Assembly (NCBI RefSeq): GCF_009753675.1
Contig: NZ_WQLV01000001.1
Coordinates: 62,001-126,000, forward strand
From: Parasedimentitalea huanghaiensis
GTDB taxonomy: Bacteria; Pseudomonadota; Alphaproteobacteria; Rhodobacterales; Rhodobacteraceae
Direction of reading: 5' to 3'
Length of the DNA stretch: 64,000 bases
A program made the translations under genes and the position numbers. Positions 1 through 64,000 of this stretch are shown piece by piece; within the stretch, counting starts at the first letter, position 1, and every line of letters starts with the position of its first letter. Below the pieces are notes generated by a model, which was not told the origin of the DNA, ran no database searches, and was given only the letters and a program-made list of their open reading frames with translations.

Positions 1-28
1 GCACTTGAAAACGCGTTGGCATGCCTCT

Positions 29-48
29 AATAATTTGATCAAATTATT
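29..48. promoter_or_regulatory. Perfect 20-bp palindrome upstream of the first gene
   Basis: Positions 29-48 form a perfect palindrome (AATAATTTGA followed by its reverse complement) centred on TTGATCAA. It ends 11 bases before the acetyltransferase start at 60, where an operator or a promoter-overlapping site could lie. It has no GC-rich stem or loop and no T tract, so it is not a normal terminator. Bases 1-30 read A-L-E-N-A-L-A-C-L-stop and could be the tail of a gene upstream of the window. Confidence 0.35.
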
Positions 49-59
49 GAGCTGGAGCA

Positions 60-527
60 ATGATCGTGGGCGAAATGGGAATTGTAATTCGGGACGTCGG
101 CAGTGACGATGTTGAGATTGTCAGTACCTTTGTCGGCTATCTACTGGCAGAACTGACAGGTGGCGATGCTCCTAACGTTGTTGCACTGAAGCAAACCGCA
201 CTGGAGGTTTTGGCCAACAACTCGGTAACCGGTTTGTTGGCCCTAAATGAAGAAACACCTGTTGGTCTTATCATGTTGAATGAATGCGCTGCGATTTATG
301 CTGGTGGGCGGTTTGGCGAGATTTCCGAACTTTATGTCTCACCGCAACAACGCTCACATGGGGTGGCAGCGCAACTGGTGGCAGCAGCCGCTGCCTATGG
401 TCAACGCACGGGATGGCAAAGGCTGGAAGTTGGAGCCCCAACACAGCCCGAGTGGAAGCGTACGGTTGAGTTCTATGAACGCAATGGGTTTGCTGAAGTT
501 GGTCCTCGCTTACGCAGGCTGATTTGA
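60..527 (+). CDS. GNAT family N-acetyltransferase
   Basis: A single GNAT domain of 155 residues, the usual length for a stand-alone acetyltransferase that moves an acetyl group from acetyl-CoA to an amine. The acetyl-CoA pyrophosphate loop is visible as QQRSHGVAAQL (about residues 94-104), preceded by the ISELYVSP strand. The end (VEFYERNGFAEVGPRLRR) matches the family pattern in which an aromatic residue sits on the last helix. The substrate cannot be read from sequence. The ATG at 60 has GGAG very close by; the ATG at 75 is an alternative. It converges on a second, unrelated GNAT gene on the other strand 13 bases away. Confidence 0.85.
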   Translation: MIVGEMGIVIRDVGSDDVEIVSTFVGYLLAELTGGDAPNVVALKQTALEVLANNSVTGLLALNEETPVGLIMLNECAAIYAGGRFGEISELYVSPQQRSHGVAAQLVAAAAAYGQRTGWQRLEVGAPTQPEWKRTVEFYERNGFAEVGPRLRRLI

Positions 528-540
528 GTGCGGTTGATGA

Positions 541-990
541 TTAAAGCTCTTTAGTCATCAGTATATAGCGGTCGCGGGCTTTAAAGCGGGTTCGGGCATA
601 GAGCCGTTGTGCGCTCTCGTCCTCACGGTCCACTTCAAGGTGCAGAGCCGTAATTCCAGCCTCCGCCAGGGTCTTGGGTAGGGCAATCAGAACTTCGGTG
701 GCGATCCCGCGTTTGCGCACTGGTGGGCGGATGTAGAGTTCGTCAATGGCGCCATCCATGCCGCCAAATTCCACTGACCAGCTGAACGTTACAACAACAT
801 ACCCCACGGGCGCGCGGGTCGGGCCGAGCAGATAGACCGCGCCGTATGGGATACCATTGAGCAGGGGTTCGATGGCCGCCTTGCGGCTGTCCTCACTGCT
901 GGCAATATCCATTTCCGTGTGAAAAGCCGCAACAAGGGCAAGAACCTTGTCCAGATCTTCTGGTTTTGCCAGATGTAAGGCCGCGCTCAT
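541..990 (-). CDS. GNAT family N-acetyltransferase
   Basis: A 149-residue GNAT protein. The acetyl-CoA-binding segment is ELYIRPPVRKRGIATEVL (about residues 86-103), with the expected R-x-x-G-x-A core, and the C-terminal RLYARTRFKARDRYILM is the usual last helix and strand. Its ATG overlaps the stop of the upstream nucleoside hydrolase gene by four bases (ATGA), so the two are probably co-translated. Such pairing may mean a shared role in nucleoside or base-analogue metabolism, but that is inference. The substrate is unknown. Confidence 0.85.
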   Translation of the reverse strand: MSAALHLAKPEDLDKVLALVAAFHTEMDIASSEDSRKAAIEPLLNGIPYGAVYLLGPTRAPVGYVVVTFSWSVEFGGMDGAIDELYIRPPVRKRGIATEVLIALPKTLAEAGITALHLEVDREDESAQRLYARTRFKARDRYILMTKEL

Positions 991-1928
991 AACCGGGCCA
1001 GACGGTTTGTGAGCATTTCAAAGAAACCGTCCGCATCTACATCGCCGATAAAGGTTGCATTGGCGGGTCGGTCAGTGACCCCCCACCAGTCGGCAACCGT
1101 CATGCCCAATGTGAGCTCGGACTGGGTTTCGATTTCAACATTGATGTGGCGACCGGTGAATAGTTCTGGCTGTATCAGATAGGCGGTGACACAGGGGTCA
1201 TGCAGTGGTGCGCCTGCCGAGCCATATTTGGCGACATCAAACCGCTCGAAGAATTCAGTCATCTCGGCAACAAAAGTGCCAACTTTGGTGTCCAGGGCGC
1301 GAAAGGCTTCAACGCGGGGTTTGGTGACCAGTACCTTGTGAGTGACATCCAGCGGCATCACGACGATAGGACGTCCGGATTTAAACACGATATCTGCGGC
1401 TTCGGGATCAACATAGATATTGAATTCTGCTGCCGGGGTGATGTTGCCAACCTCAAAATAGGCCCCCCCCATCAGTACGATTTCCTGCACTTTTTCAACG
1501 ATGTCAGGCGCTTTCACAAATGCAGCGGCAATATTGGTCAATGGTCCCATAGGGCAAAGCGTGACCGTTCCGGTTTCATGGTTGCGTAGAGTTTCAATGA
1601 TGAAATCTACTGCGTGACCGGAAGCAAGCGGCATTTCGGGGTCAAACAGTTCCGGACCATCAAGACCGGTTTTACCGTGTACGTGCTCGGCGGTTACCAG
1701 TGGGCGCTGTAGCGGGGCATCGCAGCCAGCATAGACTGGCACATCTGTCTTATTGGCCATCTCGCAAATGATGCGGGCGTTCTTTTGGGTCAGCGGCAGT
1801 GGCACGTTGCCGGCAACGGCGGTTATGCCAAGCACATCAATTTCGTCAGGGCTGGCGAGGGCCAGCAGAATGGCCACGGCGTCGTCCTGGCCGGGGTCGG
1901 TGTCGATGATGATTTTACGTGCCGTCAT
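987..1928 (-). CDS. Nucleoside hydrolase (inosine-uridine preferring family)
   Basis: Cleaves the N-glycosidic bond of ribonucleosides to ribose and a free base. The calcium-binding signature DTDPGQDDAVA lies at the N-terminus (about residues 8-18), and a later conserved stretch (MGGAYFEVGNITPAAEFN, followed by DPEAA) supplies substrate contacts seen across the family. Length is 313 residues, normal for the family. I chose the ATG at 1928 because it opens directly onto the conserved strand and follows AGAGG; the frame stays open for 22 codons upstream. It is followed, with a four-base overlap, by a GNAT gene. Likely cytoplasmic purine or pyrimidine salvage; base preference cannot be assigned. 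Confidence 0.88.
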   Translation of the reverse strand: MTARKIIIDTDPGQDDAVAILLALASPDEIDVLGITAVAGNVPLPLTQKNARIICEMANKTDVPVYAGCDAPLQRPLVTAEHVHGKTGLDGPELFDPEMPLASGHAVDFIIETLRNHETGTVTLCPMGPLTNIAAAFVKAPDIVEKVQEIVLMGGAYFEVGNITPAAEFNIYVDPEAADIVFKSGRPIVVMPLDVTHKVLVTKPRVEAFRALDTKVGTFVAEMTEFFERFDVAKYGSAGAPLHDPCVTAYLIQPELFTGRHINVEIETQSELTLGMTVADWWGVTDRPANATFIGDVDADGFFEMLTNRLARL

Positions 1929-2049
1929 GTTTGCCTCTGAGAATTGCAAGACCTGACAGTTGCAAGGCGTGTTGCAATTGTCCAGCGGTGTCACCTGTGT
2001 TCCGTGTCGGATTGAGTATTTTTAGCAAAAAGAAGCTTTCAGTCACCGC

Positions 2050-2880
2050 TTAGTTGTCGGTCAGTGCTGCACGCTCAGCGGCTTTTACAACATCCCACAG
2101 AGCGTCCATCTCTTCCAGGTTACTGTCAGCAGGGGATTTCCCAATTTCGGACAGTCGTGTTTCAACCCCTTCAAAGCGGCGGATGAATTTGGCGTTGGCG
2201 CGGCGCAGGGCGGCTTCGGGTTCGACTCCGAGATGCCGACCCAGATTGGCCATGACAAACATCAGGTCGCCAAATTCCTCTTCGACCGCGTCTTGTGTCA
2301 ATTCATCGCGCGCTTCGACCAGTTCGGCGCTTTCTTCGGAAATTTTGTCCAGAACGTTTTGCGCGGAGGGCCAGTCAAAGCCGACGCGGGCGGCGCGTTT
2401 TTGCAATTTGTAGGCGCGCAACAGGGCTGGCAGGCCCACGGCAACACCGTCCAGCGTGCCTTGCTGGGCTTTTCCGACGCGCTCAGCTGCTTTGATCGCC
2501 TCCCAGTCGCGGGTTTGTTGTTCGGCGGATTTGTCGCGCGATTCGGTGCCAAAAACGTGCGGATGACGCGCAACCATTTTGTCCGAGATATTACGCACCA
2601 CGGATTGAAAGCTGAAATGGCCGGCTTCTTCGCCCATTTGGGTGTGATAGATGCTTTGCAATAGCAGATCGCCCAACTCACCTTCGAGCTCCGGCCAGTC
2701 CTTGCGCGCGATCGCATCGGCAACTTCGTAAGCTTCTTCAATGGTGTAGGGGGCGATGGTGTCAAAATCCTGCTCGATATCCCAGGGACAGCCCGTTTTA
2801 GGGTCTCGCAGGCGGCGCATGATTTCGATGAGCCGTTCAATACCGGCATCTTGGTCGTGGATCAGGGGATTTTCGGGCAT
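2050..2880 (-). CDS. mazG: Nucleoside triphosphate pyrophosphohydrolase MazG
   Basis: MazG hydrolyses NTPs and dNTPs to the monophosphate and pyrophosphate, and is thought to clean the nucleotide pool and affect (p)ppGpp levels. The 276-residue protein shows the two MazG repeats: the N-terminal one begins LRDPKTGCPWDIEQDFDTI with EEAYEVADAI and ELGDLLLQ, the C-terminal one has EESAELVEA and EEFGDLMFVMANLGRHL. These E-x-x-E and E-x-x-D motifs bind magnesium. Start at 2880 (MPENPL) rather than the open frame further upstream, which would run into the divergent amidohydrolase gene. Only 63 bases separate the two start codons, so promoters are back to back. Confidence 0.93.
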   Translation of the reverse strand: MPENPLIHDQDAGIERLIEIMRRLRDPKTGCPWDIEQDFDTIAPYTIEEAYEVADAIARKDWPELEGELGDLLLQSIYHTQMGEEAGHFSFQSVVRNISDKMVARHPHVFGTESRDKSAEQQTRDWEAIKAAERVGKAQQGTLDGVAVGLPALLRAYKLQKRAARVGFDWPSAQNVLDKISEESAELVEARDELTQDAVEEEFGDLMFVMANLGRHLGVEPEAALRRANAKFIRRFEGVETRLSEIGKSPADSNLEEMDALWDVVKAAERAALTDN

Positions 2881-2943
2881 TGCGGCGGCTCTCGTTCCAG
2901 TGTCAGATGCATCAATCCCGAGTCTGACCAAGGAGTCCAGCCC

Positions 2944-4107
2944 ATGCCGGTCGTCAACCGTATCGCCGATTTTGCCGAAGACATGAAAACGTGGCGCCAG
3001 CATCTGCACACAATTCCCGAATTGTCGTTCGACTTGCCGCAGACTGCCGCGTATGTTGCGGACCGGTTGCGCGAGTTTGGTGTTGATGAATTGCACGAGG
3101 GGATTGCCCAAACCGGGATGGTTGCGATTATCAACGGGCAGGGATCCGGACCTACAATAGGACTGCGTGCAGATATGGATGCCCTGCCGATTGCTGAGGA
3201 AACTGGTGCTGACTATGCCTCAGGTCATGCGGGGAAGATGCATGCCTGTGGCCATGACGGGCATACATCGATGTTGTTGGGGGCCGCAAAGTATCTGGTC
3301 GAAACACGCAATTTTCGAGGGCGTGTTGCACTCATTTTCCAACCCGCGGAAGAGGACGGCGGTGGCGCTGGGGTCATGGTTGAAGAAGGCATTATGGACC
3401 GGTTTGATATTGGCCAGGTTTATGGCATCCACAATGTGCCGAACTTACCGGTAGGCGATTTTGTCACCACCTCTGGTGCGCTGATGGCGGCTGTGGATGA
3501 GTTTCATATCAATATTCAGGGTGTGGGTGGTCATGGTGCGATGCCGCATGAGACCAACGACCCGGTTGTGGCGGCTTGCGGTATTGTTCAGGCGATCCAG
3601 ACCATCGTCAGCCGCAATCACTACACCCAACAGGATCTGGTTGTTTCCGTCACGCAGATTCACACGGGCAGCACCGACAATGTGATCCCGGACACGGCCT
3701 ATATTAACGGCACTGTTCGCACCTTTGATGCATCTGTGCAGGCGATGGTGATGCGGCGGATGCAGGAAGTGGTTGCGGGGCAGGCCGCCAGCTATGGTGT
3801 CGAGGCGAAGCTAGACTATGAGTTGGGGTATCCGGCAACCACCAATGACGCGGAAAAGTCTGCTTTTGCGGTGGATGTGGCACGTGAAATCTCTGGCACC
3901 GATAAGGTCGACCCTGAAGGCGGGCGTGAAATGGGCGCCGAGGATTTCAGTTATATGCTACAAGCGCGACCCGGCGCCTATCTGTTTCTGGGCCAAGGGG
4001 ATGGCGCCGGGTTGCACCACCCAAAATACAACTTCAACGACGAGATCGCGCCAATTGGGGCTTCGTTTTTTGCCCGATTGGTCGAGCGCGCACAGCCGCT
4101 GAGCTAA
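2944..4107 (+). CDS. M20 family amidohydrolase (hippurate hydrolase / IAA-amino-acid hydrolase type)
   Basis: A 387-residue metal-dependent amidohydrolase that would cleave N-acylated amino acids or similar amides. The metal site motif HACGHDGHTSM lies at about residues 100-110, followed by the catalytic glutamate pair in QPAEEDGGGA, the dimerisation-domain pattern GVGGHGAMPHETNDPV and the C-terminal GAEDFSYM. These are the diagnostic motifs of the M20 hippuricase/carboxypeptidase Ss1 group. The ATG at 2944 gives the family N-terminus (DMKTWRQHLHTIPEL). Two ureohydrolase genes follow on the same strand after 81 bases, suggesting a joint role in breaking down nitrogen-rich amides or guanidino compounds; the real substrate is unknown. 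Confidence 0.9.
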   Translation: MPVVNRIADFAEDMKTWRQHLHTIPELSFDLPQTAAYVADRLREFGVDELHEGIAQTGMVAIINGQGSGPTIGLRADMDALPIAEETGADYASGHAGKMHACGHDGHTSMLLGAAKYLVETRNFRGRVALIFQPAEEDGGGAGVMVEEGIMDRFDIGQVYGIHNVPNLPVGDFVTTSGALMAAVDEFHINIQGVGGHGAMPHETNDPVVAACGIVQAIQTIVSRNHYTQQDLVVSVTQIHTGSTDNVIPDTAYINGTVRTFDASVQAMVMRRMQEVVAGQAASYGVEAKLDYELGYPATTNDAEKSAFAVDVAREISGTDKVDPEGGREMGAEDFSYMLQARPGAYLFLGQGDGAGLHHPKYNFNDEIAPIGASFFARLVERAQPLS

Positions 4108-4188
4108 CGGTTTGCAACACTGGCGAGGTGACAGACGGCAAGTGGTCGGCTATGCCGTGCACAAGTGCTGTCAGAAAGGCGTACTGAA

Positions 4189-5157
4189 ATGGCGTTAGAA
4201 GATGCGAAACATTTGGTCGACGAGGCCTTTACACGCGAAGACCTGAAGGGGTTGAGCTTTGAAAACACCTTTGGTGGGGCCACTTCGTTTTTGCGACGCC
4301 GGTATCGCAAGGAACTGGATGGTGTTGATATTGCAGTGACGGGGGTTCCGTTTGATCAGGCCGTAACCAATCGGCCTGGTACCAGACTTGGACCTCGGGC
4401 GATCCGTGAAGCCAGTGCATTGCAAAGCCCGGATGCGCCCTATGGCTGGGGATATGATCCGCTAACTGAGTTGGCGATTGTCGACTACGGCGATTTGGCG
4501 TTTGATTATGCCAATATTTCTGCATTTCCTGCGGCGCTGACGGCCCATGTTCGGCGCATATTGGCGGCCGATGTCGCTTCGGTTGCACTGGGTGGTGATC
4601 ACTATATCACCTTCCCGATGCTAAAGGCCTATGCCGAGAAGTACGGACCGATGGCGCTGCTTCAGTTTGATGCTCATAGCGATAGTTGGGCGGATGACGA
4701 TATGGATAGGGTGGATCACGGCACTTTTGTCTATAAGGCCGTCAAGATGGGGCTGATTGATCCGGCGCGCTCGGTTCAAGTCGGTATTCGAACCAGCAAT
4801 GAAGACACCATGGGGGTGAACATCTTGGATGCAGCCGAGGTACATGAGATTGGACCTGTGGAAACGGCACGCCGGATCAAATCAATTCTGGGGGATCATC
4901 CTACCTATTTGAGTTTTGACATAGATGGGCTCGATCCTGCTTATGCTCCGGGCACTGGGACACCGGTTTGGGGGGGGCTGACCTCAGCTCAGGCGGCGCG
5001 GATTTTACGTGAAATCGCCGGCATTAATATCAAAGGGGGTGACGTCGTCGAAGTGTCGCCACCGTTTGACACCACCGGCGTCACGGCTATAGCCGGTGCG
5101 CATGTGGCTACTGAAATTATCTGCCTCTTAGGTTGGAACAAGAGAAACAATGACTGA
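4189..5157 (+). CDS. Ureohydrolase, agmatinase family (first of a tandem pair)
   Basis: A 322-residue arginase/agmatinase-fold enzyme that would release urea from a guanidino compound. The binuclear metal ligands are all present: GGDH (H138), DAHSD (D161, H163, D165) and DIDGLD (D244, D246), followed by PAYAPGTGTP and EVSPPFDTTGVTA. I chose the ATG at 4189, eight bases after AGAAAGG, over the GTG at 4165. The stop overlaps the start of a second ureohydrolase gene by eight bases, so the two are translationally coupled. The pair is clearly diverged, which argues for different substrates or a hetero-oligomer. Agmatine, guanidinobutyrate and guanidinopropionate are all possible. Confidence 0.87.
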   Translation: MALEDAKHLVDEAFTREDLKGLSFENTFGGATSFLRRRYRKELDGVDIAVTGVPFDQAVTNRPGTRLGPRAIREASALQSPDAPYGWGYDPLTELAIVDYGDLAFDYANISAFPAALTAHVRRILAADVASVALGGDHYITFPMLKAYAEKYGPMALLQFDAHSDSWADDDMDRVDHGTFVYKAVKMGLIDPARSVQVGIRTSNEDTMGVNILDAAEVHEIGPVETARRIKSILGDHPTYLSFDIDGLDPAYAPGTGTPVWGGLTSAQAARILREIAGINIKGGDVVEVSPPFDTTGVTAIAGAHVATEIICLLGWNKRNND

Positions 5158-6097
5158 GTATAATCAACCCATCAGCGGTAACGATCTGGCCCGGTTTTCT
5201 GGTCCGGGGACATTTATGCGGCTGCCCCAGGCGACATCACTTGACGGTCTGGATGTGGCGGTTCTGGGGATCCCGATGGATATCGGCACGTCATGGCGGG
5301 CGGGTACTCGCTTTGGCCCTAAACAGATCCGTGCCGAAAGCTCAATGATCCGGCCCTATAATATGGCCACCGGTGCGGCACCGTTTGACTGTTTGCAGGT
5401 TGCGGATATTGGCGACTTGGCAATCAACACTTTTTCCCTGACCGATAGCCTCCGCATCATCGAAGCAAGTTATGACGCAATCCTGCGATCCAGTGCGGTC
5501 CCAGTGGCGATGGGAGGGGATCATTCGATCACACTGCCTATTCTACGTGCTATGGCCAAGAAATTCGGCCCATTGGCGGTGGTGCACGTAGATGCCCATG
5601 CAGATGTAAATGACAATATGTTTGGCGAAAAAGAAAACCACGGGACCGTGTTCCGCCGGGCCTATGAGGAAGGCCTGATTCAGGCCGATAAAACGTATCA
5701 GGTTGGGCTGCGCGGCACCGGGTATGGGGCCAGTGATTTCAAAGAGGCCCAAAAATGGGGGTTTCAACAATTCCCGGCCTCTGAGCTGTGGCATCGGTCC
5801 CTGAATAATCTGGGTGCGGAAATACGTCGCGATATCGGTGATAGGCCTGTCTATGTGTCATATGATATTGATAGCCTAGACCCAGCTTATGCGCCGGGCA
5901 CGGGAACACCTGAAATTGGTGGGCTGACAACAGCGCAGGCGCTGGAGCTGATCCGGGCGCTGCGAGGTGTGAATATCGTCGGCTGTGATTTGGTCGAAGT
6001 CTCGCCGCCCTATGATACGTCAGGCAACACTGCGCTGACCGGTGCCAACCTGTTGTATGAACTGCTCTGCGTCCTGCCTGGGGTGGCGACCAAATAA
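5150..6097 (+). CDS. Ureohydrolase, agmatinase family (second of a tandem pair)
   Basis: A 315-residue ureohydrolase with a full set of Mn2+ ligands: GGDH (H125), DAHAD (D148, H150, D152) and DIDSLD (D239, D241). The NHGTVFRRA stretch after the second motif is the usual agmatinase/guanidinobutyrase substrate loop, and the protein ends EVSPPYDTSGNTALTGANLLYELLC. It is closer to canonical SpeB-like agmatinases than its upstream partner, whose loop reads DHGTFVYKA. Coupled to the first gene by an eight-base overlap. A putrescine-forming (agmatinase) or guanidinobutyrase role is likely; which one cannot be told from sequence. Confidence 0.88.
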   Translation: MTEYNQPISGNDLARFSGPGTFMRLPQATSLDGLDVAVLGIPMDIGTSWRAGTRFGPKQIRAESSMIRPYNMATGAAPFDCLQVADIGDLAINTFSLTDSLRIIEASYDAILRSSAVPVAMGGDHSITLPILRAMAKKFGPLAVVHVDAHADVNDNMFGEKENHGTVFRRAYEEGLIQADKTYQVGLRGTGYGASDFKEAQKWGFQQFPASELWHRSLNNLGAEIRRDIGDRPVYVSYDIDSLDPAYAPGTGTPEIGGLTTAQALELIRALRGVNIVGCDLVEVSPPYDTSGNTALTGANLLYELLCVLPGVATK

Positions 6098-6134
6098 CGA
6101 TAAACTCCGGGTGCCAGGCGGCTTTGGAGCCGCA

Positions 6135-6602
6135 ATGAAGTGGATCAGGGCCAGAATGGGACGACTAATGATATTTGTATGGTTGGCCATCGCTGCAGTC
6201 ATTGTGGCGCTTGGCTTTATCCGGCTGGCTCCGATTGACCCTTTGGATTGGAATACGCAGCCTGAATTTTCTGAAGACAAGAATTTTCGCGGTGGGGTGT
6301 TCCGGGTTGTGCGAACTGGACCTGACGGGCTAGCGCGGTTCGACGCCGTCGCCAGCGCGGCCCCTCGCACCAAATTGCTGGCGGGGTCCGTCGAGGATGG
6401 CACTGCGACTTACGTTACCCGCACCAAGCTGTTTGGGTTTCCAGATTACACCACCGCGCGTCAGGACGGGGACCTGCTGAAGGTCTACGCGCGGTTGCGG
6501 TTTGGTCGCTCCGATTTGGGAGTGAACGGAACCCGGATCGCCGAATGGCTGGCGCAGATGGACATTGCAATCCAATCAGATGTTACGGCACCTGTCGAAT
6601 AG
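6135..6602 (+). CDS. DUF1499 domain protein, membrane-anchored
   Basis: A 155-residue protein with one N-terminal transmembrane segment (MIFVWLAIAAVIVALGFIR, about residues 11-29) followed by a periplasmic-side domain. The segment VTRTKLFGFPDYTTARQ plus a C-terminal RIAEWLAQMD fits the DUF1499 family, which has no established function. It begins 37 bases after the second ureohydrolase stop. The upstream open frame overlaps that gene and was not used; the ATG at 6135 places the membrane anchor right at the N-terminus. Converges with the small gene at 6611-6910. Confidence 0.7.
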   Translation: MKWIRARMGRLMIFVWLAIAAVIVALGFIRLAPIDPLDWNTQPEFSEDKNFRGGVFRVVRTGPDGLARFDAVASAAPRTKLLAGSVEDGTATYVTRTKLFGFPDYTTARQDGDLLKVYARLRFGRSDLGVNGTRIAEWLAQMDIAIQSDVTAPVE

Positions 6603-6610
6603 AGCAGTCG

Positions 6611-6910
6611 CTAGAGTGGTATAAGTGACGAGACTTGGCTGATAGGTTTGCCCTGTTGATCCAGCGACGATGACAGGCAGCCCTGTTGCACTTCACGCCA
6701 CATCGGCACGTTTAAGGACATTTGGCATTGGGCCATAAACATACGACCATCAACTTGCAGGCAGATGGTTTGCCCCAGTTCGATCCTTGATCCGGACCGG
6801 TCCGTACAAAAACAATCAATAGTCTTGCCGCCAGGCGCGGTGACATCTGACACTGCGGGTTGGGCGAATAAGGCAAGGGTGAGGACGATAACGGCTCTGG
6901 CATGTTGCAT
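6611..6910 (-). CDS. Small secreted Cys-containing hypothetical protein
   Basis: A 99-residue protein with a clear cleavable signal peptide (hydrophobic VIVLTLALFAQPAVS, likely cut after about residue 21). The mature part carries five cysteines (CFC, C in QTICLQ, AQC, QQGC), an arrangement suited to disulfides in the periplasm. I do not recognise the family. It has its own position between convergent and divergent neighbours, and its start codon lies 62 bases from the divergent prfA start. The signal peptide and cysteine pattern make it more than a chance frame. Confidence 0.6.
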   Translation of the reverse strand: MQHARAVIVLTLALFAQPAVSDVTAPGGKTIDCFCTDRSGSRIELGQTICLQVDGRMFMAQCQMSLNVPMWREVQQGCLSSSLDQQGKPISQVSSLIPL

Positions 6911-6972
6911 GGCGCTAGCATATCACAAGAGCCAGCTATGACAAAATTTCTCTATAGACGGATGTGCCACCA

Positions 6973-8028
6973 ATGGTTCCCGAAGAACGCCTTGAACAGA
7001 TCCTCCAGCGGTTTCAATATCTTGAGGCCGCAATGGCGGATGGCGCCAGTGCGGGTGACATAGCGGCATTGGCCAAGGAGTATTCTGATCTGCGGCCAGT
7101 GGTTGAGCAAATTGAAGCTTTCCGTCGTCTGAATGAAGATCTGGCCGAAGCTCATGAGATGCTTTCTGATCCTGATATGAAAGAACTGGCCGAAGAGGAA
7201 ATACCTGCGTTGAAGGCGGCAATTCCCGCTGCTGAACAGGCGTTGCAACTGTCGCTGCTGCCAAAGGATGCAGCAGATACCAAGCCTGCAATGCTGGAGA
7301 TCCGTCCTGGAACCGGTGGCGATGAGGCTGCTTTGTTTGCTGGTGATTTGTTGCGCATGTACCAGCGATATGCCGAGGCGCAGGGCTGGAAGTTTGAGAT
7401 CCTTGAGGAACAGGCCACTGAGTTGGGGGGCATCAAAGAGGTTGTGGCCCATATCAAGGGGGAGAATGTGTTTGCGCGGATGAAGTTTGAATCCGGTGTG
7501 CACCGGGTGCAGCGGGTCCCAACCACCGAAAGCGGAGGGCGCATCCACACTTCTGCCGCGACCGTGGCAGTGTTGCCCGAGGCCGAAGATGTGGACATTC
7601 AGATCAACGCAAATGACTTGCGGATTGATACAATGCGCAGTTCCGGTGCGGGTGGTCAGCACGTGAACACCACAGATTCTGCGGTGCGTATTACCCACTT
7701 GCCCAGTGGAACCGTGGTCACCAGCTCGGAAAAATCACAGCACCGAAACCGTGAAATTGCGATGCAGGTTCTAAAAACACGTTTGTATGATCAAGAACGT
7801 CAGCGCGTGGACAGTGAACGATCGGCCGACCGCGCATCACAGGTTGGATCTGGCGATCGCTCTGAACGTATACGGACCTATAATTTTCCACAGGGTCGAA
7901 TGACCGACCACCGCATAAATCTGACACTCTACAAGTTGGATCAGGTGATGACGGGAGACCTGGACGAGGTCATTGATGCGCTGACGGCAGACAATCAGGC
8001 GCGCCTGCTGGCCGAGATGGGTCAATGA
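6973..8028 (+). CDS. prfA: Peptide chain release factor 1
   Basis: RF1 reads UAA and UAG stop codons and triggers peptide release on the ribosome. The universally conserved GGQ (residues 227-229, in [17 protein letters not shown]) is present, as is the anticodon-like recognition region within domain 2. Length is 351 residues from the ATG at 6973 ([14 protein letters not shown]), the family N-terminus; a GTG nine bases upstream is less likely. The stop overlaps the start of prmC by four bases, so the factor is made together with the methylase that modifies its GGQ glutamine. Confidence 0.97.
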
Positions 8029-8891
8029 CCGGGCCAACAGCAGCGCAGGTTATGGTTGCTGCAACGGCACGTCTTCGCGCCGCAGGCGTGCCTGATCCGG
8101 CTCGTGACGCGCGGATATTGCTGGCCCATGCGGCACGGATAGAAGCTTCGCGGGTTACGTTGATTGCGCCTGAAGATCTGGCGCCGGATATTGCTGAACG
8201 CTATGAGCAATTGATTGCATTGAGGGTGATCCGGGTTCCGGTGTCTCATTTGCTGGGCGAGCGCGAGTTTTATGGTCGCCGATTCAAGGTTTCCGGCGAC
8301 GTCCTGGACCCACGCCCAGAGACCGAATGCTTGATCGAAGCCGCGATAGCCGTTCCGTATCAGAACGTTTTGGATCTGGGGACCGGATCGGGCTGCATTC
8401 TGGTGACGCTATTGGCAGAGCAACCAAAGGCGACGGGACTAGGGGTGGACCTGAGCGAGGCTGCCTGTTTGCAAGCCAGCGCCAATGCAGTGCTCCACCG
8501 TGTTCAGGCCCGCGCGGACATTCGCCAGTCAGATTGGTTCGAAAAGGTCGAAGGCCAGTTTGACCTGATCGTCTCCAATCCGCCTTACATCGCCTTGGAC
8601 GAAATGCAGGGCCTATCGACCGAGGTGCGCATTCATGAACCGGAAATGGCTCTAACGGATGGAGGTGACGGGCTGGCCGCTTATCGCCAGATTGCCAAGG
8701 AAGTTGCCCTATATCTGAAGCCGGGAGGACGGGTTTTGGTGGAAATAGGACCAACACAGGCCTCGGCTGTCGCCGCGCTGTTTGAACAGGCAGGACTGCA
8801 GCATATCCGGGTGATACAGGATCTGGACGGCCGAGACCGGGTTATTTGTGCGGATTCCATTCCCTTGAGTGGTCTGGAAGGTAGAAATTGA
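8025..8891 (+). CDS. prmC: Release factor glutamine N5-methyltransferase
   Basis: PrmC methylates the glutamine of the GGQ motif of RF1 and RF2 with S-adenosylmethionine, which raises termination efficiency. The 288-residue protein shows the SAM-binding loop [13 protein letters not shown] (about residues 115-127) and the catalytic NPPY (residues 185-188, in [10 protein letters not shown]). The N-terminal helical domain ends in [14 protein letters not shown], typical of PrmC. Start ATG overlaps the prfA stop (ATGA). A DUF4167 gene follows about 200 bases on. Confidence 0.96.
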
Positions 8892-9090
8892 TCAATTTGA
8901 TCGAAAAAAGTGGAAAATTCACCTCCTAGCTCTTGTCTGTCTGGGGGGGACATGGTTACACATAGGTGTCGTATGTGTGTTTGGCTGAAAACCTTACCGG
9001 CGACACCAAGCCCAAAATGGTCGATGATCCGGCGCTGATATGCGCACTTTGGGATCTACGACGCAACGAATCAAGGCTGACGTTAAACAA

Positions 9091-9807
9091 ATGAGATCGT
9101 CTAAATCACGTTCGCGGTCGAAATCGAACCGCAATCGCCCATCTGGTGGTGGTAATGTTGTCAACCGGGTGTTCGATAGCTCGGGCCCCGAGGGCAAGGT
9201 GCGCGGCACCCCGCAACAAATCATCGATAAGTATAATCAACTGGCCCGCGATGCTCAGCTTGGAAGTGACAGGGTTGCTGTCGAGAACTTTCAACAGCAC
9301 GCTGAGCATTACATGCGTTTGCTAGGGGAAGCCCAGCGTGAGCAGGATGCTCGCCGGGACGAACAAGAGCGGCAAAACCGAGAACGCCAAGCTGAGCGCG
9401 ACCGTGAGCGCGCGGAACGTCAGGAACGCGAGGCCGCGTCTCGCAGCAACGAGACTGCCCCTCGGAGTGAGCCTGCAGTGGTCAGCGAGGATCCTGCCGC
9501 GGCACCTCAACCCGACGTAATGGACCTAAGCACCAATGGTGACGCAGGCGGCGATTCTGGACTGGTGGAAACACCTGAAAGTAAGCCAAAGAAGGCGAGT
9601 ACTCGTCGCCCTCGCACGCGCAAACCTGCTGCCAAGGCGCAAGAGCCGGTTGAGGCTCAGCCAGAAGCAGCCGCACCAGCTGAGAAGCCCGCTGCTGCCT
9701 CCGTTGAAAAACCCGCTGCGGCGCCTACTGAAAAGCCCACTGCGGCGGCTGCTAAAAAGCCGGTGGTTGAGGCCAAAACCGGCGATGCCCCTGAAGCTGC
9801 TGAGTAG
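9091..9807 (+). CDS. DUF4167 domain protein with an Ala/Lys/Pro-rich tail
   Basis: A 238-residue protein of an alphaproteobacterial family. The N-terminal part (about residues 1-85) is the conserved domain: a very basic RSSKSRSRSKSNRNRP start, then GTPQQIIDKYNQLARDAQ and ENFQQHAEHYMRLLGEA. From about 85 to 125 it is a charged coiled-coil-like stretch (QERQNRERQAERDRERAE). The last third is low complexity with three to four imperfect repeats of E-K-P-A-A-A. Function is not known; the basic start suggests nucleic-acid contact, which is inference. The ATG at 9091 is chosen because family members start at MRSS. It sits after prfA-prmC and is closed by a strong terminator. Confidence 0.85.
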   Translation: MRSSKSRSRSKSNRNRPSGGGNVVNRVFDSSGPEGKVRGTPQQIIDKYNQLARDAQLGSDRVAVENFQQHAEHYMRLLGEAQREQDARRDEQERQNRERQAERDRERAERQEREAASRSNETAPRSEPAVVSEDPAAAPQPDVMDLSTNGDAGGDSGLVETPESKPKKASTRRPRTRKPAAKAQEPVEAQPEAAAPAEKPAAASVEKPAAAPTEKPTAAAAKKPVVEAKTGDAPEAAE

Positions 9808-9822
9808 GCGTAAGTCTAATCG

Positions 9823-9864
9823 AAAAAAGGCCCCGGACCATTTGGTGCCGGGGCCTTTTTTTTT
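9823..9864. terminator. Strong Rho-independent terminator, probably bidirectional
   Basis: A GGCCCCGG stem pairs with CCGGGGCC (with an extra inner ACC/GGT pairing and one bulged G), flanked by six A on the left and nine T on the right. It lies between the convergent DUF4167 and rsmA genes and can serve both strands. Confidence 0.9.
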
Positions 9865-9897
9865 GACTGCGTTTCCGTGGACTAAGACAAAGTTCAG

Positions 9898-10743
9898 TTA
9901 GGTTTGAGGTTCCAAGCTGCGCGCGAGCGCACAAAATGCTTCAAGGCTGACCTGTTCAGCACGTTCAGTTGGGGGAATACCGGCCTCTTTCAGGTGATCT
10001 TCAATATCTGGAGAGACGCTTTTGAGAGCGGACCGTAGCATCTTGCGCCGTTGATTGAAGGCGGCTGCCACCACTTTGTTCAACGTAGCAGCATCTGCGG
10101 GAAAACGTGGCTCGGGAAGGGCTGTTAGGTGTACCACGGCGCTGGAAACTTTGGGCGGTGGCGTAAAAGCGCCTGGTGGCAAGGACAACACAATGTTTGG
10201 CTCAGCGCGCCACTGCGCCAGCAGAGCAAGGCGACCGTACTTTTTGGTGCCAGGCAGGGCCACAATCCGTTCGGCAACTTCGCGTTGGAACATCAGCGTC
10301 AGGCTCTGCCAAAAGGGCGGCCATTGTTTTGGCGTCAGCCAACGCACCAGCAGTTCAGTGCCAATGTTATAGGGAAGGTTGGCAGCAACCCGGATAGGGG
10401 GGATTAGATGTTCCAACGGATTGACTTCGAGTGCGTCACCTTCAATCACCTGCAGGCGATTTGGGTATGCGTTGGAGATTTCGGCCAAGGCTGGAATACA
10501 ACGGCTATCTTTCTCCACAGCGAGCACCCGTCGTGCACCTTCGGCGAGCAGCCCCCGGGTCAATCCGCCTGGCCCCGGGCCGATTTCAAGCACATCACAG
10601 TGAGACAAATCACCAGCCTGGCGGGCGATCTTGGCCGTCAAATTGAGGTCCAGTAAGAAGTTTTGCCCCAGCGATTTACGAGCTGACAGCTGATGAGTAG
10701 CGATCACCTCGCGCAGAGGGGGAAGAGTGTCGATGGCAGTCAT
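9898..10743 (-). CDS. rsmA: 16S rRNA (adenine1518-N6/adenine1519-N6)-dimethyltransferase
   Basis: RsmA (KsgA) dimethylates two adjacent adenines in the 3' hairpin of 16S rRNA late in 30S assembly. The 281-residue protein begins with [14 protein letters not shown], has the SAM loop [16 protein letters not shown] (about residues 51-66) and the catalytic NLPYN motif (about residue 120). The C-terminal helical domain with [13 protein letters not shown] is also typical. It is the last gene of the lptF-lptG-lptD-surA-pdxA-rsmA run, 81 bases after pdxA. Confidence 0.97.
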
Positions 10744-10786
10744 GTCAATTCGATCTTGGGGCTGGCCAGAGAGAGAGGAAGATGTT

Positions 10787-10822
10787 CTTGCCTCCGGCGG
10801 GGATATTTGGAGCTAGATGAAG
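10787..10822. repeat. Candidate family-wide intergenic motif (GCCTCCGGCGGGGATATTT type)
   Basis: In the gap between rsmA and pdxA lies CTTGCCTCCGGCGGGGATAT followed by TTGGAGCTAGATGAAGG. I recall near-identical sequences in intergenic gaps of many Roseobacter-group genomes. Only one copy is seen in this window, so repetition cannot be shown here. Confidence 0.4.
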
Positions 10823-10824
10823 GA

Positions 10825-11796
10825 TCAGGAGCGCGCGGCCATTCTCTGGGCCATTTTGAGAGCTTCGATGAGGCTGGTGGGGTTAGCCAGGTTCTGTCCG
10901 GCGATGTCGCAGGCTGTGCCGTGATCAGGAGAGGTCCGGATAAACGGCAGGCCAAGGGTGACATTGACGCCCCGGTCAAAATCTAATGTCTTGATTGGGA
11001 TCAGGGCCTGGTCATGGTACATGCAGATGGCGGCATCATAACACTGACGGGCCGCTGCGTGGAACAAAGTATCGGCGGGATGTGGACCGGTCAGATCAAA
11101 GCTATTGCATTGCAAGTCGGCGAGCAGCCCGTTTATCCAGGTAAGCTCTTCCTCGCCCATCGCGCCACCTTCCCCCGCATGTGGATTGAGACCGGCAACC
11201 GCGATCCGAGGGTGGGAAATACCAAATTGCGCACGCAGCCCCTGGACAGTGATCTGGAGGGTTTCGCGTAATAGGGCAGGGGTCAGCTGAACGGCCACCT
11301 GTGACAGCGGAATATGTATCGTAGCGGGGACAACGCGAAGTTTCTCTGATGCCAGCATCATGACAACGCGGTCTACGCCGGCCAGTGCTGCCAGAAACTC
11401 CGTATGGCCTGGATAGGAAAAATCAGCGCCGTCAATCAGAGCTTTTTTGTGAATTGGCGCGGTACACAGAGCTGAGGCCTGGCCGTCTTGTACCAGTTTC
11501 ACACCCATCTCAATTGAGCGTATCACTCCACTCGCATGTTGGGCCTGTGGGTGACCGGGAGTGGATGGGCCTTCAAATGGCATGACCAGCACTGGCAACG
11601 CGGTAGCGCAGACTTCGAGAGCCTCATCCGGAGAGGAGATTTGCGAAAAAGTGGTTCCGGGTGGAAGATGGTCCGGGTCCCCAATCCAAAAGAATGGACA
11701 GTCACCGCGCAAAACATCCCACGACCTAACTGTGATTTCTGGGCCGATGCCAGCGGGTTCCCCACAGCTGAGCGCAATGGGGCGCGCAGGGGTCAT
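10825..11796 (-). CDS. pdxA: 4-hydroxythreonine-4-phosphate dehydrogenase
   Basis: PdxA oxidises 4-phosphohydroxy-L-threonine on the deoxyxylulose-dependent route to pyridoxal 5'-phosphate. The 323-residue protein has the family start (SCGEPAGIGPEI), the metal-binding histidines in SYPGHTEFLA and in CMYHDQALIPIKTLDFDRGVNVTLGLP (quoted as two adjoining parts), and ends RTSPDHGTACDIAGQ. Its start overlaps the surA stop by four bases. The surA-pdxA-rsmA order is classical in Proteobacteria and explains its placement in an envelope operon. Confidence 0.96.
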   Translation of the reverse strand: MTPARPIALSCGEPAGIGPEITVRSWDVLRGDCPFFWIGDPDHLPPGTTFSQISSPDEALEVCATALPVLVMPFEGPSTPGHPQAQHASGVIRSIEMGVKLVQDGQASALCTAPIHKKALIDGADFSYPGHTEFLAALAGVDRVVMMLASEKLRVVPATIHIPLSQVAVQLTPALLRETLQITVQGLRAQFGISHPRIAVAGLNPHAGEGGAMGEEELTWINGLLADLQCNSFDLTGPHPADTLFHAAARQCYDAAICMYHDQALIPIKTLDFDRGVNVTLGLPFIRTSPDHGTACDIAGQNLANPTSLIEALKMAQRMAARS

Positions 11797-13025
11797 TTTA
11801 TCACGATCTCAGCATCTGCGCGCAGCTGCTCGATAAAGCTATCTGCAAAAGCCCCTAACCTTTGTTGGGTAAGCGCATTGGCCACGCCCTCACGGGATTC
11901 GGATTCGCCCGCTCCCAGATCAGCGGTCCGCCCGCACATCATAAGTAACATCAAGGTCTGACCGTTGTTACGTGTTAGAACTGTCGAAGTTTCACCTGTG
12001 TCCAATTTGGCCAGTTCGAGCGCAATATCTTGTGGGATTTCGCTGGGTGCCAGAGATTGGCGATCCAGAACGGAGGGGTCCTGATCTTTTGCAATGCCAT
12101 AAAGGTCATCACAGGTGTCGATCTGGCTGGCAATTTTTTGCGCGGTTGACATGGCTTCGGGGGTGCGACCACCGGCAATGAAATAGCTGGCATATTCGAT
12201 CGCTGCATAACGCGGAGCGGATCCGGTAACTTCGCGAATGCCACGCATTTGAAACAGTGCCACCGCGCCTTGCAGTGGCATTGGAGCGGTGATTTCTCCA
12301 GATTTCAGCCCCAGCACGACCTCTTGGAGTTGCGGGGGCAATTTTGACAGGTTCATCCAGGGCAGTTGGCCCTGATTGTTACGGCTGTCTGAGGCGGAAT
12401 ACTGGGTTGCGGCTGAGGAAAAGGCCGAATAGCTCTTTAGCTGGCTGATTTGTTCAGCGATCTCTTCGACTTGGCCCGCATTCTGTGCGTTGATCGGGAT
12501 GATCACTTCGGACAGTAAAACCTGTACACCTCCGGTGCCAGCGCGCCCCATGGCGCGGTCGATTTCTGCGTCACTTGGACGGGCCCGAGACAGGAAACGG
12601 GAACCGACATAGTCCCGCCAAGCAAGACCGGCACTTGTATAGTCACGCAGTGTTTCGGGCGCTACGCCGTTTTGTCCAAGAACCTTTGTGAATTCCTCCA
12701 GAGAAAGATTTGCCCGACCAGCGAGTTCGGTCATGCCCGCCAAGACATCCTCTTCGCTGATGTTAATCCCGGCCTCGGTGACAGCGGCATTTTTCAAACG
12801 ATCTTTGATCAGTTCTTCTCTCGCCTGCTCATAGGGGTCGCCCGCAGTTCCCAACAGACGCATGAACTGGGCGCGTTGTTCCAGTTCGAAGTAAGTTACG
12901 ACTTCCTCATTCACCGTGACAGCAGGTGAAAACAAGCCCTGCGCTGCGACGGGGAGGGGAAGGTTGAGCGCCGATGCCAAGACGAGGCCCGGGGACAAGA
13001 ACCAAAACTTTAAGAATTGCTGCAT
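11793..13025 (-). CDS. surA: Periplasmic chaperone / peptidyl-prolyl isomerase SurA
   Basis: SurA escorts unfolded outer-membrane proteins, including LptD, across the periplasm. The 410-residue protein has an N-terminal signal peptide (LPLPVAAQG, cut near residue 29), the SurA N-terminal chaperone region starting SPAVTVNEEVVTYFELEQRA, and one recognisable parvulin domain (QVLLSEVIIPINAQN through SGEITAPMPLQGAVALFQM). The second parvulin copy of E. coli SurA is poorly conserved here, as is common in alphaproteobacteria. It overlaps lptD by 16 bases and pdxA by four, giving a tight operon whose first products are its clients. Confidence 0.9.
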   Translation of the reverse strand: MQQFLKFWFLSPGLVLASALNLPLPVAAQGLFSPAVTVNEEVVTYFELEQRAQFMRLLGTAGDPYEQAREELIKDRLKNAAVTEAGINISEEDVLAGMTELAGRANLSLEEFTKVLGQNGVAPETLRDYTSAGLAWRDYVGSRFLSRARPSDAEIDRAMGRAGTGGVQVLLSEVIIPINAQNAGQVEEIAEQISQLKSYSAFSSAATQYSASDSRNNQGQLPWMNLSKLPPQLQEVVLGLKSGEITAPMPLQGAVALFQMRGIREVTGSAPRYAAIEYASYFIAGGRTPEAMSTAQKIASQIDTCDDLYGIAKDQDPSVLDRQSLAPSEIPQDIALELAKLDTGETSTVLTRNNGQTLMLLMMCGRTADLGAGESESREGVANALTQQRLGAFADSFIEQLRADAEIVIK

Positions 13026-15148
13026 GATCGCCTGTACTTTTTATTGCCGCTATCGACGGAGAACCCGTTCAATGCGATGGTAAAGCCGAAATCGGTCGAA
13101 GGCTCAACACTTGATGTCGAAGTATATCGCCTGCTGACGGAAAGGTCGACCTTGACGCATTCGTTGCTGTAGACAAGCCCAACCCCTGCGTGTGAGGCTC
13201 GGGCATCGGAAATATCATAACGTAGGTTGGCGCTGGCCGACCAACTTGGGTGAAGTTGGTAACTGCCGTCGAACCATAGTTCCGAGGTTTCCTCGGTGCG
13301 GCTCTCAGCGGTATCAGTACCGAGCCAAAGGTAGGTACTTGAAACATCAAGCCGAGAGTTGGCCCAATCCCCCCGTAACTCTGCTTTGGAGAAATTCAAC
13401 GATCCATTTAACAAGCCACGTGCGGTGATTGCTAAGCCTTCGTTCAATTTTAGCTGGCCGGCCAGCAAAATATCCGAAGATGTGCCGCCCAGGCCGGACG
13501 ACTTGGTGAACCGGTTGTCAGCATTTTGCCGGAATATTTGGCCAACAGTAGCTGACGCTTGCCAGCCACCCGTTGCGTAGCGTGCCCAATTTAGACCGTA
13601 GACCAAGGCAAGTCCGTCTTCGCGGGCATCTGTCGCGGGGAATCGAGAGAGCTCCAATAGATTACCCTGATCGAATTCAACAAAGTTGCTTTCGTCATTT
13701 GGAACAGTGTCACCATTAACGTCACTCCAACCAAGTTGCACAATAGGTTCCAGGTAGTGGGAAGCGCCAGTTGCGGAGCGGCGGGTCATAGGAAGCCGTA
13801 ACGTGACAGCACCGCGTGGAGTTAAACGATTGACACGTGACGGGTATGCGCTGTCATCTCGGATTCCAAAAGCGTCGGCTGAGAAGCCCAACTGACCTTG
13901 GGCGATTACTCCGTTTTGAAGATACCAACTACGCTGCCAGTCAGCGTCAAATGTTGTACGAGCAACATCACGACCGACAATATCCAGGTCTGAGGTACGA
14001 CTGTGGCCATGTGCATGAAGGGTCATCTGCAGTTCACCACCCAACTGGGTAGGGTGGTATCGTTGCTGATAGAAGATATCCGCAATTGCTGAAGGGATCA
14101 GGGTTGGATCTTCCGTTTCACGCAGTGTTTTGTAGTGAAATGCCCCAGCACGAAACAGTGAATCCCGACGTACTTGGGTAAGAGTTAATTGTGAGCGCAG
14201 TCGATCCAAATCTGGCAGTCCGTAGTCAGCCAAATATGCATCGTCGGAGGTGGTTTTCACCTCGAATTCCAATTTGACATCGTGACGAAGATCAAAAGCA
14301 CCGGTGCCAAACAAATAACCACGGTCGTTGTTCGGCTGCAGGTCATCGCGGGTGAAAGCTCCCTCCAGCTCGATTCTGCCATTGTGGAAGGCCTGACGAT
14401 ACCGCGCGTCCAAAGTCCGTGTCTTAGAGGATAGATAAGGAGAGAGGGTTAGATCGCGGCTCTCGCCAAGAGTAAAGAAATAGGGAACCTTGAGACCAGT
14501 GCCCAGATTTGAGGTTGTACGCACCGACGGCACAAGGAACCCTCTTGCCCGCTCCAGCGTTGGGTCTGGCAAGCGAAGGCCAGGAAAGTAAAAAACTGGG
14601 ACATCCAGAATGCGAAATTGAGCGTTCTCAAAGTAGAGCTGTTTTTCCAACTGGTCATGGGTAATTCGTTCAGCGCGGATTTGCCAAAGGGGTGGCGAAC
14701 CGTCGTCGCAGACCTGACAGGACGTCACGGAGCTCTTGTACAATTGGGTGTAGCGGCCGCTAACACGCGTCATCTGGAGTGAAGATAGTTGAAGATGCTG
14801 TTGAAACACCATGCGGGCACTATTGAGAATACCATCGCGTAGGTTGTTACTCATTTCTGCCGCATTGGCCAAAATGGTGATTTCACCACCTTGATCAATG
14901 CGTATGGGGCCATCAATTTGAAGAGTGCCGCTGTCGCGATCAAAAGTGATTTTTTGGGCTCTGAGCCGAATGTCGCCCTGAAATGCTTCAACGTTGCCTT
15001 CTGCGATCAGGATCCTATCGCTGGTAATGAACACCTGGTCAGCGACCAGCATTGCTGGTCCATCTGTGGCAGGGTTTTGTTGTGCACTCGCAACTGGGGC
15101 TAGGGCAAGCCAGGGAGCAACGAACAACATTTGCAAAGTGTGGCGCAT
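13010..15148 (-). CDS. lptD: LPS-assembly outer-membrane protein LptD
   Basis: LptD forms the outer-membrane barrel that inserts lipopolysaccharide into the outer leaflet. From the start chosen here the protein is 712 residues: signal peptide ending PVASAQQ, a periplasmic LptA-like jellyroll (VADQVFITSDRILIAEGNVEAF, split after residue 20 of that stretch), then a long barrel domain rich in alternating aromatic strands. Cysteines in SSVTSCQVCDDG and near the C-terminus (NECVKVDL) match those that form the required disulfides. Start: the ATG at 15148 has GGAGG nine bases upstream, whereas ATGs at 15157 and 15166 lack a spaced site and overlap lptG. Confidence 0.95.
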   Translation of the reverse strand: MRHTLQMLFVAPWLALAPVASAQQNPATDGPAMLVADQVFITSDRILIAEGNVEAFQGDIRLRAQKITFDRDSGTLQIDGPIRIDQGGEITILANAAEMSNNLRDGILNSARMVFQQHLQLSSLQMTRVSGRYTQLYKSSVTSCQVCDDGSPPLWQIRAERITHDQLEKQLYFENAQFRILDVPVFYFPGLRLPDPTLERARGFLVPSVRTTSNLGTGLKVPYFFTLGESRDLTLSPYLSSKTRTLDARYRQAFHNGRIELEGAFTRDDLQPNNDRGYLFGTGAFDLRHDVKLEFEVKTTSDDAYLADYGLPDLDRLRSQLTLTQVRRDSLFRAGAFHYKTLRETEDPTLIPSAIADIFYQQRYHPTQLGGELQMTLHAHGHSRTSDLDIVGRDVARTTFDADWQRSWYLQNGVIAQGQLGFSADAFGIRDDSAYPSRVNRLTPRGAVTLRLPMTRRSATGASHYLEPIVQLGWSDVNGDTVPNDESNFVEFDQGNLLELSRFPATDAREDGLALVYGLNWARYATGGWQASATVGQIFRQNADNRFTKSSGLGGTSSDILLAGQLKLNEGLAITARGLLNGSLNFSKAELRGDWANSRLDVSSTYLWLGTDTAESRTEETSELWFDGSYQLHPSWSASANLRYDISDARASHAGVGLVYSNECVKVDLSVSRRYTSTSSVEPSTDFGFTIALNGFSVDSGNKKYRRSCSNS

Positions 15149-15149
15149 G

Positions 15150-16253
15150 TTAACCATCCTCCGCATGGAGTAGTAGGCCTAGGGTCAGCAGTATAGACGC
15201 GGCGGGTGGAGCCCAGGCTGCCAAGGCCACTGGAATCTGACCATTCTCTCCAAGGATTTGCGCAAAATTACGAATAAAGTAAAGCCCAAAACCCAAAAGC
15301 ACCGCAGTCAAAACAGCAAGACCAGTGCCTCCAGACCGCGCATGACGCATGGTAAAGGCCGCGCCAACTAGAACCATCGCAATCAAAAAGAGCGGTCGCG
15401 CCAGTTCTACCTGCAGCCAGACTTCATAGCGTTTGGTCGAGAAACCAGCTTGCTTGAGTGCATGAATGGTTTCCGGCAGATCATAAACTGAAATCCCTGA
15501 GGCCGTACCAAGACTATCGCGAATTCGGTCTTGGGTCAGTGTTGTAGGTAACCGAAGTTCGTTATGTTCTACAGAATTGGTTTCGGGGTTGAGGCCCGGT
15601 GACAGCGGCCAAACCTTGACGTGGTTCAACACCCATTGATCTTCTTGCAACTGAGCACGTTGTGCGACTATTTGGCGGGTCGGATTTCCGCCAGGGGCGT
15701 AGGAGACGATTGTGACATCATGCAAAGTGACGTTGTCGATTTCGCCGCTATAGCCGGTAGCATGGATAACGGATTGGCCCTGTGCGCCCCCCTGTCGAAG
15801 CCATAGGCCTTCTCCAGAAAGCGACAGCGCAGCTGGGCCTCCATTCCGATACGTATCCGAAAGCTCTTGATACCGGTTTGAAGTTGCAGCGACAATCGGA
15901 TTGAGGGTGCTCACTGTCAATATGCCAATCAATGCTGCCATGACCAGCGGAGCGGCTAGTGCGCGGATGCCCGAGCGGCCAATGGCGCGTGTCACAACCA
16001 ATTCGCTGCTGCGGGCTAGGCCTACGAATAACACTATGGTCGACAAGATCATGATCAGGGGCAAAAATTCACTGAGCGCGGAAGGGGCACTCAACAGGGT
16101 CAAGTTGATCAACTGGCCAAAACTTAGATCAAAGTCATCAAACCGACGGATCTGCTCATTTAGATCAATGAGCATAACTAGGGTGAGAAGAACCGAGCAG
16201 ATGATGGCAAACCACTGCATAAACCGGCGGGCGTAATAGAGATCCAGTTTCAT
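15150..16253 (-). CDS. lptG: LPS export ABC transporter permease LptG
   Basis: LptG pairs with LptF and LptB to extract lipopolysaccharide from the inner membrane. The 367-residue protein starts MKLDLYYARRFMQWF and has the YjgP/YjgQ layout: two to three N-terminal membrane helices (for example FAIICSVLLTLVMLIDL), a large periplasmic beta-jellyroll (about residues 130-270), and three C-terminal helices. The ATG at 16253 overlaps the lptF stop by four bases, which decides the start; the longer open frame upstream lies inside lptF. lptD follows directly. Confidence 0.95.
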   Translation of the reverse strand: MKLDLYYARRFMQWFAIICSVLLTLVMLIDLNEQIRRFDDFDLSFGQLINLTLLSAPSALSEFLPLIMILSTIVLFVGLARSSELVVTRAIGRSGIRALAAPLVMAALIGILTVSTLNPIVAATSNRYQELSDTYRNGGPAALSLSGEGLWLRQGGAQGQSVIHATGYSGEIDNVTLHDVTIVSYAPGGNPTRQIVAQRAQLQEDQWVLNHVKVWPLSPGLNPETNSVEHNELRLPTTLTQDRIRDSLGTASGISVYDLPETIHALKQAGFSTKRYEVWLQVELARPLFLIAMVLVGAAFTMRHARSGGTGLAVLTAVLLGFGLYFIRNFAQILGENGQIPVALAAWAPPAASILLTLGLLLHAEDG

Positions 16254-17416
16254 GAGGTCGCCTTGGTTGGTGCCGCACGAGGACGTTTGGACAGAATTCG
16301 GACAGGCCGTGCTGCAAGTTGCAGAAACAAAGCCGCAATCCCAAACCCAATGGCAGAGGGGAGATATATCAGCGGCCACAGATCGGCGTTCTTCAAAACT
16401 GGTTCAGAGACCACACCGCGAAGACCCTCAATGAAAATTAGCAAGACAAAGGCCAGCAAGGCTTGCCGCCAAACCCCAAACCTGGAAAATGTTCCCAGCA
16501 TTAGCGAAGAAAACCCAATTAGGGCGACAGCCACACTGATCAAAGCACGAGCAAAGCGCAGGTGGAGCTCTTCGGCCAATTGCCCTCTGGTAAACGGTTC
16601 CTCAGCCACAATTTGGTCTGAAATCATCAGTAATTCCAAGCTGGGAATGGCGCGGATGTTTCGGGCCCTGTTTCCAGCTTGGTCAGCTAGAGCGCTGATT
16701 TCGTAGGAAAAGTCCGAAAATACAGTGGTGGATAAAGTACGTCCCTTGGTGTCCATGCGGAGGGCCATTCCATCAACCATGACAAGGTGTGTTTGGTCCT
16801 GATCTTTTACCAGAAAGGCGCGGGCACCGGTGTACAATACGCTCTGGTCTGGATTGCGCCGATCAGACAGAAATACATCGTTTAATGTCCCATCTGGATC
16901 AATTTGGCGAATGTAGAATGTCACCCCCTTAGCTGGGTGCAAAAAATTGCCTTCGCTCAGAAGTTTGGCGGTGACATTGCGCGCAACATCGGATTCGCGT
17001 TCTTGTAGTTGGCCAATGGACGCAGGCAGCAAGAAATGTGTCAGCACTGACATCATTAGCGCGGTAATGAGACCAAATACCAAAGCCGGACGGGCCATTT
17101 GCCAAGGGCTGGTGCCGGTGGCACGCAGCACGGTCAGCTCACTTTCGCTGTTCAGCCGGTTGGTCACCCAAACCGCAGATGCAAAAGCCGCAATCGGTAG
17201 CACCATCCGCACCAAATTAGGCAGCGCTAGCGCGGTAAACTCTAGAAAAACCAGTGCAGATTGTCCGTCACCAATCAATCGATCAAAAAGGACAACGGCC
17301 CGGTTGATCCAGAACATGGCAACCAGAATCAGAGCAAAGAAGCCGAAAAAAAGTAGATACTGGGACAGTACGTATCTGTCGAATCGTGACACTGCGATCC
17401 CCCCAGACCCCGTCAT
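16250..17416 (-). CDS. lptF: LPS export ABC transporter permease LptF
   Basis: Partner permease of LptG, 388 residues, same fold: helices at the N-terminus (YLLFFGFFALILVAMFWI), a periplasmic domain in the middle, and three C-terminal helices (ALISVAVALIGFSSLMLG and following). First gene of the lptF-lptG-lptD-surA-pdxA-rsmA transcription unit. A GTG a few codons inside (at VSRFDRYVLSQY) is an alternative start. The start region lies 155 bases from the divergent pepA gene, so promoters for both must lie in 17417-17571. Confidence 0.94.
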   Translation of the reverse strand: MTGSGGIAVSRFDRYVLSQYLLFFGFFALILVAMFWINRAVVLFDRLIGDGQSALVFLEFTALALPNLVRMVLPIAAFASAVWVTNRLNSESELTVLRATGTSPWQMARPALVFGLITALMMSVLTHFLLPASIGQLQERESDVARNVTAKLLSEGNFLHPAKGVTFYIRQIDPDGTLNDVFLSDRRNPDQSVLYTGARAFLVKDQDQTHLVMVDGMALRMDTKGRTLSTTVFSDFSYEISALADQAGNRARNIRAIPSLELLMISDQIVAEEPFTRGQLAEELHLRFARALISVAVALIGFSSLMLGTFSRFGVWRQALLAFVLLIFIEGLRGVVSEPVLKNADLWPLIYLPSAIGFGIAALFLQLAARPVRILSKRPRAAPTKATS

Positions 17417-17571
17417 ACCAATTTCCGCAAATCATAGAGTAAATCTAAACGGGGGAAAACTGCAATTTGTAGTTGGACAAAAGATGATCGTTCCGTTCAG
17501 ACCCTAGCCATCGGTCACGGCGCAGGCTAGCTGTTGCGCCAACCATAATCATCCCAACAGGAGCCCACCTC

Positions 17572-19047
17572 ATGAGCCGTCTGATCCCCATCCGCTTTGC
17601 TGAGTACGACCCCAAAGAGTTGAAAGACATCGCAGGACGCCTGGTGGTGCTTGTAACACCTGAAGGGACAATGGATCAGGCTGCGCGCAGCGCCAACCGG
17701 CTGAGCAAAGGAGCATTGGCCCGGCTGATTGCCAGCGATGGCTTTAGCAAGGCAAAAACCGGGCAAGTGATTTCTCTGGCTTGGCCTGCTGGGATGCAGG
17801 TCGAAGCTTTGGATGTGCTTGTCATGCCGCGCAGGGTAACACCGGTTGAGGCGCGTAAGGCAGGGGCCGCATTAGCAAAAGCAAGTGCTGGAAAATCCAC
17901 AACAGTTATGGCCGGATCGATGCCCAAAGCAGCGGATCTGGCGCTCGGTATGGCTCTGCGCACTTACACCTTTGAGGCGCATAAGACTCCGAGTGAGAGT
18001 AAAATTGATGGTCAAGTGGTGATCGCACATAAAGCGCATGAGGAGATGGCCGCCAAATTTGCGCCTATGCTGGCTGTTGCCGAAGGTGTTCATATGACGC
18101 GAGATCTGGTCAATGAACCGGCGAATGTGTTGACCACTTCAGAGTTTGCCAACCGTTTGGTAGAGATGGAGTCTATTGGCCTAAAGGTCGAAGTGCTGGA
18201 CGAGGCACAGCTGGCTGAACTTGGCATGCGTACCCTGCTTTGCGTTGGACAGGGGTCCGACAGCCCTTCCAAAGTCGTTGTAATGCAGTGGAACGGCGGA
18301 CCAGAAGGAGAAGCCCCTGTCGCGCTCGTTGGCAAAGGTGTGGTGTTCGACACCGGGGGAATTTCCCTTAAGCCAGCTGGTGGTATGGAAGATATGACGA
18401 TGGACATGGGAGGGGCTGGTGTGGTGGCCGGCACCATGCGAACCTTGGCGATGCGCGGCGCCAAAGCCAATGTTGTTGGTCTGGTTGGCTTGGTCGAGAA
18501 TATGCCTTCGGGGAATGCGACCCGTCCCGGTGATGTGGTTAAGTCGATGAAGGGTGACACCGTTGAAGTGATCAATACCGATGCCGAGGGGCGCTTGGTT
18601 CTGTGTGATGTAATGTGGTATGCGCAGGAGCGTTTCAAACCGGAGGCCATGATTGATCTGGCCACCTTGACTGGCGCGATTATTGTTGGCCTAGGCCATG
18701 AAAATGCAGGCGTATTTTCGAACAATGATGCGTTGTGCAACGCCTTTCTCAAAGCGGCGTCAGCCGAAGACGAGGGGGCCTGGAGAATGCCACTGGGTAA
18801 AGGCTACGACGACCTGTTGAAATCTCGTATTGCTGACATGAAAAACATCGGTGGCCGCGCTGCTGGCTCGGTTACTGCGGCACAATTCCTGCAGCGGTTT
18901 GTTAAAGATGACACCCCTTGGATCCACCTCGATATTGCAGGTGTTGCCTCGGTTAAATCTGAAACACCTTATGCGCCCAAAGGGGCCACCGGTTGGGGTG
19001 TGGCGGCGTTGAGCCGTTTGATTCAGGACGGTTTCGAGACTGAGTGA
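17572..19047 (+). CDS. pepA: Leucyl aminopeptidase (M17)
   Basis: A cytosolic zinc/manganese aminopeptidase that trims N-terminal residues from peptides. The 491-residue protein carries the M17 signature NTDAEGRL (about residues 336-343), the preceding metal ligands in GKGVVFDTGGISLKPAG, and LATLTGAIIVGLG. GGAGCCCACC precedes the ATG. PepA of E. coli also binds DNA (XerA), but nothing here tests that. holC follows after seven bases, and the lpt operon diverges upstream, an arrangement conserved in alphaproteobacteria. Confidence 0.96.
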   Translation: MSRLIPIRFAEYDPKELKDIAGRLVVLVTPEGTMDQAARSANRLSKGALARLIASDGFSKAKTGQVISLAWPAGMQVEALDVLVMPRRVTPVEARKAGAALAKASAGKSTTVMAGSMPKAADLALGMALRTYTFEAHKTPSESKIDGQVVIAHKAHEEMAAKFAPMLAVAEGVHMTRDLVNEPANVLTTSEFANRLVEMESIGLKVEVLDEAQLAELGMRTLLCVGQGSDSPSKVVVMQWNGGPEGEAPVALVGKGVVFDTGGISLKPAGGMEDMTMDMGGAGVVAGTMRTLAMRGAKANVVGLVGLVENMPSGNATRPGDVVKSMKGDTVEVINTDAEGRLVLCDVMWYAQERFKPEAMIDLATLTGAIIVGLGHENAGVFSNNDALCNAFLKAASAEDEGAWRMPLGKGYDDLLKSRIADMKNIGGRAAGSVTAAQFLQRFVKDDTPWIHLDIAGVASVKSETPYAPKGATGWGVAALSRLIQDGFETE

Positions 19048-19054
19048 AGCGGAA

Positions 19055-19513
19055 ATGGGCGCTGTTTACTTCTATCACCTGACGCGTGGCCCGTTGGAAC
19101 AAACCATCCCCGTGTTGCTGGAAAAAGCACGCGGGGCAGGGTGGCGCATTGCGGTGCGGGGACGCGACCCTGACCGCATGGGCTGGCTGGACGACCGGTT
19201 GTGGCAAGGTAGCCCCGACAGCTTTTTGCCTCATGGGGTAGAAGGCGGTGCCTACGACGCGTTGCAACCGGTGCTTTTGACCACTGGGCCTATGGCGGCC
19301 AACAAACCCGATTGTATCATGGCCATCGATGGTGCTGCAGTTGAAGCCGAAGAGGTTGAAGCGATGCAGCGTATTTGTGTGTTGTTTGACGGGACCGATT
19401 CCGAGTCGGTTCAGCGGGCGCGCGCTCAGTGGAAAGAGCTGACAGATGCAGGGTGTTCGGCGCAATATTGGTCGGAAGAGAGCGGCCGCTGGGAAAAGAA
19501 AGCGGAGAAGTAG
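19055..19513 (+). CDS. holC: DNA polymerase III chi subunit
   Basis: HolC links the clamp loader to single-strand-binding protein. The 152-residue protein begins AVYFYHLTRGPLEQTIPVLL and includes LDDRLWQGSPDSFLPHG, the conserved HolC segment that contacts the SSB tail. GPMAANKPDCIMAIDGA is also characteristic. It starts seven bases after the pepA stop, so it is probably co-transcribed. The C-terminal third (VQRARAQWKELTDAG) is a helix of normal family length. Confidence 0.92.
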   Translation: MGAVYFYHLTRGPLEQTIPVLLEKARGAGWRIAVRGRDPDRMGWLDDRLWQGSPDSFLPHGVEGGAYDALQPVLLTTGPMAANKPDCIMAIDGAAVEAEEVEAMQRICVLFDGTDSESVQRARAQWKELTDAGCSAQYWSEESGRWEKKAEK

Positions 19514-19534
19514 TCAAAGGATTCTGCCCACAGT

Positions 19535-20116
19535 TTAACGGGTTAGCAGCAGAGCCCCATTGCGGATTTCAATACTGGACCAACGCTGTAGATAGGCCAT
19601 GCCGAGTAGTGATTGGTCCAGTTCTCCCTGATTAACCCAAACGCGAACATTCGAATCCGTAATGTTCCCGAGCGAAATACTGTCTAGCCAAACTGAGGCC
19701 GTGCGTACTTCCCCATTGGCAGTATTTGCGCGGCCCAAGTAGTTTAGGGTGTCAGGGTCAATCCCCGCCCGACGCGCGTCCCGCTCATTTAGTACCACGT
19801 CGGTAGCGCCTGTATCGATTAGAAAAGTAATCGGTACGGTGTTGATGTCTAATGTCAGATAATAGTGCCCATCGGCTGAGCGGGGAACTTCGATCTGGCC
19901 AGTACTGTTTATCACTGACTGTTGCGGTCTGACGGTGTTACGAATGTCGCCCCACAATCCGTAGCCTGCAATCACTCCTAAAAAGATGAACGCCCAGATT
20001 GCCAATTGCTGAACAGTTTTCCCGAGGCTTTGGCGGTTTTGCACAAACACCCAGGATCCAACAGCTGCCAGCAGCAGCACAAGGTAGATTATCCGGCCGT
20101 AGTCGACATCAGCCAT
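19535..20116 (-). CDS. Membrane-anchored retropepsin-like aspartic protease (TIGR02281 type)
   Basis: A 193-residue protein with two N-terminal transmembrane helices (about residues 7-24 and 37-53), then a retroviral-type aspartyl protease domain. The catalytic triad is visible as FLIDTGATDVVL (about residues 118-129), and the flap-like region and GMAYLQRWSSIEIRNG follow. Family members are clan AA proteases with a single catalytic motif and so should act as dimers, here on the periplasmic side. Substrate unknown. It converges with holC and lies 39 bases downstream of marC on the same strand. Confidence 0.85.
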   Translation of the reverse strand: MADVDYGRIIYLVLLLAAVGSWVFVQNRQSLGKTVQQLAIWAFIFLGVIAGYGLWGDIRNTVRPQQSVINSTGQIEVPRSADGHYYLTLDINTVPITFLIDTGATDVVLNERDARRAGIDPDTLNYLGRANTANGEVRTASVWLDSISLGNITDSNVRVWVNQGELDQSLLGMAYLQRWSSIEIRNGALLLTR

Positions 20117-20155
20117 CGAGTGTTCTCCTGATCTTGTGACCCGGCGGTTGAAATT

Positions 20156-20776
20156 CTAGCTCGCAAAACCAAAGTCTCGCAACCCGTCCAAAATAAACTG
20201 TACTGACAAAGCGGCCAACAACATGCCGAGAAGTCGGCTAATCACATTGATCCCGGTTTTGCCCAGCAGTTTTTCAAACAGGCCGGAGCTGAGGAACATC
20301 AACGCTACAACAGCCAGCACCGCCAGCATCACAGCGATGACCATAGTAAAGCCCTCGATATCCGGTCTTTGACCGGCAAGCAGGATGACGGTGGCAATAG
20401 AACCGGGGCCCGCGATCAAAGGCATTGCCATTGGGAACACCGAAGGATCATCGATATCATCTTCATTGCCCTGATCTTCGCGTCGTTTGGTGCGACGTTC
20501 AAACAACATATCCAGCGCGGTCAGGAACAAGAGCGCGCCACCAGCCACCCGGAACGCAGCCATGGAGATCCCAACAAAACCAAGAACAGCTTCGCCAAAT
20601 GCAGCAAATAAAGCCAGAAGTCCCGCCGCGGTGAAACAGGCGCGCAGCCCAACTGAACGGCGTCTGGCAGGGCTCATGCCTTGGGTCAGGGCTAGGAATA
20701 CCGGTGTCAGACCGATCGGGTCAACGATCACAAAAAGCGTAACAAACGAGGTGATCAGAAACCCGGTGTCGATCAT
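20156..20776 (-). CDS. MarC family integral membrane protein
   Basis: A 206-residue protein with about six hydrophobic helices and the family start FVTLFVIVDPIGLTPVFLAL. A charged cytoplasmic loop (ERRTKRREDQGNEDDIDD) follows the third helix, and GPGSIATVILLAG is the conserved middle motif. MarC proteins were once linked to multiple antibiotic resistance, but that link was withdrawn and the function is unclear. Its start overlaps the stop of the ABC-F gene by four bases, so both are in one unit. Confidence 0.88.
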   Translation of the reverse strand: MIDTGFLITSFVTLFVIVDPIGLTPVFLALTQGMSPARRRSVGLRACFTAAGLLALFAAFGEAVLGFVGISMAAFRVAGGALLFLTALDMLFERRTKRREDQGNEDDIDDPSVFPMAMPLIAGPGSIATVILLAGQRPDIEGFTMVIAVMLAVLAVVALMFLSSGLFEKLLGKTGINVISRLLGMLLAALSVQFILDGLRDFGFAS

Positions 20777-22626
20777 TGAGATTCAGCTTTCTCCAGTTTT
20801 TCCAATGCTTTCATCCACATAGATTCGGCGCGGCCCAATGCAACCATAACTTCTGCATGTTTGCCTTGCCAGACCTTAGCCTGATCCTTGTTTTCAGGTT
20901 CATACATTTCCGGATCACCTAGTTTGATGTCCAGTTTTTCCTTCATCTGCGTCAGCTTCTCCACCCGCTGTTCATTCTTGCGGGCGTCCGAGCGTAGCGC
21001 CAAAATCGCATCACGAGTTGGGCGTTTGGGTTTGGGCTTTGCTGCAGCGGGTTTGGGCGCGGGCTTATCGCGTGCCAATAGCAGGTCTCGGTAAGAGGCA
21101 AGATCACCCTCATAGGGATTTACAGTACCTTTGGAAACCAGCCACAACCTGTCTGCAACCAGGCTGAGCAGGTGCATATCGTGGCTCACCAAAATGACCG
21201 CACCGCTATAGGCGGTCAGCGCTTCAACCAGCGCTTCACGGCTTTCGATATCTAGGTGGTTGGTCGGCTCATCGAGGATCAGCATATGCGGGGCATCAAT
21301 TGTTGCCAGCAGCAGCGACAGACGTGCCTTTTGCCCACCGGACAAGCGGCCGACCTCGGTATCAGCCTGATCAGCACCAAGACCAAATCCAGCCAGGCGT
21401 GCACGCAGTTTGGATTGACCCTCGCCGGGGCGCTCTCGTTGCAGGTGCATCAATGGGGTTTCGTCGATGAAGAGTTCATCCACCTGGTGCTGGGCAAAGA
21501 AACCAATGCGCAGCTTATTCGACTGGGTCATTTTGCCCGACATCACCTGCAGGCGTGCCGATAGCATTTTCGCAAGGGTGGACTTACCTTGGCCGTTCTT
21601 GCCCAGCAGAGCGATACGATCGTCCTGATCAATGCGCAAATCCAGCTTACTTAGGATCGCCTTGCCATCATACCCAACCGACGCACCCTCGGTTGCGATG
21701 ATTGGCGGCGACATCTCTTCAGGCTCGGGGAAGGTGAAAACTGTACGCGCGGCATCTTCGGGTGCGCGGATGGTTTCCATTTTCTCCAGCATCTTGACGC
21801 GGGATTGGGCCTGCTTAGCCTTGCTGGCTTTGGCCTTGAACCGGTCAACGAAGCCCTGCAAATGCGCGCGTCGCAGTTCCTGTTTCTTGGCAGCAGCGGC
21901 CTGCACGGCGCGGTTGGCGGCGCGCTGTCGGGCAAACTGGTCGTAGTTGCCCGAGTAGAACGTAAGCCCACGATCTTCCAGATGCAGGATGCCATTGACC
22001 GAGCGATTTAGAAGCTCGCGGTCGTGGCTGATGATGATCACGGTGTGCGGATATTTCACCAAGTAGGCCTCGAGCCACAGTGCGCCTTCGAGGTCCAGGT
22101 AGTTGGTCGGTTCGTCGAGCAGTAGCAAATCAGGCTGGGAGAACAGCACCGCCGCAAGTGCCACTCGCATCCGCCAGCCGCCGGAGAAATCTGAACAGGG
22201 GCGCTGCTGCGCTTCCATGTCGAATCCCAGGCCCTTAAGAATCGAGGCCGCACGGGCCTCGGCAGACCAAGCATTGATGTCGGCCAGGCGAGTCTGGATA
22301 TCTGCAATGCGTCCCGGGTCAGTCGCTGTTTCCGACTCGGCCATCAGATCTGCCCGCTCTGTATCTGCCGCAAGAACTGTATTGATGAGCGATACATTCG
22401 AAGAGGGAGCCTCTTGCGAGATACCGCCAATGCGCGCTTTGTTGGGCAATGAAATATCGCCTGATTCTAAGGCCAACTCGCCGTAGATAAGGCGGAACAA
22501 GGTTGTTTTCCCAGTTCCGTTTCTGCCAACCAGACCAACCTTGTGGCCATTGGGAATTGTGGCGCTGGCGCCTTCGAACAGGGGCCGACCTTCGACCGCG
22601 TAATTTATATCTTGGATGCGTAACAT
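20773..22626 (-). CDS. ABC-F family ATPase (Uup/YheS-like)
   Basis: A 617-residue soluble protein with two ATP-binding cassettes and no membrane segments, the layout of ABC-F translation factors that act at the ribosomal E site. Walker A motifs are GRNGTGKTT (about residue 35) and GKNGQGKST (about 340); signatures are FSGGWRMRV and LSGGQKARL; Walker B motifs are DLLLLDEPTNYLDL and HMLILDEPTNHLDI. The linker between domains (RFKAKASKAKQAQSRVKML) is the arm that contacts tRNA. The C-terminal region (after about residue 525) is a coiled coil. It is probably a housekeeping factor rather than an antibiotic-resistance protein. Confidence 0.92.
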   Translation of the reverse strand: MLRIQDINYAVEGRPLFEGASATIPNGHKVGLVGRNGTGKTTLFRLIYGELALESGDISLPNKARIGGISQEAPSSNVSLINTVLAADTERADLMAESETATDPGRIADIQTRLADINAWSAEARAASILKGLGFDMEAQQRPCSDFSGGWRMRVALAAVLFSQPDLLLLDEPTNYLDLEGALWLEAYLVKYPHTVIIISHDRELLNRSVNGILHLEDRGLTFYSGNYDQFARQRAANRAVQAAAAKKQELRRAHLQGFVDRFKAKASKAKQAQSRVKMLEKMETIRAPEDAARTVFTFPEPEEMSPPIIATEGASVGYDGKAILSKLDLRIDQDDRIALLGKNGQGKSTLAKMLSARLQVMSGKMTQSNKLRIGFFAQHQVDELFIDETPLMHLQRERPGEGQSKLRARLAGFGLGADQADTEVGRLSGGQKARLSLLLATIDAPHMLILDEPTNHLDIESREALVEALTAYSGAVILVSHDMHLLSLVADRLWLVSKGTVNPYEGDLASYRDLLLARDKPAPKPAAAKPKPKRPTRDAILALRSDARKNEQRVEKLTQMKEKLDIKLGDPEMYEPENKDQAKVWQGKHAEVMVALGRAESMWMKALEKLEKAESQ

Positions 22627-22666
22627 GCGCCGGACGTAGCAGACCCGGAACGCTAGCGCCAGCGGC

Positions 22667-23751
22667 TTAAATATCCATCAGTTTGCAGCTTGTCCGGCTC
22701 CATTTGGGCATTTGGTTCAACGGCAATAGACCATCCTGCTGAACGTAGCCTTCAGGCAACCCGTCTTCGTCGATGTCAACTTCGGCCCATCCACCATGAG
22801 AGCTGGTTACATGTACGGTGCGTGCGATACAGACATGTCCCACCTCCGCGCCGGCGGGAAAGTCGTAGACGGGCAGGCGGTCACGGTTGACCCAATAGTG
22901 CGCCCTGGCAACTGAGGTCAAATGTTGCGCGTCATAGAGCCGTTCGCTCCCATCGCCATTGAAGGCCCCAATAGAGCGGGTCTGGTCTGGATTGACGATG
23001 TTGGTGTCGATGTGGATTTTTTGCCCGTGACCACCGGTAACGGCGCTCAGGTCGATGTTGGTTTTGTTTTGGAACATATGCCAGCGATTGGAGTTCATAT
23101 AGGCATGGGTGCCGAGCCAGGCGGGGGCCTCGGGGACCCAAAAACGGCTGGCCAACCCAGCGGATTGGATCAAATCGCAGCGGGCACCTGCCGCGTAAAT
23201 ACCTATGTCTAAGCGCCCAGCGAACACCTGCGCTACGGCCTGAAAGTACTCCATCACACCCTGATCTGAATTTAGGGCCGCATCGGAGTCCACGCCAAAG
23301 TAGATGGCGCTGCCACTCGGTTGCCGATTACTTGCGCCCTGTGTAAGCAAAACTCTGCATCCTGAGTACCGCGTGCTCCGGTGAAACGGTTTTTGCTACG
23401 GCCTTCAAATTGATAGACAATTGCCAGTGCCAATCCGTGCTCGTGAAGCATGTCACGTTCGCGGCGCGTCACGTTTTTACAGTTGAGGTTGGCGTTATTT
23501 TGGTCCGAATAGTACCGGATCACCGTGTTGACACCTGCAAAGGCCAAAGTTTCATAGAAATCATGATTGGGGCGCGTGCATCCATCGCGGGCGTCCAGTT
23601 CTATCCTCGCTTGGCTACGATCCAAATAGGCCGCGTTCCCCATATCAATGATATGCGCGTTGGTAGAGGGGCCTGAGCTGACTGCAATACGGGGCAGGGC
23701 AGTCAGGGCTGCACATTGAGCAAGAAAGCGACGGCGTGTCAGGGTTTGCAT
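22667..23751 (-). pseudogene. Tat-exported DUF1906 (Rv2525c-like glycoside-hydrolase-like) protein, frameshifted
   Basis: Two reading frames together encode one protein. The first (from the ATG at 23751) opens with a twin-arginine signal ([16 protein letters not shown]) and continues through AAYLDRSQARIELD and VNTVIRYYSDQNNANLN to RAQVIG near 23324. The second resumes at QPSGSAIYFGVDSDAAL, the next conserved piece of the same fold, and runs to 22667 (HIDTNIVNPDQ, then an SH3-like tail ending CKLMDI). A one-base loss near 23324 would explain the break. The fold resembles the TIM barrel of Rv2525c-like proteins. The first frame ends at 23272. Either a real recent mutation or a sequencing error; if real, the C-terminal half is not made. 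Confidence 0.75.
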
Positions 23752-23929
23752 CAGGATCTCATTGCACTGTTCAAACAAGGTGCCGGAAACTTCCTGCAAT
23801 CTTACTGTATCTCAGGCGTTGAAGGAACCACTGTCCCCTTTTCAAAGCCAACTTGCCGTGTTACCGGGGCGCAAATCAGATAACTGGCGGCGGGGCGTTT
23901 TGCCCGGCCCTACACATAGGAGATGCCCA

Positions 23930-24352
23930 ATGGCTCTGGAACGCACTTTTTCGATCGTTAAACCCGATGCAACACGCCGCAACCTGACTGGCAAAATTGT
24001 TGCCAAGTTTGAAGACGCTGGTCTGCGCGTTGTTGCGCAAAAGCGTATTCACCTGACCAAAGCTCAGGCTGGTGAGTTCTACAAAGTGCACGCTGAGCGT
24101 CCTTTCTACGACGAACTGTGTGAATTCATGGCGTCTGCTCCAATCGTTGCTCAGGTTCTGGAAGGCGAAGGCGCCATTGCAAAGAACCGTGAAGTCATGG
24201 GCGCAACCAACCCTGCTGATGCAGCACCAGGCACCATCCGTGCTGATTTTGCTGAATCTGTTGGCGAGAACTCGGTTCACGGTTCCGACGCACCAGAAAC
24301 TGCAGCGATCGAAATCGCTTACTTCTTCTCCGGTCTTGAACTGGTTGGCTAA
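23930..24352 (+). CDS. ndk: Nucleoside diphosphate kinase
   Basis: Ndk moves the gamma phosphate from ATP to nucleoside diphosphates. The 140-residue protein has the catalytic histidine in the signature [12 protein letters not shown] (about residue 117) and the start [15 protein letters not shown]. The ATG at 23930 follows AGGAGA; the longer open frame upstream is not conserved. It is a single-gene unit, with a terminator directly after it. Confidence 0.97.
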
Positions 24353-24377
24353 ACCTTAGCGGTTTAGAATATTTGTG

Positions 24378-24408
24378 GGGCCGTCTGCACGTTCAGGCGG
24401 CCCTTTTT
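24378..24408 (+). terminator. Rho-independent terminator after ndk
   Basis: GGGCCG (24378-24383) pairs with CGGCCC (24398-24403) and is followed by five T. It lies 25 bases after the ndk stop, before the convergent TfoX-like gene. Confidence 0.85.
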
Positions 24409-24417
24409 CGTTTTAAA

Positions 24418-24750
24418 TCAGCGGTCTTTTTCTACCACGCCAATCTGGTTCAATATCGTTTCCAATTCTGACAAGCCCTTGTCAAAGGCACTGTCCTTAA
24501 TGGCGTCAAAGCGAACGCGCAGGGCCTTTTTCTCTTCCCCTTTGCAGTCGTTCCAGGGCCGTCCTTGCAGGCCCATCACCAGAACATAGTAGCCGATGAA
24601 ATGTGGTTTGCTGCCCGTTTTTAACAGCCTGGAATAGGTTTCGTCAGCTCCCAGCTCACGGAGCTCTTCAGCTGAGTGTATATTGGCACGGGCGCAGGCT
24701 TCTTCGTATGCGGGTCCGAGATTTCGGATTGAGGATATTGGCGTGTTCAT
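24418..24750 (-). CDS. TfoX/Sxy C-terminal domain protein
   Basis: A 110-residue stand-alone TfoX C-terminal domain: SSIRNLGPAYEEACARANIHSAEELRELG (here given in outline; residues 5-33) is the helix-hairpin-helix-like core of the family, followed by LLKTGSKPHFIGYYVLVMGLQGRPWNDC. In gammaproteobacteria the full TfoX (Sxy) activates competence genes, but it has an extra N-terminal domain missing here. The role of the short form is not known. It converges with ndk. Confidence 0.75.
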   Translation of the reverse strand: MNTPISSIRNLGPAYEEACARANIHSAEELRELGADETYSRLLKTGSKPHFIGYYVLVMGLQGRPWNDCKGEEKKALRVRFDAIKDSAFDKGLSELETILNQIGVVEKDR

Positions 24751-24857
24751 GTTTCGTTTTTAAACATGACCATTCCGCGTGTCACCCAGAAATACGCCCT
24801 GATGCTTGTTCAGAATCTTGGGTTCAGATAAACCAAAAAAGGAACTGGAGGCAGGGC

Positions 24858-25670
24858 ATGAAACTTTTACAGCGGCTATTCTATAAGAAACGCAAATTCT
24901 ATGGCGATGACTTTGATTGGGAAAACTATACAGACGATAGTTATCACCGGAGAATTACGAGCGATATTGAATCCAAATACAGTGCCATAGTTGATCAGGG
25001 ACAATTGCACTTTGATCCGGTAACCGGAACCGTTCAATCGCATGGAGATGACATCCACCCCAATCACTTGTTGATTTTGGAAATAATTGGTCAGTTGCAG
25101 TTGAAATCAGTGCATGAGGTTGGTTGCGGTGGCGGCGACCATGTTGCCAATGCTGTGACATTGTACCCTGAGACGAAAGTCACAGGAGGGGATCGGGGGG
25201 CAACTCAACTGGATTTGGCGTTGCAACGTCATCCAGAGCTAAAAGGGAAAATTGGCCTTCAGGACATTACGATGCCTTTTTCGCACCAGTGGCCGAACCC
25301 TGAGCTGGTCTACACGCAGGCCGTCATCATGCACATTCATACTGCAGTGAGCCATTTGGTGGCGTTGTCAAACCTAATTCGGATGGCGCAGAATCATGTC
25401 CTGCTGATGGAGAACATTCAATGTCACAATTTTGTAAGTGATATCAAAAGTCTGCATGAAGGTGGGCACTTGGAATGGAAAACCTTGAATATCTATCAGG
25501 TTACAGGGTCGACCGGAGCCAACGCAATTTTGTTGTCCAATCAGGAATTGGACTATCCGGTCCTTCTGTCAGACAGTGAAATTCGTAGCGGAGCAAAGCC
25601 ATCATCCCGAAGACTGAAGCGGGCAAATGAAGACAGCGCACGTGGAATATTTGGGTTTGATCAGTACTGA
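24858..25670 (+). CDS. SAM-dependent methyltransferase, substrate unknown
   Basis: A 270-residue protein with a class I methyltransferase loop, VHEVGCGGGDHVANAV (about residues 84-99), then an acidic position in VTGGDRGATQLDLAL and a motif-IV-like segment ELVYTQAVIMHIHTA. The N-terminus is very basic (KLLQRLFYKKRKFYG) and the C-terminus is also basic. GGAGG lies seven bases before the ATG, which sets the start; the upstream open frame overlaps the TfoX gene. It stands alone before the P450 gene, with an 88-base gap. The substrate could be a sugar, lipid or small molecule; nothing in the context decides this. Confidence 0.75.
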   Translation: MKLLQRLFYKKRKFYGDDFDWENYTDDSYHRRITSDIESKYSAIVDQGQLHFDPVTGTVQSHGDDIHPNHLLILEIIGQLQLKSVHEVGCGGGDHVANAVTLYPETKVTGGDRGATQLDLALQRHPELKGKIGLQDITMPFSHQWPNPELVYTQAVIMHIHTAVSHLVALSNLIRMAQNHVLLMENIQCHNFVSDIKSLHEGGHLEWKTLNIYQVTGSTGANAILLSNQELDYPVLLSDSEIRSGAKPSSRRLKRANEDSARGIFGFDQY

Positions 25671-25758
25671 CGAGACTAAGCTGGTGTCATTGATGAGAAT
25701 TGACAGGGCGTTTTGCGTCCTTCACTCTCTGCTCCTGATGAAGGGGAGAGTGACGTAG

Positions 25759-26991
25759 ATGCCAGCTAACAACGCGCAGCAAGTGTATGTGAATATTGAA
25801 GGATTTGATCTGGCCAAGCCGCCTGAAGGATTTGTGTCAGACCCTTTCCCATTTTATGATGCATTGCTGTCAGCCGCGAGGGTCGTGACGCAGCCCGATG
25901 GTTCAGTCCTTTTGTGCCATCACGGCGATCTGGACCGCGTCTACCGTGACACCACCCTATTTTCGTCAGATAAAAAGGCAGCATTTGGACCAAAATTCGG
26001 GGTTGGCTCCCCTCTGTTTGAACATCACACAACGTCATTGGTTTTTTCTGACCCACCGCTGCACACACGGGTGCGTAGAATTATGACTTCAGCGCTGACC
26101 CCCCGGGCTATTGCGCGGATGGAGCCGGGGCTGGTCAATACCGTTGATCACTTGCTGGATGAAATGGCGCAGAATGAGCAGGTCGACCTTATTGAGGATT
26201 TTGCAGCGTCAATCCCAATCCAGATCATTGGCAACCTGTTGGATGTGCCAATGGAGGAGCGTGGGCCGTTGCGGGATTGGTCCTTGGCAATTTTGGGCGC
26301 GTTAGAGCCATCGCTAAGCCTACAGCAACTGGCTGTTGGGCAGTCTGCAGTCAACGAGTTTAAGGACTATCTGTCTAACCTGATTGCGCGAAGAAGGGCG
26401 CAACCGGGGGATATCGAAAGCGACGTGTTGACCCGGCTAATCAACGGAGATGGGGCAGAGGGGCAGCTGAGCGAGATTGAACTTATTCAGAATTGTATCT
26501 TCATTCTAAATGCTGGCCATGAAACCACCACCAATCTGATTGGTAGCGGGTTGGCGCTGCTGCACGACCACCCGGACCAAAAGGAAAGACTGCTGGAGCA
26601 GCCCGACCTCATCAAACCGGCAATTGAAGAAATGTTGCGGTTTAGGTCGCCCAACCAGTTAGGCAATCGCGAAACCACAGCTGAAGTTGAAATTGGCGGG
26701 CTTACGATTGCAAAAGGTACCAATCTTCACTTGGTCATTGGCGCCGCTAACCGCGACCCAAAGGTTTTTACAGCGCCAGAGGTGTTCGATATTTCGCGAA
26801 GCCCCAACCGTCATTTGGCTTTTGCAGGAGGGCCACATGTTTGTGTTGGCCTGACACTGGCACGGATGGAAGGAAAAATTGCCATTGGTCGGTTGTTGGA
26901 GCGGTTTCCCGACTACAAGATTCTGCCCGGTCGGGTTTCTGGTGGTCGGATGCGGTTCCGTGGATATGCCCGGCTACCAGCAGCACTATAG
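25759..26991 (+). CDS. Cytochrome P450
   Basis: A soluble bacterial P450 of 410 residues. Diagnostic parts are the I-helix oxygen-binding motif AGHETTTN (residues 252-259), the K-helix E-x-x-R (E291 to R294, in EEMLRFRSP), and the haem-ligand loop FAGGPHVCVGLTLAR with the cysteine thiolate at C362. These fit the CYP class that hydroxylates small lipophilic compounds with electrons from a ferredoxin. No ferredoxin or reductase gene is adjacent. The ATG at 25759 follows GGGGAGAG. Neighbours give no biosynthetic cluster. Confidence 0.95.
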   Translation: MPANNAQQVYVNIEGFDLAKPPEGFVSDPFPFYDALLSAARVVTQPDGSVLLCHHGDLDRVYRDTTLFSSDKKAAFGPKFGVGSPLFEHHTTSLVFSDPPLHTRVRRIMTSALTPRAIARMEPGLVNTVDHLLDEMAQNEQVDLIEDFAASIPIQIIGNLLDVPMEERGPLRDWSLAILGALEPSLSLQQLAVGQSAVNEFKDYLSNLIARRRAQPGDIESDVLTRLINGDGAEGQLSEIELIQNCIFILNAGHETTTNLIGSGLALLHDHPDQKERLLEQPDLIKPAIEEMLRFRSPNQLGNRETTAEVEIGGLTIAKGTNLHLVIGAANRDPKVFTAPEVFDISRSPNRHLAFAGGPHVCVGLTLARMEGKIAIGRLLERFPDYKILPGRVSGGRMRFRGYARLPAAL

Positions 26992-27014
26992 GGGCAGTTT
27001 AGGAGGTCGGGTTC

Positions 27015-27629
27015 TTAGAACAGTCCGGCTTCTTTCGCCGCCAACGCAGCCTGTGTTCGATTTTTGGCGTCGAGCTTACGACAAAGTGTTCTCACATGAA
27101 GCTTAATGGTCACTTCCTGTAGCTCCAGGTCGCGGGCAATCTCTTTGTTTGACTGCCCCCGACATAATCCGCTTAAAACTTCTGTTTCTCGTGGACTCAA
27201 CATCTGGGCCATTGGATGTTCCGGCGCTGTGGCCTCTTCGCGCATCAGTGTGACAGGAACGTAGATTTCACCGGCACTCATAAAGCGAATTGCGTTCAGA
27301 AGCGATTTTGCTCCCATAGTTTTAGGGAGATACCCAACGGCTCCAGCATCCAGTGCCTCTTGTGCAGTATGCGGTGGGGCGCTGCCAGACAGGATTGCTA
27401 CGCCAGTCCCACCATTACATTTGAGGGCGCGAACAAGCCCTTCGAGCCCAAACATCCCAGGCATATTGTAGTCTAGCAAGACCAGATCAAAGGGGCCGTT
27501 CTCTTCGATTTGTTGAAGTGCATCGTTTAGATCAATAGTCGAAACAACCTCGGCACCCCCTACTGATTTTAGGTAGGCGGATATGGTTTCGCGAACCATG
27601 TCGTGGTCGTCTGCCAACAATATACGCAT
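27015..27629 (-). CDS. NarL/LuxR-type response regulator
   Basis: A 204-residue two-domain regulator. The receiver domain (about 1-120) starts RILLADDHDMVRETI and has the phospho-acceptor D53 in LVLLDYNMPG and a K in YLPKTMGAKSL. The C-terminal LuxR-type helix-turn-helix (about 140-200) reads LSPRETEVLSGLCRGQSNKEI and onwards. It sits divergent to a hybrid kinase gene that carries its own HPt domain, with 625 bases between their starts. The pair therefore looks like the output and input of one phosphorelay. Target genes are unknown. Confidence 0.9.
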   Translation of the reverse strand: MRILLADDHDMVRETISAYLKSVGGAEVVSTIDLNDALQQIEENGPFDLVLLDYNMPGMFGLEGLVRALKCNGGTGVAILSGSAPPHTAQEALDAGAVGYLPKTMGAKSLLNAIRFMSAGEIYVPVTLMREEATAPEHPMAQMLSPRETEVLSGLCRGQSNKEIARDLELQEVTIKLHVRTLCRKLDAKNRTQAALAAKEAGLF

Positions 27630-28254
27630 TCAACTTTCAGATCTTGTTACGTGTTCGTTTCTAAGATGTTACAAGAGCATTAATTCTAGATCCATAATCT
27701 TTTGCACCAAAGAGGGTGATTTTCAACAATTTGCAGTGACTGTGCTTTTGATTCCATCGGTCGAAATTGCACAAATTCAACATTTTGATGCTGACGTGTG
27801 GGCCCTGACTTGGCTAAACCTTGAAGTGAAAAACTAACCTAAAGGTTATAGGCCTATACTTAGGGTGAGGTGCATCTGTCGTCAAACTGTGTCAGTCTTC
27901 GAACAGACGAATCTTGTAAGATCCTGCTATTCTGTGGGTTCCCAGGGGGGAGTGCAAGAATGAAACATCTGAGTTTTTGGTTGCGCACGTCGTCATTCTT
28001 TCCGACGGTTTTTGCTGCTCGTCCGGTAATTTTTGCGTTTGAACACCTAAAGCGCCACCTGTTTTGCCTCTTATCCATATCCTCATCGTTCGGTGGTAGC
28101 CAAAACTTGGCAATGATCGCTTGTGAGAGCAAAGATGCCTATGATTTGCTGAAAACAGTGTGACCTTTTCAACCTAGGCAGGTAAGAAAGTGCTGTTTAG
28201 ACTTTTCTTTCGGTGTGACCGAAGCAGTGTGAAGCCCGTGGAACAACAAGAAAG
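27630..28254. other. Long divergent intergenic region between response regulator and hybrid kinase
   Basis: No convincing gene. A 12-bp perfect palindrome TATAGGCCTATA lies at 27847-27858 and could be an operator. A 67-codon frame at 27960-28163 has a G-rich Shine-Dalgarno-like stretch (GGGGGGAG) before its ATG, but its composition is not convincing and an overlapping open frame exists on the other strand. The length would allow promoters for both neighbours and a small RNA. Confidence 0.3.
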
Positions 28255-30777
28255 GTGAAACAGTTGCAGTCCAAGCAAGCCCCAGTAAGCTCAAATTTGG
28301 CTCTGACATTGACCCTTATTTTTCTTGTTTCGCTTGGCGGGTTTTCTGTGCTGTTGGGTCGTGTGGTATTGAACGAAATGGATAGTATTACGTCTATCAC
28401 AACCGATGCGGCGTCAAAATTGGTCACCAGAAATTTGGCACAGGGGCAGGTCGATTTCCTTAGGCTTAAAGAAACAGTTCGATCTGCAGAAGATGGGGGG
28501 GACTTGGATGAACTCCGGGCCAAATTTGATCTCTATTACAGTCGAATAAAGACCTTCCAAAACAGCCCAAAACTTGAAGAATTGAGAACCAATAGTGAAA
28601 TTGTCGATCTGTTGGTCCGGGTGCGGTCACGTTTGGACCGGTTGGTGCCGCTGATCGAGGGGGCGGACGAGGGGCTTCGCAAGGGGCTTCCTGAGCTGTC
28701 ACGGATCATCCTTGAAAACGAGTTTGACGCCCAGACACTTGTTGAGCAAGGGGTGCTGATAGAAACGAGGACACGAACCAACACAAAACAACGTTTGTCG
28801 CAAACCCTGCAGTTGTTGGGGGGAGTGCTGATTGTATTGGTTGTGGCATTGGGCTTGGCTGGCCTGATTACGGCACGCCAGTTTCGCCGCGGGCAAATTT
28901 TATCCGCAGCCAACAAGGCGGCTGCAGCGCGCATGCGCACTATGGTTACATCCTCGCTGGACGCCATTTTAATGCTTGATAAAAGAGGCCGCATTTTGAG
29001 TTTTAACGGGGCTGCTGAGGACGTTTTTGGGTACTCAAGAACTGAGGCTCTTGGCCAATCTATGGTTGACTTGATTGTCCCTGACCATTTGCGACGGTTC
29101 TGCATTGAAAATGTGGCTAATTTTTTAGCCACCGGTGAAGGCCAATTGGTTGATCGCGGGCTTTTGCAGATGGAGGGTAGAAAAAAGTCGGGGAAGATCT
29201 TCCCGGTTGAGCTGAGCATGTCATCCAGTCAGGCGGGGAGCGACCTGGTTTTTGTTTGTTTTATGAGAGACATTACAGATCGGGTCGAAAGCGAAGAAGC
29301 GCTTCGTCGTGCACGCGATGACGCATTGGCCGGCGAGCGGGCAAAGGCAAACTTGCTGACAGTGATGAGCCATGAAATCAGAACTCCGCTAAATGGTATT
29401 CTGGGATCAATCGAACTGCTTGAAACGACCGGGATGCTCGCCGAGGAGAAGCGTTACTTACAGGCAATGCGGATCTCTGCTGAATTGTTACTGCACCATG
29501 TAAATGAGGTCTTAGAGCTTTCCAGGTTGGAAGCAGGCGGCGAGGCTGAACAAATCAAGTCATTCGACCTGCAGGACCTGGTCACTGGACTTGTGGATAG
29601 CCAACAGGCTGCTGCATCGGCTCGTGGCAACAAACTGTACCTCCAATGTCGTTTGGATGATCAACCCATCGTGATGGGACGAGCTGAAGGGCTCCAACAG
29701 GCACTGTTAAACTTGGTGGGGAATGCACTGAAATTCACCCAGAATGGTGACGTAGTCGTGGAAGTTGAAAGGCTTGGCGATGAAAACGGACGGGTGGAAT
29801 TTCGGGTCTGTGACACGGGGCAGGGGATATCCCAAACCAATCTGGACCGGGTGTTTGAAGAATTTGTCACTTTGGACAGCAGTTACAGTCGCAAACGCGA
29901 GGGGACTGGGCTGGGGTTGGCTATTACTCGTCGGTTGATTGAAAAAATGGGCGGTGAAATCAGCGTCGAAAGTGAGCTGGGTGAAGGGAGTTTATTTCGG
30001 TTTGCGGTTCCTCTGCCTGCTGCTTTCAAACGTGTGCCAACGCATGTAACCGACCGACCTGTTTCGGTGGCACCTAAACAGCTGTTGGTGGTCGAGGACA
30101 ACGATATCAACCGGATGCTGCTGGAAAAAATGTTGCAACGTCAAGGGCACCAAGTGGAGAGTGCCGTTGGAGGCGCCGAGGGTGTCGAAGCTGTAACAAA
30201 TAACAATTATGACTTAGTGTTCATGGATATCAGTATGCCTGGAATGGACGGCATCCAAGCGTTAAAGAAAATTCGCAAATTTGAACTGGCCGAAGATACC
30301 ACGATCATTGCACTTACTGCACATGCTGCGGCTGATGACTGCGACCGTATTTTGCAAGCCGGATTTGCTGAAGTTTTGACCAAGCCAGTGACACAGGCAA
30401 AATTGGCCGAGGCGATTGAACGCCACACTAGTGAGATGAAGCCGAAGCTCTCCGACATGGAGACGTCGGACATTCAGCAATTTGTTGCTGCCCTGGGCGA
30501 AGAACGAGCACAGGGATATTTGACCACCTTTTGCCAGGATGTAGCCCAGCTTCAAAAAGCGCTTGATGACTCTGGCACGGTTGACGAAGAACAACAGAGT
30601 GAAGCGCATCGCCTGGCTGGTTCAGCGGCGGTTCTTGGGCTTGCTGCACTGCGATCCTGCATGCTGGAGATTGAGGCAGCTACTCCACAAACGGAGTTAC
30701 CTCTTGGCGCGCTGGAGCTGGCCTGGTCTGAAGCGGGGGTGTTATTGGCACCGCATTTAGCTGGAAAGTCAGCCTGA
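28255..30777 (+). CDS. Hybrid sensor histidine kinase with PAS, receiver and HPt domains
   Basis: An 840-residue multistep phosphorelay kinase. In order: transmembrane helix (about 15-40), extracytoplasmic four-helix-like sensor (40-185), second helix (186-207), PAS (225-345, with SLDAILMLDKRGRILSFNGA), HisKA with H373 in MSHEIRTPLNG, HATPase (about 470-590; NALKFT, CDTGQGIS, GTGLGLAI), receiver with D658 in VFMDISMPG, and HPt with H785 in AHRLAGSAAVLG. The start is uncertain: the GTG at 28255 abuts AAAGG, while a TTG at 28264 has that site at better spacing. Its likely partner is the divergent LuxR-type regulator. The signal is unknown. Confidence 0.93.
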   Translation: MKQLQSKQAPVSSNLALTLTLIFLVSLGGFSVLLGRVVLNEMDSITSITTDAASKLVTRNLAQGQVDFLRLKETVRSAEDGGDLDELRAKFDLYYSRIKTFQNSPKLEELRTNSEIVDLLVRVRSRLDRLVPLIEGADEGLRKGLPELSRIILENEFDAQTLVEQGVLIETRTRTNTKQRLSQTLQLLGGVLIVLVVALGLAGLITARQFRRGQILSAANKAAAARMRTMVTSSLDAILMLDKRGRILSFNGAAEDVFGYSRTEALGQSMVDLIVPDHLRRFCIENVANFLATGEGQLVDRGLLQMEGRKKSGKIFPVELSMSSSQAGSDLVFVCFMRDITDRVESEEALRRARDDALAGERAKANLLTVMSHEIRTPLNGILGSIELLETTGMLAEEKRYLQAMRISAELLLHHVNEVLELSRLEAGGEAEQIKSFDLQDLVTGLVDSQQAAASARGNKLYLQCRLDDQPIVMGRAEGLQQALLNLVGNALKFTQNGDVVVEVERLGDENGRVEFRVCDTGQGISQTNLDRVFEEFVTLDSSYSRKREGTGLGLAITRRLIEKMGGEISVESELGEGSLFRFAVPLPAAFKRVPTHVTDRPVSVAPKQLLVVEDNDINRMLLEKMLQRQGHQVESAVGGAEGVEAVTNNNYDLVFMDISMPGMDGIQALKKIRKFELAEDTTIIALTAHAAADDCDRILQAGFAEVLTKPVTQAKLAEAIERHTSEMKPKLSDMETSDIQQFVAALGEERAQGYLTTFCQDVAQLQKALDDSGTVDEEQQSEAHRLAGSAAVLGLAALRSCMLEIEAATPQTELPLGALELAWSEAGVLLAPHLAGKSA

Positions 30778-30960
30778 AGGCAGGCCCGTGTTCTCACATT
30801 TGATGGGTCTGTTTGTTCGTCTCAGGTGTTGTCATTCGTAGGCATTGCAAACAACAGTTTCTGGAGGGACTAGGCGGCCCAACCGCAAGGCAGGCAAAAT
30901 GGTCATCGAACTAGGGTCTATCAGTTGGTGATAGATATGCCATTAACTTCAAGAATTTAA

Positions 30961-31035
30961 TGGCTCCGGCGGTAGGGATCGAACCTACGACCAATTGATT
31001 AACAGTCAACTGCTCTACCGCTGAGCTACGCCGGA
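30961..31035 (-). tRNA. tRNA-Asn (GTT), first copy
   Basis: On the minus strand the sequence folds as a 75-nt tRNA with encoded CCA: acceptor TCCGGCG/CGCCGGA, D-arm GCTCAGCGGTAGAGC, anticodon loop CTGTTAA with GTT, T-arm with GGTTCGATCCC. An identical gene lies at 46635-46709 in the same orientation. Confidence 0.96.
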
Positions 31036-31046
31036 ACGGTGCGTGT

Positions 31047-31076
31047 CGTATAGCCATGGAATCTGGTAAGGTCTAG
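31047..31076 (-). promoter_or_regulatory. Promoter of tRNA-Asn, first copy
   Basis: Reading the minus strand, CTAGAC (-35 like) is followed after 18 bases by TATACG (-10 like), then CACGCACCG before the tRNA. The second tRNA-Asn copy has the same arrangement with the same 18-base spacing and an identical ACACGCACCG leader, which supports the call. Confidence 0.5.
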
Positions 31077-31433
31077 AGGGGAAATGCGACTTTTTTGTTT
31101 TCGGCATGGTTCTTTTTGAACATCAGAAATATACATCAAAAACAGGATCTTGGAGTGAGTGCTTCGATAGCTTTGAGCCAAGCGTGTCAGCATGTCTAAC
31201 ACTTTTAGTGAACCAGACTTATCAGTTCCGACAGGCACTGTGAGTGAAAACACTAATCGAGTTGCAAGCGCGATCAGAGATTATTTCGCCAATCTACATG
31301 CTCTACTTATTCTGGATATTCGGTGCATCGTGACATATGGCGAAAAGGCAATGCTTTTCGAAGGGTTGTGAGGTTCTAAGCATGATCCAAACAGTCCCAA
31401 CGAAATAGATAACAAAGGGCTTAGAAAAGGAGA

Positions 31434-31453
31434 CGCGCCTGCAATGAGGCGCG
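31434..31453. terminator. Hairpin after the nap operon
   Basis: CGCGCC and GGCGCG form a six-pair GC stem with an eight-base loop, 22 bases past the napC stop on the minus strand. The T run after it on that strand is interrupted (TCTCCTTTTCT), so it may be a weak terminator or a 3'-end stabiliser. Confidence 0.5.
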
Positions 31454-31475
31454 CCGTAGTGGTTTTTGTTTTTGA

Positions 31476-32084
31476 TCAGTTACCGTGAACCGCGGATGGG
31501 CTCAGTAGAGCTTGTCCCATGTTTGGAAGTTCGTGAGCGATACCCTTGTGGCAACTGATGCAGGTCTTTTCACCCGTGAACAAAAATCGTTCATGCGCTT
31601 CTGCTGCGCGTGGACTTTGACGTGTTATGTCCATCGATTCCGCGCTGTGGCAGTTGCGACATTCCAAAGAATTGTTGGCCTCTAGTCTGGCCCATTCGTT
31701 CTGCGCAAGTGACAGTCGGTGGTTTAGGAATTTTTCACGTGTATTGATGGTGCCAAAAATCTTGCCCCAGACTTCTTTTGAGGCCTGCATCTTGCGGGCA
31801 ATCTTACTGGACCATTCATGTGGAACGTGACAGTCGGGACAGGTTGCCCTGACACCTGAGCGATTTGAGTAGTGAATCGTCGGCTTCAACTCTTCAAACA
31901 CGTTGTCGCTCATCTCATGACAGCTGGTGCAAAAGGCTTCGGTGTTGGTGACTTCAAGGGCGGTGTTGAAACCGCCCCAGAAAACGATTCCCATCAGAAA
32001 GCCGCCAAAGGTCAAAAACCCAAGCGAGTAGTGGACACTGGGGCGCAGGATGATGCCCCATGTGCGCTTGATTAAGCGAAGCAT
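31476..32084 (-). CDS. napC: Tetrahaem cytochrome c NapC
   Basis: NapC is the quinol dehydrogenase that passes electrons from the membrane quinol pool to NapB and then NapA. The 202-residue protein has one N-terminal membrane anchor (about residues 19-36) and four haem c sites: CTSCH, CPDCH, CRNCH and CISCH. It is the last gene of the napEFDABC operon and its start overlaps the napB stop by one base (TGATG). A hairpin follows its stop. Length and haem count are normal for NapC/NirT proteins. Confidence 0.96.
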
Positions 32085-32563
32085 CAGTTGCCCTCCTGAC
32101 CCGAGACATACTCAAGCACCTGGTCGATATCGACAAAGCCATTCTCGAGCAGTGGACGCGCTTCAGCCTGCGGGACGTGACACTGGGTGCAGAAGTAGCG
32201 CCGTGGCGTCACTGAGGCCAGGAACTGATTGTCCCGGTTCATGAAGTGCGTAATTGAAACCATGGGGGCCTGACTGATCTCAATGGCTGTCCGCGAGTGA
32301 CACAGCAAGCACTGGTTTGCGTTCAGATCAATCTGATAGCCGTCCGTCTTATGGGGGATCAATGGCGGCTGCTCGGGGTAGTTTCGTACCTGACGCAGAT
32401 CAGTGTTTCTGACTGGCGCGATGGCGTGTGGCGCTGCATTTTCTGCAAGCGGAGTTCCTGCACGCAAGGTTGCAATGGTTTCTTGGGCCATTGCAACACC
32501 CGCAGGCGCCAGTGTCGCCAGAACCAGAGCGGCGATATGGGCGGAGTTTTTCAGACGTTTCAT
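32084..32563 (-). CDS. napB: Dihaem cytochrome c subunit NapB
   Basis: NapB is the small periplasmic subunit of nitrate reductase, which hands electrons to NapA. The 159-residue precursor has a signal peptide ([19 protein letters not shown]) and two haem c motifs, CLLCH and CTQCH. Histidines in LIPHKTDGY and VSITHFMNR are likely axial ligands. I chose the ATG at 32563 because GGGGG lies about seven bases before it; the ATG at 32569 overlaps the napA stop and has the site too close. Confidence 0.95.
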
Positions 32564-32565
32564 GA

Positions 32566-35067
32566 TCATGCCCCCAATGCTTCGATTTTGATCGCGCACT
32601 TTTTGAAGTCGGTCTGTTTAGAAAGCGGATCGGTTGCGTCCAGCGTAACCTTATTGATCAGCTGCCGTGCATCGAACCACGGGATGAAAACCAACCCCTT
32701 TGGTGGCTTGTTGCGGCCACGCGTCTCAACACGAGTGTGGATTTCACCGCGACGCGAAGAAACTTTGACCGCTGAGCCGCGACGCAAACCAAGCGCCTTG
32801 GCATCATCAGGATGCATGTAGCACAGTGCGTCTGGTACCGCCTTGTACAACTCTGGTACACGTTGGGTCATCGAACCCGAGTGCCAATGCTCCAACACGC
32901 GACCCGTGCTTAGCCAGAACGGATATTCTTCGTCGGGACTTTCTGGCGCTGGTTCGTAGGGCAGGGCAAAGATCACAGCCTTGCCATCCTTTTTGCCGTA
33001 GAATTCAAAGTCGGATCCTGGAGTGACATAGGGGTCAGATCCTTCTTTGAAACGCCACTTGGTTTCTTTGCCGTCAACAACGGGCCAGCGTAGGCCGCGA
33101 ACCTCGTGGTAGGTGTCAAATGGAGCTAGATCATGTGCGTGACCTCGGCCAAAGGCTGCATATTCTTCGAACAAGCCTTTCTGGATGTAGAACCCAAAAT
33201 CCTCAGATTCGTGGTTGGCATAGTCTTTTGAAGTCTGCTCGAGCGGGAAGGCATCAACTTGCCCATTGGCGTAGAGAACTTCGAATAGGGTCTTGCCCTT
33301 GTAGTCGGGGTTGGCATCCAGAATTTCGGCCGGCCAGACTTCTTCGGTGGTGAAACGCTTGGAGAACTCTACCAATTGCCACATGTCCGATTTGGAAACA
33401 CCGGGTGCATCTACCAGCTGATGCCAGAATTGTGTGCGGCGCTCCGCGTTGCCATAGGCCCCTTCCTTTTCCACCCACATTGCGGTTGGTAGAACGAGAT
33501 CGGCAGCTTCTGCAGTGACGGTCGGGTAGGCGTCAGAAACAACAATGAAGTTGTCAGGGTTGCGATAGCCGGGCAGCCCTTCCTCCATCATGTTGGGTGC
33601 AGCCTGCATGTTGTTGTTCACCTGAACCCAATAGCAATTGATGTCGCCATCTTTCAGCTTGCGGTTCTGTACAACCGCGTGGGCACCGTTCCAGTCTGGC
33701 ACTGTGCCCTCGGGCAGTTTCCAGATTTTCTCGGCATAGGCACGATGTTCAGGGTTTTTAACCACCATATCCGCTGGCAAGCGGTGCGAGAATGTCCCAA
33801 CTTCGCGTGCTGTCCCACAGGCTGATGGTTGACCGGTCAGCGAGAACGGCGAGTTGCCAGGGGTGGAGATTTTACCTGTCAGCAGGTGCAGGTTGTAGAG
33901 CATGTTGTTGGTCCAGACACCACGCGTGTGCTGGTTGACGCCCATAGTCCACAGCGACATCACCTTGGTGTTCGGATCAGCGTACAGCTTGGCGATTTTC
34001 TCAATCGTCGCTATGGGAACACCGGACATTTCTTCGGCTTTTTCAAGCGTGTATTCTGAAACAAATTCAGCAAACTCTTCAAAGGAGATCGGGTCGGACT
34101 TGCCGGAGTTCGGGTTTGCCGCAGCCTGTTGAAGTGGGTGTTCATCCCGCAGACCGTAACCAATATCGGTTTCGCCTTTGCGGAAATTCACGTGTTTGGA
34201 CACGAAGTCTTTATTCACCGCGTCGTTTTGGATGATGTAGTTGGCAATCGCATTCAACAACACCATGTCAGTTTGCGGCGTAAAGATTCCGGGAATATCA
34301 GCCAGATCAAAACTGCGGTGCTTGAATGTTGAGAGCACGGCCACTTTAACATGCGGGTTTGAGAACCGGCGGTCGGCGATGCGGGTCCAAAGGATCGGGT
34401 GCATCTCAGCCATGTTCGAGCCCCAAAGAACAAAGGCGTCGGCATGTTCGAAATCGTCATAGCAGCCCATTGGCTCGTCGATACCGAAGGTACGCATAAA
34501 ACCACCAACAGCTGAAGCCATGCAGTGGCGGGCGTTAGGGTCGATGTTGTTCGAACGGAATCCGGCCTTCATTAGTTTGGAAGCAGCGTAGCCTTCCCAG
34601 ACAGTCCACTGGCCTGACCCAAACATGCCAATGCCTTTAGGACCTTTTGCCTTTAGCGTGGCTTTCCATTTCTCGGCCATGATGTCGAAGGCTTCATCCC
34701 AGGACACTGGCTCAAAATCGCCGTCCTTGTGAAATTCTCCATCCCGCTTACGCAACAGCGGTTGGGTCAGCCGGTCTTGACCATACATGATCTTGGACAG
34801 GAAATAGCCTTTGACGCAGTTCAAACCGCGGTTCACTTCGGCTTCGGCATCGCCATGGGTGGCGACAACCCGGCCAGCTTTGGTGGCGACCATGATCGAG
34901 CAGCCGGTGCCACAGAAACGGCAGGCGGCCTTGGACCATTTCAGATCGGTGATTTCAGCGTCGGTAACAAGGTTTTGGGCCGCGGCTGGGATCGGCAAAC
35001 CTGCCGCCGCCGCTGCTGCGGCAACGGCTTGCGCCTTGATCATGTCGCGTCTTGTGATGGCTACCAT
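32566..35067 (-). CDS. napA: Periplasmic nitrate reductase catalytic subunit NapA
   Basis: NapA reduces nitrate to nitrite at a bis-MGD molybdenum centre in the periplasm. The 833-residue precursor has a twin-arginine signal ([16 protein letters not shown], ending PAAAQ), a [4Fe-4S] site with C49, C52, C56 and C84 (CRFCGTGC through GLNCVKG), and the molybdenum cysteine in [12 protein letters not shown] (about residue 183). The C-terminal MGD-binding domain ends [19 protein letters not shown]. It would serve in redox balancing or aerobic denitrification rather than assimilation. Confidence 0.98.
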
Positions 35068-35089
35068 ATCAGTTCTCCTGTTGGTGGCT

Positions 35090-35368
35090 TTATTTCGAAT
35101 TACGGATAGTTATTTCGGCGGTTTCGCTATCGGCCTGATGGTAAATCAGGGCTGCGCTTACGACGCCGTCGAGCAATTGTAGATTGGTGAGAGAGTCGAC
35201 GATCTCGCTCTCGCTTGGGGTTTCCAATGTGACAATGATCTTCCCTGACGCATCAGAGAGTGGCACCTCTGCATTTGGAACCTTGGCAATTTCTTCCAGC
35301 ACATAGTGCATCAACGCTGGGTCGGCGCGTATCAGAAGGCTGGATATATGGATCACATCCTCAGGCAT
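35090..35368 (-). CDS. napD: NapA-signal-binding chaperone NapD
   Basis: NapD binds the twin-arginine signal of NapA and holds it until the cofactor is inserted. The 92-residue ferredoxin-like fold protein starts [20 protein letters not shown] and includes [17 protein letters not shown] and [11 protein letters not shown], the usual NapD strands and helices. It overlaps the end of napF by eight bases and lies 22 bases before napA. Confidence 0.93.
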
Positions 35369-35894
35369 GTTTTGTTTCCTCAGAGGGGGCAGGGCTTGGC
35401 CGTGTGGTGGTTGATATGGCTTGCTCGGGGCAGGCCTCTATGCACGCGCCGCAGCCAGTGCAGGCTTCTGTGTCCAGTTTGATGCGCCCAACGGGGCGCA
35501 CGGACAGATCAAGGCGAAGGGCTTCTGGTTCGCAACTGTCCGTACAAATTTGACAGGAGATGCCAAAGCTAAGCATACACCCGTCGCCAATCGTCGCGAG
35601 TAGCCCGCCTTGCTCAGCCCAGGGCTCGTCTTTGCGTGGCGCAAAAACGGTTTCGGCTTCGGGGCAGGAGTTTACGCAGTCCCCACAAAACGTGCAGCCA
35701 CCATTTGTAAAGTCCACTTTGGGTGTACCAGCAGGTCCGGCAATCAAAATCGCCTCGGGGCAGGCGTTCAGGCAGGCACCACAACTGGTGCAACCGTCAA
35801 GTACACGTTGTTCTGAGCTCCAGGGGGGGCGCAGAATTTGAGTGCCCGATCGTTGAAATAGGGCACGCCGCAGGGGGAACGATCGCTGTTGCAT
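35361..35894 (-). CDS. napF: Ferredoxin-type protein NapF
   Basis: NapF is a cytoplasmic iron-sulfur protein thought to help mature NapA. The 177-residue protein has cysteine clusters for several [4Fe-4S] centres: CTSCGACLNACPEA, CTFCGDCVNSCPEA and CTGCGACIEACPEQ, with an additional C-x3-C-x3-C group (CMLSFGISCQICTDSC). I chose the ATG at 35894, eight bases after AGG and four bases past the napE stop; the longer frame overlaps napE. Confidence 0.94.
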   Translation of the reverse strand: MQQRSFPLRRALFQRSGTQILRPPWSSEQRVLDGCTSCGACLNACPEAILIAGPAGTPKVDFTNGGCTFCGDCVNSCPEAETVFAPRKDEPWAEQGGLLATIGDGCMLSFGISCQICTDSCEPEALRLDLSVRPVGRIKLDTEACTGCGACIEACPEQAISTTTRPSPAPSEETKHA

Positions 35895-35898
35895 CAGA

Positions 35899-36075
35899 TC
35901 AGCCTGTGGGTGGTCCCACAATGAGCTGAAGCATCCAGATAGCAAAGCCATAGGTGCCAACAAGTGCCACTGCCAAGGCTGGAGCCAAGAACACTGCCAA
36001 GAAAAGAAACGCGCGGCGCTCTTCTGCGCGTGTTTGTGTAGGCGCTGTTGGGTCTTGGGTGCTGGTTTTGGTCAT
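35899..36075 (-). CDS. napE: Small membrane protein NapE
   Basis: A 58-residue protein with a short charged N-terminus (TRAEERRAF) followed by one long membrane segment (LFLAVFLAPALAVALVGTYG) and a second hydrophobic part ending LIVGPPTG. This size and shape, and its place as first gene before napF, match NapE. GAAAGG lies eight bases before the ATG at 36075. Its role in nitrate reduction is not settled. It heads the operon, so the promoter lies in 36076-36510. Confidence 0.88.
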   Translation of the reverse strand: MTKTSTQDPTAPTQTRAEERRAFLFLAVFLAPALAVALVGTYGFAIWMLQLIVGPPTG

Positions 36076-36510
36076 AAACGCAGGCCTTTCAAAGAGTATT
36101 CCTCAGATTGAACGGGCCGCACCAAAAAGTGATCGAGATTGCCGTCAATGTGATGCTGCCAGTATTAGCAGCCGGTTTCGGAGCGAAAAATATGTATTTC
36201 AGAAGGCTGTTTGGTATAGGTATTTTTACAAGGTAGCTTATTATTCAAAACTTTTCACCAGTAAATTAAACGAAATGAAAAGCCGGAACGGTACATTTCA
36301 GCGGAAAATTAGGTAAAGAAAGTCCTGATCGAGCCGATGAGCAATCTTCCTCGACTTATAGCAGGCGAGGCGTTCTTGAAGCTCCAGCTCGAATCGTCAG
36401 TACAATGAGGCCCTTCCAGGCCTCAATTTGCGTTGACGGTTAGGTAGACATTCAAAGCGTTTTTGTTGTCGCTAACGGGACTTTTGCGGGCGTTATTTTG
36501 TTCTAACTAC
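36076..36510. other. Gap holding the nap promoter region
   Basis: No gene seen. The nap operon promoter must lie near the left end. A poor match to an FNR box exists (TTGACGGCAATCTC on the minus strand, 36135-36148) and is not convincing. A perfect inverted repeat TGAGGCC / GGCCTCA with a six-base loop lies at 36406-36425 without a T run on either side. Confidence 0.3.
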
Positions 36511-37749
36511 TTATAGCCAGAACCACATCGCCATAAGTAGAATACCTAATCCCAGCAATGCTTGCAGGACCGCCCCTCCAGTGAGGATCCCGATCACACG
36601 CAATTCGCTGGTCACTGCCTCTAGCGCATCACGACGAACCAACCAGTAGTAGCTGTCATTTGGCAATATTGCGATAAATGAGCCAAGGCAGATTGCAAAT
36701 ACCGCAACCACAGGGTCCAGGCCACTTGCCACAACCACTGGCGCTGCAACCGGAGCAACAGCTGCAAACGTTGCCATGCTGGACCCTTGTGCGAGTTTGA
36801 ATAGGACTGTCAGGCAAAACAGGCCCAGTATCGCGAAAGTGCCGCTGCCTCGTGGTACAAGATCGTCAACCGACACAAGTGTGGTCAATACAGCCCCAAA
36901 CGCACTGGCTGCACCGATCACCAAGAGCAATGAAGATGTGCGTCGCACAGCGCTGTCAAAACATGCACGCCGGGCGTTGGATGGCGTCTGTGCCAACGCG
37001 AGAACTGCAGCCGCAACCAACGCGCCTTTGGGTAGGAACAGGAAGTCGATAATTGGTATTTCGGTCTGACCAACCCAAACTCCGAGCCCAAGTAGGGCTG
37101 CTAGAACACCAAATGGTGCAAAGGATTGTATAAGTTTTCTATCCACCACCTTCGTCTTTGCGGGGGCAGGGAGGTTAGCACTGCTTGATCCATCATGGCG
37201 AACAACGAGACGCGCCCATATGACACCGGCGATTGCCAACGGTATCGCTAAAGCTATCCCCATTAACATCAGCTTCCCCGTAGCTGTGTCGTCCCTTGCT
37301 ATGCCTAGTCCGGTTGCAACGATCAAAGGCCCAGCTGGATAAAGCAATTTGAAACCAGCGTAGGCGCCAAATGCGACGTCAAGTTTCCGCCTACCTGCTG
37401 CCGGAGACAGCGCCGCGTAGGCTGTGTCGGGGCAAATCATACCTGCTCCGGCAGCCGGAGATCCTATTGCTGCTGCTTTTTCAGCTCCGGGTGATGAAAT
37501 TTCGCGACGTGACAAGGCCGCAGCCAGAATGAAAGAGGGCAACAGAACCAAAGCGAATTCTCCGAGAGCTCTCCCGAACCCGCTGTTGAATGTGGAAATG
37601 AAGGTATTTGTTTCCATCCCACCAGCGAAGGCCAGCAGCATTGTGGCAAAGACCATCCAGATCACAAGTGGCATATTTGGTAGCAAACCTGCTGGCATCA
37701 CCCGGGTCGTAGAGGGGTTTCTTGAGGGGAGAAATGTTGGTTGTGCCAT
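36511..37749 (-). CDS. GntP family permease
   Basis: A 412-residue permease with about 11-12 hydrophobic helices. The conserved GntP segment LFKLAQGSSMATFAAVAPVA (about residues 317-336) and the C-terminal region FIAILPNDSYYWLVRR place it in the gluconate/sugar-acid:H+ symporter family. The substrate is probably a sugar acid or other carboxylate. GGAA lies upstream of the ATG at 37749. It is divergent from a LysR-type gene 87 bases away, which would be its regulator but appears damaged. Confidence 0.85.
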   Translation of the reverse strand: MAQPTFLPSRNPSTTRVMPAGLLPNMPLVIWMVFATMLLAFAGGMETNTFISTFNSGFGRALGEFALVLLPSFILAAALSRREISSPGAEKAAAIGSPAAGAGMICPDTAYAALSPAAGRRKLDVAFGAYAGFKLLYPAGPLIVATGLGIARDDTATGKLMLMGIALAIPLAIAGVIWARLVVRHDGSSSANLPAPAKTKVVDRKLIQSFAPFGVLAALLGLGVWVGQTEIPIIDFLFLPKGALVAAAVLALAQTPSNARRACFDSAVRRTSSLLLVIGAASAFGAVLTTLVSVDDLVPRGSGTFAILGLFCLTVLFKLAQGSSMATFAAVAPVAAPVVVASGLDPVVAVFAICLGSFIAILPNDSYYWLVRRDALEAVTSELRVIGILTGGAVLQALLGLGILLMAMWFWL

Positions 37750-37836
37750 TTAAGGAGTTCCGATCTTGCTTCATAATTTAACCTGATGCTAATTTCGGAG
37801 TTCATTTTGTTTAAATAAGAAATTGGCGGCCCCAAC

Positions 37837-38739
37837 ATGAGTTTAAATCATCTTAAGCCATCGCTCAGAGCTCTCGAAGTTTTTGAATCTGCGGCCCGCA
37901 TGGGTGGGTTTACTTCAGCCGGAAACGAGTTGGGCATTACGCAAAGCGCGGTTTCTCGCCAAGTTGGTGATCTAGAAGCCATGTTGGATGTGACGCTTTT
38001 TCAACGGCGAGGTGCTCATGTCACCGTTACGCCCACGGGCAAGCGACTGGCTGATACGCCCACGGGCAAGCGACTGGCTGAGCGGCTCGCAGTGGCGTTG
38101 AAAGATATGCGTGCCGCTGTTTCAGAAGCAGCACGTTCAGACGGGATGGTCACCCTATCTATGTTGCCTTCTGTCGCTGCCAAATGGTTTGCCCCTCGAC
38201 TGGGTCGTTTTGTTACCGCGCATCCACAAATTGACCTGCGCGTTTCAGCGTCCAGGCATCTTGTTGATTTTGAGGTCGAGGGGGTAGATGCCGCAATTCG
38301 TTATGGTCGTGGTTCATGGCCGGGCCTCGCAGCGCAAAAGCTTGCGAGTGAAACGGTTTCTCCGGTCTGTACACCGTCTTATGCGGAACGGCTTGGCCTA
38401 AGTGAGCCAGAGGACCTTATTCAGGCGACCCTTTTGTACGGGGATATCCCTGAAGATTGGGAGGCATGGTTTGCGGTTGCAGGATGTGCTGAAAATGTAC
38501 CACCCGGTCCCCGGTTGGGGGACGATGCAGCCATATTGCAAGCAGTTCTTGATCATCAAGGGGTAGCTCTTGGCAGATCACGCTTGATCGAAGATGACCT
38601 GGAATCAGGTAAGCTTGTTACTCCCTTTGATATCCGCTTATCAGCAAGCCATGCCTATTGACTTGTCCAGCCAGAAATAGTTGAGAAAAGTGATGCGATG
38701 TTGCGCGTCGAAGATTGGGTCAAAGCGGAGTTTGATTGA
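37837..38739 (+). pseudogene. GcvA-like LysR regulator with internal duplication and premature stop
   Basis: The open frame 37837-38661 encodes a 274-residue LysR protein: helix-turn-helix (LGITQSAVSRQVGDLEAML, about residues 31-49) and most of the ligand-binding domain. Two defects show. A perfect 27-bp tandem duplication (38028-38081) repeats TPTGKRLA in the linker helix. The protein then stops at ASHAY with TGA (38659-38661), yet the same frame continues for 25 codons (LVQPEIVEKSDAMLRVEDWV and onward) to a TGA at 38737-38739, a sequence that fits the normal GcvA-type C-terminus. It faces the gntP-like gene and probably once controlled it. A sequencing error could explain the stop but not the duplication. 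Confidence 0.8.
38028..38081 (+). repeat. Perfect 27-bp tandem duplication
   Basis: Two direct copies, 38028-38054 and 38055-38081, identical base for base and in frame (nine codons). The lack of divergence points to a recent event. Confidence 0.95.
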
Positions 38740-38859
38740 GTATCCCACGAGGCATGAAATTGGGTGAAACTGAGTTGGTTTTACGCTAAGCGTGCTAGAG
38801 TTACGCCACCGGTTGCGATCGCTTGGGCGATCACCAAACTGGTGGCGCAAATGTGCACT

Positions 38860-41073
38860 CTAGGCCGTTCGCGCCAAGTTGAACTGCTGTTCTTCGATCA
38901 CGTCCCACATGGAGTCTTCCATGTTATCCAATTCGCCTTGAAAACCCGGTGTATCACTTTGATTTTTGCTCAGTTTGAATACAGAAACGACGTGTACAAG
39001 GTTTTTCGCTTCATCACGTAGCATTTGTCCGGATGCCGCGGTCTGCTCCAGCATCGCTGCACTTTTCTGAGAATCCTGGTCTAGATTGGTAATTGCGGTG
39101 TTCACCTCGGACAAACCTGTGGACTGTTCCACGGTGGTTGCGGCAATTTCATTTACCTTCTCCACTGCCAACTCGACAGCATCCTGAATCCTTTCCAGCG
39201 CCGCGCCTGTTTCGCCGACGAGTTTGACCCCATCCGCTACATCTACCACGCTTGCCTGGATCAGCGCCTTGATTTCCTTAACGGCTTCGGTCGAACGATT
39301 TGCCAAGGCCCCAACTTCAGAAGCGACAACTGCAAATCCACGTCCTGCTTCGCCAGCACGGGCCGCTTCAACACCTGCGTTCAGGGCAAGCAGATTGGTT
39401 TGAAGCGCAATATCTTCGATCAAACCGGTGATTTTGGCAATGGCGCCCGAAGAGGTCTGAATGCGTTTGATGGCCGCAACTGTTTTATCGGCAACTGTCC
39501 CGGTCGATTTTGCCAATTGGTGTGCTTCGCCTACATTTTCTTCGGCCTGCTGTGCACTTTCTGCCGTGCCACGCACAGTGTCATTCAAAGTCTGAACGGC
39601 CCCGGTAGTTTCTTCAAGCGAGGCGGCAGAATTTTCCCCCCTACGTGATGCGTCATCAACCGCAGATGAAATTTCACCTGCAGTATTGTTCAGCATCTCT
39701 GCGCTGCTAGATAATTGACGGATCATGCTGTTAAGGTTGTTTGTTAGGTTTTCAGTTGCTGTTGAAATCTCGGCAAACACACCCTTGTGCCCTGATGGCA
39801 TGCGCCCGGTCAGGTCATTGGACGAAAGAGCATTGAGAATGGTAAGAACGTCTCCTAAACCTTTTTCGGCCACCTCCCCAATTTGGTTTACGCCGCGGCC
39901 CATCTCAATAAACGAACCGGTTTCACCATCTACTTGAATTCGTTTGGAGAAATCACCATCGGCGCAGGCGGAAATCACATCGGAGATTTCGGCTGTCAGG
40001 CGCTCTTTTTGTTCTTGATCACGCCGAAAATCTTCTACCGCATTTGTGATCGCTGAGATTTCGGTTATTCTCGACTGCGTCAACGTTAAGGAAAAATCGC
40101 CGGACATCATTTGAGTCAGGACCTTGTTTACGCGGCGCAGTGGGCGCGAGATGCTTAAGGCCACAACGATGGCAATGGTCACGAACACAAGGAGCCCGCC
40201 CAGGCCTGCAATCAGCGAATTTTTCTGAGCTTGCGCGCTTTGAGCTTCGGCGTTGGCCAAAATCTCATCAAGCCGTTCGTTTGCGTGGGTATGGATCTTT
40301 TTCAAGATTGGAGCCGCTTCTGAAAACCGCTGAGACAATGCTTTACGATGGTCCTGCTCCAGCATTGTTTCCGTGACAAAACGGGCAAACGAAGTTTGAT
40401 ATGTATCCAAGAGACCGTCGATTTCGTTGTGTCGAGACTCTCCCCCGAACATTTCGTGTGGAAAGGCGTGGAATTCTTCGATGCGTGCATTCAATCGATC
40501 AAGGTATTTTGTATCGTGACGCATGATGAAATCTTTTTCATGACGCCGCATCATGAGCATCTTTACTTGTAACTGTGGCTGGTTGATTTCCGCCAAAGCA
40601 GTTTCAACACTGCGAACAGCATTGCGCAACTGCCCCTGCAGCCCAGAGGTCTCGTCCAGTCCCAAGTTCTGATTGATGGCGACCAATGCGGAGAACTCGT
40701 CCCGGTAGGCGGTAATGGCCGCAGATAGATCTGCAATCTCTTTAGCGGACGCTTCCAGGCCTTCGATTTGTCTCAGTTGGTTTTCAGATTCATTTAGGGC
40801 CGCATACAGACGTGTCATCGTATCGGCATGGCGCAGCACATATTTTTCATCCAGACGAAGCAAAAAGTCTTTCTCGGCGCGCCGCGCCATTAAAAACTCA
40901 ATCTCCAGCCCCTCTAGCGTCGACCCCAAAGCATTTACGCGCAGGAGATCGCTTTGCACATCGGCACTCACGTTATGTGTATACCTTGAGATACCGATCA
41001 GCGTGATCATGATTAGACCGGCTAGGATCACAATTGATAAAACGGCGGTGTTGATACTGGTTTTTAGTTTCAT
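38860..41073 (-). CDS. Methyl-accepting chemotaxis protein with HBM sensor domain
   Basis: A 737-residue chemoreceptor. In order: membrane helix (about residues 12-34), a periplasmic helical bimodular (HBM) domain of about 240 residues with its two repeated MRRHEKDF-type motifs ([16 protein letters not shown] and [16 protein letters not shown]), a second helix (about 285-310), HAMP, and a long signalling coiled coil with the hairpin tip [23 protein letters not shown] domains bind organic acids in known receptors. The ATG at 41073 is chosen because it opens directly onto the first helix. No che genes are nearby. Confidence 0.93.
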
Positions 41074-41575
41074 GGGGTCCACACTGAAGATCGACGGGGA
41101 CTCCTTTGCTACGCATCTCAGATTAAGGAAAGGTGCAGATAGTCGGTGCCTACCACCGACACATTGGCGGTTGTTCCCGGTATGAGTGTTAGGGGGGAGG
41201 GTCACTTTTCCTGGACGTGTAGTGGAGTGATTTTCACGTTGAAGATTTGAATTATCTATCTAAATACGGTTAGTTGTCTGATATTCCTCATTAAAGTGTT
41301 AGAAGCGTAGACTTTTAAACCACCCGGTAGATCCAGTCGTTCTTGAAGCGTTTGTTAGTGAGAATAGCTTGCCTAGGATGTTGATTTATCAAATCTATAG
41401 TTGGACAATCACACCCGAACGAGAGACTGTTTGCCACTGCGATTTGCTTCGCCACGGTTCTACCTAAATCACGCGATTTGGCTCCAATTAAAGTTCTAAG
41501 AAAAGAAATCACTCATTTCTTCACTTTCATTCCTAGCGGTATGGAGTAAGGGAGGTGGGGCGTTAAGGAGAACGA
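41074..41575. other. Gene-poor 502-base gap upstream of the chemoreceptor
   Basis: AT-rich stretch between the divergent starts of the chemoreceptor and the 174-residue hypothetical gene. A 65-codon minus-strand frame at 41315-41512 with a GTG start (ends W-I-Y-R-V-V) has no recognised family and no clear ribosome-binding site, so I do not call it. AAGGAG before 41576 belongs to the next gene. Confidence 0.3.
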
Positions 41576-42100
41576 ATGATGGGCGCTTCACAAAACTTAC
41601 TGGAAATTGTTGCGGCTGCGCAGGCTGACGCAAAGACGGCTGAAAATCGCATTGCAGACATATTTGAACAGACCGGCGGGCAGCACGGATCCGGTTCCCA
41701 GAGTGAAGAATTGCACGCCTTGACGGTTTCGCTTGAATCAGCTGCGGTCGACATCTTCACTTTGTTTGAGGCGCGGATGCAGCACCATTTCAGACGAGGT
41801 CCGTTCTCACGCAAATTGAAATCGCTGCTATTGGAGACTGGGCAAGCAGATCTCGCCGAGAGCGTCCACCAGTATTATCTTGCGATCAACGTTTTGAAGC
41901 ATGGGAAAGGCGCGAGTTATCGTGAGCTGCTCAATGCCCCAAGCGCGCTTTTTGTTGTGAGGCCAGCCGATGACATCCCCGTCGGCGAAGCACACGATGC
42001 CGTGGGTCTTGTTGATGTCAGTGTGCCGGGCTTTTTCGATGGGCTGACTACAACAATTCTTGAAGCCTATCATTTCCTTGAAAACAGACAAATCTCGTAG
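41576..42100 (+). CDS. Hypothetical protein, helical, possibly HEPN-like
   Basis: A 174-residue protein with a good ribosome-binding site (AAGGAG, seven bases before the ATG pair at 41576/41579). It is mainly helical, with no signal peptide or membrane segment. The segment SLESAAVDIFTLFEARMQHH and ESVHQYYLAINVLKHGKG resemble helices of HEPN-type proteins, but the R-x4-6-H RNase motif is not clear, so no function is assigned. The C-terminus ends FFDGLTTTILEAYHFLENRQ. It stands alone between the chemoreceptor and cuyR. A genuine gene on start signal and composition. Confidence 0.6.
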   Translation: MMGASQNLLEIVAAAQADAKTAENRIADIFEQTGGQHGSGSQSEELHALTVSLESAAVDIFTLFEARMQHHFRRGPFSRKLKSLLLETGQADLAESVHQYYLAINVLKHGKGASYRELLNAPSALFVVRPADDIPVGEAHDAVGLVDVSVPGFFDGLTTTILEAYHFLENRQIS

Positions 42101-42152
42101 GTCTGTTTGCCAAGATGAAATCGGGTGAACAGCCAACTTAACTGGTTGGGCA

Positions 42153-43037
42153 CTAACATTTAGGCTCTTCGAGCTCGCGAACCAATCGCTGAAGGCCGGG
42201 CGCATCAGTGGACGCTGAGGGGCTTACTATTCGAATGGGCCATTTTAGTTCTACGGCCAACGGCACCGCTATCACATCAGGTTTGGCAACGAGGTTCAAC
42301 GATTTCTGATCTACTATTGCCCGACCTGCTCCTTGGGCCACCATTCTGATAAGAGCGGATTGGGTGCCTGCCTCGGCCATGATTTGAAATGTGACGCCAG
42401 CCTGATCAAACATGTGCTCGACTGCCCGGCGGAATGGGCTGTGAGTTGGCAACATAATCTGAGGAACCTTTGCCAATTCTGCCAGCGTTACCTTTCCTAC
42501 ACGAACAAGTTCATCATTTGGGTGGAAAATGGCGGTTGGCAATACATCTGCCACTCGTGTGCAGATCAGGTTTGGATCGCCCGGGTCGGACGAAATGACC
42601 ACACAGTCAGCACGTCCTTCTCTCAGTGCGGCAAGGCATGAGTCTTCGTTCAGTACATCGACATCAATCCTGAGTGCCGGATGCCGTGCCATCAGGCGAC
42701 CTGCAGCGCTAGCGACACGGGTATCCGCAACAACGGGCAGTGCGGCCACTCTCAGATGGCCTCCCAATCCTGAGGCAATCTGTCTCGCGGCATCTTTGAC
42801 TCTTTCCAGTCCATGATAGTGCTTTAACGCAGCCTCTTGCAGACTGTGGGCCGCTGCGGTTGGTTCGAATTTCCGACCCGTCCGATCGAACAGTGCCACT
42901 CCGATTCCGATTTCAAGATCTGCGACAGCACGGCTGATCGCAGGTTGAGAAATATGCAATGCATCGGCTGCTTTGCGCGTCGACTTTAGGCGATATGCCA
43001 TCTGGAATATTTCAATCTGACGGGCGGAAAGGCGCAT
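42153..43037 (-). CDS. cuyR: LysR family regulator of the cysteate module
   Basis: A 294-residue LysR-type regulator: helix-turn-helix RKAADALHISQPAISRAVAD (about residues 21-40) and a two-lobed ligand-binding domain. It starts 103 bases from the divergent TauE-type exporter gene, which is followed by the cysteate lyase gene. This arrangement (regulator, exporter, lyase) matches the one known for L-cysteate degradation in Ruegeria pomeroyi, so the name is by context. A 10-bp palindrome ATCAGCTGAT lies in the divergent gap. The effector would then be cysteate or a product; this is inference. Confidence 0.75.
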   Translation of the reverse strand: MRLSARQIEIFQMAYRLKSTRKAADALHISQPAISRAVADLEIGIGVALFDRTGRKFEPTAAAHSLQEAALKHYHGLERVKDAARQIASGLGGHLRVAALPVVADTRVASAAGRLMARHPALRIDVDVLNEDSCLAALREGRADCVVISSDPGDPNLICTRVADVLPTAIFHPNDELVRVGKVTLAELAKVPQIMLPTHSPFRRAVEHMFDQAGVTFQIMAEAGTQSALIRMVAQGAGRAIVDQKSLNLVAKPDVIAVPLAVELKWPIRIVSPSASTDAPGLQRLVRELEEPKC

Positions 43038-43058
43038 GTGGTTCGATAACAGAAACGT

Positions 43059-43068
43059 ATCAGCTGAT
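43059..43068. promoter_or_regulatory. Palindrome in the cuyR-cuyZ intergenic region
   Basis: ATCAGCTGAT is a perfect 10-bp palindrome 22 bases upstream of the cuyR start, and a wider GCAT-N13-ATGC pair (43089-43109) lies nearer cuyZ. Both are candidate LysR binding sites by position only. Confidence 0.3.
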
Positions 43069-43140
43069 GCAACTTTTTGATTTTTTTAGCATCGAAAATT
43101 ACGGTATGCAGTGTGGAGCTGCTTGCCGAGAGGACCTCCT

Positions 43141-43869
43141 TTGCACCTGGATTTAGAACTTCTGCTTTTGGCGATCTTTTTGGGCGCCGTGCTTCAGGTT
43201 GGGGTTGGGATTGGGTTTAGCATTGTTGCGGGCCCTCCCATGATGGTTTTGCTGGGAACTACGGTCGCAGTTCCAGTTCTGCTGATGTTGAATACGCTGG
43301 TGTCAGCTATTGCCGTCGACTGGAGAATTTGGGTGGTCGAGAAAAAAACGATTAAGACTGCGATAGCTGGGTGTCTTTTGGGCGTGGCATTGGGGGTGGT
43401 TATCTATCCGTATCTGTCTGAACAGATCGTTTTGATCCTGACCGGCACATTGTTACTGATAGGCGTTCTGACAACGCTCCTGCCGCTTCGCTCAGTGGCC
43501 GGTACTAGGGGTTTCACAGCAATCTCTGGATTGTCTGGTCTGGCAACAGTTTGGGCCGCGACCCCCGGGCCGCTTATGGTGTTTGGCCTGATCGCAACTG
43601 GTCGGTCCGCACGGGATACCCGCAAACTGGTGCAGCCCATTGCACTGGTCGCTTATGGGGTTGCGTTGCTGTTGCATGGATTGGCTGATGGAGCGGCATT
43701 TACACAGGTCTCCAATGTCTGGGCATTTGCAGTTGCCACGTTTTTTGGCAGCGTTCTTGGGCGTTTCATTGGCCCATTGCTACCCCAACACCTGATCAAA
43801 AACGCCATTCGGATCGTCTCAATCCTGGCCTGTTATGCACTTTTCCGGCGGGCCTATTTGATAAGTTAG
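43141..43869 (+). CDS. cuyZ: TauE/SafE family sulfite exporter
   Basis: A 242-residue membrane protein with about seven to eight helices and the paired TauE/SafE motifs (GVGIGFSIVAGPPMMVLLG in the first half, TPGPLMVFGL in the second). Such exporters remove sulfite made by desulfonation. I chose the TTG at 43141, six bases after AGAGGA, over the GTG at 43111; either gives the same protein core. It lies 16 bases before the cysteate lyase gene, which would release sulfite in the cytoplasm, so the pairing makes functional sense. Confidence 0.85.
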   Translation: MHLDLELLLLAIFLGAVLQVGVGIGFSIVAGPPMMVLLGTTVAVPVLLMLNTLVSAIAVDWRIWVVEKKTIKTAIAGCLLGVALGVVIYPYLSEQIVLILTGTLLLIGVLTTLLPLRSVAGTRGFTAISGLSGLATVWAATPGPLMVFGLIATGRSARDTRKLVQPIALVAYGVALLLHGLADGAAFTQVSNVWAFAVATFFGSVLGRFIGPLLPQHLIKNAIRIVSILACYALFRRAYLIS

Positions 43870-43885
43870 ACACGGGGTAAACACG

Positions 43886-44896
43886 ATGCAGCACACTGAA
43901 CTACTAGCCCGCTTTCCACGCGCGGAGCTCATGGATGGTGAAACACCGTTGGTCCGTTTGGACCGGATGTCTGAGCGCGTTGGAATTGATCTGTGGCTCA
44001 AGCGCGATGACCTTACTGGTCTTGGATTTGGCGGCAATAAAACCCGTCAACTTGAATTCTATTTTGGCGACGCGCTGGCAAAGGGGGCCGATACGGTGCT
44101 CATCACCGGTGCCGTGCAATCAAACTATGTACGTTCAGCAGCGGCGGCGGCAGCACAGTTGGGGCTTCGCGCCATCCTGCAACTGGAAGAGCGTGTCGCA
44201 GGTATGGGAGAACCATATTACACGTCCGGCAACGTGCTGTTGGCCAAAATTCTGGGCGCAGAGCACATCTGCTATCCGGAGGGCGAAGACGAGGCCGGGG
44301 CCGATGCGGCGCTTCATCAACGTTCCGAACAGATCAGAGCCGAGGGTGGCAAGCCGTATGTGATTCATCTGGGGTTGGATCACCCACCACTCGGTGCGCT
44401 TGGGTATGTCGCGGGAGGAATTGAACTCTGCGAGCAGATGGACGACTTCGATGCTGTGGTTGTTCCCTCAGGCAGTGGCGCAACACACGGCGGGCTTTTG
44501 ACCGGGTTACGCCTGTCAGGGCAATCGGCCCCGGTTCACGGGATATGTGTGCGCCGCGATCACCAGCAACAGCAGCAGCGGTTAAAAACTGTGCTGCACA
44601 AACTGGCCAACTTGTTGGATATTGACCCAAAACTGACCTCGGATGCTGTTCTTACCTGGGATGGCGCGTTGTCCCCTGGTTACGGGAAAATGGGTCCGGA
44701 TACCCAACATGCGCTAAGTCTGATGGCACGCACCGAGGGGGTTTTCCTCGATCCGGTTTACACAGCAAAAACATTTGCTGGTTTGTTGGGCCTGATTGAC
44801 ACCGGTCACATTCAAGCAGGGCAAAAGGTTGTCATGCTGCATACTGGCGGACTACCTGCGCTCTTTGGCTATCAAGAGGAGTTATCGACGAAATGA
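43886..44896 (+). CDS. cuyA: L-cysteate sulfo-lyase (PLP-dependent, D-cysteine desulfhydrase family)
   Basis: A 336-residue fold-type II PLP enzyme. The PLP lysine sits in GFGGNKTRQLEF (about residues 49-60), a phosphate-binding GSGATHGG lies near residue 195, and the C-terminal LHTGGLPALFGY is typical. The family also holds D-cysteine desulfhydrase and ACC deaminase, and automated tools often use those names. The preceding sulfite exporter and LysR gene favour L-cysteate sulfo-lyase, which splits L-cysteate into pyruvate, ammonia and sulfite. The enzyme is known from Ruegeria pomeroyi. Substrate assignment rests on context. Confidence 0.8.
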   Translation: MQHTELLARFPRAELMDGETPLVRLDRMSERVGIDLWLKRDDLTGLGFGGNKTRQLEFYFGDALAKGADTVLITGAVQSNYVRSAAAAAAQLGLRAILQLEERVAGMGEPYYTSGNVLLAKILGAEHICYPEGEDEAGADAALHQRSEQIRAEGGKPYVIHLGLDHPPLGALGYVAGGIELCEQMDDFDAVVVPSGSGATHGGLLTGLRLSGQSAPVHGICVRRDHQQQQQRLKTVLHKLANLLDIDPKLTSDAVLTWDGALSPGYGKMGPDTQHALSLMARTEGVFLDPVYTAKTFAGLLGLIDTGHIQAGQKVVMLHTGGLPALFGYQEELSTK

Positions 44897-45029
44897 AATG
44901 ATCTTGGTGTCCAGCAATGTTCCACCAAATGGTTCACAATCAAAATCGCTTAGTCCGCCAAATCTAATCACCGCCAAAGCAAAACGAACATGCGAACCGA
45001 ATTTCCAGTTCTTAGTCAGAGTATTCACG

Positions 45030-46100
45030 ATGCCAAACCAACCTTCCCAAGACCTAACCGATCTTCCCTCGCGCATCACAGGACCGGCAGCATGGATCGG
45101 ACAAGAAATGGCAGGCAAGCCTGATTCCTGGCTTTTTCAACTCAGCCCAGAAGACATTGCCGATCTCGAAAATGCAGCGCGGCACTTTATTGCGCTAGGG
45201 CTTGATGTCGGAGAGATCTCTAAGGAAACCTTCCCGCTCACCACGTTTTCTACACACGTTAGGGACCTAAGTAAGATCTTGTTGAATGGCGTGGGCGTCC
45301 AAGTGCTGCGAGGTCTGCCAATCGCAGGCTATTCTCAGAAATTTTCGGCAACCATCTTTTGTGGTCTTGGCGCCCATCTGGGAAGCGCGCGTTCCCAAAA
45401 TGCGCAAGGCCATATTTTGGGGCACGTTCGCGATATTGGTGGTGATGTCAACGATCCCAACAGCCGCATCTATCAGACATGCGAACGTCAAACTTTTCAC
45501 ACAGACAGTGCTGATGTTGTTGGTCTGTTATGTCTGCAAGAAGCCAAAGAAGGGGGGCGATCCTTACTTGTGAGCGCAGTTTCCATCTACAATAGAATGA
45601 GAGCCGAGCGACCTGATCTGTTGGAAAAGCTCTTTGATCCAATCGCGACTGACCGGCGGGGGGAAATTCCAGAAGGTGCCAAGCCGTTCATGGAGATACC
45701 CGTTTTGAATTGGCACATGGGCCATTTGACCGTTTTCTACCAACGGCAATACATCGACAGTGCACAACGGTTTGATGGTGCTATGCCTTTGATATCCGAA
45801 CATGTTGAAGCGCTTGATATGTTCGACGCATTGGCCAATGACCCTGCACTTTGCTTTGGGATGCAGTTAGAGCCGGGCGACATGCAGTTTGTTTACAACC
45901 ATTCGCAACTGCATGATCGCACTGGCTTTCTCGATTGGCCTGATCCCAGCAAGCGCCGCCACCTAATGCGCCTTTGGCTTTCGATTGATGGCGACCGACC
46001 GTTGCCTGACTGTTTCAAAGAACGATATGGCTCCATCGAAATTGGCAATCGCGGCGGAATAATCACTAAGGAAACCAAACTACACGCGCCGTTAGACTGA
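45030..46100 (+). CDS. TauD/TfdA family Fe(II)/2-oxoglutarate dioxygenase
   Basis: A 356-residue dioxygenase. The iron-binding H-x-D lies in RQTFHTDSADVVGLLC (about residue 153), a candidate distal histidine is in NHSQLHDRT, and the 2-oxoglutarate arginine in RRHLMRLWLS. The N-terminal GPAAWIGQEM is typical of a TauD/TfdA subgroup whose substrates are unknown. I start it at 45030 because upstream residues are not family-like, though the frame is open back to an ATG at 44898 that abuts the cuyA stop. It follows cuyA by 133 bases on the same strand, so it may join sulfonate use, but TauD-fold enzymes act on many substrates. Confidence 0.82.
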   Translation: MPNQPSQDLTDLPSRITGPAAWIGQEMAGKPDSWLFQLSPEDIADLENAARHFIALGLDVGEISKETFPLTTFSTHVRDLSKILLNGVGVQVLRGLPIAGYSQKFSATIFCGLGAHLGSARSQNAQGHILGHVRDIGGDVNDPNSRIYQTCERQTFHTDSADVVGLLCLQEAKEGGRSLLVSAVSIYNRMRAERPDLLEKLFDPIATDRRGEIPEGAKPFMEIPVLNWHMGHLTVFYQRQYIDSAQRFDGAMPLISEHVEALDMFDALANDPALCFGMQLEPGDMQFVYNHSQLHDRTGFLDWPDPSKRRHLMRLWLSIDGDRPLPDCFKERYGSIEIGNRGGIITKETKLHAPLD

Positions 46101-46182
46101 ATTAGGTACAGAGTGACGTGTCGTGCTGTCTAGAGCAAGAGTAGGTTTCTGGAATACACCATTTCTGCTGCGTCCTAGCCAC

Positions 46183-46458
46183 TCAACTTTTTCGTCGTGG
46201 AAAACCGAACGGATTGGCATCTTTGGCGCCCCTGTCTCTCGATGCAGCTTGAAGGCTCTCGGCGACAGAAACTAGGAAATACTTGCCGTCTGCGAGATCT
46301 ATTTTCTGTGGCCTGAGTGCAGGCAAACGCAACATGACCCGGATGGGCATTCTCCAAATCATACTGACGGATATTTCGTCTACTTCTTTGTGATGAGTTG
46401 GCAAGAGGAGGTCGGGGAAGGTGATGTCCATTGGCAGTTGATTTAACACATATTTCAC
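46183..46458 (-). CDS. Possible small hypothetical protein
   Basis: A 91-codon frame with a GTG start and no clear ribosome-binding site, read M-K-Y-V-L-N and ending basic (NPFGFPRRKS). I do not recognise it. It fills most of the gap between the dioxygenase gene and the tRNA-Asn terminator, and has no overlapping better frame. It could be a decayed fragment. Confidence 0.25.
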   Translation of the reverse strand: MKYVLNQLPMDITFPDLLLPTHHKEVDEISVSMIWRMPIRVMLRLPALRPQKIDLADGKYFLVSVAESLQAASRDRGAKDANPFGFPRRKS

Positions 46459-46596
46459 AATGCGTTATAGGCCAAATTTAACTGTTTTGAACATTTTGCG
46501 AAGGATGTGAATCGAAACATGGGCCTTTCAATCTCGCTGTCATTTTTTGGAAAACCCAGTGACAAGCCAGAGGTGTTGGACAGTGCGCCAAAAATC

Positions 46597-46633
46597 AAAA
46601 AAGCCACCAAGCTATTGAGCTTAGTGGCTTTTT
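46597..46633. terminator. Terminator after tRNA-Asn, second copy
   Basis: AAGCCAC-c-AAGCT and AGCTT-a-GTGGCTT form a 12-pair stem with one mismatch and an ATTG loop, flanked by A on the left and T on the right. It ends directly at the tRNA 3' end on the minus strand and could act on both strands. Confidence 0.85.
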
Positions 46634-46634
46634 A

Positions 46635-46709
46635 TGGCTCCGGCGGTAGGGATCGAACCTACGACCAATTGATTAACAGTCAACTGCTCTACCGCTGAGC
46701 TACGCCGGA
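46635..46709 (-). tRNA. tRNA-Asn (GTT), second copy
   Basis: Identical in sequence to the gene at 30961-31035, including the encoded CCA, and in the same orientation. Its 3' side carries a strong terminator that the first copy lacks; the promoter side is conserved between the two. Confidence 0.96.
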
Positions 46710-46720
46710 ACGGTGCGTGT

Positions 46721-46750
46721 CGTATAGCGTCCGGATTCTAGAGCGTCCAG
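46721..46750 (-). promoter_or_regulatory. Promoter of tRNA-Asn, second copy
   Basis: CTGGAC (-35 like), 18 bases, TATACG (-10 like), then the leader ACACGCACCG. Only the spacer sequence differs from the first copy, and CCCCTC before the -35 is also shared. Confidence 0.5.
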
Positions 46751-46787
46751 AGGGGAAATACGAAATTTTCAAATTATTTCCTGGTGC

Positions 46788-47702
46788 TCACTTTCGAAGT
46801 TGAAACTTGGATGTTGGTTCCAAATCCCCAATTTGGGAAACTCTGTTTTTGCCCACTAGATCAATTAGATGTGCAAAGACATTGCGCTCTGCCGCTGCAA
46901 GCAACGAAGCAGGTATTTCCGTGTATATTACTTGTGCAAGACTAAGGGCCGTCGCAGGCCCTTGGGCAAGACATTCTAAGACAGCAGCTTCGCGTGATTG
47001 GCGGTGAGCAATCAACCAATCCAGTCGGGCGGTTGGGTCTGTAACGGGCGCGCCATGACCGGGGTGAAACACCCGCCATTGCCGTTCTTTCAGACGATAG
47101 CAGGACGCCATGAAATCGCTCAGATCACCGTCTGGTGGTGATACCAAGGAACTGGCCCAACCCATGACGTGATCTGCGGTGAAACAGGCATCGTTCCAGG
47201 CCAGGGCAATGTGGTTGCCTAGATGGCCTGGGGTGTGAATGACTTCCAGAGCCCAATCTGAACCTTTAATTATGTCTCCGTGAGCGACGGTAAGATCTGG
47301 TTGAAAATCTAAATCGATGCCTTCGCCACCGCCTGTCATTCCCGCTGCGGCCAACCGGGTCATAACCTCGCTGCGACCGGCTGCTGAACTGCCATAGGCA
47401 TATATCGGGGCTCCAGTAATCTGACTGAGTTCTGCCGCCAGTGGTGAATGATCAAGATGGCTGTGGGTTACGATGATATGAGTGACTTTTTGTCGGGGTT
47501 CGACGGCAGATAAAATGGCCTGCAAATGATCGGGTAGGGCGGGGCCAGGGTCAATTACCGCCAGATCGGTCTCACCAATGACATAGGTGTTTGTGCCGCG
47601 ATAAGTCATAGAAGAGGGGTTTGGTGCTAAAATGCGTTGCAACCCCGGCTCCAACTCAATTGCTTCTCCCGGGTTTGGGTTGAAATCATCTGGGGCCTGC
47701 AT
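46788..47702 (-). CDS. MBL-fold metallo-hydrolase (LACTB2-like)
   Basis: A 304-residue protein with the metallo-beta-lactamase metal motif THSHLDHSPLA (about residues 78-88), TPGHLGNHIAL and FTADHVMGW, and a C-terminal helical winged region (AHRQSREAAVLECLAQGPAT) found in the LACTB2/RNase-like group. Two adjacent ATGs (47705, 47702) share GAGG upstream; I chose the one at better spacing. It lies downstream of and opposite to tRNA-Asn. The substrate is not clear: RNA and thioesters are both known in the group. Confidence 0.85.
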   Translation of the reverse strand: MQAPDDFNPNPGEAIELEPGLQRILAPNPSSMTYRGTNTYVIGETDLAVIDPGPALPDHLQAILSAVEPRQKVTHIIVTHSHLDHSPLAAELSQITGAPIYAYGSSAAGRSEVMTRLAAAGMTGGGEGIDLDFQPDLTVAHGDIIKGSDWALEVIHTPGHLGNHIALAWNDACFTADHVMGWASSLVSPPDGDLSDFMASCYRLKERQWRVFHPGHGAPVTDPTARLDWLIAHRQSREAAVLECLAQGPATALSLAQVIYTEIPASLLAAAERNVFAHLIDLVGKNRVSQIGDLEPTSKFQLRK

Positions 47703-47790
47703 CATGCTACCTCGGTCATTTGATATTTGTTTCAATCGCCTGCAAGGGTCAGTGTTTCACGGCCCTGCTTGCCCGCTATAGGCTTAACCC

Positions 47791-49110
47791 ATGTTCTTCA
47801 ACTGGCTCAAACAATATATGCCACGTAGCCTGTATGGACGGGCGGCGTTGATCCTGGTGTTACCTGTTCTGGTGATACAGCTCGTGGTTTCGGTGGCCTT
47901 TATTCAAAATCACCTAGAAGACATAACGACCCAAATGTCGCGGACATTGGTACGTGAATTGCGGTTGATTGCTGACCAAGCAGCGGCTGCACCGGATCAG
48001 CAGGCAATGCAAACGGAAATGGCACCATCTTTGGCGACGCTGCAAATGCAGGTGCGTTTTGTATCGCTCGACGAGATACCGCAGAGTGATCAGTTCCGGT
48101 GGTTTGATTTCTCCGCCCGTGTGGTGGCTCGAACATTTCGCGGAGCACTTCCTCAAACTCTTGCTGTGTTGTTCCCCGACAAACGGAGGGTCTTTCTGTA
48201 CATGCAATCGAGGTTAGGTCCGGTTGAAATCAGTTTTGAGCGACGGCGGGTCGCAGCGGCAACTCCGCATCAGCTGATCGTAACCATGGTGTTTTTCGGC
48301 ACCCTAATGACGGTCATTTCCTTTCTATACATGCGTAATCAGTTGCGCCCAATCACGTGGTTGTCCGAGGCAGCCCAGGCTTTTGGGCGTGGACATCATG
48401 TGCCTTACCGGCCAAGCGGGGCAACAGAAGTACGGCTTGCTGGGAGTGCTTTTCTGGACATGAGAGCGCGGATAGAGCGCCAGATCGAACAACGCACATT
48501 AATGCTGTCCGGTGTCAGTCATGATCTGCGTACCCCCTTAACTCGGCTAAAGCTTGGGTTGGCAATGTTGGATGAAAGCGACGCAGCACCGTTGTTGCGT
48601 GACGTCGATGAAATGCATCAGCTTTTGGATGCATTTTTGGATTTTTCCCGTGGGGTCAGCACCAGTGAACCCGACTCCACTGACCCACATGAAATGGTCC
48701 AGACCATCGTTGAAAATTGGCGCCGCGAAGGAAAGGATGTCATGTTGGGGGAGTTGAGCGGCACTGGCGAAGTTATGTTACGCCCGGCTGCGATGCGTCG
48801 TGCAATTGACAATCTGGTTTCAAACGCCGTGCGTTACGGTAGTCGAGCCCGGGTGTCAGTTGCTCTGACAGATCGTTCGTTGCGCATTCGGGTGGAGGAC
48901 GATGGCCCGGGCATCCCGCCGGATCTACGCAGCGAGGCCGTTCGTCCTTTTATTCGGCTAGATCCGTCGCGCAATCAGGATTTGGGAGCAGGAGTGGGGC
49001 TAGGATTGGCGATTGTCGCCGATATCGCCCGCGCGCATGGTGGCGCCTTGCGGTTAGGCAAAAGTGAAGGTCTGGGTGGATTGCAAGCGGATATTGTGAT
49101 CGGCCGGTAG
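47791..49110 (+). CDS. EnvZ-like sensor histidine kinase, orphan
   Basis: A 439-residue inner-membrane kinase: helix (about residues 17-38), periplasmic segment (39-165), second helix (about 166-188), HAMP, HisKA with the phospho-acceptor histidine in GVSHDLRTPLTRLKLGLAML (about residue 247), and an HATPase domain with DNLVSNAVRYG, EDDGPGIPP and VGLGLAIV. The layout is that of EnvZ/OmpR-type kinases. No response regulator gene is next to it: the flanks are an MBL hydrolase on the other strand and a DUF2092 gene. The partner must be elsewhere. Confidence 0.9.
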   Translation: MFFNWLKQYMPRSLYGRAALILVLPVLVIQLVVSVAFIQNHLEDITTQMSRTLVRELRLIADQAAAAPDQQAMQTEMAPSLATLQMQVRFVSLDEIPQSDQFRWFDFSARVVARTFRGALPQTLAVLFPDKRRVFLYMQSRLGPVEISFERRRVAAATPHQLIVTMVFFGTLMTVISFLYMRNQLRPITWLSEAAQAFGRGHHVPYRPSGATEVRLAGSAFLDMRARIERQIEQRTLMLSGVSHDLRTPLTRLKLGLAMLDESDAAPLLRDVDEMHQLLDAFLDFSRGVSTSEPDSTDPHEMVQTIVENWRREGKDVMLGELSGTGEVMLRPAAMRRAIDNLVSNAVRYGSRARVSVALTDRSLRIRVEDDGPGIPPDLRSEAVRPFIRLDPSRNQDLGAGVGLGLAIVADIARAHGGALRLGKSEGLGGLQADIVIGR

Positions 49111-49194
49111 TTAACTGACTAGCGCAAATGAGCGAAATGGCGCTGAGAATAACAAAAATCTTGTGATTGCGACTATCGGTTGTACCTTAACAAT

Positions 49195-50025
49195 ATGATT
49201 TATTCAGGATTTTCCAAAAAAACACCCGTGGCACCTTCCTTGTGGAAAAGCCAGCTTCTGAAAATTAGTACCGTGTTGGCGATCTTTACCGGGACTTCTC
49301 CGGCAGTGGCACAAGCGGACGGCGATCCTCCTACAATGGACCTGCGCGCAGTTGAGATCGTGACATCTGCAACCGAATATCTGGCAGCCCAGGAGATATT
49401 ATCTGTAGACTGGTTTGTGTCATTTGATGTGGTGGCTGATGGCCGCGAAAAAATCACCTATATGCGCAGCGGCTCCAACCTGTTGCAGCGTGGCGTTGGT
49501 TTTTACGGCAATAGCGAATTTGGCGAAGACACGCGTGAGTATTTTTTTGACGGTACACAGTTTCAAATTTACGACGTTGAAGAAAATGCCTATGTATCCA
49601 CTGAGTTTGTAGGTGATTTTGATGCTTTGGCAGATCGGGCGTCAGAGGCATATGACCTGCGATTGCCTATCTGGCAGGTGATGAGCGCGTCTCCAAAAGC
49701 GGAGCTGTTAGATCGGGCAACTTCAGCAGCATACCTAGGCACGACCAGGATTGCTGGCCGTCAGGCACATCACCTGGCTTTTTCAGATTATGATGCGGAC
49801 TGGCAAATTTGGATTTCTACCGAAGCTGCAAAGCCAGAGCTGATGATGATCGTTGGTACAGACCCCTATACGCAGGGTTGGCCTCAGTATCGCGCCTACT
49901 TCAGCAATTGGGATTTTAACCCCGACTTTCCAGACAGCGTCTTTACCTATGTGCCTGACGATGAGGCTGAGCAAATGGCCTGGCCTCAGCCAGCGGACGT
50001 CAACATTTTGGGGGCGGGTAACTGA
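49195..50025 (+). CDS. Exported DUF2092 family protein
   Basis: A 276-residue protein with an N-terminal signal peptide (ISTVLAIFTGTSPAVAQ) and a DUF2092-type body, a family related to the lipoprotein-carrier LolA/LolB fold: EILSVDWFVSFDVVADG and TRIAGRQAHHLAFSDYDADW are the conserved parts. Function is unknown; a lipid- or hydrophobe-binding role is suggested by the fold only. The ATG at 49195 is chosen over a TTG at 49180. Its stop overlaps the next gene start by one base, so both exported proteins are made together. Confidence 0.75.
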   Translation: MIYSGFSKKTPVAPSLWKSQLLKISTVLAIFTGTSPAVAQADGDPPTMDLRAVEIVTSATEYLAAQEILSVDWFVSFDVVADGREKITYMRSGSNLLQRGVGFYGNSEFGEDTREYFFDGTQFQIYDVEENAYVSTEFVGDFDALADRASEAYDLRLPIWQVMSASPKAELLDRATSAAYLGTTRIAGRQAHHLAFSDYDADWQIWISTEAAKPELMMIVGTDPYTQGWPQYRAYFSNWDFNPDFPDSVFTYVPDDEAEQMAWPQPADVNILGAGN

Positions 50026-51233
50026 TGCGACAGTTTTTTCTAGGTTTTCTTATTTTCGCGCTGTCAGTTGGGACATCACCCGAGAGTGTGATGCGGTTGT
50101 CCCCCAGCACCGATGCAGCTGATGCCAGAAGTCGGGGCGGCGGTGGTAGGGCCCGACCATCTGGCGGTAGCCGCGGCGGGTTTTCAGCGGCTCCCAGAAC
50201 CCGGCCTTCTGGTGCGCGAACCCGTCCATCTGCTGGCACGCGCCCATCTCCGCGCACACGCCCCTCCACTGGTACCCGGCCTTCGACGGGTACGCGTCCC
50301 TCTACGCAGCCTTCAACTAGGCCTGCGAGACCTCCTGCTGTTGCGCCCAGCAGGCCATCTGCAGGACAGCGACCTTCCACCCGCCCGTCGGCAGGTGTTC
50401 GCCCCCCAGGTGCACGGCCTCCTGGGTCGCGCCCTCCTGGTGCCCGGCCACCCGGCCACCGTCCACCTGGGACACGTCCACCTGGGACACGTCCTCCAGT
50501 CGGGGGGCGTCCACCCGGATACCGTCCGCCAGGGTATCGTCCACCAGCCTATCGTCCACCCTATTATCCGCCGCCATATCACCGTCCGCCGCATTACCAC
50601 TATGGCCCTTATTACTATAATCCGGGTTGGGGCTGGTTCTTTACAGCGGCCATTGTTGGGTCGACGCTGGTCTATACAACTTCATTACCTTCTGATCAGG
50701 AGTGCCAGAAAGTCACTGAAAACGGCGAAACGTTGTATCTGTGTGATGGGGTCCTGTATCGTTCGACCTTCTATGAGAACGAAAAGGTCTATGAGATTGT
50801 TTCGGATCCACCAGCGGAGGAGGGCGCACCTCAATCTGTTGTTGGCATGGGCCTAACCGATCCACTGACTCGTGGCGATGCGGTCCGTGAACTGCAAAAC
50901 CGTCTGGTTGGCGCTGGCTACGATGTTGGCGGCGTTGATGGTGTCTTTGGTGGTGGTACTGAAACCGCAGTCATGTGGTTGCAGTATGACAATGGGCTGG
51001 AATCCTCCGGTTTGATCGATCCCCCAACCGCTCAATTGCTTGGGTATGATGTACCGGGTTCTGCAGAAAGTACTGCTCCTCCGGTGGAGCAGGGGTTGTC
51101 AGAAACATCACCGAACGATGCTGAAGAACCTTCCGCAGCACCCGAAGCTCAACCGGATAGCACAACACCTGATGATCAGGCCACGGCTCCAATCGAGGGT
51201 GAAAGCCCTCCGGTTGAAGAGACGCAAAACTAA
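50025..51233 (+). CDS. Exported Arg/Pro/Gly-rich protein with peptidoglycan-binding domain
   Basis: A 402-residue protein. After a signal-like N-terminus (FFLGFLIFALSVGTSPES) comes a low-complexity region (about residues 35-200) made of TRPSTG and RPPGARPPG-type repeats, then a Tyr/Pro/His-rich stretch, a hydrophobic segment (GWFFTAAIVGSTLVYTTS), and a small DUF6515-like Cys-containing module (QECQKVTENGETLYLCDG). A type 1 peptidoglycan-binding domain follows (RGDAVRELQNRLVGAGYDVG to GLIDPPTAQLLG, about 290-350), and an acidic/Pro tail closes it. The basic repeats could bind cell-wall or surface polymers. It follows the DUF2092 gene with one base of overlap. Confidence 0.75.
   Translation: MRQFFLGFLIFALSVGTSPESVMRLSPSTDAADARSRGGGGRARPSGGSRGGFSAAPRTRPSGARTRPSAGTRPSPRTRPSTGTRPSTGTRPSTQPSTRPARPPAVAPSRPSAGQRPSTRPSAGVRPPGARPPGSRPPGARPPGHRPPGTRPPGTRPPVGGRPPGYRPPGYRPPAYRPPYYPPPYHRPPHYHYGPYYYNPGWGWFFTAAIVGSTLVYTTSLPSDQECQKVTENGETLYLCDGVLYRSTFYENEKVYEIVSDPPAEEGAPQSVVGMGLTDPLTRGDAVRELQNRLVGAGYDVGGVDGVFGGGTETAVMWLQYDNGLESSGLIDPPTAQLLGYDVPGSAESTAPPVEQGLSETSPNDAEEPSAAPEAQPDSTTPDDQATAPIEGESPPVEETQN
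50150..50600 (+). repeat. Low-complexity coding repeats
   Basis: Short degenerate units coding R-P-S-T-G and R-P-P-G, including a perfect 15-bp tandem (GTCCACCTGGGACAC) at about 50460-50495. The variable region length suggests slippage. Long frames in other phases here are shadows. Confidence 0.7.
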
Positions 51234-51480
51234 AAAGCAATCTGATGCAGACCCGCGTAATCTGCATCAGACATGGAACGGTGTGGAGTTGATGTATCGT
51301 CCCTAACCAATTGATCTACAAGTCCAAGTTCAGCAGCCTTTCTTTTCTATGTGACGGAGGAACTGTCTGATTGTGAACAGTGAATGCCCCTACGGCGCTC
51401 ATGGCAACTGTTGACGGACGAATGTTGGAATTAGGGCAAAAGCGTACATTTTGCTTTAGCATGGATATGGAAAATCTGAC

Positions 51481-52074
51481 GTGCATACAAAAAGGATCGC
51501 TCGCTTGCCCCGAACTTATTTTATGCCCGCGATGAAGACCTCCTGTGGCAGAATGTTGATTTATTTGATTGCATCAATGTTTCTAACCGTGATGGCACCA
51601 AGTTTGTCACCAGCACAATCGCGTTCGGAACAGGCCTTTGCCCGCCAAGTCCTGACCGACCTTCAAGCCAGTTCTATAGCTGAAAATCGGGAATATTGCG
51701 GTATTATTGGATTGACGGAGGTGGGCGGGCTTATCGCTTCGGCTGCACGCAAAGGACGGCGTGATTCCTGTCTGCCAAAAGATCCCCGCGGTGCGATCGA
51801 GCTGATCGCCAGCTATCACACTCATGCGGGGTTCGACGAGGACGCCGACAGCGAAGTGCCTTCTTCCAGTGATGTGATTGCCGATATGGAAGAGGGGCTG
51901 GACGGATATGTCGCTACTCCGGGTGGGCGGTTGTGGTTTATTGACGGGCAATCGGGAACTGCGCGCCAACTGTGCGGCCTGGATTGCCTGCCTTCCGATC
52001 CGGATTTCGTGCCCGGCCAATGGGGCCCGGTCAAACAGCGATATACCCTGTCAGATCTGGATGCGCGCGATTAG
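51481..52074 (+). CDS. Exported DUF4329 protein with JAMM-like residues
   Basis: A 197-residue protein from a GTG start (an ATG at 51523 or 51553 is possible), with a signal peptide (LIYLIASMFLTVMAPSLSPA). The mature part has EYCGIIGL, then SYHTHAGFDEDADSEVPSSS and DVIAD: an upstream Glu, an H-x-H and a later S-x-x-D. These are the residues that ligand zinc in JAB/JAMM metalloproteases, although the spacing differs from the classic form. DUF4329 is found in secreted and toxin proteins. Cysteines (CG, DSC, LCGLDC) may form disulfides. Function unknown; hydrolase activity in the envelope is inference. Confidence 0.65.
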   Translation: MHTKRIARLPRTYFMPAMKTSCGRMLIYLIASMFLTVMAPSLSPAQSRSEQAFARQVLTDLQASSIAENREYCGIIGLTEVGGLIASAARKGRRDSCLPKDPRGAIELIASYHTHAGFDEDADSEVPSSSDVIADMEEGLDGYVATPGGRLWFIDGQSGTARQLCGLDCLPSDPDFVPGQWGPVKQRYTLSDLDARD

Positions 52075-52259
52075 CCTGATCTTGTCCAACAAGGGAAGAG
52101 GATGGCTTGGCTAGACAACACACCAGATGTTCAGAGCCCTTTGTCTGAAGGACGCCTGGTCCGCGCTTAAATTCGACGTTGCGAAGGAAGTGGATAGCTG
52201 TTCCGTCAATGTGGAACTGTGAGTATTGCAGGTCTCTGGATGGCTACGTTGCTGTTGGA

Positions 52260-52520
52260 TCACCGCATAGCCATCAGGTTCGCGACCAGCATGCTTCGCT
52301 TTTGTTCCATTTGTTCCTGTATCTTGTGAGCAAGGTCTGCTTCTGGTCCGCAGCAAATGACTGCCGTTTCTTTCATCTCGCGGTGTGTGCGTTGTGCAGA
52401 GTCAAGCATAGCCCGACGGACGATGTCCAAAATTTCTTCCCGCTCCGCCTCAGGAAGGTCAGCGGCAAGGGCTGCTTCCAGTTCTTGGGTGACGCGATTT
52501 GATAGTTTTTCAAGATTCAT
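52260..52520 (-). CDS. Small hypothetical protein
   Basis: An 86-residue, mainly helical acidic protein starting MNLEKLSNRVTQELEAALAA and rich in Glu/Leu heptads, with MEQKRSMLVANLMAMR at the end. I do not recognise a family. The ATG at 52520 is taken from the start of the regular helix; an open frame extends upstream with non-coding-like sequence. No signal peptide. Confidence 0.45.
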   Translation of the reverse strand: MNLEKLSNRVTQELEAALAADLPEAEREEILDIVRRAMLDSAQRTHREMKETAVICCGPEADLAHKIQEQMEQKRSMLVANLMAMR

Positions 52521-52840
52521 CTGGTTCGCTCCGGTTTTGGGCTGCCATCTGAAAGTGGTACTAGTGGCAGTCATTAATAGCCTGTGCACTGAAAGTCCCA
52601 TGTGCTGGGTCTGGCTGCAAGGTTAGGCCAACAGAAGAACCTGTGGCAATAAGATACTTGATTTACGAGACAATCAATAACCAGCAGAGGGCGGTTATCT
52701 GGATTCATTCCAGTGATGTCGGATAGTGGTCTGTTCACTGCGCCGAAAACTCTCGCTCTGAAAATAGTATTGTATTAGTGGGGTTTTAAGGTCTTTCAAG
52801 GACCTTCCGGTTAGTTTGACTAATTGAAGGGACAACACCG
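52521..52840. other. Promoter region of the exported protein/kinase pair
   Basis: 320 bases without a gene between divergent starts. GAAGGGA before 52841 is the ribosome-binding site of the next gene. Imperfect repeats of TCAAGGACCTTCC near 52795 form a short hairpin (AAGGTCTTTCAAGGACCTT); nothing else is evident. Confidence 0.3.
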
Positions 52841-53344
52841 ATGTTCAAAACAAGCCTTGCTTCAATGCTGTTGTGTGTTCTTACGATGTTGCCTCTTCAG
52901 GCGGCAGATCTTCCCGTTCCTGAGGGGCGTATTTTGCTGCAAGTGCGCGGAGCTATCACGAATTTTAACATTGATGGGGCTGCGGAATTCGATCTGGAGA
53001 TGATGCGTGATCTCGACTGGCGGGAAATCGAAACCTATACATCGTTCACCGATGGGCCGCAGAATTTTGCAGGTCCCACACTCCAATCTTTGCTTGACGC
53101 TGTGGGGGCCAATGGGAGCCGTTTGATAGCTACTGCGATCAACGATTACTTCGTAGAAATACCTGTTGTGCATGCCCGTGATCATGATGTCATTCTTGCT
53201 ATAGAAATGAATGGACGGCTGATGCGGGTCAGGGACAAAGGGCCAATTTGGCTCGTCTATCCGCTATCGGAAGAGGAAACAGCAGAGAAACCTTTCGACA
53301 ATGAAATGATTTGGCAGCTCATCCAGTTTGAAGTGATCGAATAG
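52841..53344 (+). CDS. Exported molybdopterin-oxidoreductase-like domain protein
   Basis: A 167-residue protein with a signal peptide (SMLLCVLTMLPLQAA) and a body related to the molybdopterin-binding fold of YedY/MsrP-type oxidoreductases (VRGAITNFNIDGAAEFDLEM, GPTLQSLLDAVGANG, YPLSEEE). At this length it covers only part of that fold and has no obvious molybdenum-binding cysteine, so it is probably not an enzyme. It ends five bases before a hybrid histidine kinase gene, and this pairing suggests that it may be the kinase's periplasmic sensor partner. This is inference from context. Confidence 0.7.
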   Translation: MFKTSLASMLLCVLTMLPLQAADLPVPEGRILLQVRGAITNFNIDGAAEFDLEMMRDLDWREIETYTSFTDGPQNFAGPTLQSLLDAVGANGSRLIATAINDYFVEIPVVHARDHDVILAIEMNGRLMRVRDKGPIWLVYPLSEEETAEKPFDNEMIWQLIQFEVIE

Positions 53345-53349
53345 CCAAT

Positions 53350-55200
53350 ATGCGTTCGGTATGGGGGCATTCATCACGAATCTGGAGAGCCATTGCTGCA
53401 ATTGTCATTGTTGGAGTGTTGGTTGGAGCTTTGCTGTTCCTGGAGCATTCCGCGCGGAAGGCCGAAGCCCAACAAGCTTACAACCTTTCTTCATTGACCT
53501 GGAAGGTGAGCGAAACTCTTTTTGAATCCCAAAGACTCCAAATGGCAATGCTGGAGTATAAGGATGATCCCAACAGCCTGGATGGCCTTGTTTTGGCGAC
53601 CGAAATCCTGTGGAGTCGGCTCGGTGTAATTGGCGACAACGCAGCCATACAACATGATGGGCTAAGTGAAATTGTTGCCGCGTACTACGACTTTATGTCC
53701 CGTCATGAGACGGAGATTTATGAACAAACCAAAATTACGCGCGACAAAATTGATGAAATGATTGACGAGTTAGACGTGCTGTCAGCCGCATTGCGCAAAC
53801 TTTGGATTGGCGATTTTCTTCATCAACACCGGGTCATAATTCGTGCCGCAGTTTATGACACTTCCCACGATCAGGAACTTCAAAAAAAACTGATCGTAGT
53901 TTGTATTCTGATCTTGGTTAGCTATCTGATTGGCGAGTGCCTTAACGCTTTCCAAGTTGCTTCAAAAGAACGCTCACTGCGTGAACAGGCCACATCGGCC
54001 AGCGCCGCTAAAAGTGCCTTTATTGCCAACGTCAGTCATGAAATTCGAACGCCCCTAAACGGTGTAATTGGCATGGCACAAGAGCTGTCGGAAACATCGC
54101 TGAAAGCAGAGCAGAAAGATCAAGTTGACATTATTCTGTCATCTGGTGAGTTGCTTCTAAGCACGATTAACGATGTCCTAGACCTGTCCAAAGTCGAATC
54201 CACGGAAGTTACGCTGGAACCGCGTATTTTCGACCCAGTCAAACAATTGAAACAGACGGTCTCGTTGCACAAAGCGAATGCCCGAGCCAAAGATCTGGTG
54301 CTGGACTTTAAAATACGAGGTGACTTTCCGAGCCGGGCCAGTGGTGACCCAATGCGGTTGAGCCAAGTGATCAACAATCTTCTTTCTAACGCCATCAAAT
54401 TCACAGACAAAGGGCGAGTTCACATTCAAGCCACATGTGAAGAGATCACAGGAAGCGACAATTTCAAGCTGACCGTTGAGGTTGCCGATACTGGGCCGGG
54501 GATCGCGACCGCCTCACTTAGACATGTTTTCCAACCCTTTTTTCAGGTCGATTCAACAACGACGCGCAGGAATAGTGGGACAGGGCTTGGGTTGACGATA
54601 TCAAAGACAATTTGTCGTGCGATGGGTGGCGATCTTTCTGTCCAAAGCAAAACGGGCGTCGGTAGTACATTTACCGCGGATTTCTGTTTGAGCGTGGCTG
54701 CTGAGAAAGGTGATGTACCGTCGGTGTCATTGTTCCAACCTGATACGTCTACTCACCCGGATGTCTTGGGGCAAACAGCGACCTCCAGTCGCGTGAAAGA
54801 CCTCGATGACCCTGCGCAAAAGAAAAACCTTCGTATTCTGCTGGTCGATGATAGCTCTACCAACCGCAAGATCGCGAAGATGTTTATCGAGCCAAGGTGT
54901 TGCCAGATTTCCGAGGCAGCCACAGGGGCACAAGCCGTAGCAGCGGCAGCGACCGAAAGCTTTGATGTAATACTAATGGATATTCAGATGCCAGAGATGG
55001 ACGGTGTCGAGGCTACCGCACGGATCCGAGAGCATGAAAAACGTAAAAATCGCAGCCCTGTTCCCATTTTTGCTTTGACAGCTAACGTTATGACCCACCA
55101 GGTAAAAAACTACCTTGATCAGGGGATGAACCAAGTCGTGGCTAAGCCAATCAGAAAAGTAGAACTCCTAGCTTTGCTCGAGGCGTTCCCTGTCCAATAG
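53350..55200 (+). CDS. Hybrid sensor histidine kinase with C-terminal receiver
   Basis: A 616-residue kinase: two membrane helices (about residues 11-32 and 179-197) with a periplasmic helical region between them, then HisKA with H230 in NVSHEIRTPLNG, an HATPase domain (NNLLSNAIKFTD, VADTGPGIA, GTGLGLTISKTI), and a receiver with D544 in VILMDIQMPEMDG. No HPt is present, so an external HPt protein or direct regulator is needed. It is the second gene of a two-gene unit with the molybdopterin-oxidoreductase-like protein. Confidence 0.92.
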   Translation: MRSVWGHSSRIWRAIAAIVIVGVLVGALLFLEHSARKAEAQQAYNLSSLTWKVSETLFESQRLQMAMLEYKDDPNSLDGLVLATEILWSRLGVIGDNAAIQHDGLSEIVAAYYDFMSRHETEIYEQTKITRDKIDEMIDELDVLSAALRKLWIGDFLHQHRVIIRAAVYDTSHDQELQKKLIVVCILILVSYLIGECLNAFQVASKERSLREQATSASAAKSAFIANVSHEIRTPLNGVIGMAQELSETSLKAEQKDQVDIILSSGELLLSTINDVLDLSKVESTEVTLEPRIFDPVKQLKQTVSLHKANARAKDLVLDFKIRGDFPSRASGDPMRLSQVINNLLSNAIKFTDKGRVHIQATCEEITGSDNFKLTVEVADTGPGIATASLRHVFQPFFQVDSTTTRRNSGTGLGLTISKTICRAMGGDLSVQSKTGVGSTFTADFCLSVAAEKGDVPSVSLFQPDTSTHPDVLGQTATSSRVKDLDDPAQKKNLRILLVDDSSTNRKIAKMFIEPRCCQISEAATGAQAVAAAATESFDVILMDIQMPEMDGVEATARIREHEKRKNRSPVPIFALTANVMTHQVKNYLDQGMNQVVAKPIRKVELLALLEAFPVQ

Positions 55201-55388
55201 ATTGCGCAATTAGAGACCTTTGATCATCCCTGCTGCAATTTTTAACTTTTGGTCACCCTACCAACAAAGGAAAAAGCGTTTAAATACAGCGCCAAGTGTT
55301 TAATCGGTCATTCGCGACGTTAGCCACTGTTCAATCCGGAATTGCATCTTGGTGTGGGCAGATCATGTAACAGTCAGCAATCTACAAG

Positions 55389-55919
55389 TTCAACATCACG
55401 CCAAATCTACTGGACCGGAACTTCACAGCCGATCAATCCAATCAAAAATGGGCTGGTGACATCAGCTATGTCTGGACGCGTGAGGGTTGGCTCTATCTGG
55501 CTGTGATCCTGGATCTGCATTCCCGACGCGTCATCGGCTGGGCTGTGAGTAACCGCATGAAGCATAACCTCGCGATCCGAGCGTTGAAGATGGCAGGCGC
55601 GTTCCGGCAACCACCCAAAGGCTGCATTCATCACACGGATTGCGGGTAACAATATTGCTCACATGACTACCAGAAAATCCTGCGCCAGCACGGGTTCAAG
55701 GTATCAATGTCTGGGAAGGGCAATTGCTATGACAATGCGGCGGTCGAGACGTTCTTCAAGACCATCAAAGCTGAGCTAATTTGGCGGCACGCTTGGGAGC
55801 CGTGGCAAAAGGCTGAGATGGCGATCTTCGAATACATAAATGGGTTCTACAATCCACGCCGCCGTCACTCAGCACTGGGCTGGAAAAGTCCCGTCGCTTT
55901 CGAAAGGAAAGTGCCCTAA
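55389..55919 (+). pseudogene. IS3 family transposase (orfB) remnant
   Basis: One frame from 55389 to 55919 encodes the C-terminal integrase core of an IS3 orfB: FNITPNLLDRNFTADQSNQK, then WAGDISYVW (first Asp), HHTDCG (second Asp) and NAAVETFFKTIKAEL (Glu), ending RRRHSALGWKSPVAFERKVP. The N-terminal half and orfA are missing. A TAA at about 55648-55650 (DCG-stop-QYCSHDYQ) breaks the frame where the family has a Ser. It is therefore doubly dead. Confidence 0.85.
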
Positions 55920-55928
55920 ACGAGCACT

Positions 55929-55957
55929 TGGAGCGGCACAAAAGCGAGACAGGACCA
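55929..55957. repeat. Candidate right terminal inverted repeat of the IS3 remnant
   Basis: TGGAGCGGCACAAAAGCGAG followed by ACAGGACCA begins ten bases after the transposase stop and ends in CA as IS3 ends do. No left counterpart is visible, so the element is truncated on the left. Confidence 0.45.
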
Positions 55958-56343
55958 ATCGCCGACTTTTTCACAAAAAGTAGCCGGTTTCAGTGGCGTG
56001 CTCTTTACGATAGTGACGAAAAGGGCCGGGAGCGCGAAACGGTTTTGGGCCGTTAGTATCAATCTCAAACACTGCCATGCATGCTGGCCGCCGGCATCCG
56101 GCAACTTTGGCTCAATTCGAGCGTTCTCCTCGACTTTCACAGAGCTCTGCATTGGGCCGGTTGTTTATGCAACTTGGATGTCAGAAGCACCTCGATTGTG
56201 GCGACCTATTCTGAGAACGAAAGGAATGGCTTTACGCCCACCCGGTACCAAATAAGGAAGGCGGATTTTCTATACAGCTTGGGGGGGATGGCATCATCCA
56301 GCCTGATTGGAGAGTTAACCAACCCGAGTCCCCCAGATCATCG
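55958..56343. other. Gap after the IS3 remnant
   Basis: 386 bases without a convincing gene. Open frames overlap on both strands (for example 56081-56446 plus) but none has a family-like sequence or ribosome-binding site. It is probably decayed DNA beside the element. Confidence 0.3.
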
Positions 56344-57009
56344 TCAGGCCGCTAATTTTGGCAACGCAAGCTGCATGGCAATCTCACGGGTTGCTTTCTC
56401 GGCCAGTTCGACAGATCTCTGGTGCCGGGTATCTTTGAATTCTTGATACTCGATAGCCACTGTCTGAATTTCGGCAGCGTTCGCCCCCAAATAATGCGCA
56501 CAAGCTGCGATTGCCGGATCAAGGGCGTTCATGTGCGAGCGCATGCCGCCTGCATGAAAACCGAATTCCCCCCTGGAAGAGAGCACAACGAGTTTCTTTC
56601 CTGAAAGGATGGGCTCGATGGGATAGTCTCCGCGCGACAGATCAAAAGAGAAGGTCCGATCAATCCGTGCGACGTGGTCAATCCAGCACTTCAATGGTGC
56701 GGGTATTCCGTAGTTGTACATTGGTACGCCGAGGGTGATGACATCAGCTTTATCTAGCTCGTCGATCAACTGATCAGAGAGCTGCAGGCGCTCATGCATC
56801 CAGGTTTCACGTTCTTTGAATGGCGTAAACGCAGCGTGAATGAACTCTTGGTCAATTGCCGGAAATGGATTGTGCCCAACATCACGAACAATCACTTCAC
56901 TACCCGGAGCATGTTTCAGAAAAGTCTCTTCAAACAGACCAGTCAGATTTCGGGTCAGGGAACGCTCTTCAAACTGAGCACTGGCATCAATGCGCAATAG
57001 TGTTGCCAT
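56344..57009 (-). CDS. azoR: FMN-dependent NADH-azoreductase
   Basis: AzoR is a flavodoxin-fold NAD(P)H quinone/azo reductase that also protects from electrophilic quinones. The 221-residue protein starts ATLLRIDASAQFEERSLTRN, has the FMN-phosphate region and the loop PMYNYGIPAPLKCWIDHVAR (about residues 95-114), and SSRGEFG. The ATG at 57009 follows AAGGAG. It is divergent from a LysR gene, which is the usual regulator arrangement for this family. Confidence 0.93.
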   Translation of the reverse strand: MATLLRIDASAQFEERSLTRNLTGLFEETFLKHAPGSEVIVRDVGHNPFPAIDQEFIHAAFTPFKERETWMHERLQLSDQLIDELDKADVITLGVPMYNYGIPAPLKCWIDHVARIDRTFSFDLSRGDYPIEPILSGKKLVVLSSRGEFGFHAGGMRSHMNALDPAIAACAHYLGANAAEIQTVAIEYQEFKDTRHQRSVELAEKATREIAMQLALPKLAA

Positions 57010-57154
57010 GGTTTTCTCCTTACAAAACGAAGCCAAAGCGCCTCTTTCAGAGACTGGCTAACAGTGAGGTAACTGCTTGGCAAAATCGAATTTCCGCACT
57101 ACAGGATGAATCCAATTCATCTTGGTTGTGAATGTTGGCCCGAAGGAGAGGTTG

Positions 57155-58039
57155 TTGCGCCGGTTACCCCCTTTGCACGCATTGCGCGCTTTTGAAGCTG
57201 CCGCCCGGCACCTTCACTTCAAGAATGCCGCCGAAGAACTTGGCCTCACACCAACGGCCATCAGCCATCAGGTACGCCAGCTCGAGGACATCCTTGGCCT
57301 TGAGCTATTTCACCGCTTTCCACGCCCCGTGCATTTATCACCTGCGGGCGAGAAACTATTCACAGTCGTGCGGGATTCTCTCGACAACATCGCAGGCGCC
57401 GTTGAGGATCTTTCTGAGGGCGATCATGACAGCCCGCTTAAAATTTCTGTGACCATGGCATTTGCAAGCCGATGGCTTTTGGCCCGCCTGCCTCTCTTGC
57501 GCAAAGAAGCAGGCGTTGACGTTATGGTTGAGGCGGATAACCGCATCGCAGACCTTCATGGATCTGGTATGGATTTCGCAATTCGTTATGCCGAGTTTCC
57601 CGGTGAAGATGCCGAGTGGAAAAAGCTATTTACAGATCAGATTATCCCTGTCTGCGCTCCTGCACTGTTGGATGATCAGGAGCTGCCTACGGCAGAAAAG
57701 ATCGTGAAGCTCCCGTTGCTTCATTACCGTTGGAAGACCAAGTCGCCGAACGCGCCAAGTTGGGAACGTTGGATGGCTCAGGCCAACCTGGACATTAAGG
57801 TAAGACCCGTTGTCCAGTCGTTTTCCGAAGAGATTCACGCCATCGAAGCGGCGGTTAACGGACAAGGTGTCATACTTGCCTCTCAATTTCTCGTCGCTGA
57901 CCTCATAAGCGAAGGCGTGCTGGCGAATATTTCGGAAATCTCTCTGCCAGGTCATTCCTATTGGGCTGTCTTTCTGCCAAACCATCCAAGGCGGCAAGCA
58001 ATCGACCGGCTGATTGAGTGGTTAGATCGGCAAAATTAG
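57155..58039 (+). CDS. GcvA-like LysR family regulator
   Basis: A 294-residue LysR-type regulator: RRLPPLHALRAFEAAARHLH, then the helix-turn-helix LGLTPTAISHQVRQLEDILG (about residues 28-47). The frame is open upstream, but the family begins with M-R-R-L-P-P-L. The TTG at 57155 gives exactly this, six bases after AAGGAG, so I chose it over starts at 57122, 57128 and 57152. It faces azoR across about 145 bases and probably controls it in response to quinones or azo compounds. Confidence 0.88.
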   Translation: MRRLPPLHALRAFEAAARHLHFKNAAEELGLTPTAISHQVRQLEDILGLELFHRFPRPVHLSPAGEKLFTVVRDSLDNIAGAVEDLSEGDHDSPLKISVTMAFASRWLLARLPLLRKEAGVDVMVEADNRIADLHGSGMDFAIRYAEFPGEDAEWKKLFTDQIIPVCAPALLDDQELPTAEKIVKLPLLHYRWKTKSPNAPSWERWMAQANLDIKVRPVVQSFSEEIHAIEAAVNGQGVILASQFLVADLISEGVLANISEISLPGHSYWAVFLPNHPRRQAIDRLIEWLDRQN

Positions 58040-59005
58040 TGCGCCGTCCTGTCGTTTCCCTCGATTCTCGAACCGAGAACTGTGTAGCCTTGGACTGCCA
58101 TCAGTTGTAAAAGTGATTATTTAAAACAGTGGGTTGATGATTTTCTGAGAAGTTGAACTATTCGGTTTCGGTTGCAACATCATTACGCTTTCTGCTTCGA
58201 AGTTCGGGTTCGGCCGAAGCAGCAAATAGATAGGCGGGACCCAAACCTGATCATCGTACCTCAGGATCGAATTTACGGTGTTGGAGACAATTTTTGGATT
58301 GGGCATGACCGCGAGTTGACCCGCACCGTTCCAGAATACCCAAGGGGCCAAACTGTCGTGAAGCCCAAAAGCGAAGCAAACCCCGTCATGGAAGATCTGC
58401 GAAGGAATAAACTACGCTTCAATTGGCTAATGGACTTATTTAGAGGTTGAGCAACAACTAAAAAGCCCCCGCCAAATGACGTGGGGTGTCTCGTTATCTA
58501 AGTGAACCTTCGCTCAGAGTGGCGCAGACCTGACAACAGCCACTGAGTTTATGGCTGTCCACAAAAGTCCGTATGCACTATTTGAGCCCACATTTATGAC
58601 TGATAAACGTGTTTTTAATCACGACAATGTTGTCAACAGATCGGAGGCTAGCCTGCTTGGCTTGTCGATTAAGTGATTAAAACAAAGTAGGTCAGACCTA
58701 CGTTGATCAACAAGTTCAAGTTCTTGGTCAGAACGATTTGGTTGCTTCGAGGATTCCCGTCCGTGGTTTTATTGTCGCCATGGGCTAGTTTTCACTGCGC
58801 CGTGCCGAACCTATTGCCAGATCATGCTTTCGCTCTGGCGCCCGGTACGTGGTTTGTTCGTATATTTGGCAAAGAAAAGGCGAATTCAATGCGGAGGCCC
58901 AAAAAATCACAGGGTATTTGAGCAGTCAGCCCTCTGAAATTGTCGGTGATTTACTTGGTGTCTCGCACTCAGCCTTGTTTGAAGTCACTAGCTTAGGCGG
59001 AAATT
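58040..59005. other. Gene-poor kilobase before the CAU tRNA
   Basis: 966 bases without a convincing gene. Two frames overlap on opposite strands around 58121-58450 (minus: NTVNSILRYDDQVWVPPIYL; plus: RDPNLIIVPQDRIYGVGDNF); neither is a recognised family, and they may be relics. A near-perfect inverted repeat, GTAGGTC-A-GACCTAC, lies at 58687-58701. A weak frame at 58703-58921 has a TTG start and no support. Confidence 0.35.
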
Positions 59006-59082
59006 TGGTAGGCCCGGCAGGACTTGAACCCGCAACCAAAGCGTTATGAGCGCTCTGCTCTAACCAATTGAGCTACAGGCCC
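59006..59082 (-). tRNA. tRNA with CAT anticodon (probably Ile2; Met possible)
   Basis: A 77-nt cloverleaf on the minus strand with encoded CCA: acceptor GGGCCTG, D-arm GCTCAATTGGTTAGAGC, anticodon loop CTCATAA, T-arm GGGTTCAAGTCCT. CAT can be elongator Met or Ile2, whose C34 is modified to lysidine. The GGGCCTG acceptor with GCGCTCATAACGC stem resembles Ile2 genes. A possible -35 (TTGACC) and -10 (TAACCA) with 17-base spacing lie upstream, inside the 3' end of the lysR gene. Confidence 0.85.
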
Positions 59083-59118
59083 GCCGTTTCTGGTGGTTAT
59101 GCAATGCTGCGCAGCAGG

Positions 59119-60054
59119 TCAAGCGGTGATTGCATAGGGATGGGGGTGAACCTGCTGAAATTCCGTCTGAATCGCCTCCAACCTGTCAGCCACGCCTTGC
59201 AGAATGATGTCGAGGCCGCGGCCAGCTGCGTGGCGGGTGGGGTAGACGGCAAAAACGGGTTTATCGGGATTGGAATAGGCCGGTAGCACCTGCTCATATG
59301 TTCCATTGGCCAGTTCTTCGGCAATCATGAAACGCGGCGCTCGGGCAAATCCTGTGCAATTGTCCACCGCTTGTAGGATTAAGTCCGGATCATCTGCCGT
59401 AAAGCCGCCACGTACAGGGGCCTGGAATTCCTTGCCATCCTTAATGATCGGAATGAACCCTTGGGTCTGTTCTTCGTTGTGCTGAACCATTTTCAGACGC
59501 ATCAGATCTTCGATTGCTTCGGGGCGGCCGACCTTGTCCAGATAGGCGGGGGTAGCAAACAGCACCGTTTTTAGCGCCGCGATCTTGCGACCAAAGCCGT
59601 CGGTATCGCCCAAACGCCCCGATCGAATAGCCAGATCATAGCCTTCGCGCACCACGTCAACCAGCCGATCCTCCAGCTTCATCACAATGTTCAGTTCAGG
59701 GTAGGGGGTGCCCAGATCAATCAGCATGGGGCCGACAATCGCACGCCCCAGAATGTTACTGACGCTAAGGCGAAAGGTGCCCGAGACCGTTTCTTTCATG
59801 TCGGTCAGCTCGGTCTGCAATATCTCAAATCCCGATTGAATGGAACGGGCATGCCCAACAACCAGCTCTCCGGCGCGTGTGGTTTGCACGCCTTTGGATG
59901 TGCGATGCAGCAATTGTTCGCCAAACAGGGTTTCCAACTGCTTGATCTGTTGACTGACCGCAGATTGGGTGATGCCAAGCCGTTTGGCGGTGCGGTTCAA
60001 ACTGCCTTCGTCCACTGCGCAGGCAAAGGTTTCCAATAGTCCTAGGCGATCCAT
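59119..60054 (-). CDS. LysR family regulator
   Basis: A 311-residue LysR-type regulator: DRLGLLETFACAVDEGSLNR and LGITQSAVSQQIKQLETLFG (helix-turn-helix, about residues 25-44), then a substrate-binding domain of CrgA/YafC type (VREGYDLAIRSGRL). The ATG at 60054 gives the family start; the frame extends 20 codons upstream. It faces an exported MBL-fold hydrolase gene 118 bases away and is its likely regulator. The CAU tRNA follows its stop closely, so the tRNA promoter overlaps its 3' end. Confidence 0.9.
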   Translation of the reverse strand: MDRLGLLETFACAVDEGSLNRTAKRLGITQSAVSQQIKQLETLFGEQLLHRTSKGVQTTRAGELVVGHARSIQSGFEILQTELTDMKETVSGTFRLSVSNILGRAIVGPMLIDLGTPYPELNIVMKLEDRLVDVVREGYDLAIRSGRLGDTDGFGRKIAALKTVLFATPAYLDKVGRPEAIEDLMRLKMVQHNEEQTQGFIPIIKDGKEFQAPVRGGFTADDPDLILQAVDNCTGFARAPRFMIAEELANGTYEQVLPAYSNPDKPVFAVYPTRHAAGRGLDIILQGVADRLEAIQTEFQQVHPHPYAITA

Positions 60055-60172
60055 ATTGATCCTATAAGCGTTGCTAATAACCGGTATCGCCAAACAGTGG
60101 CTGTTGTCGTGCAAGGTGGCTGACTACCTGTCCTGCACCACGATGATCACGAACTAGGTATTGGAGCCTATT

Positions 60173-61153
60173 ATGACAATCAACCGTAGACATTTTTTGC
60201 AAGGCGCGGCTGCACTGCCGGCTGCCGCCGCGATTTTTCCCGCGACTGCCAGGCAGGCAAGCGCATCAGCCCCCAAAGCTGGCCAACAGGTCCCTGGAGT
60301 CTATCGCTTTACTGTCGGGGATGCTGAGGTCACCGCGTTGTTGGACGGTCACATTGATCTGGGGACCCAACTCATATCTGGATATGACGCGGACAAAGCG
60401 GCCACAGCAATGGCGCGGAATATGCAATCAACAGTAAATGATGCGGTGCGAATTCCGGTGAACGGCTACTTGGTCAACACCGGTGATCGCTTGACGCTGA
60501 TTGATGCGGGCACTGCGCAACTGATGGGGCCAACGTTGGGCAACCTGGGGGCGGGGCTTGCCGCTGCCGGTGTGAAGCCTGCGGATATTGACACTGTGCT
60601 GTTGACCCACATGCACCCAGATCACAGTGGTGGTCTGGTTGATGCCGAGGGCAACGCAGTCTTTGAAAATGCAGAGCTGGCGGTGGCCAAGGCAGAATGG
60701 GATTTTTGGTACGATGATGCCATTCTGGCAGGCGTCCCAGAGGGCAATCAGCCGTTCTTTCATATGGCCCGAAATACCACGTCACCCTACAGAAACCGTC
60801 TGAAACTGATCGAAGGCGAGGCAGAGGTCGCACCGGGGTTCTCATCGCTGCCATTGCCAGGGCACACTCCCGGTCACACCGGCTTTATGCTGAACTCAGG
60901 CAATTCTTCGCTGCTGTTCTGGGGCGATGTTATCCATATGACCGGGCTTCAGTTTGCCCATCCAGACTGGACCATCGCCTATGACATGGACCCAGCCCAA
61001 ACTGCCGAAACCCGCCGTAAAATGATGGACCAGGCCGTGGCTGACAACCTGCTTGTCACCGGCGCACACATTGATTTCCCCGGACTGGGCCGTGTGCATC
61101 GAGATGGCGATGCCTATCGTTATCAGGCTGCTCCCTGGCAATACGCCCTGTAA
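60173..61153 (+). CDS. Tat-exported MBL-fold hydrolase (methyl-parathion-hydrolase-like group)
   Basis: A 326-residue protein with a twin-arginine signal ([17 protein letters not shown]) and an MBL fold. The metal ligands are in [12 protein letters not shown] (about residues 145-156), [11 protein letters not shown] and FWGDVIHM. The N-terminal [20 protein letters not shown] resembles the methyl-parathion-hydrolase and quorum-quenching lactonase group. Substrates could be lactones or esters; this is inference. The ATG at 60173 follows GGAG; a TTG at 60161 is less likely. It is divergent from the LysR gene. Confidence 0.88.
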
Positions 61154-61266
61154 AGGGCGAAAAAAACACCTGCCGCGCCTTGTTTTTGGGGCGCGGCGGA
61201 ATCGCTTATTTCATTCTTGTGGACGTTGCGTTAAAGGCTGCGCAACTCATACCAAGGAGCCCGGCG

Positions 61267-62313
61267 ATGACCACTGGCAAAAACGGCCTGACCTATGCAG
61301 ATGCAGGCGTGGATATTGATGCAGGCAACGCGCTGGTAGACCGGATCAAACCGGCCGCCAAACGCACTAACCGCTCGGGAGTGATGAGCGGACTGGGTGG
61401 ATTTGGCGCTCTGTTCGACCTCAAGGATGCAGGCTACAGCGATCCGATCCTGGTTGGAGCCACCGATGGCGTGGGTACTAAGTTGCGGATTGCCATCGAC
61501 ACCGGTGTTGTTGACGGCGTTGGCATCGACCTGGTCGCCATGTGCGTCAACGATCTGGTCTGTCAGGGTGCTGAACCGCTGTTCTTCCTGGACTATTTTG
61601 CCACTGGCAAGCTCGAGATGGAAACAGCCGCACGCATCATCGAAGGCATCGCCGAAGGCTGCCTGCGGTCGAACTGCGCACTGATTGGTGGCGAAACCGC
61701 CGAAATGCCGGGTATGTATCCCAAAGGTGACTTTGACCTGGCCGGTTTCTCGGTTGGAGCTATGGAGCGCGGCACTGCGCTGCCTGCTGACGTGGCCGAA
61801 GGTGATGTGCTACTGGGGCTGGCTTCGGACGGTGTGCATTCCAACGGCTACTCTCTTGTGCGTCGTCTGGTCGAAGTCTCGGGCCTGGGCTGGGATGATG
61901 ACTGCCCCTTTGCCGATGGATCCTTAGGCGAGGCTCTGCTGACACCAACACGTCTGTACGTAAAATCCTGTCTGGCCGCTGTGCGGGCAGGGGGCGTGCA
62001 TGCGCTGGCCCATATCACTGGCGGTGGCCTGACCGAAAACCTGCCGCGCGTGTTGCCCGATGATCTGGGCGCCGACATCGACCTGAACGCCTGGGAACTG
62101 CCCGGCGTGTTCCAGTGGATGGCCAAGACCGGCGGTATCGCTGAATCCGAGATGCTGAAGACATTCAACTGCGGCATCGGCATGATCCTGTCTGTTTCGG
62201 CAGATAAGGCTGACGCCCTGACCGAGCTGCTGAGTGCCGAAGGCGAAACTGTTTCGCGCCTTGGCACTGTCACCGCAGGCGAAGGCATGCGCTATTCGGG
62301 CAAATTGCTGTGA
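61267..62313 (+). CDS. purM: Phosphoribosylformylglycinamidine cyclo-ligase
   Basis: PurM closes the imidazole ring to give 5-aminoimidazole ribonucleotide in purine synthesis. The 348-residue protein starts [20 protein letters not shown], has the GFGALFDL and [13 protein letters not shown] motifs (about residues 44-78), [11 protein letters not shown] (about 142) and [14 protein letters not shown]. The ATG at 61267 follows AAGGAG. It overlaps purN by four bases, giving a purMN unit, followed by rnd. Confidence 0.97.
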
Positions 62314-62909
62314 GCGGACACAAAAAGGTCGCCATCCTGATTTCGGGTGGCGGTTCCAACATGATGACGCTGGTAAATAGTATGACCGGCGATCATCCAG
62401 CGCGTCCTTGTCTGGTGCTGTCCAACAATGCCGACGCTGGTGGGCTTAAGAAAGCCGCCGAGGCTGGTGTGGCCACCGCCGTTGTCGACCACCGCCCGTT
62501 CAAGGGTGACCGGCAGGCGTTTGAGGCCGAGCTGGTGAAACCGATCCTCGATTCCGGTGCCGACATCGTCTGTTTGGCTGGCTTCATGCGGGTGCTGACC
62601 TCGGGTTTTGTTAGCCGGTTTCAGGGCCAGATGCTCAATATCCACCCGTCTTTGCTGCCCAAATACACCGGATTGCACACCCATGCCCGCGCGCTTGAAG
62701 CGGGCGATGCAGAACATGGCTGTTCGGTTCACGAAGTTACAGCCGTACTGGATGATGGTCCACTTTTGGGACAGGCACGCTTGCCGGTGCTGACAGGCGA
62801 TACACCAGACACACTTGCAGCCCGTGTTTTGGAGCAAGAACACATACTCTACCCAGCGGTCCTGCACCGCTACGCCGCTGATGACCGCACCCCAGTTTTG
62901 CTGGGCTGA
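62310..62909 (+). CDS. purN: Phosphoribosylglycinamide formyltransferase
   Basis: PurN formylates GAR with 10-formyltetrahydrofolate. The 199-residue protein opens with the substrate loop [16 protein letters not shown] and contains the catalytic His/Asp region [20 protein letters not shown] and [14 protein letters not shown]. It begins at GTG 62310, overlapping the purM stop, so it is translationally coupled. Length is normal for the family. Confidence 0.96.
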
Positions 62910-62998
62910 AACTGCGCAACTGGCGGCGCGGTTTGCAATGCCCCCCACAAGCGCGTATCACCGTTGGAACGCATAAAAGCTAAGAAAAGACGCGATTT

Positions 62999-64000
62999 AT
63001 GAAAACTCTTACCACCACCGAAGCGCTGGCCTCCTTTTGTAAAGACGCGGCACAACATCCCTACGTCACGGTGGACACCGAGTTTCTGCGCGAACGCACA
63101 TATTATTCCAAACTGTGTCTGGTGCAGGTTGCCTTTCCCGGACAGGGCGATGAGAATGCAGTGCTGATTGATCCGCTGGCCGAGGGCTTGTCGTTGGAAC
63201 CTCTGTATGAGCTGTTTCGTGATGAGTCGGTGGTCAAGGTCTTCCATGCTGCGCGGCAGGATCTTGAGATTTTCTGGGTTGAAGCCAAGGTTTTCCCTAA
63301 GCCATTGTTCGATACTCAAGTGGCAGCCATGGTCTGTGGCTTTGGGGATCAGGCGGGTTATGAAACTCTGGTGCGTAAGATTGTCAAAGAAGGGGTCGAC
63401 AAAAGTTCGCGCTTTACTGACTGGTCTCGTCGCCCACTTAGCGACGCACAAAAAAACTACGCATTGGCGGATGTGACCCACCTCAGGACGGTTTATGAAT
63501 ACCTGGCGGCTGAACTGGAGAAAAGTGGCCGGTCACATTGGGTGACCGAAGAGCTGCAAGTCCTGACCAATCCAGCCACCTATGACATCCAGCCTCAAGA
63601 TGCTTGGCGCCGTATTAAAACGCGTACCAATTCGTCCAAGTTTCTAGCAGTTGTCCGTGAATTGGCTGCATTTCGCGAAGATTATGCCCAAACCAACAAT
63701 GTTCCACGCAACAGGGTGTTCAAAGATGATGCGTTGGTGGAACTGGCTTCGACCAAGCCAAAGACAGGTTCTGATTTGGGTGGGTCTCGATTGCTTTTGC
63801 GCGAAGCGCGGCGTGGGGCGATAGCTGAAGGTATCCTGGAAGCCGTTGCTCGCGGGGTGAACTGTCCTGCTGACAAAATGCCCAAACCTGATCGCAGCAA
63901 AGAAAAACTACAGGTTAATCCGGCGCTGGCTGATCTATTGCGGGTGTTATTGAAATCCAAAACTGAAAGTGCTGGTGTTGCGGCTAAACTGATCGCACCG
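62999..64000 (+). CDS. rnd: Ribonuclease D, partial (runs off the right edge)
   Basis: RNase D is a 3'-5' exoribonuclease that trims tRNA precursors. 334 codons are present, and the gene continues past position 64000. The DEDD motifs are visible: VTVDTEFLRERTYYSKLCLV (DxE, about residues 24-26), KVFHAARQDLEIFW (D), and NYALADVTHLRTVYEYLA (Y-x3-D). An HRDC-like helical region follows (QDAWRRIKTRTNSSKF). The ATG at 62999 follows AAGAAAAG. It lies 89 bases after purN, a common arrangement in this group. Confidence 0.95.
   Translation, partial: MKTLTTTEALASFCKDAAQHPYVTVDTEFLRERTYYSKLCLVQVAFPGQGDENAVLIDPLAEGLSLEPLYELFRDESVVKVFHAARQDLEIFWVEAKVFPKPLFDTQVAAMVCGFGDQAGYETLVRKIVKEGVDKSSRFTDWSRRPLSDAQKNYALADVTHLRTVYEYLAAELEKSGRSHWVTEELQVLTNPATYDIQPQDAWRRIKTRTNSSKFLAVVRELAAFREDYAQTNNVPRNRVFKDDALVELASTKPKTGSDLGGSRLLLREARRGAIAEGILEAVARGVNCPADKMPKPDRSKEKLQVNPALADLLRVLLKSKTESAGVAAKLIAP

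What the first reader, a model, noticed from the sequence alone, without database searches (positions are those of the whole stretch)
37837..38739. LysR gene with recent 27-bp duplication and premature stop
A perfect nine-codon tandem duplication sits in the linker helix, and the frame is cut by TGA although 25 further codons match a normal LysR end. Two independent defects in one regulator suggest relaxed selection or a regulatory switch, with the divergent gntP-like permease losing control.
Basis: seen in the sequence. Interest (0 to 1): 0.55.

Follow-up and report, generated by a model that had tools for sequence, protein, structure and literature searches.

The report
Recently damaged LysR regulator gene
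In this marine bacterium one ordinary gene-switch protein carries a nine-residue repeat and an early stop that a sister species lacks, so the gene is probably freshly broken or weakened; this is a common kind of event.

Summary
LysR frame 37837-38661 carries a perfect 27-bp tandem duplication (38028-38081) and ends at TGA 38659-38661; 25 in-frame codons follow. A same-genus relative, Zongyanglinia marina DSW4-44, has the same neighbourhood and a LysR 95% identical, with one 27-mer and a tryptophan codon at the stop. In 38 aligned relatives, 0 have residues in the inserted columns and all 38 have at least 23 residues past the stop column. Both changes are derived. lysR dN/dS against the sister is 0.147, third highest of 12 local genes I compared (0.010-0.266), so long relaxed selection is not evident. 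TGA is an ordinary stop here and no UGA-reading tRNA turned up in an incomplete tRNA survey. The divergent permease is GntP-family, closest to arsinothricin exporter ArsQ but under that model's cut-off; it adjoins this LysR in 7 of 7 other genomes whose stretch I fetched, four chosen because both genes had matched. Best reading: a recent, probably loss-of-function allele of a GcvA-like regulator; lost induction is likelier than constitutive permease expression. Nothing functional was tested.

The parts
37837..38661 (+). GcvA-like LysR-type regulator, truncated frame, 274 aa
38028..38081 (+). perfect 27-bp tandem duplication, two copies, nine codons each, in frame
   Evidence: absent from sister and from 38 of 38 aligned relatives
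38659..38661 (+). premature TGA; the column is Trp in the sister and in 7 of 7 permease-linked orthologues
38662..38739 (+). remnant of the C-terminal tail (25 codons plus stop), identical over all 78 nt to the sister's coding sequence
36511..37749 (-). divergent GntP/ArsQ-like permease, 412 aa, open frame of the same length as in the sister; likely target (inferred)
37813..37823 (.). candidate operator AAATAAGAAAT; four relatives keep AAATGAGAAAT at the corresponding place, so the window differs by one base (37817)
37786..37791 (-). possible -10 element of the permease (TAGCAT on the minus strand), position conserved in relatives
   Evidence: read by eye in the alignment; the consensus scan found no promoter

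Best explanation
This is a recently damaged allele of a GcvA-like LysR regulator whose usual partner is the divergent ArsQ/GntP-like permease. A single in-frame 27-bp tandem duplication (replication slippage or a similar event, inferred) adds nine residues between the DNA-binding wing and the dimerisation helix; this may be tolerated. A nonsense mutation removes the last 26 residues, which should supply the final strand and helix of the effector domain (inferred from the family), and probably destabilises the protein or blocks its response. The likely result is a permease no longer inducible by its effector, with lysR no longer autoregulated (both inferred).
For: Sister species with conserved gene order has one copy of the 27-mer and Trp at the stop. 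0 of 38 aligned relatives have the insertion and all 38 have 23 or more residues past the stop column. Trp at that column in 7 of 7 permease-linked orthologues. The two 27-mers are identical and the 78 nt after the stop equal the sister's, both consistent with recent changes. TGA ends 21 of the 43 other long open frames of the window (22 of 44 with this one). The 46 Rfam tRNA places hold no TCA, CTA or TTA anticodon; no tRNA-Sec passes the cut-off.
Against: No expression or functional data. lysR dN/dS is low (0.147), so the gene was under constraint for most of its history and could still work in part. Zero differences in the 78-nt tail do not date the stop. The tRNA survey is incomplete: no tRNA-Tyr appears among the 35 anticodons, so something was missed. 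At the stop column only 13 of 38 relatives have Trp. One assembly only; no reads were available.
Confidence: 0.74

Rival explanations
1. The truncated, insertion-bearing protein is still functional or has an altered, for example effector-independent, activity.
For: HTH and most of the effector domain remain; the duplication keeps frame and leaves a complete second copy of the helix start; low dN/dS.
Against: 0 of 38 relatives end this early; the shortest tail beyond the column is 23 residues. Six positions invariant in a four-sequence alignment lie in the lost part: W275, V277, P279, V291, W294, F299 (window row read through the stop).
Confidence: 0.14
2. UGA is read through at a low level by tRNA-Trp, giving some full-length protein with the ancestral residue.
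For: The position is Trp in the permease-linked orthologues. The authors of PMC5373646 favour near-cognate Cys and Trp tRNAs as the cause of UGA readthrough in two E. coli genes (passages read). The codon is followed by C; that UGAC is a weak stop is recalled from Poole 1995, seen only in a reference list.
Against: The same paper calls bacterial readthrough rare and did not see the products in a strain with the efficient RF2. The only tRNA-Trp found has anticodon CCA, a five-pair anticodon stem, A9 and G24 (ARAGORN; stem and positions are my reading), lacking the features named as promoting readthrough in PMC13092985 (passages read). 5 of the 43 other long frames also end in TGAC.
Confidence: 0.07
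3. Sequencing or assembly error at one or both sites.
For: Draft assembly of 40 contigs; single genome.
Against: A 54-bp array is shorter than ordinary reads, and two different kinds of error 0.6 kb apart would be needed (inference); lysR aligns to the sister with no other gap.
Confidence: 0.05

Closest known systems
GcvA subfamily of LysR-type regulators (NF008352; solved relative PDB 8y6u)
   Same: Best NCBIfam model, and best solved relative over residues 7-272
   Different: 253.2 bits against a cut-off of 288, so not called GcvA; nine-residue insertion, missing C-terminal tail; none of the five neighbouring frames scanned is a glycine-cleavage gene
ArsQ arsinothricin export permease (NF040536), for the divergent neighbour
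   Same: 423.4 bits over residues 24-405; ArsQ is itself described as GntP-related (PMC8552651, passages read)
   Different: Below the model's cut-off of 480; in the arsQML operon it is As(III)-induced, probably under ArsR, and 'lysr' has 0 occurrences in that paper; arsM and arsL were not looked for here
Ordinary bacterial pseudogene or nonsense allele (recalled category)
   Same: Premature stop with the downstream coding sequence preserved and an intact sister copy
   Different: Also has an in-frame tandem duplication; loss of function not shown

Membership tests
LysR-type transcriptional regulator | N-terminal HTH_1 domain | tested here: met
   PF00126, 69.1 bits against 26.6, residues 10-69
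LysR-type transcriptional regulator | LysR substrate-binding domain | tested here: met
   PF03466, 88.9 bits against 28, residues 101-266, profile 4-176 of 209, so the end is missing
LysR-type transcriptional regulator | complete C-terminal end of the effector domain | tested here: not met
   frame stops at 274; all 38 aligned relatives have at least 23 more residues
GcvA (NF008352) | score over curated cut-off | tested here: not met
   253.2 against 288 for the truncated protein
ArsQ (permease neighbour, NF040536) | score over curated cut-off | tested here: not met
   423.4 against 480
GntP permease (neighbour, PF02447) | Pfam score over gathering score | tested here: met
   60.5 against 22.5
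Pseudogene | disrupted frame relative to intact orthologues | tested here: met
Pseudogene | loss of function | not testable with these tools
   needs expression or reporter assay
Phase-variable repeat switch | copy number that varies among strains | tested here: inconclusive
   two copies here, one in the sister, no insertion in 38 of 38 relatives; no second genome of the same species was available

The most novel reading that the evidence does not exclude
The UGA at the Trp position is leaky, so a small share of full-length regulator with the ancestral residue is made and the permease is set by translational fidelity: a natural low-dose regulator allele in which the linker duplication changes the activity of the short form.
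Probability: 0.05. Interest if true: 0.45.

Novelty: new member of a known kind. Interest (0 to 1): 0.17.

Why it matters
As a lesion it is routine: a local regulator gene caught soon after damage. Its use is as a natural candidate loss allele for a conserved pair that I found no study of (I searched only for ArsQ and for GcvA-type regulators): a GcvA-like LysR beside an ArsQ-like permease, with a candidate shared operator. Comparing this strain with Z. marina could show what the regulator does.

Tried and rejected
Relaxed selection: tested by dN/dS over 12 gene pairs that I chose from the shared stretch (not every frame there) and by polarising 14 amino-acid differences. No clear excess on the window branch: 6 window-derived, 4 sister-derived, 4 unclear, counted with six outgroups at 40-58% identity. 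lysR is third highest of the 12 in dN/dS.

Recoding of TGA: no tRNA-Sec over the cut-off, though 5 sub-threshold hits, and the control search rang in all 14 genomes, 5 over the cut-off. ARAGORN found a tRNA in each of 46 loci that cover the 46 Rfam places (58 rows because loci overlap), 35 anticodons, none TCA, CTA or TTA. No tRNA-Tyr was among them, so the survey missed at least one gene. TGA is the commonest stop among long open frames of the window, 22 of 44 including this one (a mechanical list of frames).

Structure prediction: two AlphaFold jobs on four-row alignments gave mean pLDDT 41.2 and 38.4, too weak for a claim about stability; no fold search was run.

Literature: truncated LTTRs (12 listed of 1,333, none opened); UGAC readthrough (17 listed, mostly eukaryotic or viral by title, none opened); near-cognate UGA reading (12 listed of 38, two opened for passages); GcvA linker helix (two listed, none opened); the genus names Zongyanglinia and Parasedimentitalea (8 listed, none opened); ArsQ (two listed, one opened for passages).

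Operator: a consensus promoter scan of 37700-37900 found nothing, so the -10 assignment is by eye. The 11-mer has one difference in L040 and was not found in L052; the two L040 pairs tested were not significant (526 and 421 of 1000 shuffles). One near match to the word in the 64-kb window is no more than chance gives (mean 1.68); the evidence is the conserved place in relatives. 8 of 87 intergenic bases differ from the sister, so one change in an 11-mer is expected.

Dating: 27 of 27 identical positions bounds copy divergence only below about 10.5% (95%), weak against dS 0.159.

Full report
What is there. The window frame 37837-38661 encodes a 274-residue LysR-type regulator with HTH and effector domains. 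A 27-bp unit occurs twice, head to tail and without mismatch, at 38028-38081, adding TPTGKRLAD between the DNA-binding wing and the linker helix. The frame stops at TGA 38659-38661, and 25 further codons follow in frame to a second TGA at 38737-38739.

Where it lies. The window is 64 kb of a 784-kb contig in a 4.86-Mb draft genome of 40 contigs. The host species itself is not named by any search. Gene order is shared: permease divergent, chemotaxis receptor convergent downstream.

Comparison. The sister's LysR is 95% identical over aligned residues (92% when the gap is counted), has one copy of the 27-mer and reads Trp where the window stops. The 78 nt after the window's stop are identical to the sister's. 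I aligned the best LysR frame of 43 loci and dropped 5 that repeat a genome already there, leaving 38; 7 of these are paralogues from the window's own genome, and the loci are only those the capped searches returned. 0 of 38 have residues in the inserted columns and all 38 have at least 23 residues after the stop column. That column is Trp in 13 of 38, Arg in 13, Phe in 4, Tyr in 4 and other in 4; it is Trp in 7 of 7 orthologues that adjoin the permease. Both features are therefore derived in the window lineage.

Selection. Against the sister, lysR has dS 0.159, dN 0.023 and ratio 0.147. The other 11 genes compared range from 0.010 to 0.266; only the permease (0.266) and the next LysR (0.194) are higher, so lysR ranks third. 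Of 14 amino-acid differences, outgroups place 6 on the window side and 4 on the sister side, with 4 unclear. The gene does not look long abandoned. The damage is probably young, though the data date it only loosely.

The partner. In 61 genomes the permease matched in 7, one of them a weak partial hit; in the other 6, the window's own included, it lies beside the lysR match. Within the genus it is present in 5 of 8 genomes. In the fetched stretches the two are divergent neighbours in 7 of 7 genomes other than the window's. Three of the 7 (Z. marina, Thalassospira australica and a Sneathiellales MAG) were found with lysR alone; the other four were fetched because both genes had already matched nearby, so they are not independent tests. 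The permease is GntP-family by Pfam and closest to ArsQ in NCBIfam, under its cut-off. ArsQ exports arsinothricin (PMC8552651, passages read). The substrate here is unknown.

Candidate operator. AAATGAGAAAT stands shortly upstream of lysR in L038, L039, L050 and L051, with one difference in L040; it was not found in L052. The longest shared word was reached in 0, 2, 4 and 1 of 1000 shuffles for L038-L039, L038-L050, L039-L050 and L038-L051, but in 526 and 421 for the two L040 pairs. The window has AAATAAGAAAT (37813-37823). With 8 differences in 87 bp of intergenic DNA, one inside an 11-mer is expected, so this is not proof of a third lesion.

Is the stop real in the cell? TGA ends 21 of the 43 other long open frames of the window. 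No tRNA-Sec passed the cut-off. The 46 Rfam tRNA places hold no UGA-reading anticodon, but the survey shows no tRNA-Tyr and so is incomplete. The one tRNA-Trp is CCA with a five-pair anticodon stem by my reading. Some UGA readthrough occurs in E. coli K-12, where it is called rare (PMC5373646, passages read), so a little full-length protein cannot be excluded.

Mechanism. Shown: the two changes, their derived state, and the recurrent pairing with the permease. Inferred: loss of the last strand and helix disables or weakens the effector domain; the permease loses its specific control. LTTRs next to a divergent target usually activate it (recalled), so low uninducible expression is likelier than constitutive expression.

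Verdict. A confirmed, recent, ordinary lesion in a local regulator; low interest in itself.

Noticed in passing
L052 6983-7753 (genome G037): The permease of this relative is only 256 aa: matches to residues about 21-92 and 242-408 lie in one open frame, so about 150 residues are missing in frame, while its LysR is full length.
   Followed up: partly
window 37813-37823; L038, L039, L050, L051: An 11-bp word AAATGAGAAAT is conserved between divergent lysR and permease starts across distant relatives; the window has one change in it.
   Followed up: partly
window 30956-31054 and 46630-46728: Two nearly identical (99%) 99-bp copies, each holding a tRNA gene on the minus strand, 15.7 kb apart.
   Followed up: no
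window 50460-50560: Two neighbouring arrays of a 15-bp unit inside an open frame of 402 codons.
   Followed up: no
window 36511-37749: The GntP-family permease scores 423 bits to the arsinothricin exporter ArsQ model, under its cut-off of 480, and has the highest dN/dS (0.266) of the 12 genes compared.
   Followed up: partly
genome G000: No tRNA-Tyr among the tRNA genes found by the Rfam search and ARAGORN; probably a gap of the search or of the draft.
   Followed up: no
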